Shown: piece after piece, positions 1-46,608 of the stretch
Position numbering within the stretch: position 1 is the stretch's first letter
How the letters are laid out: the number at the start of each line of letters is the position of its first letter
Source: Candidatus Uhrbacteria bacterium
GTDB lineage: Bacteria > Patescibacteriota > Patescibacteriia > JACQRZ01
Direction: 5' to 3'
Assembly: GCA_016188385.1 (NCBI GenBank)
Contig: JACPHV010000030.1
Span: 1 to 46,608 of the forward strand
DNA: 46,608 nt
Position numbers and translations under genes: made by a program
Notes under the pieces: model-generated
Database searches by the model: none
Told to the model about the DNA's origin: nothing
What the model saw: only the letters and a program-made list of their open reading frames with translations

Positions 1-1035
1 GTCCTTATGGCCTATCGCGCATTCTCGTTTCGGATTGCCATTGGATGCGTTGTCGCCGCCGCCGCTTCCGCGCCAATTGCTTTTATTGCCAATTCTTTAC
101 TATCGCGCCAGCTTCCCGTAACCATCATCGTACCTGACGCGCTTGCATTTTTGTCCGTGATCTGGTCGAAATTTACGCCGTTCTGGGAATACCGATTTAA
201 CGCTGCGCTTGATTTTGCTTATTTTTTCATTGGTAATGCCAATTTCTTTCTACTCGTTACCGGCATTGCAGGGGCTGCGTTTCTCTCTGTATCTCGAAAT
301 ATCATACAGAGACGAATCGCCGCGACTCTGTTCGTCGGATCATGCGCCATGTTTGCCTCTTTTATCATACTGCGCGGCTTTATATCATTTCCTTCATTGC
401 CGGAGTACGAACGGACAATTTACGCGGACCGTATGGCGGAAATCGCGTTTCTTTTTCTTTTCGTATTGAGTATCTACGCGATACAAAACGCTGTTCGGAT
501 TATTGCCGCGTTCAGGAGCCCATTGCTCATATTCACGGTGCTACTAGGGATCTCATTAGCGGCGAGCGTACATGTGTATGCGTCTTATCCGCGCAATGAC
601 GGCTACACGCCCTATCACGGATACACGATCGCACAGACGGATATTGACGCTGTCCGCATGATCGCCTCGCATGCCGATGGCGCGGAATTTATCGTCCTTG
701 CGAATCAAGTGGTATCTTCCGCGAGTGTGCGGGAATACGGATTTCGCCGCTATTATCAAGTGCCGGCCGATGCCGGCATGTTTGATCAATTTTACTATCC
801 GATCCCTGCCGGATCTCCGCTTTCCGTCTTGTATCGAGAAATGCTCGCGCATCCTTCAAGGAGCGTAGCAGAGCGCGCGATGAAATTTGTCGGAGTTTCG
901 AAGGCGTATTTCGTAGTCAATCGATACGAGCCAAGGTTTCGAACCATCATAGAAATGGCAAAGCAGGACGCGGATGATGTGTATGTGATCGGGGATGATT
1001 CGGTGACGGTTCTGTACTACGAGTTGAAACTGTAG
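1..1035 (+). CDS. Membrane protein, C-terminal part (open at the left window edge)
   Basis: Frame is open from base 1 (V-L-M-A-Y...); several hydrophobic segments followed by a soluble C-terminal tail; stop at 1035. Confidence 0.6.
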   Translation, partial: VLMAYRAFSFRIAIGCVVAAAASAPIAFIANSLLSRQLPVTIIVPDALAFLSVIWSKFTPFWEYRFNAALDFAYFFIGNANFFLLVTGIAGAAFLSVSRNIIQRRIAATLFVGSCAMFASFIILRGFISFPSLPEYERTIYADRMAEIAFLFLFVLSIYAIQNAVRIIAAFRSPLLIFTVLLGISLAASVHVYASYPRNDGYTPYHGYTIAQTDIDAVRMIASHADGAEFIVLANQVVSSASVREYGFRRYYQVPADAGMFDQFYYPIPAGSPLSVLYREMLAHPSRSVAERAMKFVGVSKAYFVVNRYEPRFRTIIEMAKQDADDVYVIGDDSVTVLYYELKL

Positions 1036-1054
1036 AAACCCCTGCAAAATCGCC

Positions 1055-2290
1055 TCAAAAAAGTGTGAGCAGTTTCTTGCAGTACAAGTTCGCGGTATCA
1101 TCACGCACGGTTTGGTACGCGCGGGTACTCATGGTTTCATACTCCTTATTCGTAAGCTTTGCCAGGCGGTCAAGCGCGTGCGCGAGCAGAGTGACATCGC
1201 CGGGAGGATAAGAAAATCCGTTCTCTCCCTCGCGAACACGTTCTGCCGCGCCGCCGCTCCGAGCGGCAATGACAGGTACACCTGCTGCAAAGCTTTCTTG
1301 AATAACCATCGGGGCGTTTTCACAAAGCAGAGATGGCACTACGGTACAGTGGGTTTGTGAAAGGAGTTGCCGAACTCCTTCACGCGACACATGCCCTTTC
1401 ATCATAATGCGGCTGTCTTGCTGCGCAAGCCGCGCAACCGTGTCAAAAAGAGTGCCCGTACCGGCGATGACGAGCCGCGCGTTCGGATTGTTCAGTCTGA
1501 AAAAAGCGGCAAGCAAATCCGGCAGACCTTTATGGGCTTTTAGAAGCCCGACGTAGGAAAAAAACATTTCATTTCTCCCGAGCGCTTGAAGACGCGCGTG
1601 GAGAGCTTCCTCGAATTCTTCATAGGTAAACTTCATCGCGGACGGTATCGGATTTTGAATGACGTATTTGTTCGATGCCGGGAAAAATTTTTTCCGATCA
1701 TAAAAAGTCCGCAAAAATTGCGAAGGATATACTACGCTTGATGGCGAAACCATCGCGGTACGCATCAAAACGCTGTAGATCCGAGAAATGGAGAACAGGG
1801 GGTCAGCCACCATTACTCCCGCCTTTTTTTCAATCAATACGCCGCTCGGGATGCCGAGCTGAACGTCATGCACGGTGTGAATCCATGGAACGCGGGCATG
1901 CCGCACGGCGGCAGGAACCAAAAACCCAAGACCGGTCAGATTATGGGTGTAGATGCGATCGGGCTTTTCCTTTGCGATTACAAAACGCGCTGCCGCATAG
2001 CTATGAGCATTGAACAAAGCGCACGCATGCCAGATAAGACGTATAAAAAATGACTTCCCCTCTTCAATAGATGGAAACGAAAAAATGTTGAGCGGATAAA
2101 AACGATAGACCGTTAGGCCGTCTTCTTCTCTCCCGCGTGGCGCCAGAGAACGGAATCCATGCCATATTCCAGTCGTTAGAATGATTACTTCATGGGTTTG
2201 TTTGAGCTCATCCGCTATGGTTTGAGCAACTATTTCCGCGCCGCCGCGGGCATAGGGGCGGAATAAGCTCGCGATGATCAGTATTTTCAT
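1055..2290 (-). CDS. Glycosyltransferase family 4 (GT-B)
   Basis: N-terminal 'LFRPYARGGAEIVAQTIADEL', C-terminal 'VVPSLLCENAPMVIQESFAAGVPVIAARSGGAAERVREGENGFSYPPGD'. Confidence 0.9.
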   Translation of the reverse strand: MKILIIASLFRPYARGGAEIVAQTIADELKQTHEVIILTTGIWHGFRSLAPRGREEDGLTVYRFYPLNIFSFPSIEEGKSFFIRLIWHACALFNAHSYAAARFVIAKEKPDRIYTHNLTGLGFLVPAAVRHARVPWIHTVHDVQLGIPSGVLIEKKAGVMVADPLFSISRIYSVLMRTAMVSPSSVVYPSQFLRTFYDRKKFFPASNKYVIQNPIPSAMKFTYEEFEEALHARLQALGRNEMFFSYVGLLKAHKGLPDLLAAFFRLNNPNARLVIAGTGTLFDTVARLAQQDSRIMMKGHVSREGVRQLLSQTHCTVVPSLLCENAPMVIQESFAAGVPVIAARSGGAAERVREGENGFSYPPGDVTLLAHALDRLAKLTNKEYETMSTRAYQTVRDDTANLYCKKLLTLF

Positions 2291-2291
2291 T

Positions 2292-3485
2292 TCAAGGAAT
2301 CAAGTGTTTCAGAAACAATTGCTTGACTGCCGTATAGGAATACTCTTCCTCCACGATGCGCCGTCCGTTTTTTCCCAACTCATGCGCGCGGGACGGATCA
2401 TTGAGCAGTTCAAACATTCTTTCCGCGAGGCGTTCAATCGTTCGCGGCGGCACAAGATAGCCATTCATGGAATCGCGGACAACGCTCCGTATGCCGGCAA
2501 GATCGGACGCGATGACTGCCGTACCGCATGCCATAGACTCAATCAGCACAAGGCCGAACGATTCGGATGAATCGATTGATGGCAGGACGGTGGCAGCCGC
2601 GAGAGAATAATACGCCGCAAGATCTTTTTCTTCCGCGATCCTTCCGGTAAAGATTACTTTATCGGCAATACCGAGCTGTCCTGCAAGGTTTTGATAATGA
2701 TTGATGAGATTGCCATATCCCACCAAAATAAGGGCGGGCAAAGGGTATCGCCGCGCGTTTTCCAGCATGCGCGTAAGCGCTTCAAACGCTTCAAGCAGAT
2801 ATTCGACTCCTTTGAAGTAATGCGCATCGTCGAGCCCTCCGACAAACAGTACGACAGGCTGATCCGAGCTTAATGAATGCTTCTCACGGATCGCTTCTTT
2901 TGCTTCCTCGCTCGCCGTGCCGTAGACGCTGGTATCCACGGAATGGGGCAGCACAACCATCTTGGAACGATACCGCGCAAAAAAAGGAGCAAGTCTTGAC
3001 TGACGCGCGTAGTCGAGAGACGAAATAAAAATGCGGTCTGCGTACTTAATGATCAACGGCAAAAAAAGCAGGGTAGTGAAGCGGAAAATCAGTTTCTCGT
3101 ACGCCTTTTTCCCGACAAGATCCATATGATAGGTGACGACATACCGCGTTCCCCAGACAAACCGAGCAAGCACCATTGCAAGAGCGGCATCTAAAAAGGG
3201 GTAATGGAAATGGGCGCGTTGAAAAGAACGTAACACCCAGAACAACTGTGGGAGTACGGCGGCATTCCCCAATGAAATAAACGGACGCAAGCGTCGTATT
3301 GCCATTAGACCATCTGTCTCTCGCGCGGGGATGTTGCGTTTCCGTATCCAGCCGTACCAAGGAGTCAGGATGGTCGTATCATATCCGCCTTCGGCCGCCA
3401 TGCGGGCATTCGCGTGAGCTACGACTCCGATGCCGCCGCGATATGGCGTGTATACGGGGGTAAGAACAGCGAGTTTTTTTTGCAT
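2292..3485 (-). CDS. Glycosyltransferase family 4 (GT-B)
   Basis: 'VYTPYRGGIGVVAHANARMAAEGGYD' and 'VLPSIDSSESFGLVLIESMACGTAVIASDLAGIRSVV'. Confidence 0.92.
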   Translation of the reverse strand: MQKKLAVLTPVYTPYRGGIGVVAHANARMAAEGGYDTTILTPWYGWIRKRNIPARETDGLMAIRRLRPFISLGNAAVLPQLFWVLRSFQRAHFHYPFLDAALAMVLARFVWGTRYVVTYHMDLVGKKAYEKLIFRFTTLLFLPLIIKYADRIFISSLDYARQSRLAPFFARYRSKMVVLPHSVDTSVYGTASEEAKEAIREKHSLSSDQPVVLFVGGLDDAHYFKGVEYLLEAFEALTRMLENARRYPLPALILVGYGNLINHYQNLAGQLGIADKVIFTGRIAEEKDLAAYYSLAAATVLPSIDSSESFGLVLIESMACGTAVIASDLAGIRSVVRDSMNGYLVPPRTIERLAERMFELLNDPSRAHELGKNGRRIVEEEYSYTAVKQLFLKHLIP

Positions 3486-3522
3486 AGACGGCTCTGACGT
3501 TACGGGGAATGTAAAAATTCTC

Positions 3523-4593
3523 TTAAAACAATCGCACTATCTGGCGCGCAAAGAAAAAATAGCATCTTGTCAATGGATTCGCAATCGCGCGCAAGATCGG
3601 GTTATCAATATCCTGAAATTGAATCACGGGATCGAACAGCGAAACAATCGCGCTTTCCGGCACGATGCGGGACCTTTGGATTGCTACGCGTTTCTTCCAA
3701 AGCGATACCCAAATCTGCTTGGAAAAAAATGAACGATACGCCCGAGTTTTTTCTTTCCTTGTCAACGTACCTTTTCCGATCGCTGAATGAACGCAGCTGT
3801 AAAAAAAGATTCCCCCTTCCCACACAAGAATAAGCGGAGCGAATATACACAATGAAGCGCTGCTGTAATTTTTCAATAGCATCAATACGCGATTACGTTC
3901 CATATAAAAAAACTTTTTTATGCTTCGAGAAAATTCGTAATGGTGGTATACGATCGAGGATGGGTCCACGATACAGCGAAAACCGGCTATGCGCATACGC
4001 CAACACAGGTCCGTGTCTTCGTGATACATAAAAAAATCTTCATCAAACAATCCTACGCGGCGCAAGACGGCAACGCGCAACAGAACAGCCGCCCCGCTGC
4101 AATACGCGACCTCTTTTCGTTCACAGTGATATTGCGCGAGCGTCTTCCGATATCCTCGCGTATACCCGAACCCTGCGGGATGCAAAGCATTGCCGCAGGA
4201 GTTAATGAGGGTACGTTCAGGATCGAGCATGATGAGGGGCTGCGCGGCGCCAATCAAAGGATCGGATTCCATCGCGGATACCAACGAAGGAAGAAAATCT
4301 TTTTCAAAGAGCACATCCTGATTCGCTAAAAATACATACTCAAATCCCTTTTCGAAGCAATATCTTATTCCCTGATTTGCGGCGAACGCATACCCCATAT
4401 TTTCCCGATTGGAGATGATGTGCGCATCCGGCGCGCGGCGGCGTACCGTGGGTACAGTATCATCACTTGATCCATTATCCACGACAATAAGGATCCGGTA
4501 GTCTTGCTTATGCGTCTTTTGCAACGACTCGAGAAAATGTTCAATATCGCCTTGGCCGTTATAGGTGACGACGACAAGCGCTGTGCGTATCAT
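3523..4593 (-). CDS. Glycosyltransferase family 2 (rhamnosyltransferase-like)
   Basis: 'VVVTYNGQGDIEHFLESL', 'IVVDNGSSDDT', 'FDEDFFMYHEDTDLCWRMRIAGF'. Confidence 0.92.
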   Translation of the reverse strand: MIRTALVVVTYNGQGDIEHFLESLQKTHKQDYRILIVVDNGSSDDTVPTVRRRAPDAHIISNRENMGYAFAANQGIRYCFEKGFEYVFLANQDVLFEKDFLPSLVSAMESDPLIGAAQPLIMLDPERTLINSCGNALHPAGFGYTRGYRKTLAQYHCERKEVAYCSGAAVLLRVAVLRRVGLFDEDFFMYHEDTDLCWRMRIAGFRCIVDPSSIVYHHYEFSRSIKKFFYMERNRVLMLLKNYSSASLCIFAPLILVWEGGIFFYSCVHSAIGKGTLTRKEKTRAYRSFFSKQIWVSLWKKRVAIQRSRIVPESAIVSLFDPVIQFQDIDNPILRAIANPLTRCYFFFARQIVRLF

Positions 4594-4594
4594 A

Positions 4595-5164
4595 CTAATA
4601 CTCCACGTCGACTCTGCCCGTGATCCTGTTGAACGTGATCGCGCGCGTATGCCCGCTCTTCGTATCCTTCAGAGTAATGAGCACTATGGACACGTCCGGC
4701 TTGCCATTCACCAAGCCGGCTGCTTGCGGGGCGCGGAACGCGAGATGTGCTTTATCGACCAATACGCCGTCAAACGTGATTCCGCCCAATTCAATATTTT
4801 TGTGAGCGCCTATATCAAATGATATGGATTCGCCGATCATATCATCTTTCCCTTGACCCTCCCACACGCCGACAGTATTTCCTTTTTTATTATCGGCAAA
4901 CAGCAAGACTGTATCGGATTTTTCGAGATATATGCCGAAACTTTCAGCCGTAGGATATTCCTTATGCGTGCCTGTTTGAGCGTAATTTTGCGTCTTGCGA
5001 AGCGCATCTGCAATCCTCATCGCTACAAGCCGCAAAGCTTCGTCCTGTCGGCCTTTTTGAAAACTCACTACCGAAGTCGTCGAGATGATACCGATAAGTG
5101 CGATGATAATGTGGATCTCGAAAAGAGTAAAGCCCTGAGGCGATTTTGGATTTCTATGGCGCAT
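4595..5164 (-). CDS. Type II secretion / type IV pilus GspH-like pseudopilin
   Basis: Prepilin motif 'GFTLFEIHIIIALIGIISTTSVVSF' near the N-terminus. Confidence 0.75.
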   Translation of the reverse strand: MRHRNPKSPQGFTLFEIHIIIALIGIISTTSVVSFQKGRQDEALRLVAMRIADALRKTQNYAQTGTHKEYPTAESFGIYLEKSDTVLLFADNKKGNTVGVWEGQGKDDMIGESISFDIGAHKNIELGGITFDGVLVDKAHLAFRAPQAAGLVNGKPDVSIVLITLKDTKSGHTRAITFNRITGRVDVEY

Positions 5165-5209
5165 AGTGCCTCATTAATTGAGTGGTAAGTACCAGTGACA
5201 CTAAAAAAA

Positions 5210-6040
5210 TCAATAGAATGGCAGGTAAAACGCGTGTTCAATAAATCTCATCAACGGATCGTGCGCGAGCAATACAATTGCCGTTGCGGCGGCAAGAAAA
5301 GGACCGAATGGCACAGCGCTTTTGCGGCCGTATCCGAAAAAGAGCATCAAGACTATGCTTGCGATCGCTCCGATCATGTACGCGAAAAAAAGCACGGCCA
5401 AAATCCCCGGATACCCTACCATAAATCCGAATAACAATCCAAGATAGATATCGCCGCTTCCCACCCACCTGCCTCCGGAGATCGCGTACTGTACAAAGAA
5501 AAAAAGCGCACCTACCAAACCGGCGACAAGATAGTGCAGAAAACCGATATTCATGGCACAGGCAACAAATGATGAGCATTCTGCCGCGCTTTGGAAAAAA
5601 GAACCATTCAACACATACGCGATTCCCGCGAATACCAATGTCGGAATCACCGGCACCACCATCCAACGCCAATCATAGACAAAAAGGATGATAATCACCG
5701 CAAGAAAAAACCAAAGCCGTGTCAATTCCACGATATCACCGATACCGACCGCGAAAAAACCATGAGGAAATACGATAGCATAGGACATCGCAAACAAGAC
5801 ACCGGCAGCACATTCAACAAGGGGGTATTGGATTGTGAGCGGTGCGCTGCAGGTTCGACATGTACCGCGGACTATGATATAGCTGAAGATCGGAATGAGA
5901 TCGCGGATTCCCAATACTCGTTGGCATGCATCGCACTTCGATCGCCCGCGAATGGGCGAACGTCCTTCATACGTACGCATGATATATACGTTCAAAAAGC
6001 TGCCGACAGCGAGACCAATGATGAATACGAGGATGATCAT
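5210..6040 (-). CDS. pilD: Prepilin peptidase (A24 family)
   Basis: 'VGSFLNVYIMR', CxxC...CxxC zinc motif (CDAC...CRTC), multiple TM segments, 'GGRWVGSGDIYLGLLFG'. Confidence 0.92.
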   Translation of the reverse strand: MIILVFIIGLAVGSFLNVYIMRTYEGRSPIRGRSKCDACQRVLGIRDLIPIFSYIIVRGTCRTCSAPLTIQYPLVECAAGVLFAMSYAIVFPHGFFAVGIGDIVELTRLWFFLAVIIILFVYDWRWMVVPVIPTLVFAGIAYVLNGSFFQSAAECSSFVACAMNIGFLHYLVAGLVGALFFFVQYAISGGRWVGSGDIYLGLLFGFMVGYPGILAVLFFAYMIGAIASIVLMLFFGYGRKSAVPFGPFLAAATAIVLLAHDPLMRFIEHAFYLPFY

Positions 6041-6114
6041 GATAGATATCTTGAGACCGTAGAAAAATAGCTAATATTTTGCTGCTGTCTCAGTTTACCA
6101 GGATAGAGGCAATA

Positions 6115-6150
6115 AGAAAAGAACCCCTCATGGAGGGGCTCTTTCACAAC
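6115..6150 (-). terminator. Rho-independent terminator downstream of the pilin gene
   Basis: AAAGAACCCCTC-ATG-GAGGGGCTCTTT hairpin; T-rich tail in the minus-strand direction. Confidence 0.75.
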
Positions 6151-6162
6151 TACCCTATTCGT

Positions 6163-6639
6163 TTAGGTTCCCGGCTGAATGCCAGTTTGTGTTGCTTTAT
6201 GTGTCTTACCAGCCTCAAGATTTCCCGTCTTTGTCTCGAGTTGAAATGACACTTCGTATCCTGTACACGCATCCGTACAATTCGCAGGCAAAGCGGTATA
6301 TTTATAGACGAGGTTCGCTTTATTGGTTGGATCCAATGGAACCGGATTCAAATAAACCGTCCCGCAACCGGTAGTATCCTTTTGCGCGCCTACATCACAG
6401 ACGACAACGTAATCACCTGCACCTAAGGCGGCTGCAGCGCCCGCAGGATAATATCCTCCGGTATCACTGCTATAAAGCTCCAGTGCTGACTGAACTTGCT
6501 TAATGTCAGAAACTCGCTTTGAGTCGCGCGCCTTGGCACGCGCATTTCCAACCGACACCACCGTGACGGTCGCGAGAATGCCGATGATGCCGATGGTCAC
6601 GAGCAGCTCAACGAGCGTAAAACCACTTGCTTTTCGCAT
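6163..6639 (-). CDS. Type IV major pilin-like protein
   Basis: 'RKASGFTLVELLVTIGIIGILATVTVVSVGNARAKARDSKRVSDIKQVQSALELYSSDTGGYYP'. Confidence 0.92.
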   Translation of the reverse strand: MRKASGFTLVELLVTIGIIGILATVTVVSVGNARAKARDSKRVSDIKQVQSALELYSSDTGGYYPAGAAAALGAGDYVVVCDVGAQKDTTGCGTVYLNPVPLDPTNKANLVYKYTALPANCTDACTGYEVSFQLETKTGNLEAGKTHKATQTGIQPGT

Positions 6640-6727
6640 ACACGTAATAATTATGCGTTAAATGATTAAATGCGATACCGTCAACCAAACGATATCATCT
6701 ATGGAGTTATCCACAACTTATAAGTAT

Positions 6728-6736
6728 AGTATAGCA
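6728..6736 (-). promoter_or_regulatory. Extended -10 promoter element (TGCTATACT) upstream of the pilin gene
   Basis: Minus strand reads TGCTATACT inside the 123-bp pilC-pilin intergenic region. Confidence 0.5.
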
Positions 6737-6762
6737 TAATTTTTCATATGTGGGTATACCCA

Positions 6763-7980
6763 TCAGAACTGTGAAGTCAAAGTATACATCGGCAAAAGTA
6801 TGCCGGCGACCATGACGCCGACACCAAGCCCAAGCAATACCATAATCACCGGCTCAATAAGCGAGATGACATTTTCTATCATGGCATTGATCTCGCGGAC
6901 ATAAAAACTCGTCACCTTATCAAGCACATCGTCAAGCCGCCCCGTTTGCTCGCCTACCGAAAGCATCTGCGACACAAGCGATGGCACATATTTCGATTTG
7001 GCAAAAACGGATGATACGGGATTGCCATCCTCAACCGCTTTTATGGTCTGATCAATCAAGTCTTCATACACGGCATTGCCGATCACGTCGCGCACCACGC
7101 GCAGTCCCTGCGGAACTGTGATGCCACCGACCAAAATCGTTGAAAAACTCCTTGTAAAACGCACCAGATAGATATACTTGAACAAATCTCCGAAGATCGG
7201 AATTTTTAATTTAGCCGTATCAAACATCCGTTTCCCTTCCGGCGTACGCCCGTAATATCCGGCGCCGACTCCAAGTCCTATCGCTCCAAAAAGTATCAGC
7301 CACCAAAACGCCTGGAAAAAATCAGTTGTCCCGATAAGAATGCGGGTCGTCAACGGCAATACGACATCAGGCCCGAGCTCGGTAAACATCGTAAGCATTT
7401 TTGGAAGCACGAACGTCATCATCACAAACGCCGCGACGATCAACAATGAAATAATAAAAATCGGATACGTCATCGCGCCGACAATCTTGCTCTGCAGTTC
7501 GTAGTCCTTTTCTTGCTGGTCAGCCAAATAATTGAGAGTGTCGTCAAGCTTTCCGGAAGTTTCTCCGGATTTGATCATGTTGATAAAAAAGGTGCCAAAC
7601 ACCTTTGGATACCGTTCAAGCGCCAGTGAAAGCTTGGTGCCCCCTTCCACTTCATCAACGATTTCTCGCAACGCTTTTTGCAATGTTTGATTCTCCGCTT
7701 GATTAGAGAGGATGCGCAACGCTTGCACAAGCGGAATCGCCGCGGAAATCAAGATCGAAAGCTGTCGCAAAAAAATGGCAAGATCTTTTTTGGAAACCGT
7801 GTTAAAAAATTTATTGATCGCCTCAATAACATTCGACTGCTTTTTGATTTCCTCAAGGCTCGTCACCACCAGTTCGCGGTCCATCAATTGGGAAGCCGCG
7901 TTGTCTTTTGAATCGGCATCAATGGCGCCTTCTACTATCGCGTCAGCGCGGTTGCGCGCTTTGTATGTATATTGAGGCAT
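6763..7980 (-). CDS. pilC: Type IV pilus assembly / type II secretion inner membrane protein PilC (GspF family)
   Basis: 'DLAIFLRQLSILISAAIPLVQAL', 'GGTKLSLALERYP', 'MLSVGEQTGRLDDVLDKV', C-terminal 'LIEPVIMVLLGLGVGVMV'. Confidence 0.95.
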   Translation of the reverse strand: MPQYTYKARNRADAIVEGAIDADSKDNAASQLMDRELVVTSLEEIKKQSNVIEAINKFFNTVSKKDLAIFLRQLSILISAAIPLVQALRILSNQAENQTLQKALREIVDEVEGGTKLSLALERYPKVFGTFFINMIKSGETSGKLDDTLNYLADQQEKDYELQSKIVGAMTYPIFIISLLIVAAFVMMTFVLPKMLTMFTELGPDVVLPLTTRILIGTTDFFQAFWWLILFGAIGLGVGAGYYGRTPEGKRMFDTAKLKIPIFGDLFKYIYLVRFTRSFSTILVGGITVPQGLRVVRDVIGNAVYEDLIDQTIKAVEDGNPVSSVFAKSKYVPSLVSQMLSVGEQTGRLDDVLDKVTSFYVREINAMIENVISLIEPVIMVLLGLGVGVMVAGILLPMYTLTSQF

Positions 7981-9026
7981 TAGAATTGTTCCAGAAATCG
8001 GATATCATTGGCGTACAACAAACGCAAATCTCCGATATTCACATTATTCTTCATCAAATAGGATCGTTCAACGCCGAACCCAAACGCAAATCCCGTGAAT
8101 ACGTCCGGATCATAACCGCCGGCGGTAAGCACATGGGGGTGAACCATGCCGGCGCCGCCGATCTCTGACCATCCGTCTTTGCAATACGCGCATGATCTGC
8201 CGAGGCATAAGCCGCACGTTACGTCTATCTCGAAACTCGGCTCCGTAAAACGAAAATGGTAGGGGCGGAGCCGCGCCTTTCTCCCCTTTCCGAAAAAATG
8301 AGTGACAAAATGCTGGATCGTGCCGATCAGCTGCCGCATCGTGACGATACGATCAACCGCCAATCCCTCGAATTGATGAAACATCGGAAGATGCGAAATA
8401 TCAATCTGCCGCCGGTAGCATTTCGCGATGTTGATCATACGCACTCCTTGTCCACGTTTGGCGCGTTTCTCCATTTCCCGAACCTGGCCCGATGACGTAT
8501 GCGGTGTCAATACCACTCTACCATACGTTCCGCTTTCTTTCTCGCTGATGAAAAAAGTCTCCCATTCGTCACGCGCGGGATGGTCTTTCGGCATATTCAA
8601 CGATTCGAATGCGTAGTGATCCCATTCTAACTCGGGATAGCTCATGCGGGAAAAACCAAGAGGGGTGAATATCTTTTCGATCTCATGAATTGCCTGCGTC
8701 ACGAGATGGAGATGTCCCTGCGCGGCGCGTATACCGGGAAGCGTGACATCAAGCGACTGCTTATACGGCGCTTTTGATCCGGCTTCAAGCAGATGTCTCG
8801 CGCTCCGAAAGGCTTTTTCAAGTTCCTGCTTTGTCGAATTGACCAGTTGACCTACGAGACGGCGATCTTGTGCCGGGATGCTTCCGATCCGCTTTGAAAG
8901 CAAGGTGAAAGAACCTTTCCTGCCAAGGATATCAAATTCATACCGCCGCACCGTCGCCTCGTCGGTCATATCCGCAAGTTTGGCTATCGTGTGTGTAAGC
9001 AAGTTTTTTAGTTCATCCTGCAGCAT
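7980..9026 (-). CDS. pheS: Phenylalanyl-tRNA synthetase alpha subunit
   Basis: Class II motifs 'LTPHTSSGQVR', 'CYRRQIDISHLPMFHQFEGLAVD', 'FTEPSFEIDV', 'GGAGMVHPHVL', 'GFAFGFGVERSYLM'. Confidence 0.95.
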   Translation of the reverse strand: MLQDELKNLLTHTIAKLADMTDEATVRRYEFDILGRKGSFTLLSKRIGSIPAQDRRLVGQLVNSTKQELEKAFRSARHLLEAGSKAPYKQSLDVTLPGIRAAQGHLHLVTQAIHEIEKIFTPLGFSRMSYPELEWDHYAFESLNMPKDHPARDEWETFFISEKESGTYGRVVLTPHTSSGQVREMEKRAKRGQGVRMINIAKCYRRQIDISHLPMFHQFEGLAVDRIVTMRQLIGTIQHFVTHFFGKGRKARLRPYHFRFTEPSFEIDVTCGLCLGRSCAYCKDGWSEIGGAGMVHPHVLTAGGYDPDVFTGFAFGFGVERSYLMKNNVNIGDLRLLYANDIRFLEQF

Positions 9027-9044
9027 ACAATGTTACGGGTTTAT

Positions 9045-9431
9045 TCACCGCTGACGCGCCGGCTTACGAGAAATGAGGAATAATTCGGCAACAGAAAGTC
9101 CGATAATCAATAATAAGAGATTATACCATGTCAATAACCGTTGTCCTTGCAGTAATAAGATCCCGTCAAGCAGTACTGCAAAAAAGATCCCTTGTCGGAA
9201 TGATATGGCAACTTTCTGAAAAAGAAGCTCATCTCGCATCATGGCAAGCCGCATAAGAAATCCCAAGAGTGAAAAAGTCCCGGTCAAGGCGCAAGTCAAA
9301 CTGCCATAAAATAGGAGAAAACCGAATGGCCCCGCTTGAAACGGATTTACATTGACAAGCACAGTATACCACGCCCCCCATGAAATGAGAGTACCCGCGC
9401 TCAATATGACGAGATAGTGGATAAGCGACAT
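9045..9431 (-). CDS. Hypothetical integral membrane protein (about 4 TM)
   Basis: Open frame in operon context, strongly hydrophobic. Confidence 0.7.
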   Translation of the reverse strand: MSLIHYLVILSAGTLISWGAWYTVLVNVNPFQAGPFGFLLFYGSLTCALTGTFSLLGFLMRLAMMRDELLFQKVAISFRQGIFFAVLLDGILLLQGQRLLTWYNLLLLIIGLSVAELFLISRKPARQR

Positions 9432-9436
9432 GGCGG

Positions 9437-9922
9437 TTATTGTAATCCTTCCGGTGTGGCGTCGTGCGATCCGGCAACGGCAAGAGCATTAGTTTCCAGC
9501 GTGAATTGTATGGCATACCACATGCAGCCGTTCGGCGAGGAGCAGATTGATTGCCTGTCAGCACCGAATGTCGCGTATATCATCGGGTTGGCGGCATCAG
9601 GCACTGTTGGAATGACTCCGATAAATCCTTCACGGCATTCATCGAGCGTCCGATCCGTAATTCCCGCTTTACTGATACAATCCGCTCCGGATACGCCGAT
9701 TGCCAGCGATCCGTCCGCGGCCGGAGGGAATACGGCATAACGCGAAGCAAATGCTCCCAGTGATGACTGCGCTTCAAGTACGCGGCTCATCATTTGGATA
9801 TCGCGGCTTCTCGCTTGTTCGTACTGATTCAAAAACCATGCGCCGAAACCGACCGCGACTACGAGCAACCCGGCTCCGATACGTTCAGCAAGCAATTGTC
9901 TCTGTTCGGAATCCATACTCAT
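9437..9922 (-). CDS. Membrane-anchored pilin-like protein lacking a recognisable prepilin cleavage motif
   Basis: N-terminal TM then 'ARSRDIQMMSRVLEAQSSLGAFASRYAVFPPA', resembling pilin 'ARDSKRVSDIKQVQSALELYSSDTGGYYPA'. Confidence 0.6.
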   Translation of the reverse strand: MSMDSEQRQLLAERIGAGLLVVAVGFGAWFLNQYEQARSRDIQMMSRVLEAQSSLGAFASRYAVFPPAADGSLAIGVSGADCISKAGITDRTLDECREGFIGVIPTVPDAANPMIYATFGADRQSICSSPNGCMWYAIQFTLETNALAVAGSHDATPEGLQ

Positions 9923-10233
9923 TCTTCACGTTGCGGCGCTTCCAAAATGACTTGGATGCGGCTGGCAAGCGGCTGCGGGCATCCGAAGTTGAGCGTGTGC
10001 AGAATTTCTTGTTCATGCCCTTGGAGCAGAGCGCCGATAGACGCGTCGGATACAGAAATGGTCAGAGCGCGATACTTGACATACGCGGCTTGCACGCGGT
10101 GACGGCGCGATTCACCGAGCTCTTTGCACAGAACCGCATTGACGCGTTCCAGAGCGAGTGAAAGCGTCACTCCGCGCGTCACATGTGCGCGTTGAGCCGC
10201 ATTTGGAAGCAATGATGAAAGGGGGGTGAACAT
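9919..10233 (-). CDS. DciA/DUF721-like protein
   Basis: Small protein with 'YVKYRALTISVSDASIGALLQGHEQEIL' typical of the family core; ATGA overlap with the downstream gene. Confidence 0.5.
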   Translation of the reverse strand: MFTPLSSLLPNAAQRAHVTRGVTLSLALERVNAVLCKELGESRRHRVQAAYVKYRALTISVSDASIGALLQGHEQEILHTLNFGCPQPLASRIQVILEAPQREE

Positions 10234-10245
10234 GTAATTTCTATT

Positions 10246-13200
10246 TTATAACTGCCTGTATTCGCAGATATCCTTAAAATCGCAGGATTTGCAATGCCAA
10301 CCGGGCGTAGGTGAAAAATCGCTTTTCTTCAATTCCGAAATTGTCTTCGTGATACGCCTCTTGAGCGCCTGTTTCTCCTTTTCAGTGCCGAGAAAAGAAA
10401 TTTTTTTTCCGCTCCCAAGATAATAATACGTCAGCTCAAGCGGTTTTTCGTGCATGATTTCCTCAACAGCGATCTGGTACAAGAGCAACTGTTCCTTATC
10501 CTGCGAGCGAAGCGTTTCGTCTTTTTTTTCGCCGCCTGTCTTGTAGTCAACGATTGCCACGCCTTCTTGCAAGCGGTCGATCCGATCGATCCTTCCTTTG
10601 ATGGTGATCAGCGCGTCTCGCTCGCCTACCTTCATGGTAAAATCCTGCTCTACCGCGTGGATCAGGGGGCGCGAGACAATCAAATCATCATAAAAAGCTT
10701 TCAAGAGCTCTCGTCCCTTCGCGCGGTATTGTTCCTTTTGGTGGATCGTGGCAAACCAATCGTCATGCCATGATTTTTCATAGATCGCGAGCAGATCCTC
10801 GTATGGCGGATAGTAAATCGCTCCAGTATCAGTATACTCCTTTTTCTCATTTCTGAAAAGCGCCGCTTGCGCTCGAGAACCGCGTTCTATGATTTGTTCG
10901 CCATAACGCTGCAGCGTGAGATGCAAGGTTTTTCCAAAACTGAACTGGGCTTTCCCGAATATCGGTATGTTCAGCAAAAAAGCGAATTTATATTGCAGCG
11001 GACAGGTACGAAATGCGGCGAGCTGCGTAAAACTGTATACGGTTGGGATCGGATACGCGCTCAATGACGCAAGCTGCTTGGGAGTGCCGCGATCCGACTT
11101 CGACAGCACATCGTCTTCTATTCCCGTTTTCGTGTCGGAATGCCGCGCATCCGATGCTTGTTCCAACAACCCGATTTCATATAAAAATACAGACGGTTTC
11201 TTCGCGCGAGTTCCTCCATAATCCCGCGAAGAAGTAAAGTGGACGCTTTGCTTCGCGCGAGTAAGCGCTACATAACATAAACGCCTTTCCTCCTGAAGAT
11301 GCACATCCCCTTCCGGCACGAGTTCTTTGGCAAGGCCTTCCGGCAGTGGAATCGCATCTTCCCGCTCAACAGTAGGAAAACGACGATCCACCATGTTTAC
11401 GATGAATACATGCGGAAATTCAAGGCCTTTTGACGCGTGAATGGTCATAACCTTGACAGAATCAGGGCCGCCGTCCGATGCGGCGCGGAGCCTGCCGGAA
11501 TCTCCGGCTTCTTGCTCGTATGAAATTAATTGGAGGAAGTCCTTGAGCCGCGCGTCAGGATGCTGCGTGCCGAACGCGTACATTTTTTTGTATAACTGAT
11601 TCAAGTAATCCAGCGCGTCTCTTTTTTCCAGCGTATCGGCATCTTTCAGAAACGCGAGATACCCCGTATCCCGCAGGATGTGAACGAGCAATTCCGCGCA
11701 CTTCCTGCCGCGCGCAAGATCAGCGTGCTTTTGAATATTGCCGACAATAGAGGCGATGGCGTCTCGATCATGTTTTGCGATGCGGTCCACTGTTTCGGGC
11801 TTGACGCACGCGTCGAACAATGACATGCCTTTCCGGCGGGCAGCGTGTCCAAGCTCGATAAGCGAAGATGTTGAGATACCGAGATGCGGCCAGCAAAGCA
11901 CTCGATACAACGCCGGCCCTTCATGGTAATTAACCAGCACGCGGCAGTACGCAAGCAAGTCAAGAATCACCGGTTTCGCATAGAGCCCCCGCATGGATAG
12001 AAATTGATAGGGAATCTCCAGCTCGCTCAATCGTGCCAAAAACGGATGCGCCGAGGTGTTGGCGCGCGCGAGAATGGCAAAATCCGACCATGTGGATTGC
12101 GGATCACCGCTCTTGATCTCTATGATCGCATCAATTACGGACTCGACCTCTTCATCAAGTGTCGCGCGATGGATATGGGAAATGACTCCGGTATAATCAT
12201 GATGAGCTTTCAGACGTTTTGATAATTCCCCCCGAGAGGCGCCGGTGTATTCGGAACTGTTGCCGTATCCGGCGAGCTGACATTCCAAACGATACGGATC
12301 ATTGCGTTTGATAAATTGATAGGAACAGTCAAGGATATTCTGGCTTGAACGATAATTTCTCGTCAACGCGATTTCTCTACTGTCAGGATAATCCTTTTTG
12401 AATTGCACGATATTCTGGTATGACGCGCCGCGAAATCTGAAAATTGCCTGATCGTCATCTCCCACTACCGTAAGATTACTACGCGGCGCGGCGAGCATGT
12501 TGATCAGTTCGTATTGCGCGAAATTGGTGTCCTGAAATTCATCAACAAGTACGGTGTGGAATTGCTTCTGATACTTTGCAAGCAGCGCGGGCCGCTGTCT
12601 GAACAGCCGCAGAGCGTACGTAATGAGATCCCCGAAATCAAGAGAGTTATTCTCTAAAAGCAGCTGTTGATACACATGATACGCGTCGGCTATCTCGCGT
12701 ATGCGCTTGAGGTCTTCAGGCGCGCCCGTGTTTGATTCATGATCCGTATCCAATTCCATAGTTTGCGCGTATTCAAGATATGCCTGCGGCGAGATGTCTT
12801 CATCCTTCGCGCGGGAAAAATGACTGATCAGGGCGTGGATGAATTTTGACGGATTGCCCAATGGACGGTAATAATCAAGATCGAATCGATCAAGATTTTG
12901 GCGTACGAGAAGCCACGCGGATGTCTGGTCGAGCAAAGTAAAGTCATTCGGCAAACCGATATCAAGACCGTGGCGTTGAAGCATGCGTTCGCAAAACGCA
13001 TGAAATGTCATGATCCAAAGGTTTACATATCCATAGGGAAGCAGCCGATCAACGCGTTCCTCCATTTCTCCGGCAGCTTTGTCCGTAAACGTGACGGCAA
13101 GGATTTCATCCGGTTTGCATGTGCCGGACAGGATCAGCCACGCAATCCTGCGAGTGATCACGGTTGTCTTTCCTGTTCCTGCTCCTGCGACAATGAGCAA

Positions 13201-13275
13201 AGGTCCGGGCGGAGCCGTTACTGCCGCACGCTGCTCTTCGTTCAAGTCTGTGAGAAGATAGTCAAGTGATTCCAT
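10246..13275 (-). CDS. UvrD/PcrA-type ATP-dependent DNA helicase with C-terminal RecB-like PD-(D/E)XK nuclease and Cys cluster
   Basis: Start chosen at MESLDYLLTDLNEEQRAAV; 'AGAGTGKTTVITRRI', 'DEFQDTN', 'VGDDDQAIFRFRGA', 'MTIHASKGLEFPHVF'; C-terminal 'GRIDRIDR...IVDYKTGG...QLLLYQ...CKSCDFKDICEY'. Confidence 0.95.
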   Translation of the reverse strand: MESLDYLLTDLNEEQRAAVTAPPGPLLIVAGAGTGKTTVITRRIAWLILSGTCKPDEILAVTFTDKAAGEMEERVDRLLPYGYVNLWIMTFHAFCERMLQRHGLDIGLPNDFTLLDQTSAWLLVRQNLDRFDLDYYRPLGNPSKFIHALISHFSRAKDEDISPQAYLEYAQTMELDTDHESNTGAPEDLKRIREIADAYHVYQQLLLENNSLDFGDLITYALRLFRQRPALLAKYQKQFHTVLVDEFQDTNFAQYELINMLAAPRSNLTVVGDDDQAIFRFRGASYQNIVQFKKDYPDSREIALTRNYRSSQNILDCSYQFIKRNDPYRLECQLAGYGNSSEYTGASRGELSKRLKAHHDYTGVISHIHRATLDEEVESVIDAIIEIKSGDPQSTWSDFAILARANTSAHPFLARLSELEIPYQFLSMRGLYAKPVILDLLAYCRVLVNYHEGPALYRVLCWPHLGISTSSLIELGHAARRKGMSLFDACVKPETVDRIAKHDRDAIASIVGNIQKHADLARGRKCAELLVHILRDTGYLAFLKDADTLEKRDALDYLNQLYKKMYAFGTQHPDARLKDFLQLISYEQEAGDSGRLRAASDGGPDSVKVMTIHASKGLEFPHVFIVNMVDRRFPTVEREDAIPLPEGLAKELVPEGDVHLQEERRLCYVALTRAKQSVHFTSSRDYGGTRAKKPSVFLYEIGLLEQASDARHSDTKTGIEDDVLSKSDRGTPKQLASLSAYPIPTVYSFTQLAAFRTCPLQYKFAFLLNIPIFGKAQFSFGKTLHLTLQRYGEQIIERGSRAQAALFRNEKKEYTDTGAIYYPPYEDLLAIYEKSWHDDWFATIHQKEQYRAKGRELLKAFYDDLIVSRPLIHAVEQDFTMKVGERDALITIKGRIDRIDRLQEGVAIVDYKTGGEKKDETLRSQDKEQLLLYQIAVEEIMHEKPLELTYYYLGSGKKISFLGTEKEKQALKRRITKTISELKKSDFSPTPGWHCKSCDFKDICEYRQL

Positions 13276-13306
13276 AGTCAAAGGAAGTATACCGACCGCA
13301 CCACCC

Positions 13307-13335
13307 TTTACGCAAGCGATTGCCTGCGTTATAGT
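13307..13335 (+). promoter_or_regulatory. Sigma70-like promoter (TTTACG-17 bp-TATAGT) for island A
   Basis: Hexamers with exact 17-bp spacing directly upstream of the SD-equipped 62-aa ORF. Confidence 0.5.
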
Positions 13336-13370
13336 AATGTTCATACATTTAGTGACGGAGGAGGTAAGAA

Positions 13371-13559
13371 ATGAGCAGTGTGCTCTGGGCTGTCGTGTGG
13401 GCAGCCACATGTTATTTTTCCTTTTTCTGCGGCGTGTCTATGACCTGTCAGGCATTCGCAAAGGTGTCAAAGACTACCGTAGGCATCTCTCTTCCTGTCC
13501 ATGTATTGTTTGTCCTTTTTTGTTTTGTCGGAGCAATGATATTGCTCAAGGTGTTGTAG
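13371..13559 (+). CDS. Small membrane protein (62 aa)
   Basis: SD 'ggaggagg' immediately upstream of the ATG; two hydrophobic segments. Confidence 0.65.
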   Translation: MSSVLWAVVWAATCYFSFFCGVSMTCQAFAKVSKTTVGISLPVHVLFVLFCFVGAMILLKVL

Positions 13560-13604
13560 AACTTGAATCGGAAAAGACCGCACCGTCACGAAAGGAGGCT
13601 TTGC

Positions 13605-14264
13605 GTGACGACAGGAACATTGACGGATGACAAATCCGTCAAAGGGATGGCCTGGCGAGCCGACGACCGCGAAGGGCGTGAGCTGCGCACTCCGCAAGTT
13701 CCGCCGCCCCCGCCACCGCCACCGGAGGGACCGAAAAAATCCGGGCCCTCGGAAGGGCCGGACAAGAGACGGGCGAGATATCTCGTCCGGCGAGCGCTCT
13801 TCGCGTTTGAAGAGGCGCTCGGACTCTATGCAGTGTTGGGGACAATGTTTCCCGACCTGCAAAGAGTCTTGCAGGTGGTAAACCTGCCGAACGTTCTTAC
13901 CAACATCATTGTCGCACTCCGCAACAAGCTCGCTGAACTCCATGACGAAGGCGAACCAATGGCGGATATCCCTCGAGATGACAGCGAGCAGATCGCGATG
14001 CAATACCTCGGGGAGATCCCGCAGCCCGCATGTGCCGCGCAACGCGACATGCTTTCCGGCGAAGACCTCGCGGAGCTCTCGCGCAAGCTCGGCGCGATAC
14101 CGGAGAGTTCCCGGATAGCCACGATCCAAGAAGTGGTTGGACCTGAAGTCCAAATCGGTTCCCCTGAATGGCAGAACGCATCATTAAAACCCGATGACGA
14201 GCAGGTCGGGCTTCGACGGTGGGTGTTTGTAAGATTAATTGAAAAGCTCCTTGGGCGAAAGTAA
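13605..14264 (+). CDS. Hypothetical protein with octaproline tract (GTG start)
   Basis: 'aaaggagg' SD 5 nt before the GTG at 13605, in frame with the listed ORF; 'VPPPPPPPPEG' followed by a helical domain. Confidence 0.7.
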   Translation: MTTGTLTDDKSVKGMAWRADDREGRELRTPQVPPPPPPPPEGPKKSGPSEGPDKRRARYLVRRALFAFEEALGLYAVLGTMFPDLQRVLQVVNLPNVLTNIIVALRNKLAELHDEGEPMADIPRDDSEQIAMQYLGEIPQPACAAQRDMLSGEDLAELSRKLGAIPESSRIATIQEVVGPEVQIGSPEWQNASLKPDDEQVGLRRWVFVRLIEKLLGRK

Positions 14265-14290
14265 AAAAGTAATCGCCAATGACCTTGTAC

Positions 14291-14322
14291 GCGCGCCGCG
14301 ACTTTGCCGGCGCGCTATTTTT
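14291..14322 (+). terminator. Rho-independent terminator of island A
   Basis: GCGCGCCG-N9-CGGCGCGC perfect 8-bp stem followed by TATTTTTATT. Confidence 0.8.
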
Positions 14323-14336
14323 ATTATGAAATCATC

Positions 14337-14771
14337 CTATTCCAGCGTGCCTCGGTATCCGACATTACTGCCTTTTCGCCATTTACGAGCGACTCGGAGG
14401 CGGGCTAATTCTTTCTCCATCTTTGCGGACAACGTGGCGTATTCAATCGCGTCAAAATTCGTTTCCGCCAAAATCTCTTCAGCGCGTTTTCTCGCTTCCT
14501 CCGCGCGCTCTTCGATGATTTCTTCAACGCGCTCCGCAGTATCGGCTAAGATCGTAATCACGCGCTGGCGTACTTGCACGACTCCGCCGGACACGGCAAG
14601 CGGTATCGTTTCACTCAACCGAGAGATGATAAGCTCGCCCGGCTTGAGAATACCGACAAGCGGCACGTGATCTTCGAGTACGGTAATTTCCCCTTCCTCG
14701 GTGGGAAGCGTGACGTATTCTATCTCGTCAGAAAATACGATGCGTTCCGGCGTTACAATCGATAAATGCAT
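14337..14771 (-). CDS. atpC: F-type ATP synthase epsilon subunit
   Basis: 'IVTPERIVFSDEIEYVTLPTEEGEITVLEDHVPLVGIL'; last gene of the atp operon. Confidence 0.93.
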   Translation of the reverse strand: MHLSIVTPERIVFSDEIEYVTLPTEEGEITVLEDHVPLVGILKPGELIISRLSETIPLAVSGGVVQVRQRVITILADTAERVEEIIEERAEEARKRAEEILAETNFDAIEYATLSAKMEKELARLRVARKWRKGSNVGYRGTLE

Positions 14772-14797
14772 TGCGGCGGCACAAGTGGCGTTAACAT

Positions 14798-16186
<1,389 letters not shown>

Positions 16187-16202
16187 TTACTTGTTAACAA
16201 CT

Positions 16203-17117
16203 TCACACCTCAAGCGCCGCGCGTCCCGCGGAGAGCTCCGCGATCTCTTGCGTAATCGCGGACTGCCGGATTCGATTAAAGCTTAGCTCCAATTCGCCAA
16301 CCATATCAGATGCTGCTTCGGTTGCATTGTGCATCGCCATCATGCGCGCGCTGTGTTCTGAAGCTTCTGTCTCAAGCACCGATTGAAAAATCTGCGTCTC
16401 AAGCAAGCGCGGGATGATATGTCCGAGCACATGCTGTTCCGAAGGCTCAAACACGAATTGAGAATAATCCGCTTTCCCCGCGTCGCGATCTTCCGCCTTC
16501 TGTTGCGTGATACCGCCGCGTGCCGTACCAAGCGATGCATTCAGCGGCAGAAGCTGCCATGCCTCGATGTCCTGCTTCACGCTTGAAACGAATGTTGATG
16601 ATACGATATCCACTCGATCCAGAGAACCATCAGAGTATCCGCGAGTAATCATATGGATGATACCTGAAATATCAGTGATAGAGTTTGTAATATCTGCTTT
16701 TACAAAATCAGCGTTGATCACGTATCCATGGCGAGCTACGGTGTCGCGCGCGCGTTTGCCAAATGTAATAATGTCGACGTCACGCGCGCCCTGCTCGCGC
16801 GCGCGGCGTATTGCTTCAATGCCTTTGAGCGCCAAATGCGTGTTAAAGCTTCCGCATAGTCCGCGATTACTGCTCAAGATGACAACCGCGCTTCGTCGAA
16901 TAGGACGGACCGCGAGCAACGGATGGAGAGCGCGGTCCGCGCGCGATGAGAGATGCGCTAACAAATCCCACGCGCAGCGCGCGTAAGATCGAGTCGCGAG
17001 CGCGGCCGCTACGGCTTTGCGCATTTTCGCTCCGGACACCAATTCCATTGCTTTAGTGATCTTTTTGGTATTACGGACAGAACGTATCTGCCGTCGGAGA
17101 GTAAGTGTGCTTGGCAT
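16203..17117 (-). CDS. atpG: F-type ATP synthase gamma subunit
   Basis: 'LRRQIRSVRNTKKITKAMELVSGAKMRKA', 'SSNRGLCGSFN', C-terminal 'ELELSFNRIRQSAITQEIAEL'. Confidence 0.97.
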   Translation of the reverse strand: MPSTLTLRRQIRSVRNTKKITKAMELVSGAKMRKAVAAALATRSYARCAWDLLAHLSSRADRALHPLLAVRPIRRSAVVILSSNRGLCGSFNTHLALKGIEAIRRAREQGARDVDIITFGKRARDTVARHGYVINADFVKADITNSITDISGIIHMITRGYSDGSLDRVDIVSSTFVSSVKQDIEAWQLLPLNASLGTARGGITQQKAEDRDAGKADYSQFVFEPSEQHVLGHIIPRLLETQIFQSVLETEASEHSARMMAMHNATEAASDMVGELELSFNRIRQSAITQEIAELSAGRAALEV

Positions 17118-17119
17118 AC

Positions 17120-18652
17120 CTAGAGTTTGAAACCTATGTTGAATTCCTCGATGGCTGTTTTGAGGGATGTCTCGTCTTGCTCGCTCAATTCGCCCGTAGT
17201 ACGAATCGAGGAAAGAAGTTCTTTTTTGCTTGCTCCAAGAAAAGAACGGAACGCAGTCTCAAACTCTCGAATCTTTTCCGTTGGCACATCGTCAAGATAC
17301 CCGTTCACCGCGGCATAGAGAACCGCGACTTGTTCTTCAACGCTGAGCGGCTGGTACTGATTCTGCTTGAGAAGTTCCGTGAGTCGCGCCCCGCGCTTCA
17401 GCTGCTTTTGCGTCGCTTCATCCAAATCAGACCCGAATTGAGCGAATGCCGCAAGTTCGCGATACTGCGCGAGGTCAAGGCGCAATTTGCCGGCAACTTT
17501 TTTCATCGCTTTGGTTTGTGCCGCGGATCCCACGCGAGATACGGACAAGCCGACATTAAGCGCGGGACGAATACCTTGATAAAATAAATCTGTTTCCAAA
17601 TAGATCTGCCCGTCAGTAATGGAAATGACATTGGTTGGAATATATGCCGAAACATCACCTGCTTGCGTTTCAATGACGGGCAAAGCAGTCAACGATCCGC
17701 CGCCGCATTCTTTGCTCAACTTTGCGGAACGCTCCAGCAAGCGGGAATGGAGGTAAAAAATATCACCGGGGTAGGCTTCGCGTCCCGGCGGACGGCGGAG
17801 CAGCAATGATAACTGACGATAAGCTACGGCGTGTTTTGATAAATCATCATAGACAACGAGCACATCTTTGCCCTGATCCATAAAGTATTCGCCCATGGCG
17901 CATCCGCAGAACGGCGCAAGAAATACAAGAGACGCCGGATCTGAGGCGCCCGCGAGCACCACGGTGGTATATTCCATTGCCCCTTCCTCCTGAAGGCGCG
18001 CAACGATACGAGCTACCTTTGATTCTTTTTGTCCCACGGCAACATATATGCAGTGCACCGCCTTGTCTGTGTTCCAAAATTTCTTTTGATTGATGATCGC
18101 ATCGATCGCTACCGCGGTCTTGCCGGTCTGCCGATCTCCGATGATCAGTTCCCGCTGGCCGCGGCCGATCGGAATAATCGCATCAATCGCTTTTACTCCT
18201 GTCTGAAGCGGCTGATGCACTGATTGCCGCGTGATAACTCCGGGAGCAATCTTTTCAATCGGGTAGTGCGCCGACGCTTGGATCGCGCCGCGTCCGTCAA
18301 GCGGTTCACCAAGAGAATTTACGACGCGCCCCACAACCGCTTCTCCTACCGGCACATCCAAAATACGTCCCGTACTCTTCACGACAGTCCCTTCATGCAA
18401 TGACGTGTAATCCCCCAATATCATCGCTCCTATGGTATCTTCTTCCAGGTTAAGAACAACAGCGTGTATCTGTGTGCCGTCAGCGGTCTCGCAGGCAAGA
18501 ATTTCCGATTGCTTTGCCGAGCGCAAACCGACAATACGAGCGATGCCGTCTCCCACTTCGACGATGCGGCCGATATGCGAGACAGTAGCTTCTGATTTCA
18601 CATCGGCAATATGTTTTTCAAGAACCTCAAGAAGATAATTTGTATCTGCCAT
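17120..18652 (-). CDS. atpA: F-type ATP synthase alpha subunit
   Basis: '[19 protein letters not shown]', '[25 protein letters not shown]', '[19 protein letters not shown]'. Confidence 0.98.
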
Positions 18653-18668
18653 AAGTTTTGGTAAATGC

Positions 18669-19076
18669 TTACGAGACGTTAGGAATAAGAGCGTTCTTGA
18701 GCTGATTGATCCGCGATTTCAGTGAAGAATCTATCATGGTATCGCCGATCGTGATGACGGCACCGGCAATCAGCGAAGTATCTACTGTTATCGCCGCTTC
18801 AGGCCTGCCGCCATGAAGCTTGGCGGCTGTTTGTTCAATGAATCGAATATCCGCTTCCACCAAAGAATGAGCCGATAGCACAGTGACGGTATATACGCCA
18901 TCACGTTTGTGCAGCTGGGCAACCAACTCTCGCGCGATAGCATCAAGAATGCGGGACTTGCCGCGGCGGACATAGTATGACGCAAGACGCGCGACTGCGC
19001 TTTGAACATCTTCCCTCTTCGCGCTTTTGGAAAATTCAATCAAGCTTTCGGCATACATGCGTGGCGTTGCTTTCAT
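18669..19076 (-). CDS. atpH: F-type ATP synthase delta subunit
   Basis: Position between atpF and atpA; C-terminal '[32 protein letters not shown]'. Confidence 0.9.
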
Positions 19077-19083
19077 ATCACCT

Positions 19084-19587
19084 CTATGTTGCTTTGCTCA
19101 CAAGATCCAAGGCTTTTGTTCGCAAACGGCCTGTGAGCTGCTCGTCGCTCACATCCTTAAGTATTCGTTCGCTCGCCGCAAGCACGAGCGCTCCGAATTC
19201 CCGCTCCGCGGATGCAAGCATGTGTTCTTTTTCCATACGGATTTTTTCCCGCGCTCCCTCCACGACTCCGTGCACTTCGCTCTTTGCTTTTTCCATGAGA
19301 GCCGCGGATTTTTCTTCAGCATGTTTTGTCGCCTGTTCGACGATCGCCGATGCCTGCTCTTTTGCTTTCTCGAGCTCTTCAGCTCGCATCTGTTCGACCG
19401 ATGCCAGCTTATCTTGAATCGTTTTTGCTTCCTCGATGCTTTTTTCGATCAATGCGCTTCTTTTTTCGAGCATGCCAAGCAAAGGTTTATACAAAAAACG
19501 ATGCAATAAAAATAGCAGTATGCCAAAATTTACGATCTGCGCGATCAAGAGCCGTACATCAATGCCTAGATTTGCTAATGCTTCCAT
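19084..19587 (-). CDS. atpF: F-type ATP synthase b subunit
   Basis: N-terminal TM, long charged helix, operon position. Confidence 0.92.
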   Translation of the reverse strand: MEALANLGIDVRLLIAQIVNFGILLFLLHRFLYKPLLGMLEKRSALIEKSIEEAKTIQDKLASVEQMRAEELEKAKEQASAIVEQATKHAEEKSAALMEKAKSEVHGVVEGAREKIRMEKEHMLASAEREFGALVLAASERILKDVSDEQLTGRLRTKALDLVSKAT

Positions 19588-19621
19588 ACGAGTAAGCGTG
19601 CTGGTACTTTCAAATTTCTCC

Positions 19622-19882
<261 letters not shown>

Positions 19883-19906
19883 TCAATTAATAATTAATAG
19901 TAAGAA

Positions 19907-20647
19907 TCAATGAGAAGATTCAATGGTAGACATTTTCAGAAATACAAGCGTTAACATCGCAAATACCATTGCCTGGATAAATCCCACGAATACTTCCAAA
20001 AACAAAAACGGCAGCGGGACGATATACGGAGCCAGGAAAAACATTACCATCAAGAGCACTTCGCCCGCAAAGATATTGCCGAAGAGGCGAAAAGAGAATG
20101 AAATGAGCTTTGCAATTTCAGAAATCAATTCAAGCACACCTACGAAAAAATTCAAGGGGTTCGAAAAGTTGATAAATCGCGAAGCGTATTTGAAGAATCC
20201 GATACTGGCGATACCGACGCATTGAACCACAACGACACTGATAAGCGCGAGCGCGAGGGTAAAGTTTAAATCTGCGGCAGTGGAACGAAAAAGTGGTACA
20301 AGAACGGCTTTACCTTCATGTACTTCTCGAATTCCGATCGAACCGACTCCCGGAAGCAATCCAAGCCAGTTCCCGATGAGCACAAACATAAAAATCGTAG
20401 CGACTAAAGGAAAAAATCGCAACGACTGGCGTTTGTCTCCCGTCACGCTATCCACCAGCTTCAATATAGTCTCAAGCACGATTTCAAAAAAATTTTGCGC
20501 GCCTCGAGGCACAAGCGAGACGCGTCTCGTAGCGATCAAAGATGCCGCGACGAGCGCTATCATCACGATCCAAGCGACAAGAATGCTGTTTGTGACGGGA
20601 AATCCCGCTATCGAAAATACTTTTTCTGCTGCTACGGATATATTCAT
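19907..20647 (-). CDS. atpB: F-type ATP synthase a subunit
   Basis: 'SFSFRLFGNIFAGEVLL', 'PLPFLFLEVFVGFIQAMVFAMLTLVFL'. Confidence 0.97.
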   Translation of the reverse strand: MNISVAAEKVFSIAGFPVTNSILVAWIVMIALVAASLIATRRVSLVPRGAQNFFEIVLETILKLVDSVTGDKRQSLRFFPLVATIFMFVLIGNWLGLLPGVGSIGIREVHEGKAVLVPLFRSTAADLNFTLALALISVVVVQCVGIASIGFFKYASRFINFSNPLNFFVGVLELISEIAKLISFSFRLFGNIFAGEVLLMVMFFLAPYIVPLPFLFLEVFVGFIQAMVFAMLTLVFLKMSTIESSH

Positions 20648-20669
20648 AGGTGTTTCTTCTCGATTGCGG

Positions 20670-20930
20670 CTATCGTTTGTCTGAGCACGCTTGTGTTTTT
20701 TCCGCCTCGGCCATCAGCTGGACTGTCTTGCGGAACACCAAGATGCTCGAGATAATAATTGATATCACAACGCCGATGAGAAAAAACAACGGGGAACTGC
20801 TCAAAAGCGCGTCCGCGTATCGCCCCAACAAAGCTAATCCAACCAACGGAACGGCCACCAAAAAACCAATGGTCCATACGATACCAAGCATCGACAACAT
20901 GTTTCCCGTTGATTGGCTTGATTTTTCCAT
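20670..20930 (-). CDS. AtpI/AtpZ-like accessory membrane protein
   Basis: Two TM segments, first gene of the atp operon. Confidence 0.65.
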   Translation of the reverse strand: MEKSSQSTGNMLSMLGIVWTIGFLVAVPLVGLALLGRYADALLSSSPLFFLIGVVISIIISSILVFRKTVQLMAEAEKTQACSDKR

Positions 20931-20956
20931 AATTGGGAATTGAGGCCTCTGAAAAA

Positions 20957-21087
20957 GGTCTTCACGGTCATTTCCGATTCACTTTCCGACTCAAAACTGT
21001 GATGAACGCGAAGGAATACTGGAGTATTCCGACAAGTTCAGCGCGGTTTTGAGACGAAAGTGGGCGGAAAGGAGCCGGAAGAAGTCT
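20957..21087. repeat. Long imperfect inverted repeat (arms about 65 bp) in the atp-tatD intergenic region
   Basis: CACTTTCCGACTCAAAACTGTGATGAAC...GGAATACT / AGTATTCC...GTTCAGCGCGGTTTTGAGACGAAAGTG; perfect GGAATACT-GG-AGTATTCC apex. Confidence 0.85.
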
Positions 21088-21129
21088 CAATAGTATATAT
21101 CGAAAAAATATGATTGGTCAACTGTCAAA

Positions 21130-21954
21130 CTATGAAACTCCCGAACGCAGCTCTAATCCAAACAATCTTTGAGCATTTAGGGTTGTCTGTTTGGCGACGT
21201 GCTCAACTGTCATCCCTTTCAAACACGCTATCCTTTCCGCCACGTATTTGACATAGAGCGGCGAATTTCGTTTTCCTCGGAAAGGAACAGGCGATAAAAA
21301 TGGCGAATCCGTCTCTATGAGTATCTTTTCTAAAGGCGTAGCCATGACAACGTCATCATAGTGCCGCGCGAAGGTAATGATTCCGGTAAATGAAATCAAG
21401 AAACCCAAATCAAGATAACTCCGCGCTTGCTCAACAGTACCGGTAAAACAATGCATGACGCCTTGTTCACGCCGCTGCTCTAACGGCAGTATGCCGCCGC
21501 GCGTGAAATACGCGATGAGCATCTGAAGCATGTCATCATGCGCGTCTCGGCAATGGATGATGAGCGGCAACGACAGCTCGGAGGAAAGATTGAGGTGAGC
21601 TTCAAATAACGCTTTCTGACGAACCTTCTGCGCGTCGTCAGTCGCGTCATGCGCCAAGTGAAAATAATCAAGTCCGCATTCACCGATTGCAACCACGCGT
21701 TCTGACTGTTTGGCTAACGCCTTGAATTCCTCGGGATGAAACGGGACTGCCGTATCCGTCGGATGCTGCCCAATCGCCGCCCACACGGGATAGGCATGGT
21801 ATGCGCGCGCAAGGTCTACCGCTTGCAAGCTGCTTTCATACTCGCACCCTACAAGGATCATCCCGACATGTTCGCTCACACATTGCTTAATGAGTTTTTC
21901 CCTGTCTTCTTGATAGTGCCCGAATTGTATATGTGTATGAGTGTCAATCAGCAT
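21130..21954 (-). CDS. tatD: TatD family metal-dependent hydrolase
   Basis: 'MLIDTHTHIQF', 'AIGECGLDYF', 'LPLIIHCRDAHDD', 'ILIETDSPFLSPVPFRGKRNSP'. Confidence 0.95.
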   Translation of the reverse strand: MLIDTHTHIQFGHYQEDREKLIKQCVSEHVGMILVGCEYESSLQAVDLARAYHAYPVWAAIGQHPTDTAVPFHPEEFKALAKQSERVVAIGECGLDYFHLAHDATDDAQKVRQKALFEAHLNLSSELSLPLIIHCRDAHDDMLQMLIAYFTRGGILPLEQRREQGVMHCFTGTVEQARSYLDLGFLISFTGIITFARHYDDVVMATPLEKILIETDSPFLSPVPFRGKRNSPLYVKYVAERIACLKGMTVEHVAKQTTLNAQRLFGLELRSGVS

Positions 21955-21963
21955 ACCGGCGTA

Positions 21964-22740
21964 TCACTCGTTCTTAGTATTTCCTTCTTGTTCCTTGGGG
22001 ACGAATTTCTGCTGGGTCGCATCGAAGATATTTTTTGTTTCAGTGACAGCGTCATTGAAAATCTTTGGAGCGAGCGATGGAATCTTTTCTAACCCTTTCG
22101 TTTCAATATTGTACTCTTGCAATTTTTTTTCCAAAAATTCCGAATTCAACTGCCGTACATCTTTCGCTCCGGATTGGATACGTTCAAGTTGCCGTTCAAA
22201 TTCATCAATATCAAGCGGTTGGGGCCCTTGTGGCGCGATAGATGAAAAATCCGGCAACAACGGTTTGAGGATAACCGCCACTCGGACGAGCGAAGGCGCG
22301 AGCCGTGACTGCGTGACGGTATCGCGGATTTGATCAATCGGGATAATGGATACGATATAGAGAATTGCAGCGGATAAAAGCACGCCTTCGACAAATCCGA
22401 TTGCCGCTCCCGCGAATCGGTTGGTCGCTTTCAAAAAAGGAATGAATTTAAACACATTGACGAGCGAATCAAGAATTCGCACGATAATATGAAAAACAAA
22501 TCCGACGGCAAAATATACGAGGAAAAATCCCAAAACAGCCGCGAGCGGCTCCGCGATAAACGGCCACTCTTCCAGTGAAGGACGGATATAATAGGCAACC
22601 TCGTCGTAATATCGACGGGCTAATACCAACGAAACGATAAAGCCGATTACAAAACCTACCTGACGCACTAAGCCTCTGGTAAATCCAATAACGACAAACG
22701 CCCCCAAGATTACCAGGATTGCGACATCGAGGAAATGCAT
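21964..22740 (-). CDS. CvpA family membrane protein
   Basis: 'LDVAILVILGAFVVIGFTRGLVRQVGFVIGFIVSLVLARRYY' CvpA-like N-terminus, 4 TM. Confidence 0.8.
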   Translation of the reverse strand: MHFLDVAILVILGAFVVIGFTRGLVRQVGFVIGFIVSLVLARRYYDEVAYYIRPSLEEWPFIAEPLAAVLGFFLVYFAVGFVFHIIVRILDSLVNVFKFIPFLKATNRFAGAAIGFVEGVLLSAAILYIVSIIPIDQIRDTVTQSRLAPSLVRVAVILKPLLPDFSSIAPQGPQPLDIDEFERQLERIQSGAKDVRQLNSEFLEKKLQEYNIETKGLEKIPSLAPKIFNDAVTETKNIFDATQQKFVPKEQEGNTKNE

Positions 22741-22743
22741 ATG

Positions 22744-24264
22744 TCAGGCTTTAGGAATTAAGGGCGGGAAAAGATTGTCTTTTTTATTGATTGAGATGAT
22801 GGGTTCCGCGCGCCACGCAAGCAAGGCGTTTCCTCTTTCTGGAATCCGGTCTCCATTCAAGCCGAGTTGGGTCCGTATTTCACCGGCAGTATGAGGCATA
22901 AATGGGTACAGATACAGCGATAACTGACGTAATAATTCTAGCAATATGCTTATTGTCTGTACAGCGCTTGCGGTGTCTTCTTTAAGAAGGATCCATGGCT
23001 TTGTCTGATCAATAAAACGATCCCCCCATGTGATACACTCAAAGATTGCCGTAAGGGATTCATGAAGCGCGGCATGATCAAAACCTTTTTCCCACGCGTA
23101 TCGTAGGTCAGCCGCGGCGGATGCCGCCTTTTTCTCGGCCGGTAGTTTTGCTGTACCACAGTGCATATCCGGACATTTTTGCGCGAGTGTCAAAACACGG
23201 CTGGTAAAGTTGCCCAATCCTTTTGCCAGCTCCGATTCATAGCGCTCACGCAACCTCGCTTCGGAAAAATCACCGTCGCCTCCAAATGGTATCTCGCGAA
23301 AGAGAAAATATCGCACGACATCAATACCATACTCTCCGCACAACTGCACAGGATCAATCGCGTTCCCCAGTGATTTGCCGACTTTCTGTCCTTCAATGGT
23401 AAAAAATCCATGGGCAAAAATATGCCGCGGCAGAGGCAAGTCGGCGGAAAGAAGCATTGCAGGCCATAACGCGCAGTGAAATTTTATGATATCTTTCCCT
23501 ACGATATGGACATCGGCCGGCCAATAGCGGATAAATTTTTCTTCGTCCCATCCGTATCCAATTCCGGTAAGATAGTTGATGAGCGCGTCAAACCAAACAT
23601 AAATCACCTGCGCCTCATCAATAGGCAGTCGTATCCCCCACTTTACTTTTTCTCTCGAGATGCTGATGTCGTCAAAATGATCCTTGATATAATTCACGAT
23701 CTCGTTTCGGCGCGCCAGGGGCTGCACAAAATCAGGATTCTTTTCTATATGAGCTAAGAGCGCATCCCGATATTTTGACGCGCGAAAAAAATAATTTTTT
23801 TCTTCGATAAGCTCCGGTCTATTTTTATGGTAGGGACATAAGCCTTGTATGAGATCTGTCTCGCGCAAAAACGCTTCGCATCCGGTGCAATAAAGCCCTT
23901 GATATGTTCCTTGATAGATGTCTCCTTTGTCGTACACCAACTGAAAAAATTTTTCTACTCCCTTCTTGTGCCTCTCTTCGGTCGTACGGATAAAATCATC
24001 GTTTGTGATCTCCAGCTCTTTCCATGTGGCTCGCCACGCTTCGCTTTGGAGATCAAGATAGCTCTGGATATCAGCAAATCCTTTTTCTCGCGCCGCTTCA
24101 ACATTTTTTGTGCTGTTTTCGTCCGTGCCGGTCAAGAAAAAAACATCATCCCCTTTAAGCCGATGATACCGCGCAAAAGCATCGGCGATAAATGTAGCAT
24201 ACGCATGTCCGATATGCGGTTTGTCATTGACATAATAAATTGGAGTCGTAATGTAATACTTCAT
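22744..24264 (-). CDS. metG: Methionyl-tRNA synthetase
   Basis: Start at MKYYITTPIYYVNDKPHIGHAY with upstream aggagg SD; zinc motif 'CTGC...CPYH', 'KVGKSLGNAIDP'. Confidence 0.97.
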   Translation of the reverse strand: MKYYITTPIYYVNDKPHIGHAYATFIADAFARYHRLKGDDVFFLTGTDENSTKNVEAAREKGFADIQSYLDLQSEAWRATWKELEITNDDFIRTTEERHKKGVEKFFQLVYDKGDIYQGTYQGLYCTGCEAFLRETDLIQGLCPYHKNRPELIEEKNYFFRASKYRDALLAHIEKNPDFVQPLARRNEIVNYIKDHFDDISISREKVKWGIRLPIDEAQVIYVWFDALINYLTGIGYGWDEEKFIRYWPADVHIVGKDIIKFHCALWPAMLLSADLPLPRHIFAHGFFTIEGQKVGKSLGNAIDPVQLCGEYGIDVVRYFLFREIPFGGDGDFSEARLRERYESELAKGLGNFTSRVLTLAQKCPDMHCGTAKLPAEKKAASAAADLRYAWEKGFDHAALHESLTAIFECITWGDRFIDQTKPWILLKEDTASAVQTISILLELLRQLSLYLYPFMPHTAGEIRTQLGLNGDRIPERGNALLAWRAEPIISINKKDNLFPPLIPKA

Positions 24265-24311
24265 ATGAGACCTCCTGTATAATGAGACTGTAGCCAAATA
24301 ATGCCGAGAGG

Positions 24312-25277
24312 TCAACGAAGATAGGCCGATACCACTTCCCGCATGTGCGATGCGTTTTTTGTTTCCATTAACTTTGCTCGTATATGTTTCGCTCCGTCAA
24401 AACCTGATATGTATGCCTTATAATGCTTTTTCATGACATCGAACGGTTTGATGCCTGAAAATCTTTTTTCAAATAATTCCGTATGTTCGCTCATCACTCG
24501 AATGCGATCTGAAAGAGTCACCTGATCTCTCGCCTTCTTCGAAGCAAAAAACCATGGGTTGCCGAATACGCCGCGTCCGACCATGATTCCGTCCGCGCCG
24601 GTCTGTTCCGCCTTCGCGTATGCGTCTTCGAGGTCCGTGATGTCGCCGTTGCCGATGATGAGCGGGCGTTGATCGCTCGAATCAAACGCGCGCGCGATCT
24701 GTACCGCTTTGCTTACGACATCCCAGCGCGCCGGCACATCGGACATTTCCTTTCTTGTTCTCGCGTGAAGAGTGATTGCCGCCGGTCGAACTTCAAGAAG
24801 ATAGGGCAACCATTCGTCGATGGCCACGCGGTTGAATCCTATGCGAGTCTTTACCGATACCGGCAGACAGGGAGCGCCGCGCATTGTTGCTTGAACGATT
24901 TCCTGCGCTCGTTTCGGATCATTGATGAGCGCGGCGCCGCTTCCTTGCCGTTCCACATTACGATCGGGGCACCCCATGTTAATGTCGATTCCGTCAAACC
25001 CCATTTCGGCAAGCAGTTGGGCGCACGGATAAAAATGTCTCGGATCCGCCCCGAATATCTGGGCAACAATGGGCCGTTGCTTTTCCGTATACCACAAATC
25101 AGGGAGCAGATTCTCTTTGCCCGCTGAACAGAGGCCATGGCACGAAACAAACTCGGTCATCATCGCGCTTGGCTTGCCGTATGTCGCGATGATTTCACGA
25201 AATGCGACATCAGTGACGTTTGCCATGGGAGCAAGGACAAAGAACGGTTTGTTCAGCGTTTTCCAAAAATTATGCAT
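24312..25277 (-). CDS. dus: tRNA-dihydrouridine synthase
   Basis: Start at MHNFWKTLNKPFFVLAPMANVTDVAFR; 'DINMGCPDRNVERQGSGAALINDP', 'GADGIMVGRGVFGNPWFF'. Confidence 0.95.
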   Translation of the reverse strand: MHNFWKTLNKPFFVLAPMANVTDVAFREIIATYGKPSAMMTEFVSCHGLCSAGKENLLPDLWYTEKQRPIVAQIFGADPRHFYPCAQLLAEMGFDGIDINMGCPDRNVERQGSGAALINDPKRAQEIVQATMRGAPCLPVSVKTRIGFNRVAIDEWLPYLLEVRPAAITLHARTRKEMSDVPARWDVVSKAVQIARAFDSSDQRPLIIGNGDITDLEDAYAKAEQTGADGIMVGRGVFGNPWFFASKKARDQVTLSDRIRVMSEHTELFEKRFSGIKPFDVMKKHYKAYISGFDGAKHIRAKLMETKNASHMREVVSAYLR

Positions 25278-25290
25278 ATCAAGTTTCCTC

Positions 25291-26871
25291 TCAACGAACG
25301 GTAAGTCTTCTGCTTTTGCGTTGATACGCGATCGCAAATCGATGCGCTTCGTCGCGGATGGAGCGCACGAGCTGGAGAGCCGGAGATTTTGGTGAAAGCC
25401 GCAGCGGATTGCGAGAAGCAAGGGTATAGATTTCTTCGAATCGTTTTGCAAGCGAAATGACAGGGATGGAAACGCCAACTTCAGACAGCGCTTTGTTCGC
25501 GCTCGAAAGCTGTCCTTTCCCTCCATCGATTATCAAAAGATCAGGTGTTTTTTCTTTTCCTTCTTTCGCCCGAGCGGCAAATCGCCTGACCACTTCTTCA
25601 ACAGCCGCAAAATCATTGATGCCCGAAACTCCCTTGATTCGAAAACGCCGATATTCGCCTTTGTTTGGCTGGCTGTTCAGAAATTGTATCAGTGATCCAA
25701 CGGTATGCGTGCCGCTAAGCGTAGAGATATCAACGCAGGCAATCCGTGTAGGAAGACTTTTCAAACGCAGCGCGATTTGCAATTCATGAAGCTGGCCGGT
25801 GGAACCGCCGAGCGCGGATACGAGATTCTTTTTGACTAAATCAAGAAGTTTTTTCCTGATCCCCTTCCGGGGAACAATCAGGCGAACAGCATGGCCCGCG
25901 AGCTTAGCCAATGAATGTTCCAGCGTCCGGCGAGCGGAAGGAAACAGCGGAAGAATAATTTCACGCGGAACATCACAAGAACGGTAGTATTGGATAAGGA
26001 AATCAGAAAGCATGTCGGCAGGCTCGTCGCGCTGGATCGCGGCTCTGTCAAACGTGTATTCCTTACGTCCGGAGATGATGCCCCGATTGAAGTGAAATAT
26101 CTGCAAACGGATTTCATCTGTTTCAAATAATCCGTTAATCACATCTTGATCGTACAGCTTCGGACGAGAAACGGCTTGCTCCTCGAGTTTACGGAGCGCG
26201 AGCAGACGATCACGGTACACCGCCGCTTGTTCAAACTTCTCCGCAGCGGCAGCTTGCTTCATCTTGTGTTCTGAATCAGTGATCACGTCACGAAGATCAC
26301 CTCGAAGGAATTTTTCGGCCGCCTTTACGGTCGCGCGGTATTCATCGGCAGGAATGATTCCCGTGCACGAACCGGAACACGCTCCAAGATGATATCGGAA
26401 ACAAGGATGCTTTTTTTTTGATTTTTTCTTGCACAGGCGAAACAGACGAGTTGCGGCGGCAAGAGCGGCATTGCGAGCAGCCGCGGATGGATACGGCCCA
26501 ATGAATATTCCGCGCTTTTCCAATCTTCGCGCGATCCCGATACGAGGAAATTCTTCGTCTGTAATCGTAATGAACGCGTATCGGCCAGGGGTCTGCAGGT
26601 CAATGTTATATTTTGGATGGTATCGCTGTATAAGTTGCGCTTCAAGAATGAGGCTTTCCGCCTCGGTGTTGGTGAGTATGTATTCGACATCAGCAATTTC
26701 TTTTGTCAATTCATAGGTTTTGATATCACGCGCGCGCCAATACGATGACACGCGTTTTCGCAAATCTTTTGCTTTGCCGATGTAGATGACAATTCCTTCC
26801 GCGCTTTTCATCACATAACAACCTGTTTGATGCGGCAAACTTCGTATTTTTCTCTGTATATATGTATCCAT
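25291..26871 (-). CDS. uvrC: Excinuclease ABC subunit C, lacking the C-terminal helix-hairpin-helix domain
   Basis: GIY-YIG 'GCYVMKSAEGIVIYIGKAKDLRKRV', Cys cluster, UvrBC motif, RNase H-like 'LLIIDGGKGQL'; stop soon after 'RDEAHRFAIAY'. Confidence 0.96.
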   Translation of the reverse strand: MDTYIQRKIRSLPHQTGCYVMKSAEGIVIYIGKAKDLRKRVSSYWRARDIKTYELTKEIADVEYILTNTEAESLILEAQLIQRYHPKYNIDLQTPGRYAFITITDEEFPRIGIARRLEKRGIFIGPYPSAAARNAALAAATRLFRLCKKKSKKKHPCFRYHLGACSGSCTGIIPADEYRATVKAAEKFLRGDLRDVITDSEHKMKQAAAAEKFEQAAVYRDRLLALRKLEEQAVSRPKLYDQDVINGLFETDEIRLQIFHFNRGIISGRKEYTFDRAAIQRDEPADMLSDFLIQYYRSCDVPREIILPLFPSARRTLEHSLAKLAGHAVRLIVPRKGIRKKLLDLVKKNLVSALGGSTGQLHELQIALRLKSLPTRIACVDISTLSGTHTVGSLIQFLNSQPNKGEYRRFRIKGVSGINDFAAVEEVVRRFAARAKEGKEKTPDLLIIDGGKGQLSSANKALSEVGVSIPVISLAKRFEEIYTLASRNPLRLSPKSPALQLVRSIRDEAHRFAIAYQRKSRRLTVR

Positions 26872-27006
26872 GAGACTATAGAAAAATAGTTTTTCCCCAG
26901 AATCAAAAAATGATTCAGGCATTATTTGCTATCGCAATTATACGGAATATTCTTCAGAATACAAGCTTGTTCACAAGTTATCACCAGACTTTTACACATC
27001 TTACCC

Positions 27007-27035
27007 ATGACAGGCAACATGCATCGTAGTATGAT
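27007..27035 (+). promoter_or_regulatory. Sigma70-like promoter (ATGACA-17 bp-TATGAT) opening island B
   Basis: Hexamers with exact 17-bp spacing, followed by SD and ATG at 27059. Confidence 0.6.
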
Positions 27036-27058
27036 GCGATATTACGGAGGTGTACCCC

Positions 27059-27364
27059 ATGCAAACCACCGGGTATGTGCGGACTCGCGCCGCACAGCAA
27101 GAAACGACATACGTAGAAAAATCAGTGAAAGCGTGGCGCAGCTACGCGAAGAGCAGAGAGAACAGGGGCGGGTTTCGGGCCGTCATGATCGCGACCTTGG
27201 TGGTCTCGGGAATCATGACAAAAGGCGTAATCCTCGCATACCTCATCCCCGCTCTGCTCGCCGCTTGCGCCTGGCCTCACTGCAGGGCACCAATTCGTGT
27301 TGCAATCCTCTTAGGAGGGTTCGCAACAACCGTTGCATCCCTCTACAACTCATTCTCTGGTTAA
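27059..27364 (+). CDS. Small membrane protein (101 aa)
   Basis: 'ggagg' SD 8 nt upstream of ATG; C-terminal hydrophobic segments. Confidence 0.65.
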   Translation: MQTTGYVRTRAAQQETTYVEKSVKAWRSYAKSRENRGGFRAVMIATLVVSGIMTKGVILAYLIPALLAACAWPHCRAPIRVAILLGGFATTVASLYNSFSG

Positions 27365-27391
27365 TTTCGGGTCCCCCCTCCCCGGCCGGTC

Positions 27392-27490
27392 GCCCGGCAG
27401 CCTTTCCGCAATCGAGCGGGACAAATGCCCTTCAAGGCACAATCCTCATCGCTCGACCTTCAGGAAGCTGCCGGGCTTCCTTTTTTTTCT
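27392..27490 (+). ncRNA. Structured terminator or candidate structured RNA (nested helices plus U-tract)
   Basis: GCCCGGCAGC/GCTGCCGGGC (10 bp), TTCC/GGAA, TCGAGCG/CGCTCGA (7 bp), TGCC/GGCA, then TTCCTTTTTTTTC. Confidence 0.6.
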
Positions 27491-27539
27491 TGCCATTCGT
27501 ATGCGAGTGGCGTACTATACTATTAAGGAGGATAAGATC

Positions 27540-27620
27540 ATGGAAAGCTTACAGCGCGTTATTTTGGGCTTTCTGGCCGTGCTCGCTTTCTTTTCTCTTT
27601 TCACAAATAGCGGGCATTAG
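27540..27620 (+). CDS. Tiny hydrophobic peptide (26 aa, MESLQRVILGFLAVLAFFSLFTNSGH)
   Basis: 'TATACT' -10-like element, 'aaggagg' SD 8 nt upstream of ATG, single TM. Confidence 0.55.
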   Translation: MESLQRVILGFLAVLAFFSLFTNSGH

Positions 27621-27654
27621 GAACTCTGGGTCTTTTATAAAAGGAAGGTGCGTA

Positions 27655-27819
27655 ATGGGTAAGTATGGGGCATGCGACACGCGTGCGCACATTGCGATTT
27701 TTCTGGTTTCCTTTCTCACAGCTCTGGCTGCAACGATCGCCGTTCAATCGGGGATTCCTGTACGGATAGAGATCATGAGAAAGGGAAAACAATGGATAAG
27801 ACGAACTTATCGTCTGTAG
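27655..27819 (+). CDS. Small membrane protein (54 aa)
   Basis: 'aaggaagg' SD before ATG at 27655; one hydrophobic segment. Confidence 0.55.
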   Translation: MGKYGACDTRAHIAIFLVSFLTALAATIAVQSGIPVRIEIMRKGKQWIRRTYRL

Positions 27820-27896
27820 GGTGGCGAGATCTGATCGCAACGGTGATCGTGGGTCTTGTAGTGACATTCGTCATCGGATTCACTGCGGCGCTATAG
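27792..27896 (+). CDS. Tiny single-TM protein (34 aa, MDKTNLSSVGWRDLIATVIVGLVVTFVIGFTAAL)
   Basis: ATG at 27792 after 'aaaggg'; overlaps the preceding ORF by 28 bp in another frame. Confidence 0.5.
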   Translation: MDKTNLSSVGWRDLIATVIVGLVVTFVIGFTAAL

Positions 27897-27905
27897 GAGG
27901 TCGAC

Positions 27906-28265
27906 ATGTTGCAAGAAAAAACGAAGGACGCGAAAGAGTGGTTTGTGCTTGCCGTAATCGCGATCTGTCTCTCCATCACTGAGCTTGTTTCCACGAGCTT
28001 ACGCCGCACCATGCTACGGCTCATCATCGCGATGATCGCTCTTATCCCGATCTCTCTTACGTTCAACGAACTGATCGAGAGGCATCGGCAGGAGCTCTCG
28101 ATGGAGTCAATGCAGTTCGGCCAGGTCGATTTCGTGATTGCCGAGACGGCGCGGCTCGCGGAAGTTGCAACTCTCATCTTGATGATTCAATGGAGCGGAT
28201 ACAGTGTCGCCGCTCTAGCGGTAATCGGATGGATATGGTGGAGTTATCGATGCACACGTTCTTGA
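27906..28265 (+). CDS. Small membrane protein (119 aa)
   Basis: 'aggagg' SD before ATG; several hydrophobic segments. Confidence 0.65.
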   Translation: MLQEKTKDAKEWFVLAVIAICLSITELVSTSLRRTMLRLIIAMIALIPISLTFNELIERHRQELSMESMQFGQVDFVIAETARLAEVATLILMIQWSGYSVAALAVIGWIWWSYRCTRS

Positions 28266-28267
28266 TC

Positions 28268-28300
28268 GGCTCGCATACCGTATGCGAGCCTGACTTTTTG
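28268..28300 (+). terminator. Rho-independent terminator
   Basis: GGCTCGCATAC-C-GTATGCGAGCC perfect inverted repeat then TGACTTTTT. Confidence 0.75.
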
Positions 28301-28473
28301 CAGAAGTCTTTGTTATCAACTACCACTGATACGTTCGATGCGCTATACTTAACATTAGATCATGTCAGTGATTCGACCTTTTACAAACTAACGCTAACGC
28401 AACACGGTAATGCTATGACAAGCGGCATTCCCTATGTGGGGAAAAACCGCCTTTGTTGGAGGAGGACCTTATC

Positions 28474-30417
28474 ATGTTGCCGAATGTGGTTATCGGGATC
28501 ATCTCCCAAATCAACTGGGGTGACCCGCTCGCCAGCCGTGTCGGCCTTCTTGATCTTGCTTTTTATGAACTTTCCCGCAAGCAGGCTCACACGAAAGCGA
28601 TGGTGATCGCGGGCGGCCTCATCTCGTGGCGGTACCACAAACCGCTCTACCAGCGGCTCAAGGACGATGACGAGCGATACGAGTACTGTTCGCGCCTCGC
28701 GGACGAACTCTCACGTATCATTCCAAGTATCGAAAATGGCAAAGTCTATCTCATGACCTCGCCAGCTCCGAATCTGGACGGACCGATCGGAGAACTCGTT
28801 GCAACGCTTCTTACCGACATTCGACGCGACATCCGCTACTATCCGCAGCAATGTGAGCGCATACCGTTTGACGGGATGAAAGACCCCAATCGGCTTGCGA
28901 TTCTCGTCTGTTCCAAGACGCTTTTTTCTTCCGACTTTCAGTCAACTCCGGTAGACAACGTCCTGAAACAGGAGCTCAAACGTTCGTCGCAAAAACGTGC
29001 AAAATTTTACGCCGTCGCCGGTCTGGGGGTGTACGTCCACAAGCCGCCGGATACGAAACCGGAATACATCGGCGTACCGGCTCTGCACCGACTGCAAACG
29101 GTGACGACCGAGAACCAGGTTGGAGTTGTGCTGCTTGATGTGACGGATGAGACGATCATCCCGACAATGGTCTCGTTCAAAGACCAGATCAGCCAGGAAC
29201 GATCGTACGTGTCGCTCCCCGCGGGACTGCCGCCTTTGAGCCGCAGCATCTATGCGAAACTCAAAGAAGGCTCTTTCCCGCTCGGCCAGCTTGCCGATTT
29301 GTTGGGTGAAGAAAAAGAAACCGTCCTTGAGACGGTACAATCGCTCACCCAAAGACAGTGGCAAAAATACCCGCAGATCCGTTTTGATATTTCATCGAGG
29401 CGCGTGGATTTCGAACCCCGATGGCTCCAATATCAACTACGGTATCCGGTGATTCCGACAGATACTGTGTCAACGACGTTCGTTGTGCTCGCATGCCTGC
29501 ATGCCGGCTCCAAGGAGCTCGAGTACGACTTCGTGCTTGAACGGCTCGCGCAGACCATCATCGAAAGCAACGCTGACGCGCTTGCCGCAGTGGGTGACCT
29601 TATCCAGGGATTGAAGCACGATTTGGAACATCGCGGTGAAGTGGTCGAAGGTACTCTGTATTCCGACCATGAAGAAATGGCTGCGATCCTGCTCTCACGC
29701 GTGCTTGGGAGTGTTTTCCAACATCGTCTTGAACGAGTTCTGGCTCGGCACGGTGCCAAAAAACGCTACTCCAAGCGTGAAATCTGCGAACTTCTGCGTT
29801 CGTGTATGCTTCCTTTTTATTACGCGGAAGGCAATCACGACCAGTGGGTAGTGGATATCGGATTTCGTACGCTCGCGCATTTCTCGCTCAAGCTGCGCAC
29901 CGAGCTTCACACGCTCACCGAGCAGATTCTTTCCGCGCACCGCTTGCCCTGCGTCTGCAAATCGGAATTCGCGAACATCCTTGAGGAAAAAATCATCGCA
30001 ACGCATCCGCTCGGTTGGCGGGCGCAGATGCCGGAAAACCTGAAAGCGGGTTTCGCTCATCCCCACAAAGGATCCACGAAGACAAAGACTGCCCGCCTCG
30101 AGGAAGTAATGTCCGAAACGCTCAACGACTGCAATGTCGTGTTCGTCGGCAACTTCCATGCGGCGTGCGCCACGGTTATGTGGAATCCGGAGCAAGGCCT
30201 GCGTGTCGGCTTCCAACTTTCGACGATGCTGAATAAGACCCAATTCGAGGAAAACAAGTCGAAAAAGGTCTTTCGTAATTTCGGCGTGGTGAAAATGGAA
30301 TCCGATAACGGACGGATATTCAGGTACTCTACGCGGTTTGTGGAAGGACCGCGCACTACGGACGAAAAGCAGAGCCGTTACTTAAAAGAATTGAAAGAAC
30401 GGTTTGGGAAATACTAG
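28474..30417 (+). CDS. Tandem calcineurin-like metallophosphoesterase-related protein with central winged-helix-like segment (647 aa)
   Basis: ATG at 28474 with 'ggaggagg' SD; C-terminal half has 'VVLACLHAGS', 'AAVGDLIQG', 'YYAEGNHDQW', 'FAHPHKGS', 'VVFVGNFHA'; N-terminal half has degenerate equivalents 'IGIISQINWGD', 'MVIAGGLIS'. Confidence 0.65.
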   Translation: MLPNVVIGIISQINWGDPLASRVGLLDLAFYELSRKQAHTKAMVIAGGLISWRYHKPLYQRLKDDDERYEYCSRLADELSRIIPSIENGKVYLMTSPAPNLDGPIGELVATLLTDIRRDIRYYPQQCERIPFDGMKDPNRLAILVCSKTLFSSDFQSTPVDNVLKQELKRSSQKRAKFYAVAGLGVYVHKPPDTKPEYIGVPALHRLQTVTTENQVGVVLLDVTDETIIPTMVSFKDQISQERSYVSLPAGLPPLSRSIYAKLKEGSFPLGQLADLLGEEKETVLETVQSLTQRQWQKYPQIRFDISSRRVDFEPRWLQYQLRYPVIPTDTVSTTFVVLACLHAGSKELEYDFVLERLAQTIIESNADALAAVGDLIQGLKHDLEHRGEVVEGTLYSDHEEMAAILLSRVLGSVFQHRLERVLARHGAKKRYSKREICELLRSCMLPFYYAEGNHDQWVVDIGFRTLAHFSLKLRTELHTLTEQILSAHRLPCVCKSEFANILEEKIIATHPLGWRAQMPENLKAGFAHPHKGSTKTKTARLEEVMSETLNDCNVVFVGNFHAACATVMWNPEQGLRVGFQLSTMLNKTQFEENKSKKVFRNFGVVKMESDNGRIFRYSTRFVEGPRTTDEKQSRYLKELKERFGKY

Positions 30418-30466
30418 TACCACTTTCATGCTACTGACATTTGATCACCATGTTCTCCCTTTTCTT

Positions 30467-30545
30467 GAGGAACCGCTGGTAAGCCGCAAATCTTACCCGC
30501 GGTTCCTCTGACCCCCTCCGCGCTTGTTGGGGGGGGAATTTTTAT
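30467..30545 (+). terminator. Two consecutive hairpins, the second with a T tract
   Basis: GAGGAACCGC/GCGGTTCCTC with inner GGTAAG/CTTACC (30467-30508); then CCCCC...GGGGG-AATTTTTATT. Confidence 0.7.
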
Positions 30546-33361
30546 TGCAACACATGCTTCAAAAATTGTCCCGTATGACTTTCTTTCGCCTTCGAGACCT
30601 GTTCCGGCGTCCCTGAAACGATTACGCTTCCTCCGCCGCTCCCACCCTCCGGACCGAGATCAATGATATGATCGGCTGTCTTGATAACGTCGAGATTATG
30701 TTCGATAATCAGTACCGTATTTCCTTTATCCACAAGACGATTAAGTACGGACAGCAACTTCTTTATATCTTCAAAGTGAAGGCCCGTTGTCGGTTCGTCC
30801 AAAATATAAAGCGTCCTTCCCGTATCGCGGCGCGAGAGTTCTCCCGCCAGTTTGATGCGTTGCGCTTCACCGCCGGAGAGCGTTGTTGCTGATTGCCCAA
30901 GCTGAATATAGCCCAACCCGACATCAAACAACGTCTGCAGCTTGCCCTGTATCCGTGGAATCGCGCGAAAAAATTGAAGCGCTTCTTCAACGGTCATGGA
31001 AAGCACATCAGCGATTGTTTTTTCTTTATACATGATAGAAAGAGTTTCTTCGTCGTAGCGTTTCCCATTGCACACTTCACAGGGAATATATACATCCGGC
31101 AAAAAATGCATCTCGATTTTAATCACCCCGTCGCCCTGGCAATTGCCGCAGCGCCCCTCTTCCACGTTAAAACTAAACCGCCCTGGCGCATAGCCGCGCA
31201 TTTTTGATTCTTTTGTTGATGAAAACAGCTCTCTGATATAGGTAAAGACACCGGTATAGGTAGCGGGATTCGAGCGTGGGGTGCGACCGATCGGATTTTG
31301 ATCGATGATAATCACCTTATCAAGGTACGAGGTCCCTTCGATCTTTTGGTAGCGGGGTGATGCTTGCGTGTATATGCCGAGCCGTTGCGCGAGTATCGGA
31401 AATAACGTCTCGGCAACCAGTGTGCTTTTCCCGCTGCCTGACACTCCTGTCACGCAACAAAATACGCTCAACGGAAAAGAAACATCGATTGATTTGAGAT
31501 TGTGCTCATTGGCGCCGATTAGAGTGATGCTCCCTCGCGGATTCCGCCTCCTGCTCGGGACCGGTATTGATTCTTTGCCGCTTAAATAACGGCCTGTCAG
31601 CGATACGCGGCTGCGGATGATCTCGGCGGGTGTTCCCTGTGCCACTATTTCGCCCCCATGGATGCCGGCTCCCGGACCGATATCAAGAACGTAATCAGCA
31701 GCGCGGATCGTATCCTCATCATGTTCGACGACAATTACCGTATTGCCGATATCGCGCAGATGTTTCAGCGTGGCAAGCAACCGCGCGTTGTCTCGCTGAT
31801 GCAATCCTATTGACGGTTCATCGAGTATATAGAGCACGCCGCGCAATTCGGAACCAATCTGTGTCGCAAGATTAATCCGCTGCGCTTCTCCGCCCGAAAG
31901 CGTGCCTGCTCGCCGAGAAAGAGTCAGATATTCCAAACCGACATTCAGCAAAAATGAAACGCGTGCGACAATTTCCTTAATAATCTGGCTTCCGATCTTG
32001 CCGCGCGTGTCGGACAATTTCAATTCCGAGAAAAATGCCGATACATCTCGTATGGATAAATCCGTCACGTCAATGATAGATTTGTCTTGAATCGTGACTG
32101 CAAGACTTTCTTTGCGAAGACGTTTTCCAAAACATGCCGCGCAGGGCTTTTCTCTCATGAATTGCGCGATATCGAAGCGCCGATCTTCAGACTGTGTCTG
32201 GTGGTAGTAACGTTTGAGTTGCGGAATAACGCCCTCATATCCGCTTTCCGCATCCCCGTGGAGCAAGAGCTTTTGCACGTCTGACGGCAGGTCTTGAAAA
32301 GGAACAATGAGTGAAAAACGAGCTTCGCGCGAAAGCGTCTCCAGCGTGGAGTGGCGCACCCAAGCGATGGAACGCATCCACGGCACGATCGCTCCATCTC
32401 GAATAGACAATGCGCGGTTCGGTACCACAAGTTCTTCATCGAATTCCTGGATTACTCCTAATCCATGGCAGTCAGGACACGCGCCCTGCGGCGCGTTAAA
32501 TGAAAACATACGCGGCTGAAGTTCGTCAAAATTTATGCCGCAATCAACACAAGCAAGATGCTTGGAAAATAATTTTTCTTCATACGGCTTTGCGCCATCT
32601 TTTTTCACATCATGTGCCGTGCGTTTTTTCTCGATAAGCGCGATGGCAAGACCGTTCCCGCGCGCAAGCGCTTTTTCCACTGCTTCATGAAGGCGGCTCT
32701 TTTCGTCAACGCGAGCTTCAACGCGATCAATGAGCACGTCGATGGTGTGCTTCTGGTATCGTTTGAGTAAGATTGACTCCGTGCCAAGATTAAAAAAAAC
32801 ACCATCAACGCGTACGCGAGTAAATCCTTGGCGCTTCAGATCGGGAAAGACATAATCGTACGTGCCTTTCCGATCGCGCACGAGCGGCGCAAGGATATTC
32901 AGGCGTGATCCTGCGTGATCCGCGAGAATTTGTTTTGCGATTGACTGCGCGTCCTGATTTACGATTATCTGCCCGCATTGGGGGCAATGCGGTATTCCGA
33001 TCCGGGCAAACAACAAACGAAGATAATCATATATTTCGGTGACAGTGCCGACAGTGGATCGTGGATTTTGCGATAATTTTTTTTGCTGGATTGCGATCGC
33101 GGGACTCAATCCTTTGATGGAATCAACATCCGGTTTATGCATGACTCCTAAAAATTGCCGAGCATACGCGGAGAGCGATTCCACGTATCGCCGCTGACCC
33201 TCGGCATAAATCGTGTCAAAAGCAAGACTGCTCTTACCGCTTCCGGACAGTCCGGTAATCACGGTCAAAGAATTGATGGGAATAGCAGCATCAATATTTT
33301 TCAGATTGTGCTGACGCGCTCCCTTGATAAGGATCGCTTCGTTTTGGTCATTTGCTTTCAT
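30542..33361 (-). CDS. uvrA: Excinuclease ABC subunit A
   Basis: '[58 protein letters not shown]', paired Walker/signature motifs; start inferred at [11 protein letters not shown] (ORF extends to 33433). Confidence 0.97.
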
Positions 33362-33439
33362 TGGAAAAAGAGAAGGGGCAACGCACTGGCGCGCCCCGAT
33401 AATTTCGTCTACGTCGAACTTTGGATTGGCCACTATTTC

Positions 33440-34735
33440 CTATGGCTTCTCCTTCGGTTCGGGTGGCGAATCGATGATGAGATCGAGCGGAAAGCGAAAT
33501 GTGTCTAGCCAGCAATCGACACCGTTATCGCGCTCCACCCTCCCATACCGGACTGTATCGCAAGAATAGCGCCCTGCCGCTCGGATGGCATAGACTGTAT
33601 CCTGCTTTATGATCCAGGATACGATCCTTGTCTCGGCTAAGCTGTTTCGATGCAGGTACCATAACCTTTGTTTTGTCCCCACATAAAGTTTCTTACCTTG
33701 CGAAGTCTCTCGGACTGCACCCCACCAAAATGTTGGGGTATACCTTTCGCCGTCAGCCCACCCACCGATGAGAAGAACCCCCTTTTTTTCATCGTAGGCT
33801 AGGCGCTGATTGAACTCGTCACCCCCGTCACTCCCAGAATTCTGGGTGATGTCAAGCGGATATGTTGCCTTGACTATGTCGCTTACCATTTTAATTGGAA
33901 CCTCGGGGGCGACCTCGATTTCTATACCATCGAATACTCCCTGCGGTGGGATAAGGCGACGTTCGGATTTCATCTTGCTAAAATCCCATGCCTTGATTCC
34001 TCCATTTATGTGCCGCGGAAGTCCGATGTAGCCTGCGACGGTATTCATAACGTAGGGCCCGACTTCTCGTGCCGGACCGGGCTTGTGAAACGAAAGATTC
34101 CCGTCGCGTTCCACAAACGTACCGCCAAATCCCCAGTCAGGATATCCCCAAGCGGGACGGCCATCTATGCCGATGTTTTTTTTCAACGGATAGAAATTGC
34201 CTCCCGTGAATCCATACTCATCAGGATCAAGTCGGGCAAGCTCGAAGACGATGTCGCCCGTCTCTTCGTCTTTTGCCATGCCTGTCACCAGGTTCTCGGC
34301 ATTCCACGAAGAGTAATAAAGTTTGACACCGTGTTCGCTCCACGCCTGGAGCTTCTCAATTCCCTTCGGGGTGAGATACTTCCATGTGAAGTTATTGTAA
34401 GGTGCCCACAACGGCCGTGGTGTCGGAGTCGAAGTCGGCTCCGCGGTAGGGGTTGAACTCGGATTCGAGGTCGGAGAAGGGATCGGGGTCGGGCGCAAAT
34501 CCTGGCCATCAGGCACTATGACTACCGTACCCGTCGGAGATGCTGACGGATCCACGCCACCAGGCGCGGACGTTGCCGTCGTACCAGACGACGGATCCAC
34601 TCCACCGGGCGCGGACGTTGCCGCAGAAGTCGACACCACCGCCCCCTGCTCCTGGAATATATTCTTTACCGCGTTGCAGCCCCACAAGGCTGCGCTCATC
34701 ATGGCAGCCGCAAGACTGCCTATGACTCGTTTCAT
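33440..34735 (-). CDS. Secreted lipoprotein with Pro/Thr/Ser-rich linker and novel C-terminal domain
   Basis: Signal peptide with lipobox-like 'AALWGC', 15-aa repeat 'TSAPGGVDPS', PTS-rich stretch, globular remainder; SD aaaggag upstream. Confidence 0.75.
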   Translation of the reverse strand: MKRVIGSLAAAMMSAALWGCNAVKNIFQEQGAVVSTSAATSAPGGVDPSSGTTATSAPGGVDPSASPTGTVVIVPDGQDLRPTPIPSPTSNPSSTPTAEPTSTPTPRPLWAPYNNFTWKYLTPKGIEKLQAWSEHGVKLYYSSWNAENLVTGMAKDEETGDIVFELARLDPDEYGFTGGNFYPLKKNIGIDGRPAWGYPDWGFGGTFVERDGNLSFHKPGPAREVGPYVMNTVAGYIGLPRHINGGIKAWDFSKMKSERRLIPPQGVFDGIEIEVAPEVPIKMVSDIVKATYPLDITQNSGSDGGDEFNQRLAYDEKKGVLLIGGWADGERYTPTFWWGAVRETSQGKKLYVGTKQRLWYLHRNSLAETRIVSWIIKQDTVYAIRAAGRYSCDTVRYGRVERDNGVDCWLDTFRFPLDLIIDSPPEPKEKP

Positions 34736-34933
34736 TATCTACCTGCTCCTTTCGTTTCTGTGTCGCGACCGAAATGCTATTACTCAAAACACAGAGTATA
34801 CGCACATCCGTCGCGGCACAGAACATACTCTCATCATTGATCCGATTTCTCAAAGAACGATTGCTAGACATGATACTCACGAATGAAGAGAAAAGCAATA
34901 GAGGCGTACTCACAAAAAATGGCCAATCGCTTT

Positions 34934-36703
34934 TTAGCGCAGGAATCCTCCGGATTGCAACGACCAGAGACGCGCGTATAATGTTCCGCTTTGCGCCGAT
35001 AATTCCTCATGCGTACCTTCCTGAACGATGTTCCCCTGTTCTAATACAAAGATATGGTCCATTTTTCGTATCGTTGAAAGGCGGTGCGCTATCGCAATGG
35101 TCGTTTTCCCTTTCATAAGATGTTCCAACGAATCTTGAATATAACTTTCCGACTCCGAATCCAGGCTCGAGGTAGCTTCATCCAATATCAAAATCGGGGC
35201 ATTCTTCAAGATAACGCGCGCGATGGCGACACGTTGTTTTTCCCCTCCGGAAAGTTTTACTCCCCGCTCCCCGACCAGGGTTTCATATCTGTGCGGCAGA
35301 GCATTGATGAATTCTTCGCAATGCGCGAGCTTGGAGGCTGAATACACAGCTTCAACCGGAGCATCAGGATTGCCATATCGGATATTTTCAAACAATGATC
35401 GATGAAACAAGATCGGATCTTGCGGCACGTACGCGATAATACCGCGGAGGCTTGCCAGGGTAATGGAACGGATATCGTGATCGTCAATGGTAATAAACCC
35501 CTCGTTGACATCACGGAGCCGCAGAAGCAATCGCACGAGAGTCGACTTTCCGCCGCCGGACGGACCCACGAACGCAACGCGCTGCCCTGCATCGATCTTC
35601 AGATTCAAATCCTGAAATACAGGACGATTGGCGATATAGCTAAAAGAAACATGTGCAAACCGTATCGCTCCGCGCGACGATCCCAGAGAAATCGCGTCGT
35701 GAGCGTCAATAATCGAAGGGCGGTGATTGATAATCTCAACCATTTCTTTCGCATCGGCGACGCTTTCCGCGATATCGCGTATCGTACGTGGAAATTCCCA
35801 GAGTTGCCGCTGCATCTGCATATAGTACGTAAACGTAAGCAAAAGTATGCCGAGTCCGATAACACCGCTGTACCATAGATGCGTGCCAACAAAGAATACC
35901 GCAAACAACACCCCGATAAAAAGCAATGCTTGCGCGCTATCGTTGAGTGTACTTAATAGCCATGAAACAACAGACGCTCTGCGCAAACGTTCCACTGCTA
36001 CGCCGAACCTCTTATGTTCGTATTCAAAGCCATGGAAAAGGCGGATCGTCTCGCTATTCGTGACAGCATCGGCGAGCACCGCTGTCGTATGCGTATCCTC
36101 CCACGATCTCCGGATATCATAGGTAAGCTTCCATTTAGAGAAAAGGATATTTACTGCGATGAGCGCTACGACAAATCCTGCTATCAGAGCCATAATCTGA
36201 ATTGAATGAAAGGCAAGTATGATGATAATGGAAGCAAGTCGCACCGCCGGCGCGAAGAAATGCCAATACGCTTTGTCATTCAGTTTTTGAAACGACGATG
36301 AAAGACGGTTCACCCTTTGAACCAAAGCTCCTGTAAAAGTATCGGTAAAAAATCCGTATGACTGCGGCATGAGCTTCGTGAATGCTGTTGTTCGCAACTC
36401 TGCCATCACGCGCGCGGTGAACATGCTATCAAAAATAGATGCTCCCCGATACGCGACATATTCCACCATATGCAGGGCAAAGACGATCCACACGGTCGAA
36501 AGTAAAACATCACGAGCTTCTTCTGTGCGCGGGGCAGACGCGAGAAAATCAAAATACTCCTTGTAATAGAGCGGGTAAATCGCGCTCAACACAACCGCGG
36601 ATCCCAAACTAATCAACATAGATGAAAGTAAAAGAGGGTGCCGGCATGAATGCCCCCAATACACGCGGAGGACGTCTCGAATTGTTGCTGGTTTAATATT
36701 CAT
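34934..36703 (-). CDS. ABC transporter, fused permease and ATPase (exporter type)
   Basis: 'VAFVGPSGGGKSTLVRLLLRL', 'LSGGEKQRVAIARVILKNAPILILDEATSSLDSESE'. Confidence 0.96.
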   Translation of the reverse strand: MNIKPATIRDVLRVYWGHSCRHPLLLSSMLISLGSAVVLSAIYPLYYKEYFDFLASAPRTEEARDVLLSTVWIVFALHMVEYVAYRGASIFDSMFTARVMAELRTTAFTKLMPQSYGFFTDTFTGALVQRVNRLSSSFQKLNDKAYWHFFAPAVRLASIIIILAFHSIQIMALIAGFVVALIAVNILFSKWKLTYDIRRSWEDTHTTAVLADAVTNSETIRLFHGFEYEHKRFGVAVERLRRASVVSWLLSTLNDSAQALLFIGVLFAVFFVGTHLWYSGVIGLGILLLTFTYYMQMQRQLWEFPRTIRDIAESVADAKEMVEIINHRPSIIDAHDAISLGSSRGAIRFAHVSFSYIANRPVFQDLNLKIDAGQRVAFVGPSGGGKSTLVRLLLRLRDVNEGFITIDDHDIRSITLASLRGIIAYVPQDPILFHRSLFENIRYGNPDAPVEAVYSASKLAHCEEFINALPHRYETLVGERGVKLSGGEKQRVAIARVILKNAPILILDEATSSLDSESESYIQDSLEHLMKGKTTIAIAHRLSTIRKMDHIFVLEQGNIVQEGTHEELSAQSGTLYARLWSLQSGGFLR

Positions 36704-36726
36704 GGTATAGATATTCAATCGTGAAA

Positions 36727-38676
36727 TTATGTTCGAGACTTCCGAGTTCTTTTTTCAACAATAGTACGTATCGCGTCACGAAGCAAAATCGCTTTTTCAA
36801 AATCCAGACGCTCAACAGCCGCGCGCATCTCCTCTTGCAGCGCGACGAGATTCTTTCGCGCGTCAGATTTCACCGACTCCACGATTTCTCCCGGCAAAAA
36901 GGATGTTTCCACTTTTTTCTTGATACTTGCGGGAGTAATGCCATACTCCTTGTTATATTGTATCTGGATCGCTCGGCGCCTCTCGGTCTCCTCGATCGCT
37001 TTTTTCAATGACCCTGTCATGGTATCCGCGTACATCACCACGCGCCCATCCGCATGACGCGACGCGCGCCCGATCGTCTGTATCAAACTTGTCGCATTCC
37101 GCAAAAACCCTTCTTTGTCCGCATCCAATATCGCAACAAGCTCTACCTCCGGTATATCAAGACCTTCACGCAATAAGTTAATACCGACCAAGACATCATA
37201 CACGCCGAGCCGAAGATCTTTGATCAATGCCGCGCGGTCGATGGTATCAATCTCACTGTGCAGATAACGCGCTTTCACGTCATGCTCGGTAAGATATTCA
37301 GAAAGCTCTTCGGCGGAACGCTTCGTCAACGTGGTTACAAGCACGCGACTTCCCTTTCGTACTGTTACCGCTATTTCAGAACACAGGTCGGCAATGTACC
37401 CTTTGATCGGTCTTACCGTGACAGTCGGATCCAATAAGCCCGTAGGGCGAACAACCTGTTCGACTACTTGGCCGCTGCTTTGGGTCTCATACGAATCCGG
37501 CGTCGCGCTCACGAATATCGTATGATCGAGATAGGATTCAAATTCCGGGAATGTCAGCGGACGATTATCATACGCGGAAGGAAGGCGAAAACCATAATCC
37601 ACGAGATTCCTTTTTCGCGCATAATCGCCGCGGTGCATACCCTGTATTTGCGGGATGGTGGCATGACTCTCATCTATGCAAATCAAAAATTCCTTGGAAA
37701 AAGGATTGGAACGAAAAAAATCAAGCAAACAAAAAGGCGGTTTACCCATCGGACGTCCGTCAAAGTGCCGGGAATAATTTTCGATACCCTTGCAGTATCC
37801 AAGCTGTTCAATCATCTCTAAATCGTACTGCGTCCTCTGCTCCAAACGATGCGCCTCCAGCATTCCGAGTTGCGGCAAACGCGTACGGAGTTCCTCACGA
37901 ATTGACGAAATTGCCGATTTCCGCTTTTCCTCGGGAGCCACAAACGGCTTTGCGGGATAGATATGCGCGATCTGTGTTTTTGATGTTTCATCGAGTGAAA
38001 TCGGATCTAACAACGCGATTGACTCAACTTCATCGTCAAAAAATTCAAAACGATATATGTCGCCGCCAAATCCCTGCATGACATCTACCGTATCGCCGCG
38101 AACGCGAAAGCGTCCCGCGCGAAGTTCGGTATCATTGCGCTCATATAACGCGTCAACAAGTTTGGAAAGAAATGCGTGGCGTCCGATACGGTCTGCCTGC
38201 GATATGGTAATCTTGCTTTCCATAAAATCATGCGGACTTCCGAGACCATAGATACATGATACCGAAGCGATCACAATGACATCGGGACGGCTTACGAGAG
38301 AGGCCGCGGCTTCCATCCGCAACTGTTCGATTCTCTCGTTGATTTGAGTCTCTTTTTCTATGTAGGTATCGGTCTGTGGAAGATAGCTTTCCGGAAGATA
38401 ATAATCATAGTAGGAAACGAAATAGCATACTTTATTTTTAGGAAAAAAATTGCGGAACTCCGTGTAGAGTTGTGCCGCAAGCGTTTTATTATGCGCAATA
38501 ACGATAGTGGGTATCTGCAGCTGCTCGATCACGCAAGACAGTGTGTATGTTTTACCGGAACCGGTAATTCCGAGAAGTGTTTGCCGATCAAAGCGATGAA
38601 AGCCATCCGTTAACGATCGGATGGCTTTCGGCTGATCCCCCGCCGGTTTGAATTGAGAAACGAGTTTGAATTTCAT
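36727..38676 (-). CDS. uvrB: Excinuclease ABC subunit B
   Basis: 'LLGITGSGKTYTLSCVIEQ', 'YDYYLPESYLPQTDTYIEKE', 'IDESHATIPQIQGMHRGDYARKRNLVDYGFRLPSAYDNRPL', C-terminal UVR motif. Confidence 0.98.
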   Translation of the reverse strand: MKFKLVSQFKPAGDQPKAIRSLTDGFHRFDRQTLLGITGSGKTYTLSCVIEQLQIPTIVIAHNKTLAAQLYTEFRNFFPKNKVCYFVSYYDYYLPESYLPQTDTYIEKETQINERIEQLRMEAAASLVSRPDVIVIASVSCIYGLGSPHDFMESKITISQADRIGRHAFLSKLVDALYERNDTELRAGRFRVRGDTVDVMQGFGGDIYRFEFFDDEVESIALLDPISLDETSKTQIAHIYPAKPFVAPEEKRKSAISSIREELRTRLPQLGMLEAHRLEQRTQYDLEMIEQLGYCKGIENYSRHFDGRPMGKPPFCLLDFFRSNPFSKEFLICIDESHATIPQIQGMHRGDYARKRNLVDYGFRLPSAYDNRPLTFPEFESYLDHTIFVSATPDSYETQSSGQVVEQVVRPTGLLDPTVTVRPIKGYIADLCSEIAVTVRKGSRVLVTTLTKRSAEELSEYLTEHDVKARYLHSEIDTIDRAALIKDLRLGVYDVLVGINLLREGLDIPEVELVAILDADKEGFLRNATSLIQTIGRASRHADGRVVMYADTMTGSLKKAIEETERRRAIQIQYNKEYGITPASIKKKVETSFLPGEIVESVKSDARKNLVALQEEMRAAVERLDFEKAILLRDAIRTIVEKRTRKSRT

Positions 38677-38706
38677 TGATAATCGTTTTGACTACAATAC
38701 ACTACA

Positions 38707-39498
38707 CTATCTATGGCGCGAGTTCAATGGTTGGGCGATCGTCATGATATTCTTTCCATTCCACCAACGCGCGCGTACTCCGTCTCGAATGTAATATGAT
38801 CGTTTTATCGTATATCCGGCTTCATGGAGCAATGAACGCAATGCGCGGACCGTGTATGCGTGATAATAAAGGTGTCCTTTCACGCCTTCGCTTTTCCATT
38901 CCGTAATGATATCATTGATGCCAAGATCAAAATGGGAAATGCCATACTCCTTTTCCCATGGCAACAGCGCGAAAGATAACCTCCTGCTCAAACCGCTCCA
39001 TGCAGTCTTTGGCCCCTTGTCCAATCGCCAGAGATTCCAATTCTCCATGCAGAGCAAACCATTCGGCAAGAGAAATTGCCGCGCTCTCTTTAAGGCAGCA
39101 AGCGCTTGGCGGCGGCGGGGAATATGATGAAACGACGCGACCATGAATATCGCATGAAATTTTTTACCGCGCAATTCCTGAATATGGTCGAGGGAGAGAA
39201 TATCTCCAACGATAAATCGCGGCTCGAGCGGATGCGCGTGATATGCCGTTTCAGCTCGCGCGATGAGCGAACGGGAAGCATCGATCCCGACATACGCGAT
39301 GCTTTTGTGGGCTAGATAAGAAAAAAGCCGTCCGTTTCCGCAACCGATGTCAAGCACGCTATCACCTTCTTTGACAGACGAGTCAAACACGGTAAAATCA
39401 TTCCAGTGCTTCCGGCGTGTTCGATCAAATTGATCCGCGATCCGTTCGTACCCTTCGCGGGTCATGACGGTAAGCGCGTGAGCTGTATGCGGCTTCAT
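38707..39498 (-). CDS. Class I SAM-dependent methyltransferase, Trm9/ALKBH8-like
   Basis: 'YERIADQFDRTRRKHWNDFTVF', 'VLDIGCGNGRLF', 'VASFHHIPRRRQALAALKRA', 'HLYYHAYTVRALRSLLHEAGYTI' (order and motifs resemble Trm9). Confidence 0.75.
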   Translation of the reverse strand: MKPHTAHALTVMTREGYERIADQFDRTRRKHWNDFTVFDSSVKEGDSVLDIGCGNGRLFSYLAHKSIAYVGIDASRSLIARAETAYHAHPLEPRFIVGDILSLDHIQELRGKKFHAIFMVASFHHIPRRRQALAALKRARQFLLPNGLLCMENWNLWRLDKGPKTAWSGLSRRLSFALLPWEKEYGISHFDLGINDIITEWKSEGVKGHLYYHAYTVRALRSLLHEAGYTIKRSYYIRDGVRARWWNGKNIMTIAQPLNSRHR

Positions 39499-41187
39499 AT
39501 GAAACAATCACTTAAAGAATCTTCAGCTTCTATCATAGAACGCTTGGTGTCGCAAGGCAATTTTGACAGTGATGCTTTGCATTCGGCGAAGCGGGAATTT
39601 TCCGCAGCCACGAGCATACCCTTTCCGACAAACACGGAACTGCTCGCTGTGTATCGAGGACTTGTTGCCGAGCATACAATCGATTCCCATTCGGAGCTGG
39701 AACGGCTGTTGACGGTCAAACCGATACGATCCCTGTCAGGCGTTGCCATTGTCACGCTGCTGACTATGCCGTATCCGTGCCCGGGAAAATGCATCTACTG
39801 TCCTGATGAAGCACGGATGCCGAAAAGCTATATCGAGACGGAGCCTGCCGCGGCGCGAGCGCTTCGCCTGCAGTTTGATCCGTATGTCCAGACCGCGAAA
39901 CGCATATCCATGCTTGAGGGCAACGGACACCCGGCGGATAAAATTGAGTTGATCATCAAGGGCGGGACATGGTCTTCCTACCCGCCGCCATACCAGCAAT
40001 GGTTTATCAAAGAATGTTTTCGCGCGATGAACCATGCCGCCGATGGCTGTGAGACGATTCGTACCGCCGATGCGCATAATCCTTTTAATCGATTCGAGTC
40101 GACAGAGAAAGCCTCATGGGATGTGCGGACGCTTTTTGAACAACAAGCAATAAATGAAACTGCCGCGCATCGCTGCATAGGACTCACGATTGAGACAAGA
40201 CCTGACTTTATCAGTCCCCGAGAAATTAAACGCCTGCGTATGTTGAGCGTCACTCGCGTGGAACTCGGCGTACAGACGACTGACGATACAATTTTGGAGA
40301 CAATCAAACGGGGACATACTGCCGATACTGTCGTACGGGCGACAAAACTTCTCAAGGACGCGGGTTTCAAAGTGGATTTTCATCTCATGCCAGGATTGCC
40401 GGGAGCGACTCCGAAAAGCGATCTTGCGGACGCTCGAAAGATATTTTTTTCCGCCGATTTCGGACCCGATACCGTCAAATTGTATCCTACCGTGGTAACT
40501 CCGAATACCGTACTGGAAGAATGGTGGAAACAAGGACGGTATGAGCCGTATGACACGCAGACTGTCATTGAATTGCTTGCCTCCATCAAAGCAATCGTAC
40601 CGCCTTATGTTCGTCTGTCCCGTGTGATACGGGATATTCCTTCTGATAATATCTCTGCCGGTAATAAAGTGACAAACCTGCGGGAGGTCGTGCATGAATA
40701 TATGAAAAAACGGAATATGCGGTGCCGCTGTTTGCGGTGTCGGGAAACCGGACATCAAAACGATTCAACATTGAATGGCCGCTTATCAGAAATCACATAT
40801 AAGGAGCGATCCTATGCCGCTTCGGGAGGAATGGAATATTTTTTGAGTTATGAAAGTAAGGATGAATCGATCCTCTATGCGTTTCTGCGACTGCGGCTCC
40901 CGTCGAATGACGGGGAGCGAATTCATCATCTTCTGCCAGAGCTTCGCCGCGCCGCGCTTGTCCGTGAACTTCATACGTATGGACAGCTTGTTCGAATACA
41001 TGCAAAGGATGAAGAATCAACCCAGCACAAGGGATTGGGGAAAAAACTCCTTGAACGCGCAACGACAATCGCGACAGAAAACGGACTTACCAGGATCGCC
41101 GTCATTTCCGGCATTGGCGTACGGGAATATTACCGTCGCGCAGGCTATCGCCTCGAAGGAACTTACATGGTTAAAGCGCTCAATTGA
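39499..41187 (+). CDS. elp3: Elp3-family radical SAM / GNAT tRNA uridine-34 modification enzyme
   Basis: 'PYPCPGKCIYCPDEARMPKSYIETEPAAARALRLQFDPYVQTAKRI', 'GHPADKIELIIKGGTW', 'CRCLRCRETG', GNAT 'KGLGKKLLERA...VISGIGVREYYRRAGYRLEGTYMVK'. Confidence 0.93.
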   Translation: MKQSLKESSASIIERLVSQGNFDSDALHSAKREFSAATSIPFPTNTELLAVYRGLVAEHTIDSHSELERLLTVKPIRSLSGVAIVTLLTMPYPCPGKCIYCPDEARMPKSYIETEPAAARALRLQFDPYVQTAKRISMLEGNGHPADKIELIIKGGTWSSYPPPYQQWFIKECFRAMNHAADGCETIRTADAHNPFNRFESTEKASWDVRTLFEQQAINETAAHRCIGLTIETRPDFISPREIKRLRMLSVTRVELGVQTTDDTILETIKRGHTADTVVRATKLLKDAGFKVDFHLMPGLPGATPKSDLADARKIFFSADFGPDTVKLYPTVVTPNTVLEEWWKQGRYEPYDTQTVIELLASIKAIVPPYVRLSRVIRDIPSDNISAGNKVTNLREVVHEYMKKRNMRCRCLRCRETGHQNDSTLNGRLSEITYKERSYAASGGMEYFLSYESKDESILYAFLRLRLPSNDGERIHHLLPELRRAALVRELHTYGQLVRIHAKDEESTQHKGLGKKLLERATTIATENGLTRIAVISGIGVREYYRRAGYRLEGTYMVKALN

Positions 41188-43330
41188 CGTTCTCGGGAAA
41201 TAATTGCGTTGCCGGAATAATCTCTTCGATCTGCCGTATCCCGCGCGTCCATTTCAGTTGAATTCCCGCAAACGCGATATCCTCAAAGTAATCAAGACGG
41301 ATCGGGTAGCGCTTCCCCGCTTCCAGATATATGCTGCCTGTCGTTCTTTTCATTGGATGCTTTCTCCAATCATCGATTAATTTGGCATTATTCACCCAAA
41401 GGCGGACACCATCGTCAGAATCAATGATAAAAGTATACCGATCGCTCTGACGCGCCTCGATGTATCCTGCCCACCTCACGGAAAACAGATTCGGGTCCAT
41501 CCCCGGAATAGGCGGCCCGTATGCCCAGCGGAAATCGACCACGGGATCGACACGCGTTACTTTCAGGTTGCTGAAATCATGAGAATCGAAATACATGGCA
41601 GTCAAGCCCGTCCCTCTCGAAACTCGCTCTTCAATTGGCGGAACAATACCGCTCAAATCATCCAAAGCATCTTGCAGCGAAAGGCTTGTATCGCCTTGCA
41701 AAAAACGGGCAATCGCGCTTTTTGTCGATCCGGTGATGGGAAAACCGCGCCGTTCGTAATACCACGCGAGATCGGCATTGGCATTGATGCTTAAGAGAAA
41801 AACAAAAATGTTGATTTTTTTGTTTCGCAAATCTTCGGAATCACTCGCGGCAAGTAATGCATCGGGAACATATTTCCATGTGGTAAGAAAATCTATGGTC
41901 GTACGCAATGCTTTCAAGAACTCCTTATCTTGCTTCACGCTCTTGCGATCTTGAAATATCTGGAGCGTGACGGCGGTAAAAAGATCGGATCCGAGGGTGC
42001 TGTTTTTTGTCGAATGAGTCGGATACAACGATGCTGTATTCACGCGCAACGGCACTGTGCTGCTGATCGGCAAACGGTTCTGTTGAAGCGACGCATGTTG
42101 ATCAGTCGAGGTGATCACATTGGCGCAGGTGGCGGGCTTGGCTAGATATCCGCACCACGCGTTCCACCATCCGAAACGTTTCTCTCCTTTCTGCATCTCC
42201 AGATACGAAGCGACTCCGATCAAATCGGAAAAACTTTTTATCATGGAGTCATGCCAAAGAAACACATTCCGCTGCGGCGCGCGAGCGAGGAATACCTCAC
42301 TAAGCGCTCTCGCGTACGAAACGGCGAAAGGACGGGCGGGATGATTTACCGTATGGACAAGATCGGTACGCACCATGGGAGAGGGAACTCGCACCGTCTG
42401 CGAGTACGGATCGATCGTAATCTTGCGTATCCGGTTGTCATCAATGACGACGATCCGTTTTCCTCCAAGATCATAGTTCAAATAATCACTCAAAAAAACA
42501 ACAAGGTCCTCATACCGTGCCAACGCAGGCAATGGGTCTGTCCGAAACCGAGCAAGCGTCGCTTGCGTGAAGTGCCATTCGATCGATCCGCATCTGACAC
42601 TGCGTTGCCGCATCAGTTGGGAATAGCTTCGATCGCATGAAGCGCGCGCATGCTGCGAAGGTGCGGATACGGCAGGTTGAACGCCATCGGAAAAATCCGA
42701 TTTTGGTATTAGCAAAGAAATCGGTTCTCGCACGGCAATATACAGGCTCTTGAGATCGGCTTGTTGCCCGTCTGTATTCCAGCATCGTAACGTGACAACG
42801 GAAGGATAAGGAATACTGATTTCAGCTGACCCCGACGGTTGTTTGAGGCCGACCCATTCGGGTATTGTGCCGCCTCCATGGCAAGCAAACGCGTTAACGC
42901 TGTCCCACTGCACGAGTACGCGCTCTGTTTTTAAAACTGATGTCCGATCACTGAGAAAGGTAACTGCGGGCAATGGCAAAGATTCATCCTGGTCATTCGG
43001 GTGTACTACTACGGTGCGCGTCTGCGGCGCTGACGCGAGACCTTCGGGACTCGTACAGGTAAGAGAGTAGGAATAATATCCCGTATTAAGTACGATCGTA
43101 CGCTGGCCTTGCTTCGGGAGGCGTTCTTCAGTGTCGAATGAACCTATGCAAAAAGATGCCGCGGGAGCATTCCAGTCAAGCGTTACCGGAGTGCCGGCGA
43201 TCGCAACATTTGGAAAGATGCCATAGTAAACTGTCGAGCCGCCTTCCTGCGCGAAAAGCTGGCTCGATAAAACAAAAGTTGACAGAGCACATACAAAAAT
43301 TGTTGCAAAAAGAGTGCGCATAGACAGCAA
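41180..43330 (-). CDS. Secreted multidomain protein: Ig-like repeats, M60-like/gluzincin-like central region (uncertain), C-terminal PA14 domain
   Basis: Signal peptide; two Ig-like segments with paired Cys; C-terminal 'GTGLTAMYFDSHDFSNLKVTRVDPVVDFRW...AGYIEARQSDRYTFIIDSDDGVRLWVNNAKLIDDW'. Confidence 0.8.
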   Translation of the reverse strand: MLSMRTLFATIFVCALSTFVLSSQLFAQEGGSTVYYGIFPNVAIAGTPVTLDWNAPAASFCIGSFDTEERLPKQGQRTIVLNTGYYSYSLTCTSPEGLASAPQTRTVVVHPNDQDESLPLPAVTFLSDRTSVLKTERVLVQWDSVNAFACHGGGTIPEWVGLKQPSGSAEISIPYPSVVTLRCWNTDGQQADLKSLYIAVREPISLLIPKSDFSDGVQPAVSAPSQHARASCDRSYSQLMRQRSVRCGSIEWHFTQATLARFRTDPLPALARYEDLVVFLSDYLNYDLGGKRIVVIDDNRIRKITIDPYSQTVRVPSPMVRTDLVHTVNHPARPFAVSYARALSEVFLARAPQRNVFLWHDSMIKSFSDLIGVASYLEMQKGEKRFGWWNAWCGYLAKPATCANVITSTDQHASLQQNRLPISSTVPLRVNTASLYPTHSTKNSTLGSDLFTAVTLQIFQDRKSVKQDKEFLKALRTTIDFLTTWKYVPDALLAASDSEDLRNKKINIFVFLLSINANADLAWYYERRGFPITGSTKSAIARFLQGDTSLSLQDALDDLSGIVPPIEERVSRGTGLTAMYFDSHDFSNLKVTRVDPVVDFRWAYGPPIPGMDPNLFSVRWAGYIEARQSDRYTFIIDSDDGVRLWVNNAKLIDDWRKHPMKRTTGSIYLEAGKRYPIRLDYFEDIAFAGIQLKWTRGIRQIEEIIPATQLFPENVN

Positions 43331-43389
43331 ATAGACTACCGCACCGGCGCAATTCTTGCAAGCCTCGGCAACTTATTGTCGAGAACACC

Positions 43390-43605
43390 TTATTTCCGAT
43401 CGCGAGATATCTGCCGCAGACCCCGGAGCTTTTTCGACGCATCAGCAAGCGCCATCTTAAAGCGCTGTTCTGCCACCGCGACAGCATGTTTGGTGATTTT
43501 AGAATACTGTGAATCCAATACGTTGCGCGCGGCAAGAGATACGATCGTTTTTCCGAAACGATCTTTCGGCTGCAAGGAAAAAAAAGACATGAGTATAGGG
43601 TTCAT
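43390..43605 (-). CDS. Hypothetical small protein (71 aa)
   Basis: 4-bp overlap with the upstream gene (translational coupling). Confidence 0.5.
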   Translation of the reverse strand: MNPILMSFFSLQPKDRFGKTIVSLAARNVLDSQYSKITKHAVAVAEQRFKMALADASKKLRGLRQISRDRK

Positions 43606-44561
43606 ATAGTTCTTCTCTTTCGGACTTCGCTTGCCAAAAAACGCTCCACCTGATCAAGAAAATCCGGCTTATCAAATGCAAGCGCGCCGTACGCAAAAGA
43701 CATGTCAGGTGGAAATTCCCCAAGCGGCGCACCTTGATCATGCTCAACTTCGCGGGTAAAATCTTCCTGTGCCGCTTTTAGCTGATTTTTTTCGCTGCGG
43801 TATGCGCCGGCAATAAGACGATCAAGAACCACTGCTTGAGCGTGTTTGTTAATCGCGATGTTATGTTCTTCCTTCCGCCGCTCTTGCGCCAACAACAGAC
43901 GTTTGAGAAATTGTTCTTTTATTTCAGGTGCGATCTTGTCGTACCGCGGCAAAATACCGCTTTTCTCAATATCATCTCTCACTGCCAACACTGATTCTTC
44001 CTTGAACGATGATGAGTGAGTGTGTAGCTCTTTCCGAGCATCTTTCCGTACATGCCCAAGATAGATGGTGTAGACGATGCGTTGCGTGTCTCGAATTTCT
44101 TGTTCGTAATATGCCCTTTGATTTTTTTCCAGAGTGTCTGATTGCAATGCCGCTTGCGCAAGTTTCATACTCTGAATCATCATCCCTAATTTCGTATCAA
44201 ACATGCGGGGATCTTGGAGAAAGGCATCTACAATCGGGGTTTCTTGCTTTACCATCGCTCCAAGCGCATCTCTTCGGTGAGCGACGTACTCTTTGCCGTA
44301 ACGCAATTCGGCGCGTAATATCCGCTCTTGCGCTTCCGCCCGAATAGAGCGAACGCGCTCCCGCAGCGCATGAAGCAGCGACTCCGCGCCAGGGACGCCA
44401 ACAAACGCGTGCTCTGCTTTCGCAATCCAATGTTCCGCGGCGCGCGTTAACGTGTGCACTCTCTGGTGCGCCCTATCTTCGCGAGAAATCGGTGGTGCCC
44501 ATTCGTGAACCTCTTTTTTGCGCCCGCTATGCTCGTCATGGATATGTTCGCGTTTTTTCAT
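43602..44561 (-). CDS. Hypothetical charged, mostly helical protein (319 aa)
   Basis: Long open frame in an overlapping operon with xseB. Confidence 0.65.
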   Translation of the reverse strand: MKKREHIHDEHSGRKKEVHEWAPPISREDRAHQRVHTLTRAAEHWIAKAEHAFVGVPGAESLLHALRERVRSIRAEAQERILRAELRYGKEYVAHRRDALGAMVKQETPIVDAFLQDPRMFDTKLGMMIQSMKLAQAALQSDTLEKNQRAYYEQEIRDTQRIVYTIYLGHVRKDARKELHTHSSSFKEESVLAVRDDIEKSGILPRYDKIAPEIKEQFLKRLLLAQERRKEEHNIAINKHAQAVVLDRLIAGAYRSEKNQLKAAQEDFTREVEHDQGAPLGEFPPDMSFAYGALAFDKPDFLDQVERFLASEVRKRRTI

Positions 44562-44791
44562 ATTGAACTATCGTCGTCTGGCGTTGCCGGTTTGAACCTT
44601 CTCTTTATCTCAACCACCCTCTGTTTCATCTCTGAAACCTGTTTGGTGCAGTATTCCGCGAGCTCCAAACCACGTTCGAACTTTTTCAACGCTTCCTCGA
44701 TATCAAGATCGCCGCGCTCGAATTCCTTTGTGAGCGCTTCGAGTTCCTGATACGCGGCCTTAAATGTAAGTTTTGTCGCCTTTGCTGTCAT
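44558..44791 (-). CDS. xseB: Exodeoxyribonuclease VII small subunit
   Basis: 'TFKAAYQELEALTKEFERGDLDIEEALKKFERGLELAEYCTKQVSEMKQRV'; start at MTAKATKL; adjacent to xseA. Confidence 0.93.
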   Translation of the reverse strand: MTAKATKLTFKAAYQELEALTKEFERGDLDIEEALKKFERGLELAEYCTKQVSEMKQRVVEIKRRFKPATPDDDSSI

Positions 44792-44795
44792 ACGC

Positions 44796-46073
44796 CTAAG
44801 AAAGAAGAGTGCCTTGCTTTTGCGACAGGGATACTGTCGCGCCAAACGAGCCGTCTGATACGGCAACGGATATCGATTCTCCCGATCGGACATCTTCAAG
44901 TTGCCGTATCACTGTCCCGTGTGAGCTACGTACTATACTATAACCACGCTTGAGTACTGTCAAAGGATTCATGTTTTTCAAATTCCGTTTCGCGGACTGC
45001 GCCGCAAGTTCGGCCGCAGAAAGCAAGTAGCGCGTCTTGTCCTCTATCTCAGTTGCTCTTTGACCTAAGAGCCGGGCGCTGTCATTGATTTGATTTTCGG
45101 TTCGTATGATGGCATCACAAAAATCGCGAATCACAGTCTGCAGGGCATATTCTGTTTTTTGAAACACGCGAGTGAGCAAACCAACGGCTTGCGTGACCGT
45201 ATGATCCTGCCGCTCAAGAATGGTGCGTACGGATGATTCGAGCGAGGATGCCGCGATACGAATATGCGAACGGATCTCTTGTTGATCAGGGACGATTAAC
45301 GTAGCGGCGTGGGTTGGCGTAGCGGCGCGCAGATCGGCGACATAATCCGCAAGAGTTTCATCGCGCTCGTGCCCCACACCGCACACCACGGGAATACGCG
45401 AAGAAAATACCGCCCGCACGACAGGCTCGGAATTAAACGCTTGAAGATCCTCGAGACTTCCGCCACCGCGTATGAGCGCGATCACATCGGCAAAGCCGGT
45501 GTTGCCATTGAACCATTGAAAAGCAGACACAATATCGCTTAGCGCTTGTTCTCCTTGAACGTGGACATGGATAAGCGATACCTGAACACCGGGCCACCGT
45601 TGGTTCAGAATACGCATGAAATCCGTATACGCAGCTGATTCTTTTGAAGCGATCAACCCTATGTACTCCGGAAACACGGGAAGCGAACGTTTGCGTTCAA
45701 CGTCGAATAACCCTTCCGACGCAAGTTTTTTCTTTGTCAATTCAAACGCGCGGCGTAGCGCGCCCTCTCCGTGAAGTTCAACGCGGTCAACGAAAATGCT
45801 GAATTTTCCGCTTTTGCCATGGATGCGAGGCGATCCTGTGACTCGCACTTTCATACCATCCTCACAAGCAACATCGAGGGTGTAGGCAAGCATAAAGCAC
45901 GATATCTTACTGTCTTCATCTTTCAAATCAAAAAACACCCACTTCCCCTGATTGACATGAAATGAAGAAACCTCGCCTTCGACAACCACCTTCTTGCGAC
46001 CGATGGCAAGATTGATATATTCGATAAATTCACTGACCGAAAAAATCGGCTGCACGTCATTCGTCATAGACAT
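44796..46073 (-). CDS. xseA: Exodeoxyribonuclease VII large subunit
   Basis: 'FSVSEFIEYINLAIG...VVEGEVSSFHVNQGKWVFFDLKDEDSKISCFM', 'IALIRGGGSLEDLQAFNSEPVVRAVFSSRIPVVCGVGHERDETLADYVADLRAATPTHAA'. Confidence 0.97.
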   Translation of the reverse strand: MSMTNDVQPIFSVSEFIEYINLAIGRKKVVVEGEVSSFHVNQGKWVFFDLKDEDSKISCFMLAYTLDVACEDGMKVRVTGSPRIHGKSGKFSIFVDRVELHGEGALRRAFELTKKKLASEGLFDVERKRSLPVFPEYIGLIASKESAAYTDFMRILNQRWPGVQVSLIHVHVQGEQALSDIVSAFQWFNGNTGFADVIALIRGGGSLEDLQAFNSEPVVRAVFSSRIPVVCGVGHERDETLADYVADLRAATPTHAATLIVPDQQEIRSHIRIAASSLESSVRTILERQDHTVTQAVGLLTRVFQKTEYALQTVIRDFCDAIIRTENQINDSARLLGQRATEIEDKTRYLLSAAELAAQSAKRNLKNMNPLTVLKRGYSIVRSSHGTVIRQLEDVRSGESISVAVSDGSFGATVSLSQKQGTLLS

Positions 46074-46608
46074 CTACTATTTCAGAAATACGGAGTGGGA
46101 ATAGAGCTCCCGTATCATTCACCAAATCATGTGAGGGATCTGGTGGGCGCAACACGGAAAACGCATAGCTATCCGAGTCTTCGTAAATATCCTTGGGATC
46201 CAAAAATTTCATGATTCGCACGATACCGGAGTCACCACTCTTTGACGTATACCGCACGCGCGAACCAAGATAGATAGGCTGTTTTTTCGCGCCTTCCGCG
46301 GGTAAATATCCGATCGCTTCTCCGACCCCGTAAAGAATTCGTCCGTACCCGGTCGACGCGCGCATCTTGTCTGATACGCTGTTGCTCAAATTGCGAATAA
46401 CGGCCGCGGAGATAGTGTCATCTTTTGTCAGTGAATGCCGAATATGTTCCAATATACTCATTTCTGCTCCGGAAGAAACAAGCTCTCTGCTATAGATCGT
46501 TCCGATAAGCTCATCAAGCGTTGAAGAGTCAAACGACATATCCACGACAATGCCGCGCAAAGCCCGATACGTTTCCTTGATGCGCTCCAAGCTGCCATCT
46601 TTGACATC
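46057..46608 (-). CDS. Hypothetical protein, probably truncated at the right window edge
   Basis: Frame stays open upstream of 46590 to the edge (...DVKDGSLERIKETYRAL); 17-bp overlap with xseA. Confidence 0.6.
   Translation of the reverse strand, partial: DVKDGSLERIKETYRALRGIVVDMSFDSSTLDELIGTIYSRELVSSGAEMSILEHIRHSLTKDDTISAAVIRNLSNSVSDKMRASTGYGRILYGVGEAIGYLPAEGAKKQPIYLGSRVRYTSKSGDSGIVRIMKFLDPKDIYEDSDSYAFSVLRPPDPSHDLVNDTGALFPLRISEIVDVYDE

Follow-up and report, generated by a model that had tools for sequence, protein, structure and literature searches.

A divergent gene pair from a Candidatus Uhrbacteria bacterium, encoding the radical SAM acetyltransferase Elp3 and a Trm9-like SAM methyltransferase, is likely to form a minimal two-enzyme wobble-uridine pathway in which cm5U34 would be converted to mcm5U34, with MnmA adding sulfur; the chemistry is inferred. 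The pair lies in a window of 46,608 nt on the forward strand of contig JACPHV010000030.1 (GCA_016188385.1), from a genome of 1.035 Mb in 46 contigs estimated to be 100% complete. Sequence comparison establishes the enzyme families, their linkage, the dependence of the methyltransferase on Elp3, the lack of MnmG, the near-absence of Trm112 and the presence of MnmA, and the substrate, product and tRNA set of the proposed pathway are inferred from these. Drawing on acetyl-CoA and radical SAM chemistry, Elp3 by itself would generate 5-carboxymethyluridine (cm5U34); the divergent methyltransferase would then transfer a methyl group from SAM to the carboxylate, yielding mcm5U34 in the manner of Trm9/ALKBH8 but without Trm112. 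As MnmA is present, the inferred product is mcm5s2U34 in MnmA-thiolated tRNAs, which would be those for Lys, Glu and Gln. The pair would thus stand in for MnmE/MnmG, of which MnmG is missing and only the MnmG half was looked for.

The best starts are an ATG at 39498 (-) for the methyltransferase and an ATG at 39499 (+) for Elp3, placing the two genes head to head with zero intergenic bases (Table 1). In a genome of the same genus (G001) the equivalent point reads CATAATG and both ORFs open there, so the assigned starts are probably correct. The first-pass annotation had described a full-length radical SAM plus GNAT Elp3 back to back with a methyltransferase carrying the motifs YERIADQFDRTR, LDIGCGNGR and HLYYHAY; both ORFs and all three motifs were found as described, and the two-domain assignment was confirmed by a full-length match of Elp3 (P0002) to TIGR01211 (573.6 bits, cut-off 350, profile positions 3-522 of 522). 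A promoter scan returned a good match, TTGACA-16-TAAAAT at 39371-39398 (+), inside the methyltransferase gene; the number of promoter-like matches in the scan was near the shuffled expectation, so no promoter is claimed. Downstream of the methyltransferase, after a gap of 30 bases and in the same orientation, comes uvrB (36727-38676, -), and the two may be co-transcribed. Convergent with elp3 is the gene for a large protein (41180-43330, -) that has a PA14/GLEYA domain and a signal-like N terminus; the 3' ends of these two genes overlap by 8 bases.

Table 1. Features of the divergent pair (window positions) and of asparagine-synthetase-like ORFs at other Elp3 loci (locus positions)
Feature	Position	Strand	Basis
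Trm9-like class I SAM methyltransferase, predicted tRNA cm5U34 carboxyl methyltransferase	38707..39498	-	profile, reciprocal search, tree, residues, predicted structure
Asn equivalent to ScTrm9 N271	38749..38751	-	alignment
HLYYHAY, equivalent of Trm9 YRYYHLY (R241 is L, Y243 kept); second strand of predicted two-stranded lid	38854..38874	-	alignment, model
LDIGCGNGR SAM-binding motif	39328..39354	-	sequence
TRRKHW motif, second residue R31 of P0001 = ScTrm9 R29	39403..39420	-	alignment, 31/31 in Elp3-adjacent set
CATATG, abutting start codons, zero intergenic bases	39496..39501	.	sequence
Elp3, radical SAM + acetyltransferase (KAT/GNAT), predicted cm5U34 synthase	39499..41187	+	TIGR01211, alignment to solved Elp3
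CPGKCIYC radical SAM [4Fe-4S] motif of Elp3	39778..39801	+	sequence, alignment
Asparagine-synthetase-like ORF	L222:957-1805		
Asparagine-synthetase-like ORF	L223:1754-2533		
Asparagine-synthetase-like ORF	L232:1539-2324		
Asparagine-synthetase-like ORF	L240:1822-2610		
Asparagine-synthetase-like ORF	L244:4325-4765		
Asparagine-synthetase-like ORF	L245:4210-5031		

By its sequence, the window's Elp3 is a full-length member of its family, for which synthesis of cm5U34 on tRNA is inferred. The GNAT half is recognised through TIGR01211 and the alignment to solved Elp3 structures, no separate Pfam GNAT match being obtained for this protein. The Fe-S cysteines are retained, and the acetyl-CoA site of Dehalococcoides mccartyi Elp3 (DmcElp3 K77, K193, E386 and Y441) is kept in full as K179, K322, E521 and Y575. 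Archaeal Elp3 makes cm5U in vitro (PMC5372719, PMC13315578), and outside eukaryotes Elp3 functions without other subunits (PMC5372719, PMC13315578), the archaeal and D. mccartyi proteins being found without the rest of Elongator (PMC6367351, PMC13315578). The D. mccartyi enzyme is weakly active in vitro (PMC7663514), which counts against the proposed pathway.

The methyltransferase appears Trm9-like and, with moderate support, closest to Trm9 among the families compared; its methylation of cm5U34 is inferred. As a single sequence it matches only generic Pfam families (Methyltransf_25/11/23), and in such a search Trm9 ranks below several small-molecule enzymes, as would be expected if it were an unrelated UbiE/UbiG-type enzyme sharing a divergent promoter region with elp3 by chance. 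The profile of the Elp3-linked methyltransferase family (METHYLTRANSFERASE, 23 members), searched against 177,635 PDB sequences, has Yarrowia Trm9 (5cm2) as its best match at 1.7e-26, the alignment covering most of the length from TR..W to past RYYH. Reciprocally, Yarrowia Trm9 retrieves the window methyltransferase first in the window's genome (5e-6, the next match at 1e-3), and most of the relatives likewise return the Elp3-adjacent gene at the top. The NCBIfam scores of the window methyltransferase for UbiE, UbiG, CmoA, CmoB, BioC and Tam all fall far short of the curated cut-offs.

Trees were built with these six E. coli enzymes and 17 Patescibacteria methyltransferase paralogues as outgroups; the Trm9 references were fungal only, with no archaeal Trm9, and the S. 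cerevisiae sequence was verified against 5cm2 (E 2.7e-69), with the letters at all five published residue numbers matching. Fungal Trm9, that of yeast included, falls inside the Elp3-linked clade, and all the E. coli enzymes and local paralogues are placed outside it. The clade received an SH-aLRT of 93 in a quick tree, a bootstrap of 94 and an SH-aLRT of 52 in a careful one, and an SH-aLRT of 81 once Chloroflexota sequences were added; the outgroup branches are long and the support is moderate. The first-pass annotation had proposed such a phylogeny and named clustering with UbiE-type enzymes as a refutation, which did not happen: fungal Trm9 groups with the methyltransferase and CmoA/CmoB do not, in agreement with the best PDB profile match and the reciprocal match. 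Kinship with CmoA/CmoB was rejected on the E. coli references outside the clade and on NCBIfam scores far below cut-off. A UbiE/UbiG-type identity is rejected on the profile, the reciprocal search, the tree and the residues described below; the chance-neighbour reading, largely refuted by the same evidence and opposed by the persistence of the divergent layout in Chloroflexota as well as about 37 families of Patescibacteria, retains hardly any credibility. A distinct Trm9-like subclade without adjacent Elp3 was also seen (L104, L106, L107, L116, L119, L122, L125 and L145), most of its genomes having Elp3 elsewhere.

Mutation of R29, H115, R241, Y243 or N271 cripples yeast Trm9 (PMC5372719). 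Among 31 family members these pocket residues are kept in 31, 23, 24, 18 and 29 sequences, respectively, and further Trm9 positions are kept as well (W145 in 31/31, D163 in 29/31, W168 in 28/31); the residues of both sets are mostly missing from the 17 paralogues and the six E. coli enzymes. At the five pocket positions the window copy reads R, H, L, Y and N, preserving four. An alanine mutant of R241 strongly impairs the yeast enzyme (PMC5372719), and the leucine that replaces it in the window's own lineage is a real caveat to a putative Trm9-type function; H115, R241 and Y243 vary across the family. A predicted model (pLDDT 94) places adjacent strands 191-198 and 201-208, the latter containing the YYH motif, at the position of the two-stranded lid described over the Trm9 active site (PMC5372719), although no superposition on 5cm2 was made. 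Foldseek was non-discriminating: Trm9 (5cm2) ranked 16th by E-value and had the top target-normalised TM-score among the 50 rows listed, the class I fold dominating the ranking and many class I enzymes standing ahead of 5cm2.

These residues bear on whether the methyltransferase might instead modify another translation component (another tRNA position, rRNA or a protein), linked with Elp3 only through translation. Trm9, Bud23, Mtq2 and Trm11 share a Trm112-binding methyltransferase fold in which substrate switches occur (PMC5372719), and the moderate tree support leaves room for such a switch; the Trm9-specific substrate residues, the predicted lid and a near-obligate dependence on Elp3 speak against it, and we regard it as improbable.

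Linkage of the two genes extends far beyond the window. Of 57 relatives from 46 families, 39 gave a methyltransferase match and 37 an Elp3 match at the thresholds of the search; these are nearly the same genomes, and the two genes are mostly adjacent. In a phylum-wide sample, Elp3 was present in 106 of 287 Patescibacteria (about a third), 68 of which carry the methyltransferase within 1.5 kb of Elp3, and all 68 pairs are divergent, spanning about 37 families by a hand count of family codes. This spread is a better argument for linkage than the Fisher p of 4e-44 for co-occurrence at scores of at least 98 bits, which treats genomes as independent and is consequently too small. In a separate locus collection, Elp3 lies in the flank of 68 of 80 methyltransferase loci; on this and on the uniformly divergent orientation, chance adjacency was rejected. 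For the 12 loci without a neighbouring Elp3, ten genomes have Elp3 elsewhere, and no other constant partner was seen at L104, L106, L119, L122, L125 or L145. One of these, L125, is labelled Omnitrophota and comes from a genome without Elp3; by eye, its downstream order of small HU-like, YmdB-like and RNase Y-like genes equals that of the Patescibacteria locus L106, and it may be a misbinned contig.

At scores of at least 110 bits the methyltransferase was detected in 75 genomes, of which 74 also have Elp3 and the remaining one is 78% complete, whereas 29 Elp3 genomes lack the methyltransferase at scores of at least 98 bits. The methyltransferase therefore depends on Elp3 and not the reverse, an asymmetry that would be expected of an enzymatic step downstream of Elp3. 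The same linkage and dependence would also suit a methyltransferase that acts after Elp3 and yields a methyl ester that is only an intermediate, or a different end product (ncm5U by ammonolysis, or another cm5U derivative). A yeast trm9 mutant is reported to accumulate ncm5U and ncm5s2U (PMC3110198), which leaves the order of steps under debate even in yeast, and the variation at H115, R241 and Y243 could be read in the same direction. No second conserved partner is seen beside the pair, however, and mcm5U is the simplest product of a Trm9-type enzyme; this possibility is accordingly held to be unlikely, and mcm5U34 remains the preferred product.

The pair is not confined to Patescibacteria. 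A methyltransferase match at E <= 1e-25 was obtained in 41 of 251 Chloroflexota genomes, and a divergent Elp3 was present at 9/10 and then 10/10 of the loci read (19/20, with G463 counted twice). Adjacency unique to one genome, another outcome that would have spoken against the pairing, is thereby excluded. At locus L214 the Elp3 next to the methyltransferase matches the crystallised D. mccartyi protein (5L7J) without a difference over 108 residues, which means that the best-studied bacterial Elp3, 51% identical to that of the window, also has a divergent Trm9-like neighbour. Trm9 does not occur in the 2020 Elp3 review (PMC7663514), and the 2019 structure paper yielded nothing on the genome context of D. 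mccartyi Elp3; this silence concerns the literature searched, which did not include the original structure paper of 2016, and is no proof that the partner has gone unnoticed.

The surrounding pathway genes were also surveyed. None of the 57 relatives has MnmG, their matches being confined to short N-terminal stretches of 32-34 positions; in the phylum sample 6 of the 287 genomes have it, none of them together with Elp3. The comparison of the pair with mnmG suggested in the first-pass annotation thus found MnmG missing wherever Elp3 occurs in the sample; with 106 Elp3 genomes among 287, such an exclusion alone has a chance expectation of ~6%, and the mutual exclusion is only suggestive. Neither Elp3 nor MnmG was detected at E <= 1e-40 in 175 of the 287 Patescibacteria, where no known C5-U34 pathway is visible. 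MnmA (s2U34) is present in 53 of the 57 relatives, the window's genome among them. Trm112 (PF03966) exceeds the cut-off in two of the 57 genomes and is not found in that of the window. Known Trm9 requires Trm112, and its absence counts against the proposed pathway; as no such partner was found, the methyltransferase is labelled Trm9-like and not Trm9.

Elp3 regions without an adjacent methyltransferase contain an asparagine-synthetase-like protein in six genomes from four families (G077 in f70, G127 and G255 in f82, G197 in f93, G113 and G154 in f92). The protein has 260-283 residues, adjoins Elp3 or lies one gene away, and matches PF00733 only, with no glutaminase domain; its best PDB match is AsnB (1ct9), in the alignment to which the glutamate of GEGSDE is replaced by Q, N or T. 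The G113 copy is cut by the contig end, and this genome additionally has a methyltransferase elsewhere. Among the loci read, the asparagine-synthetase-like gene and the methyltransferase were never found in the same stretch, and other f82 genera carry the methyltransferase at the same position. The enzyme making ncm5U has been described as unknown (PMC6367351). A tentative idea, drawn from context alone and with the odds against it, is that the slot beside Elp3 holds the enzyme that finishes cm5U34, in most lineages the methyltransferase (mcm5U) and in these six genomes a stand-alone asparagine-synthetase-like domain, which as an ATP-dependent amide synthetase would amidate the same carboxylate (ncm5U) and be a candidate for the missing activity. 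At another locus (L227, G228), Elp3 is followed by genes that by eye are QueH-like, Tgt-like and QueA-like; queuosine is another wobble-base pathway.

The proposed pathway resembles the eukaryotic system of Elongator (Elp1-6) with Trm9-Trm112 or ALKBH8-TRMT112 in its Elp3 catalytic subunit, its Trm9-type enzyme and the expected conversion of cm5U to mcm5U. It differs in lacking Trm112, in its head-to-head genes and in thiolation expected from MnmA instead of Ncs6/Urm1; to our knowledge, Elongator subunits have not been described from bacteria. The bacterial MnmE-MnmG system likewise acts at C5 of U34, but with other enzymes and another product (cmnm5U34). In a 2008 survey mcm5U is listed as a eukaryal signature (PMC2584109), and a review from 2020 restricts bacterial Elp3 to a single clade, Dehalococcoides, for whose Elp3 product direct evidence was lacking (PMC7663514); in contrast to this one-clade picture, about a third of the sampled Patescibacteria have Elp3, usually beside a Trm9-like enzyme. 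A literature search for Elp3 in Patescibacteria/CPR gave nothing on point among the matches listed. If the proposal is true, many bacteria share with eukaryotes and archaea a tRNA modification long attributed to those two domains, a large share of bacterial diversity swaps MnmEG for Elongator-type chemistry with a bacterial thiolase, and the role of bacterial Elp3 becomes approachable in a culturable organism, since D. mccartyi carries the pair.

The closest likeness in layout is archaeal, where a lone Elp3 has a Trm9-like partner (Sulfolobus; Haloferax HVO_2888 and HVO_1032/HVO_0574). In S. solfataricus the genes for Elp3 and Trm9 form a cluster (PMC2584109, PMC5372719). Archaeal mcm5s2U was already predicted in 2008 (PMC2584109), and mcm5U has been reported from H. 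volcanii (PMC7663514); archaea thus provide a precedent for this architecture. The mcm5U-type pathway without multisubunit Elongator put forward in the first-pass annotation is hence supported by sequence and context, but its independence of Elongator is not new, being known from archaea (Sulfolobus, 2008) and D. mccartyi. Archaea have a Tuc1-type thiolase (PMC2584109) and Trm112 proteins, whereas the bacterial pair is accompanied by MnmA and no Trm112; as far as the searched literature shows, the novelty lies in this combination with MnmA, the lack of Trm112, the bacterial breadth, the head-to-head layout and the presence of the pair in D. mccartyi.
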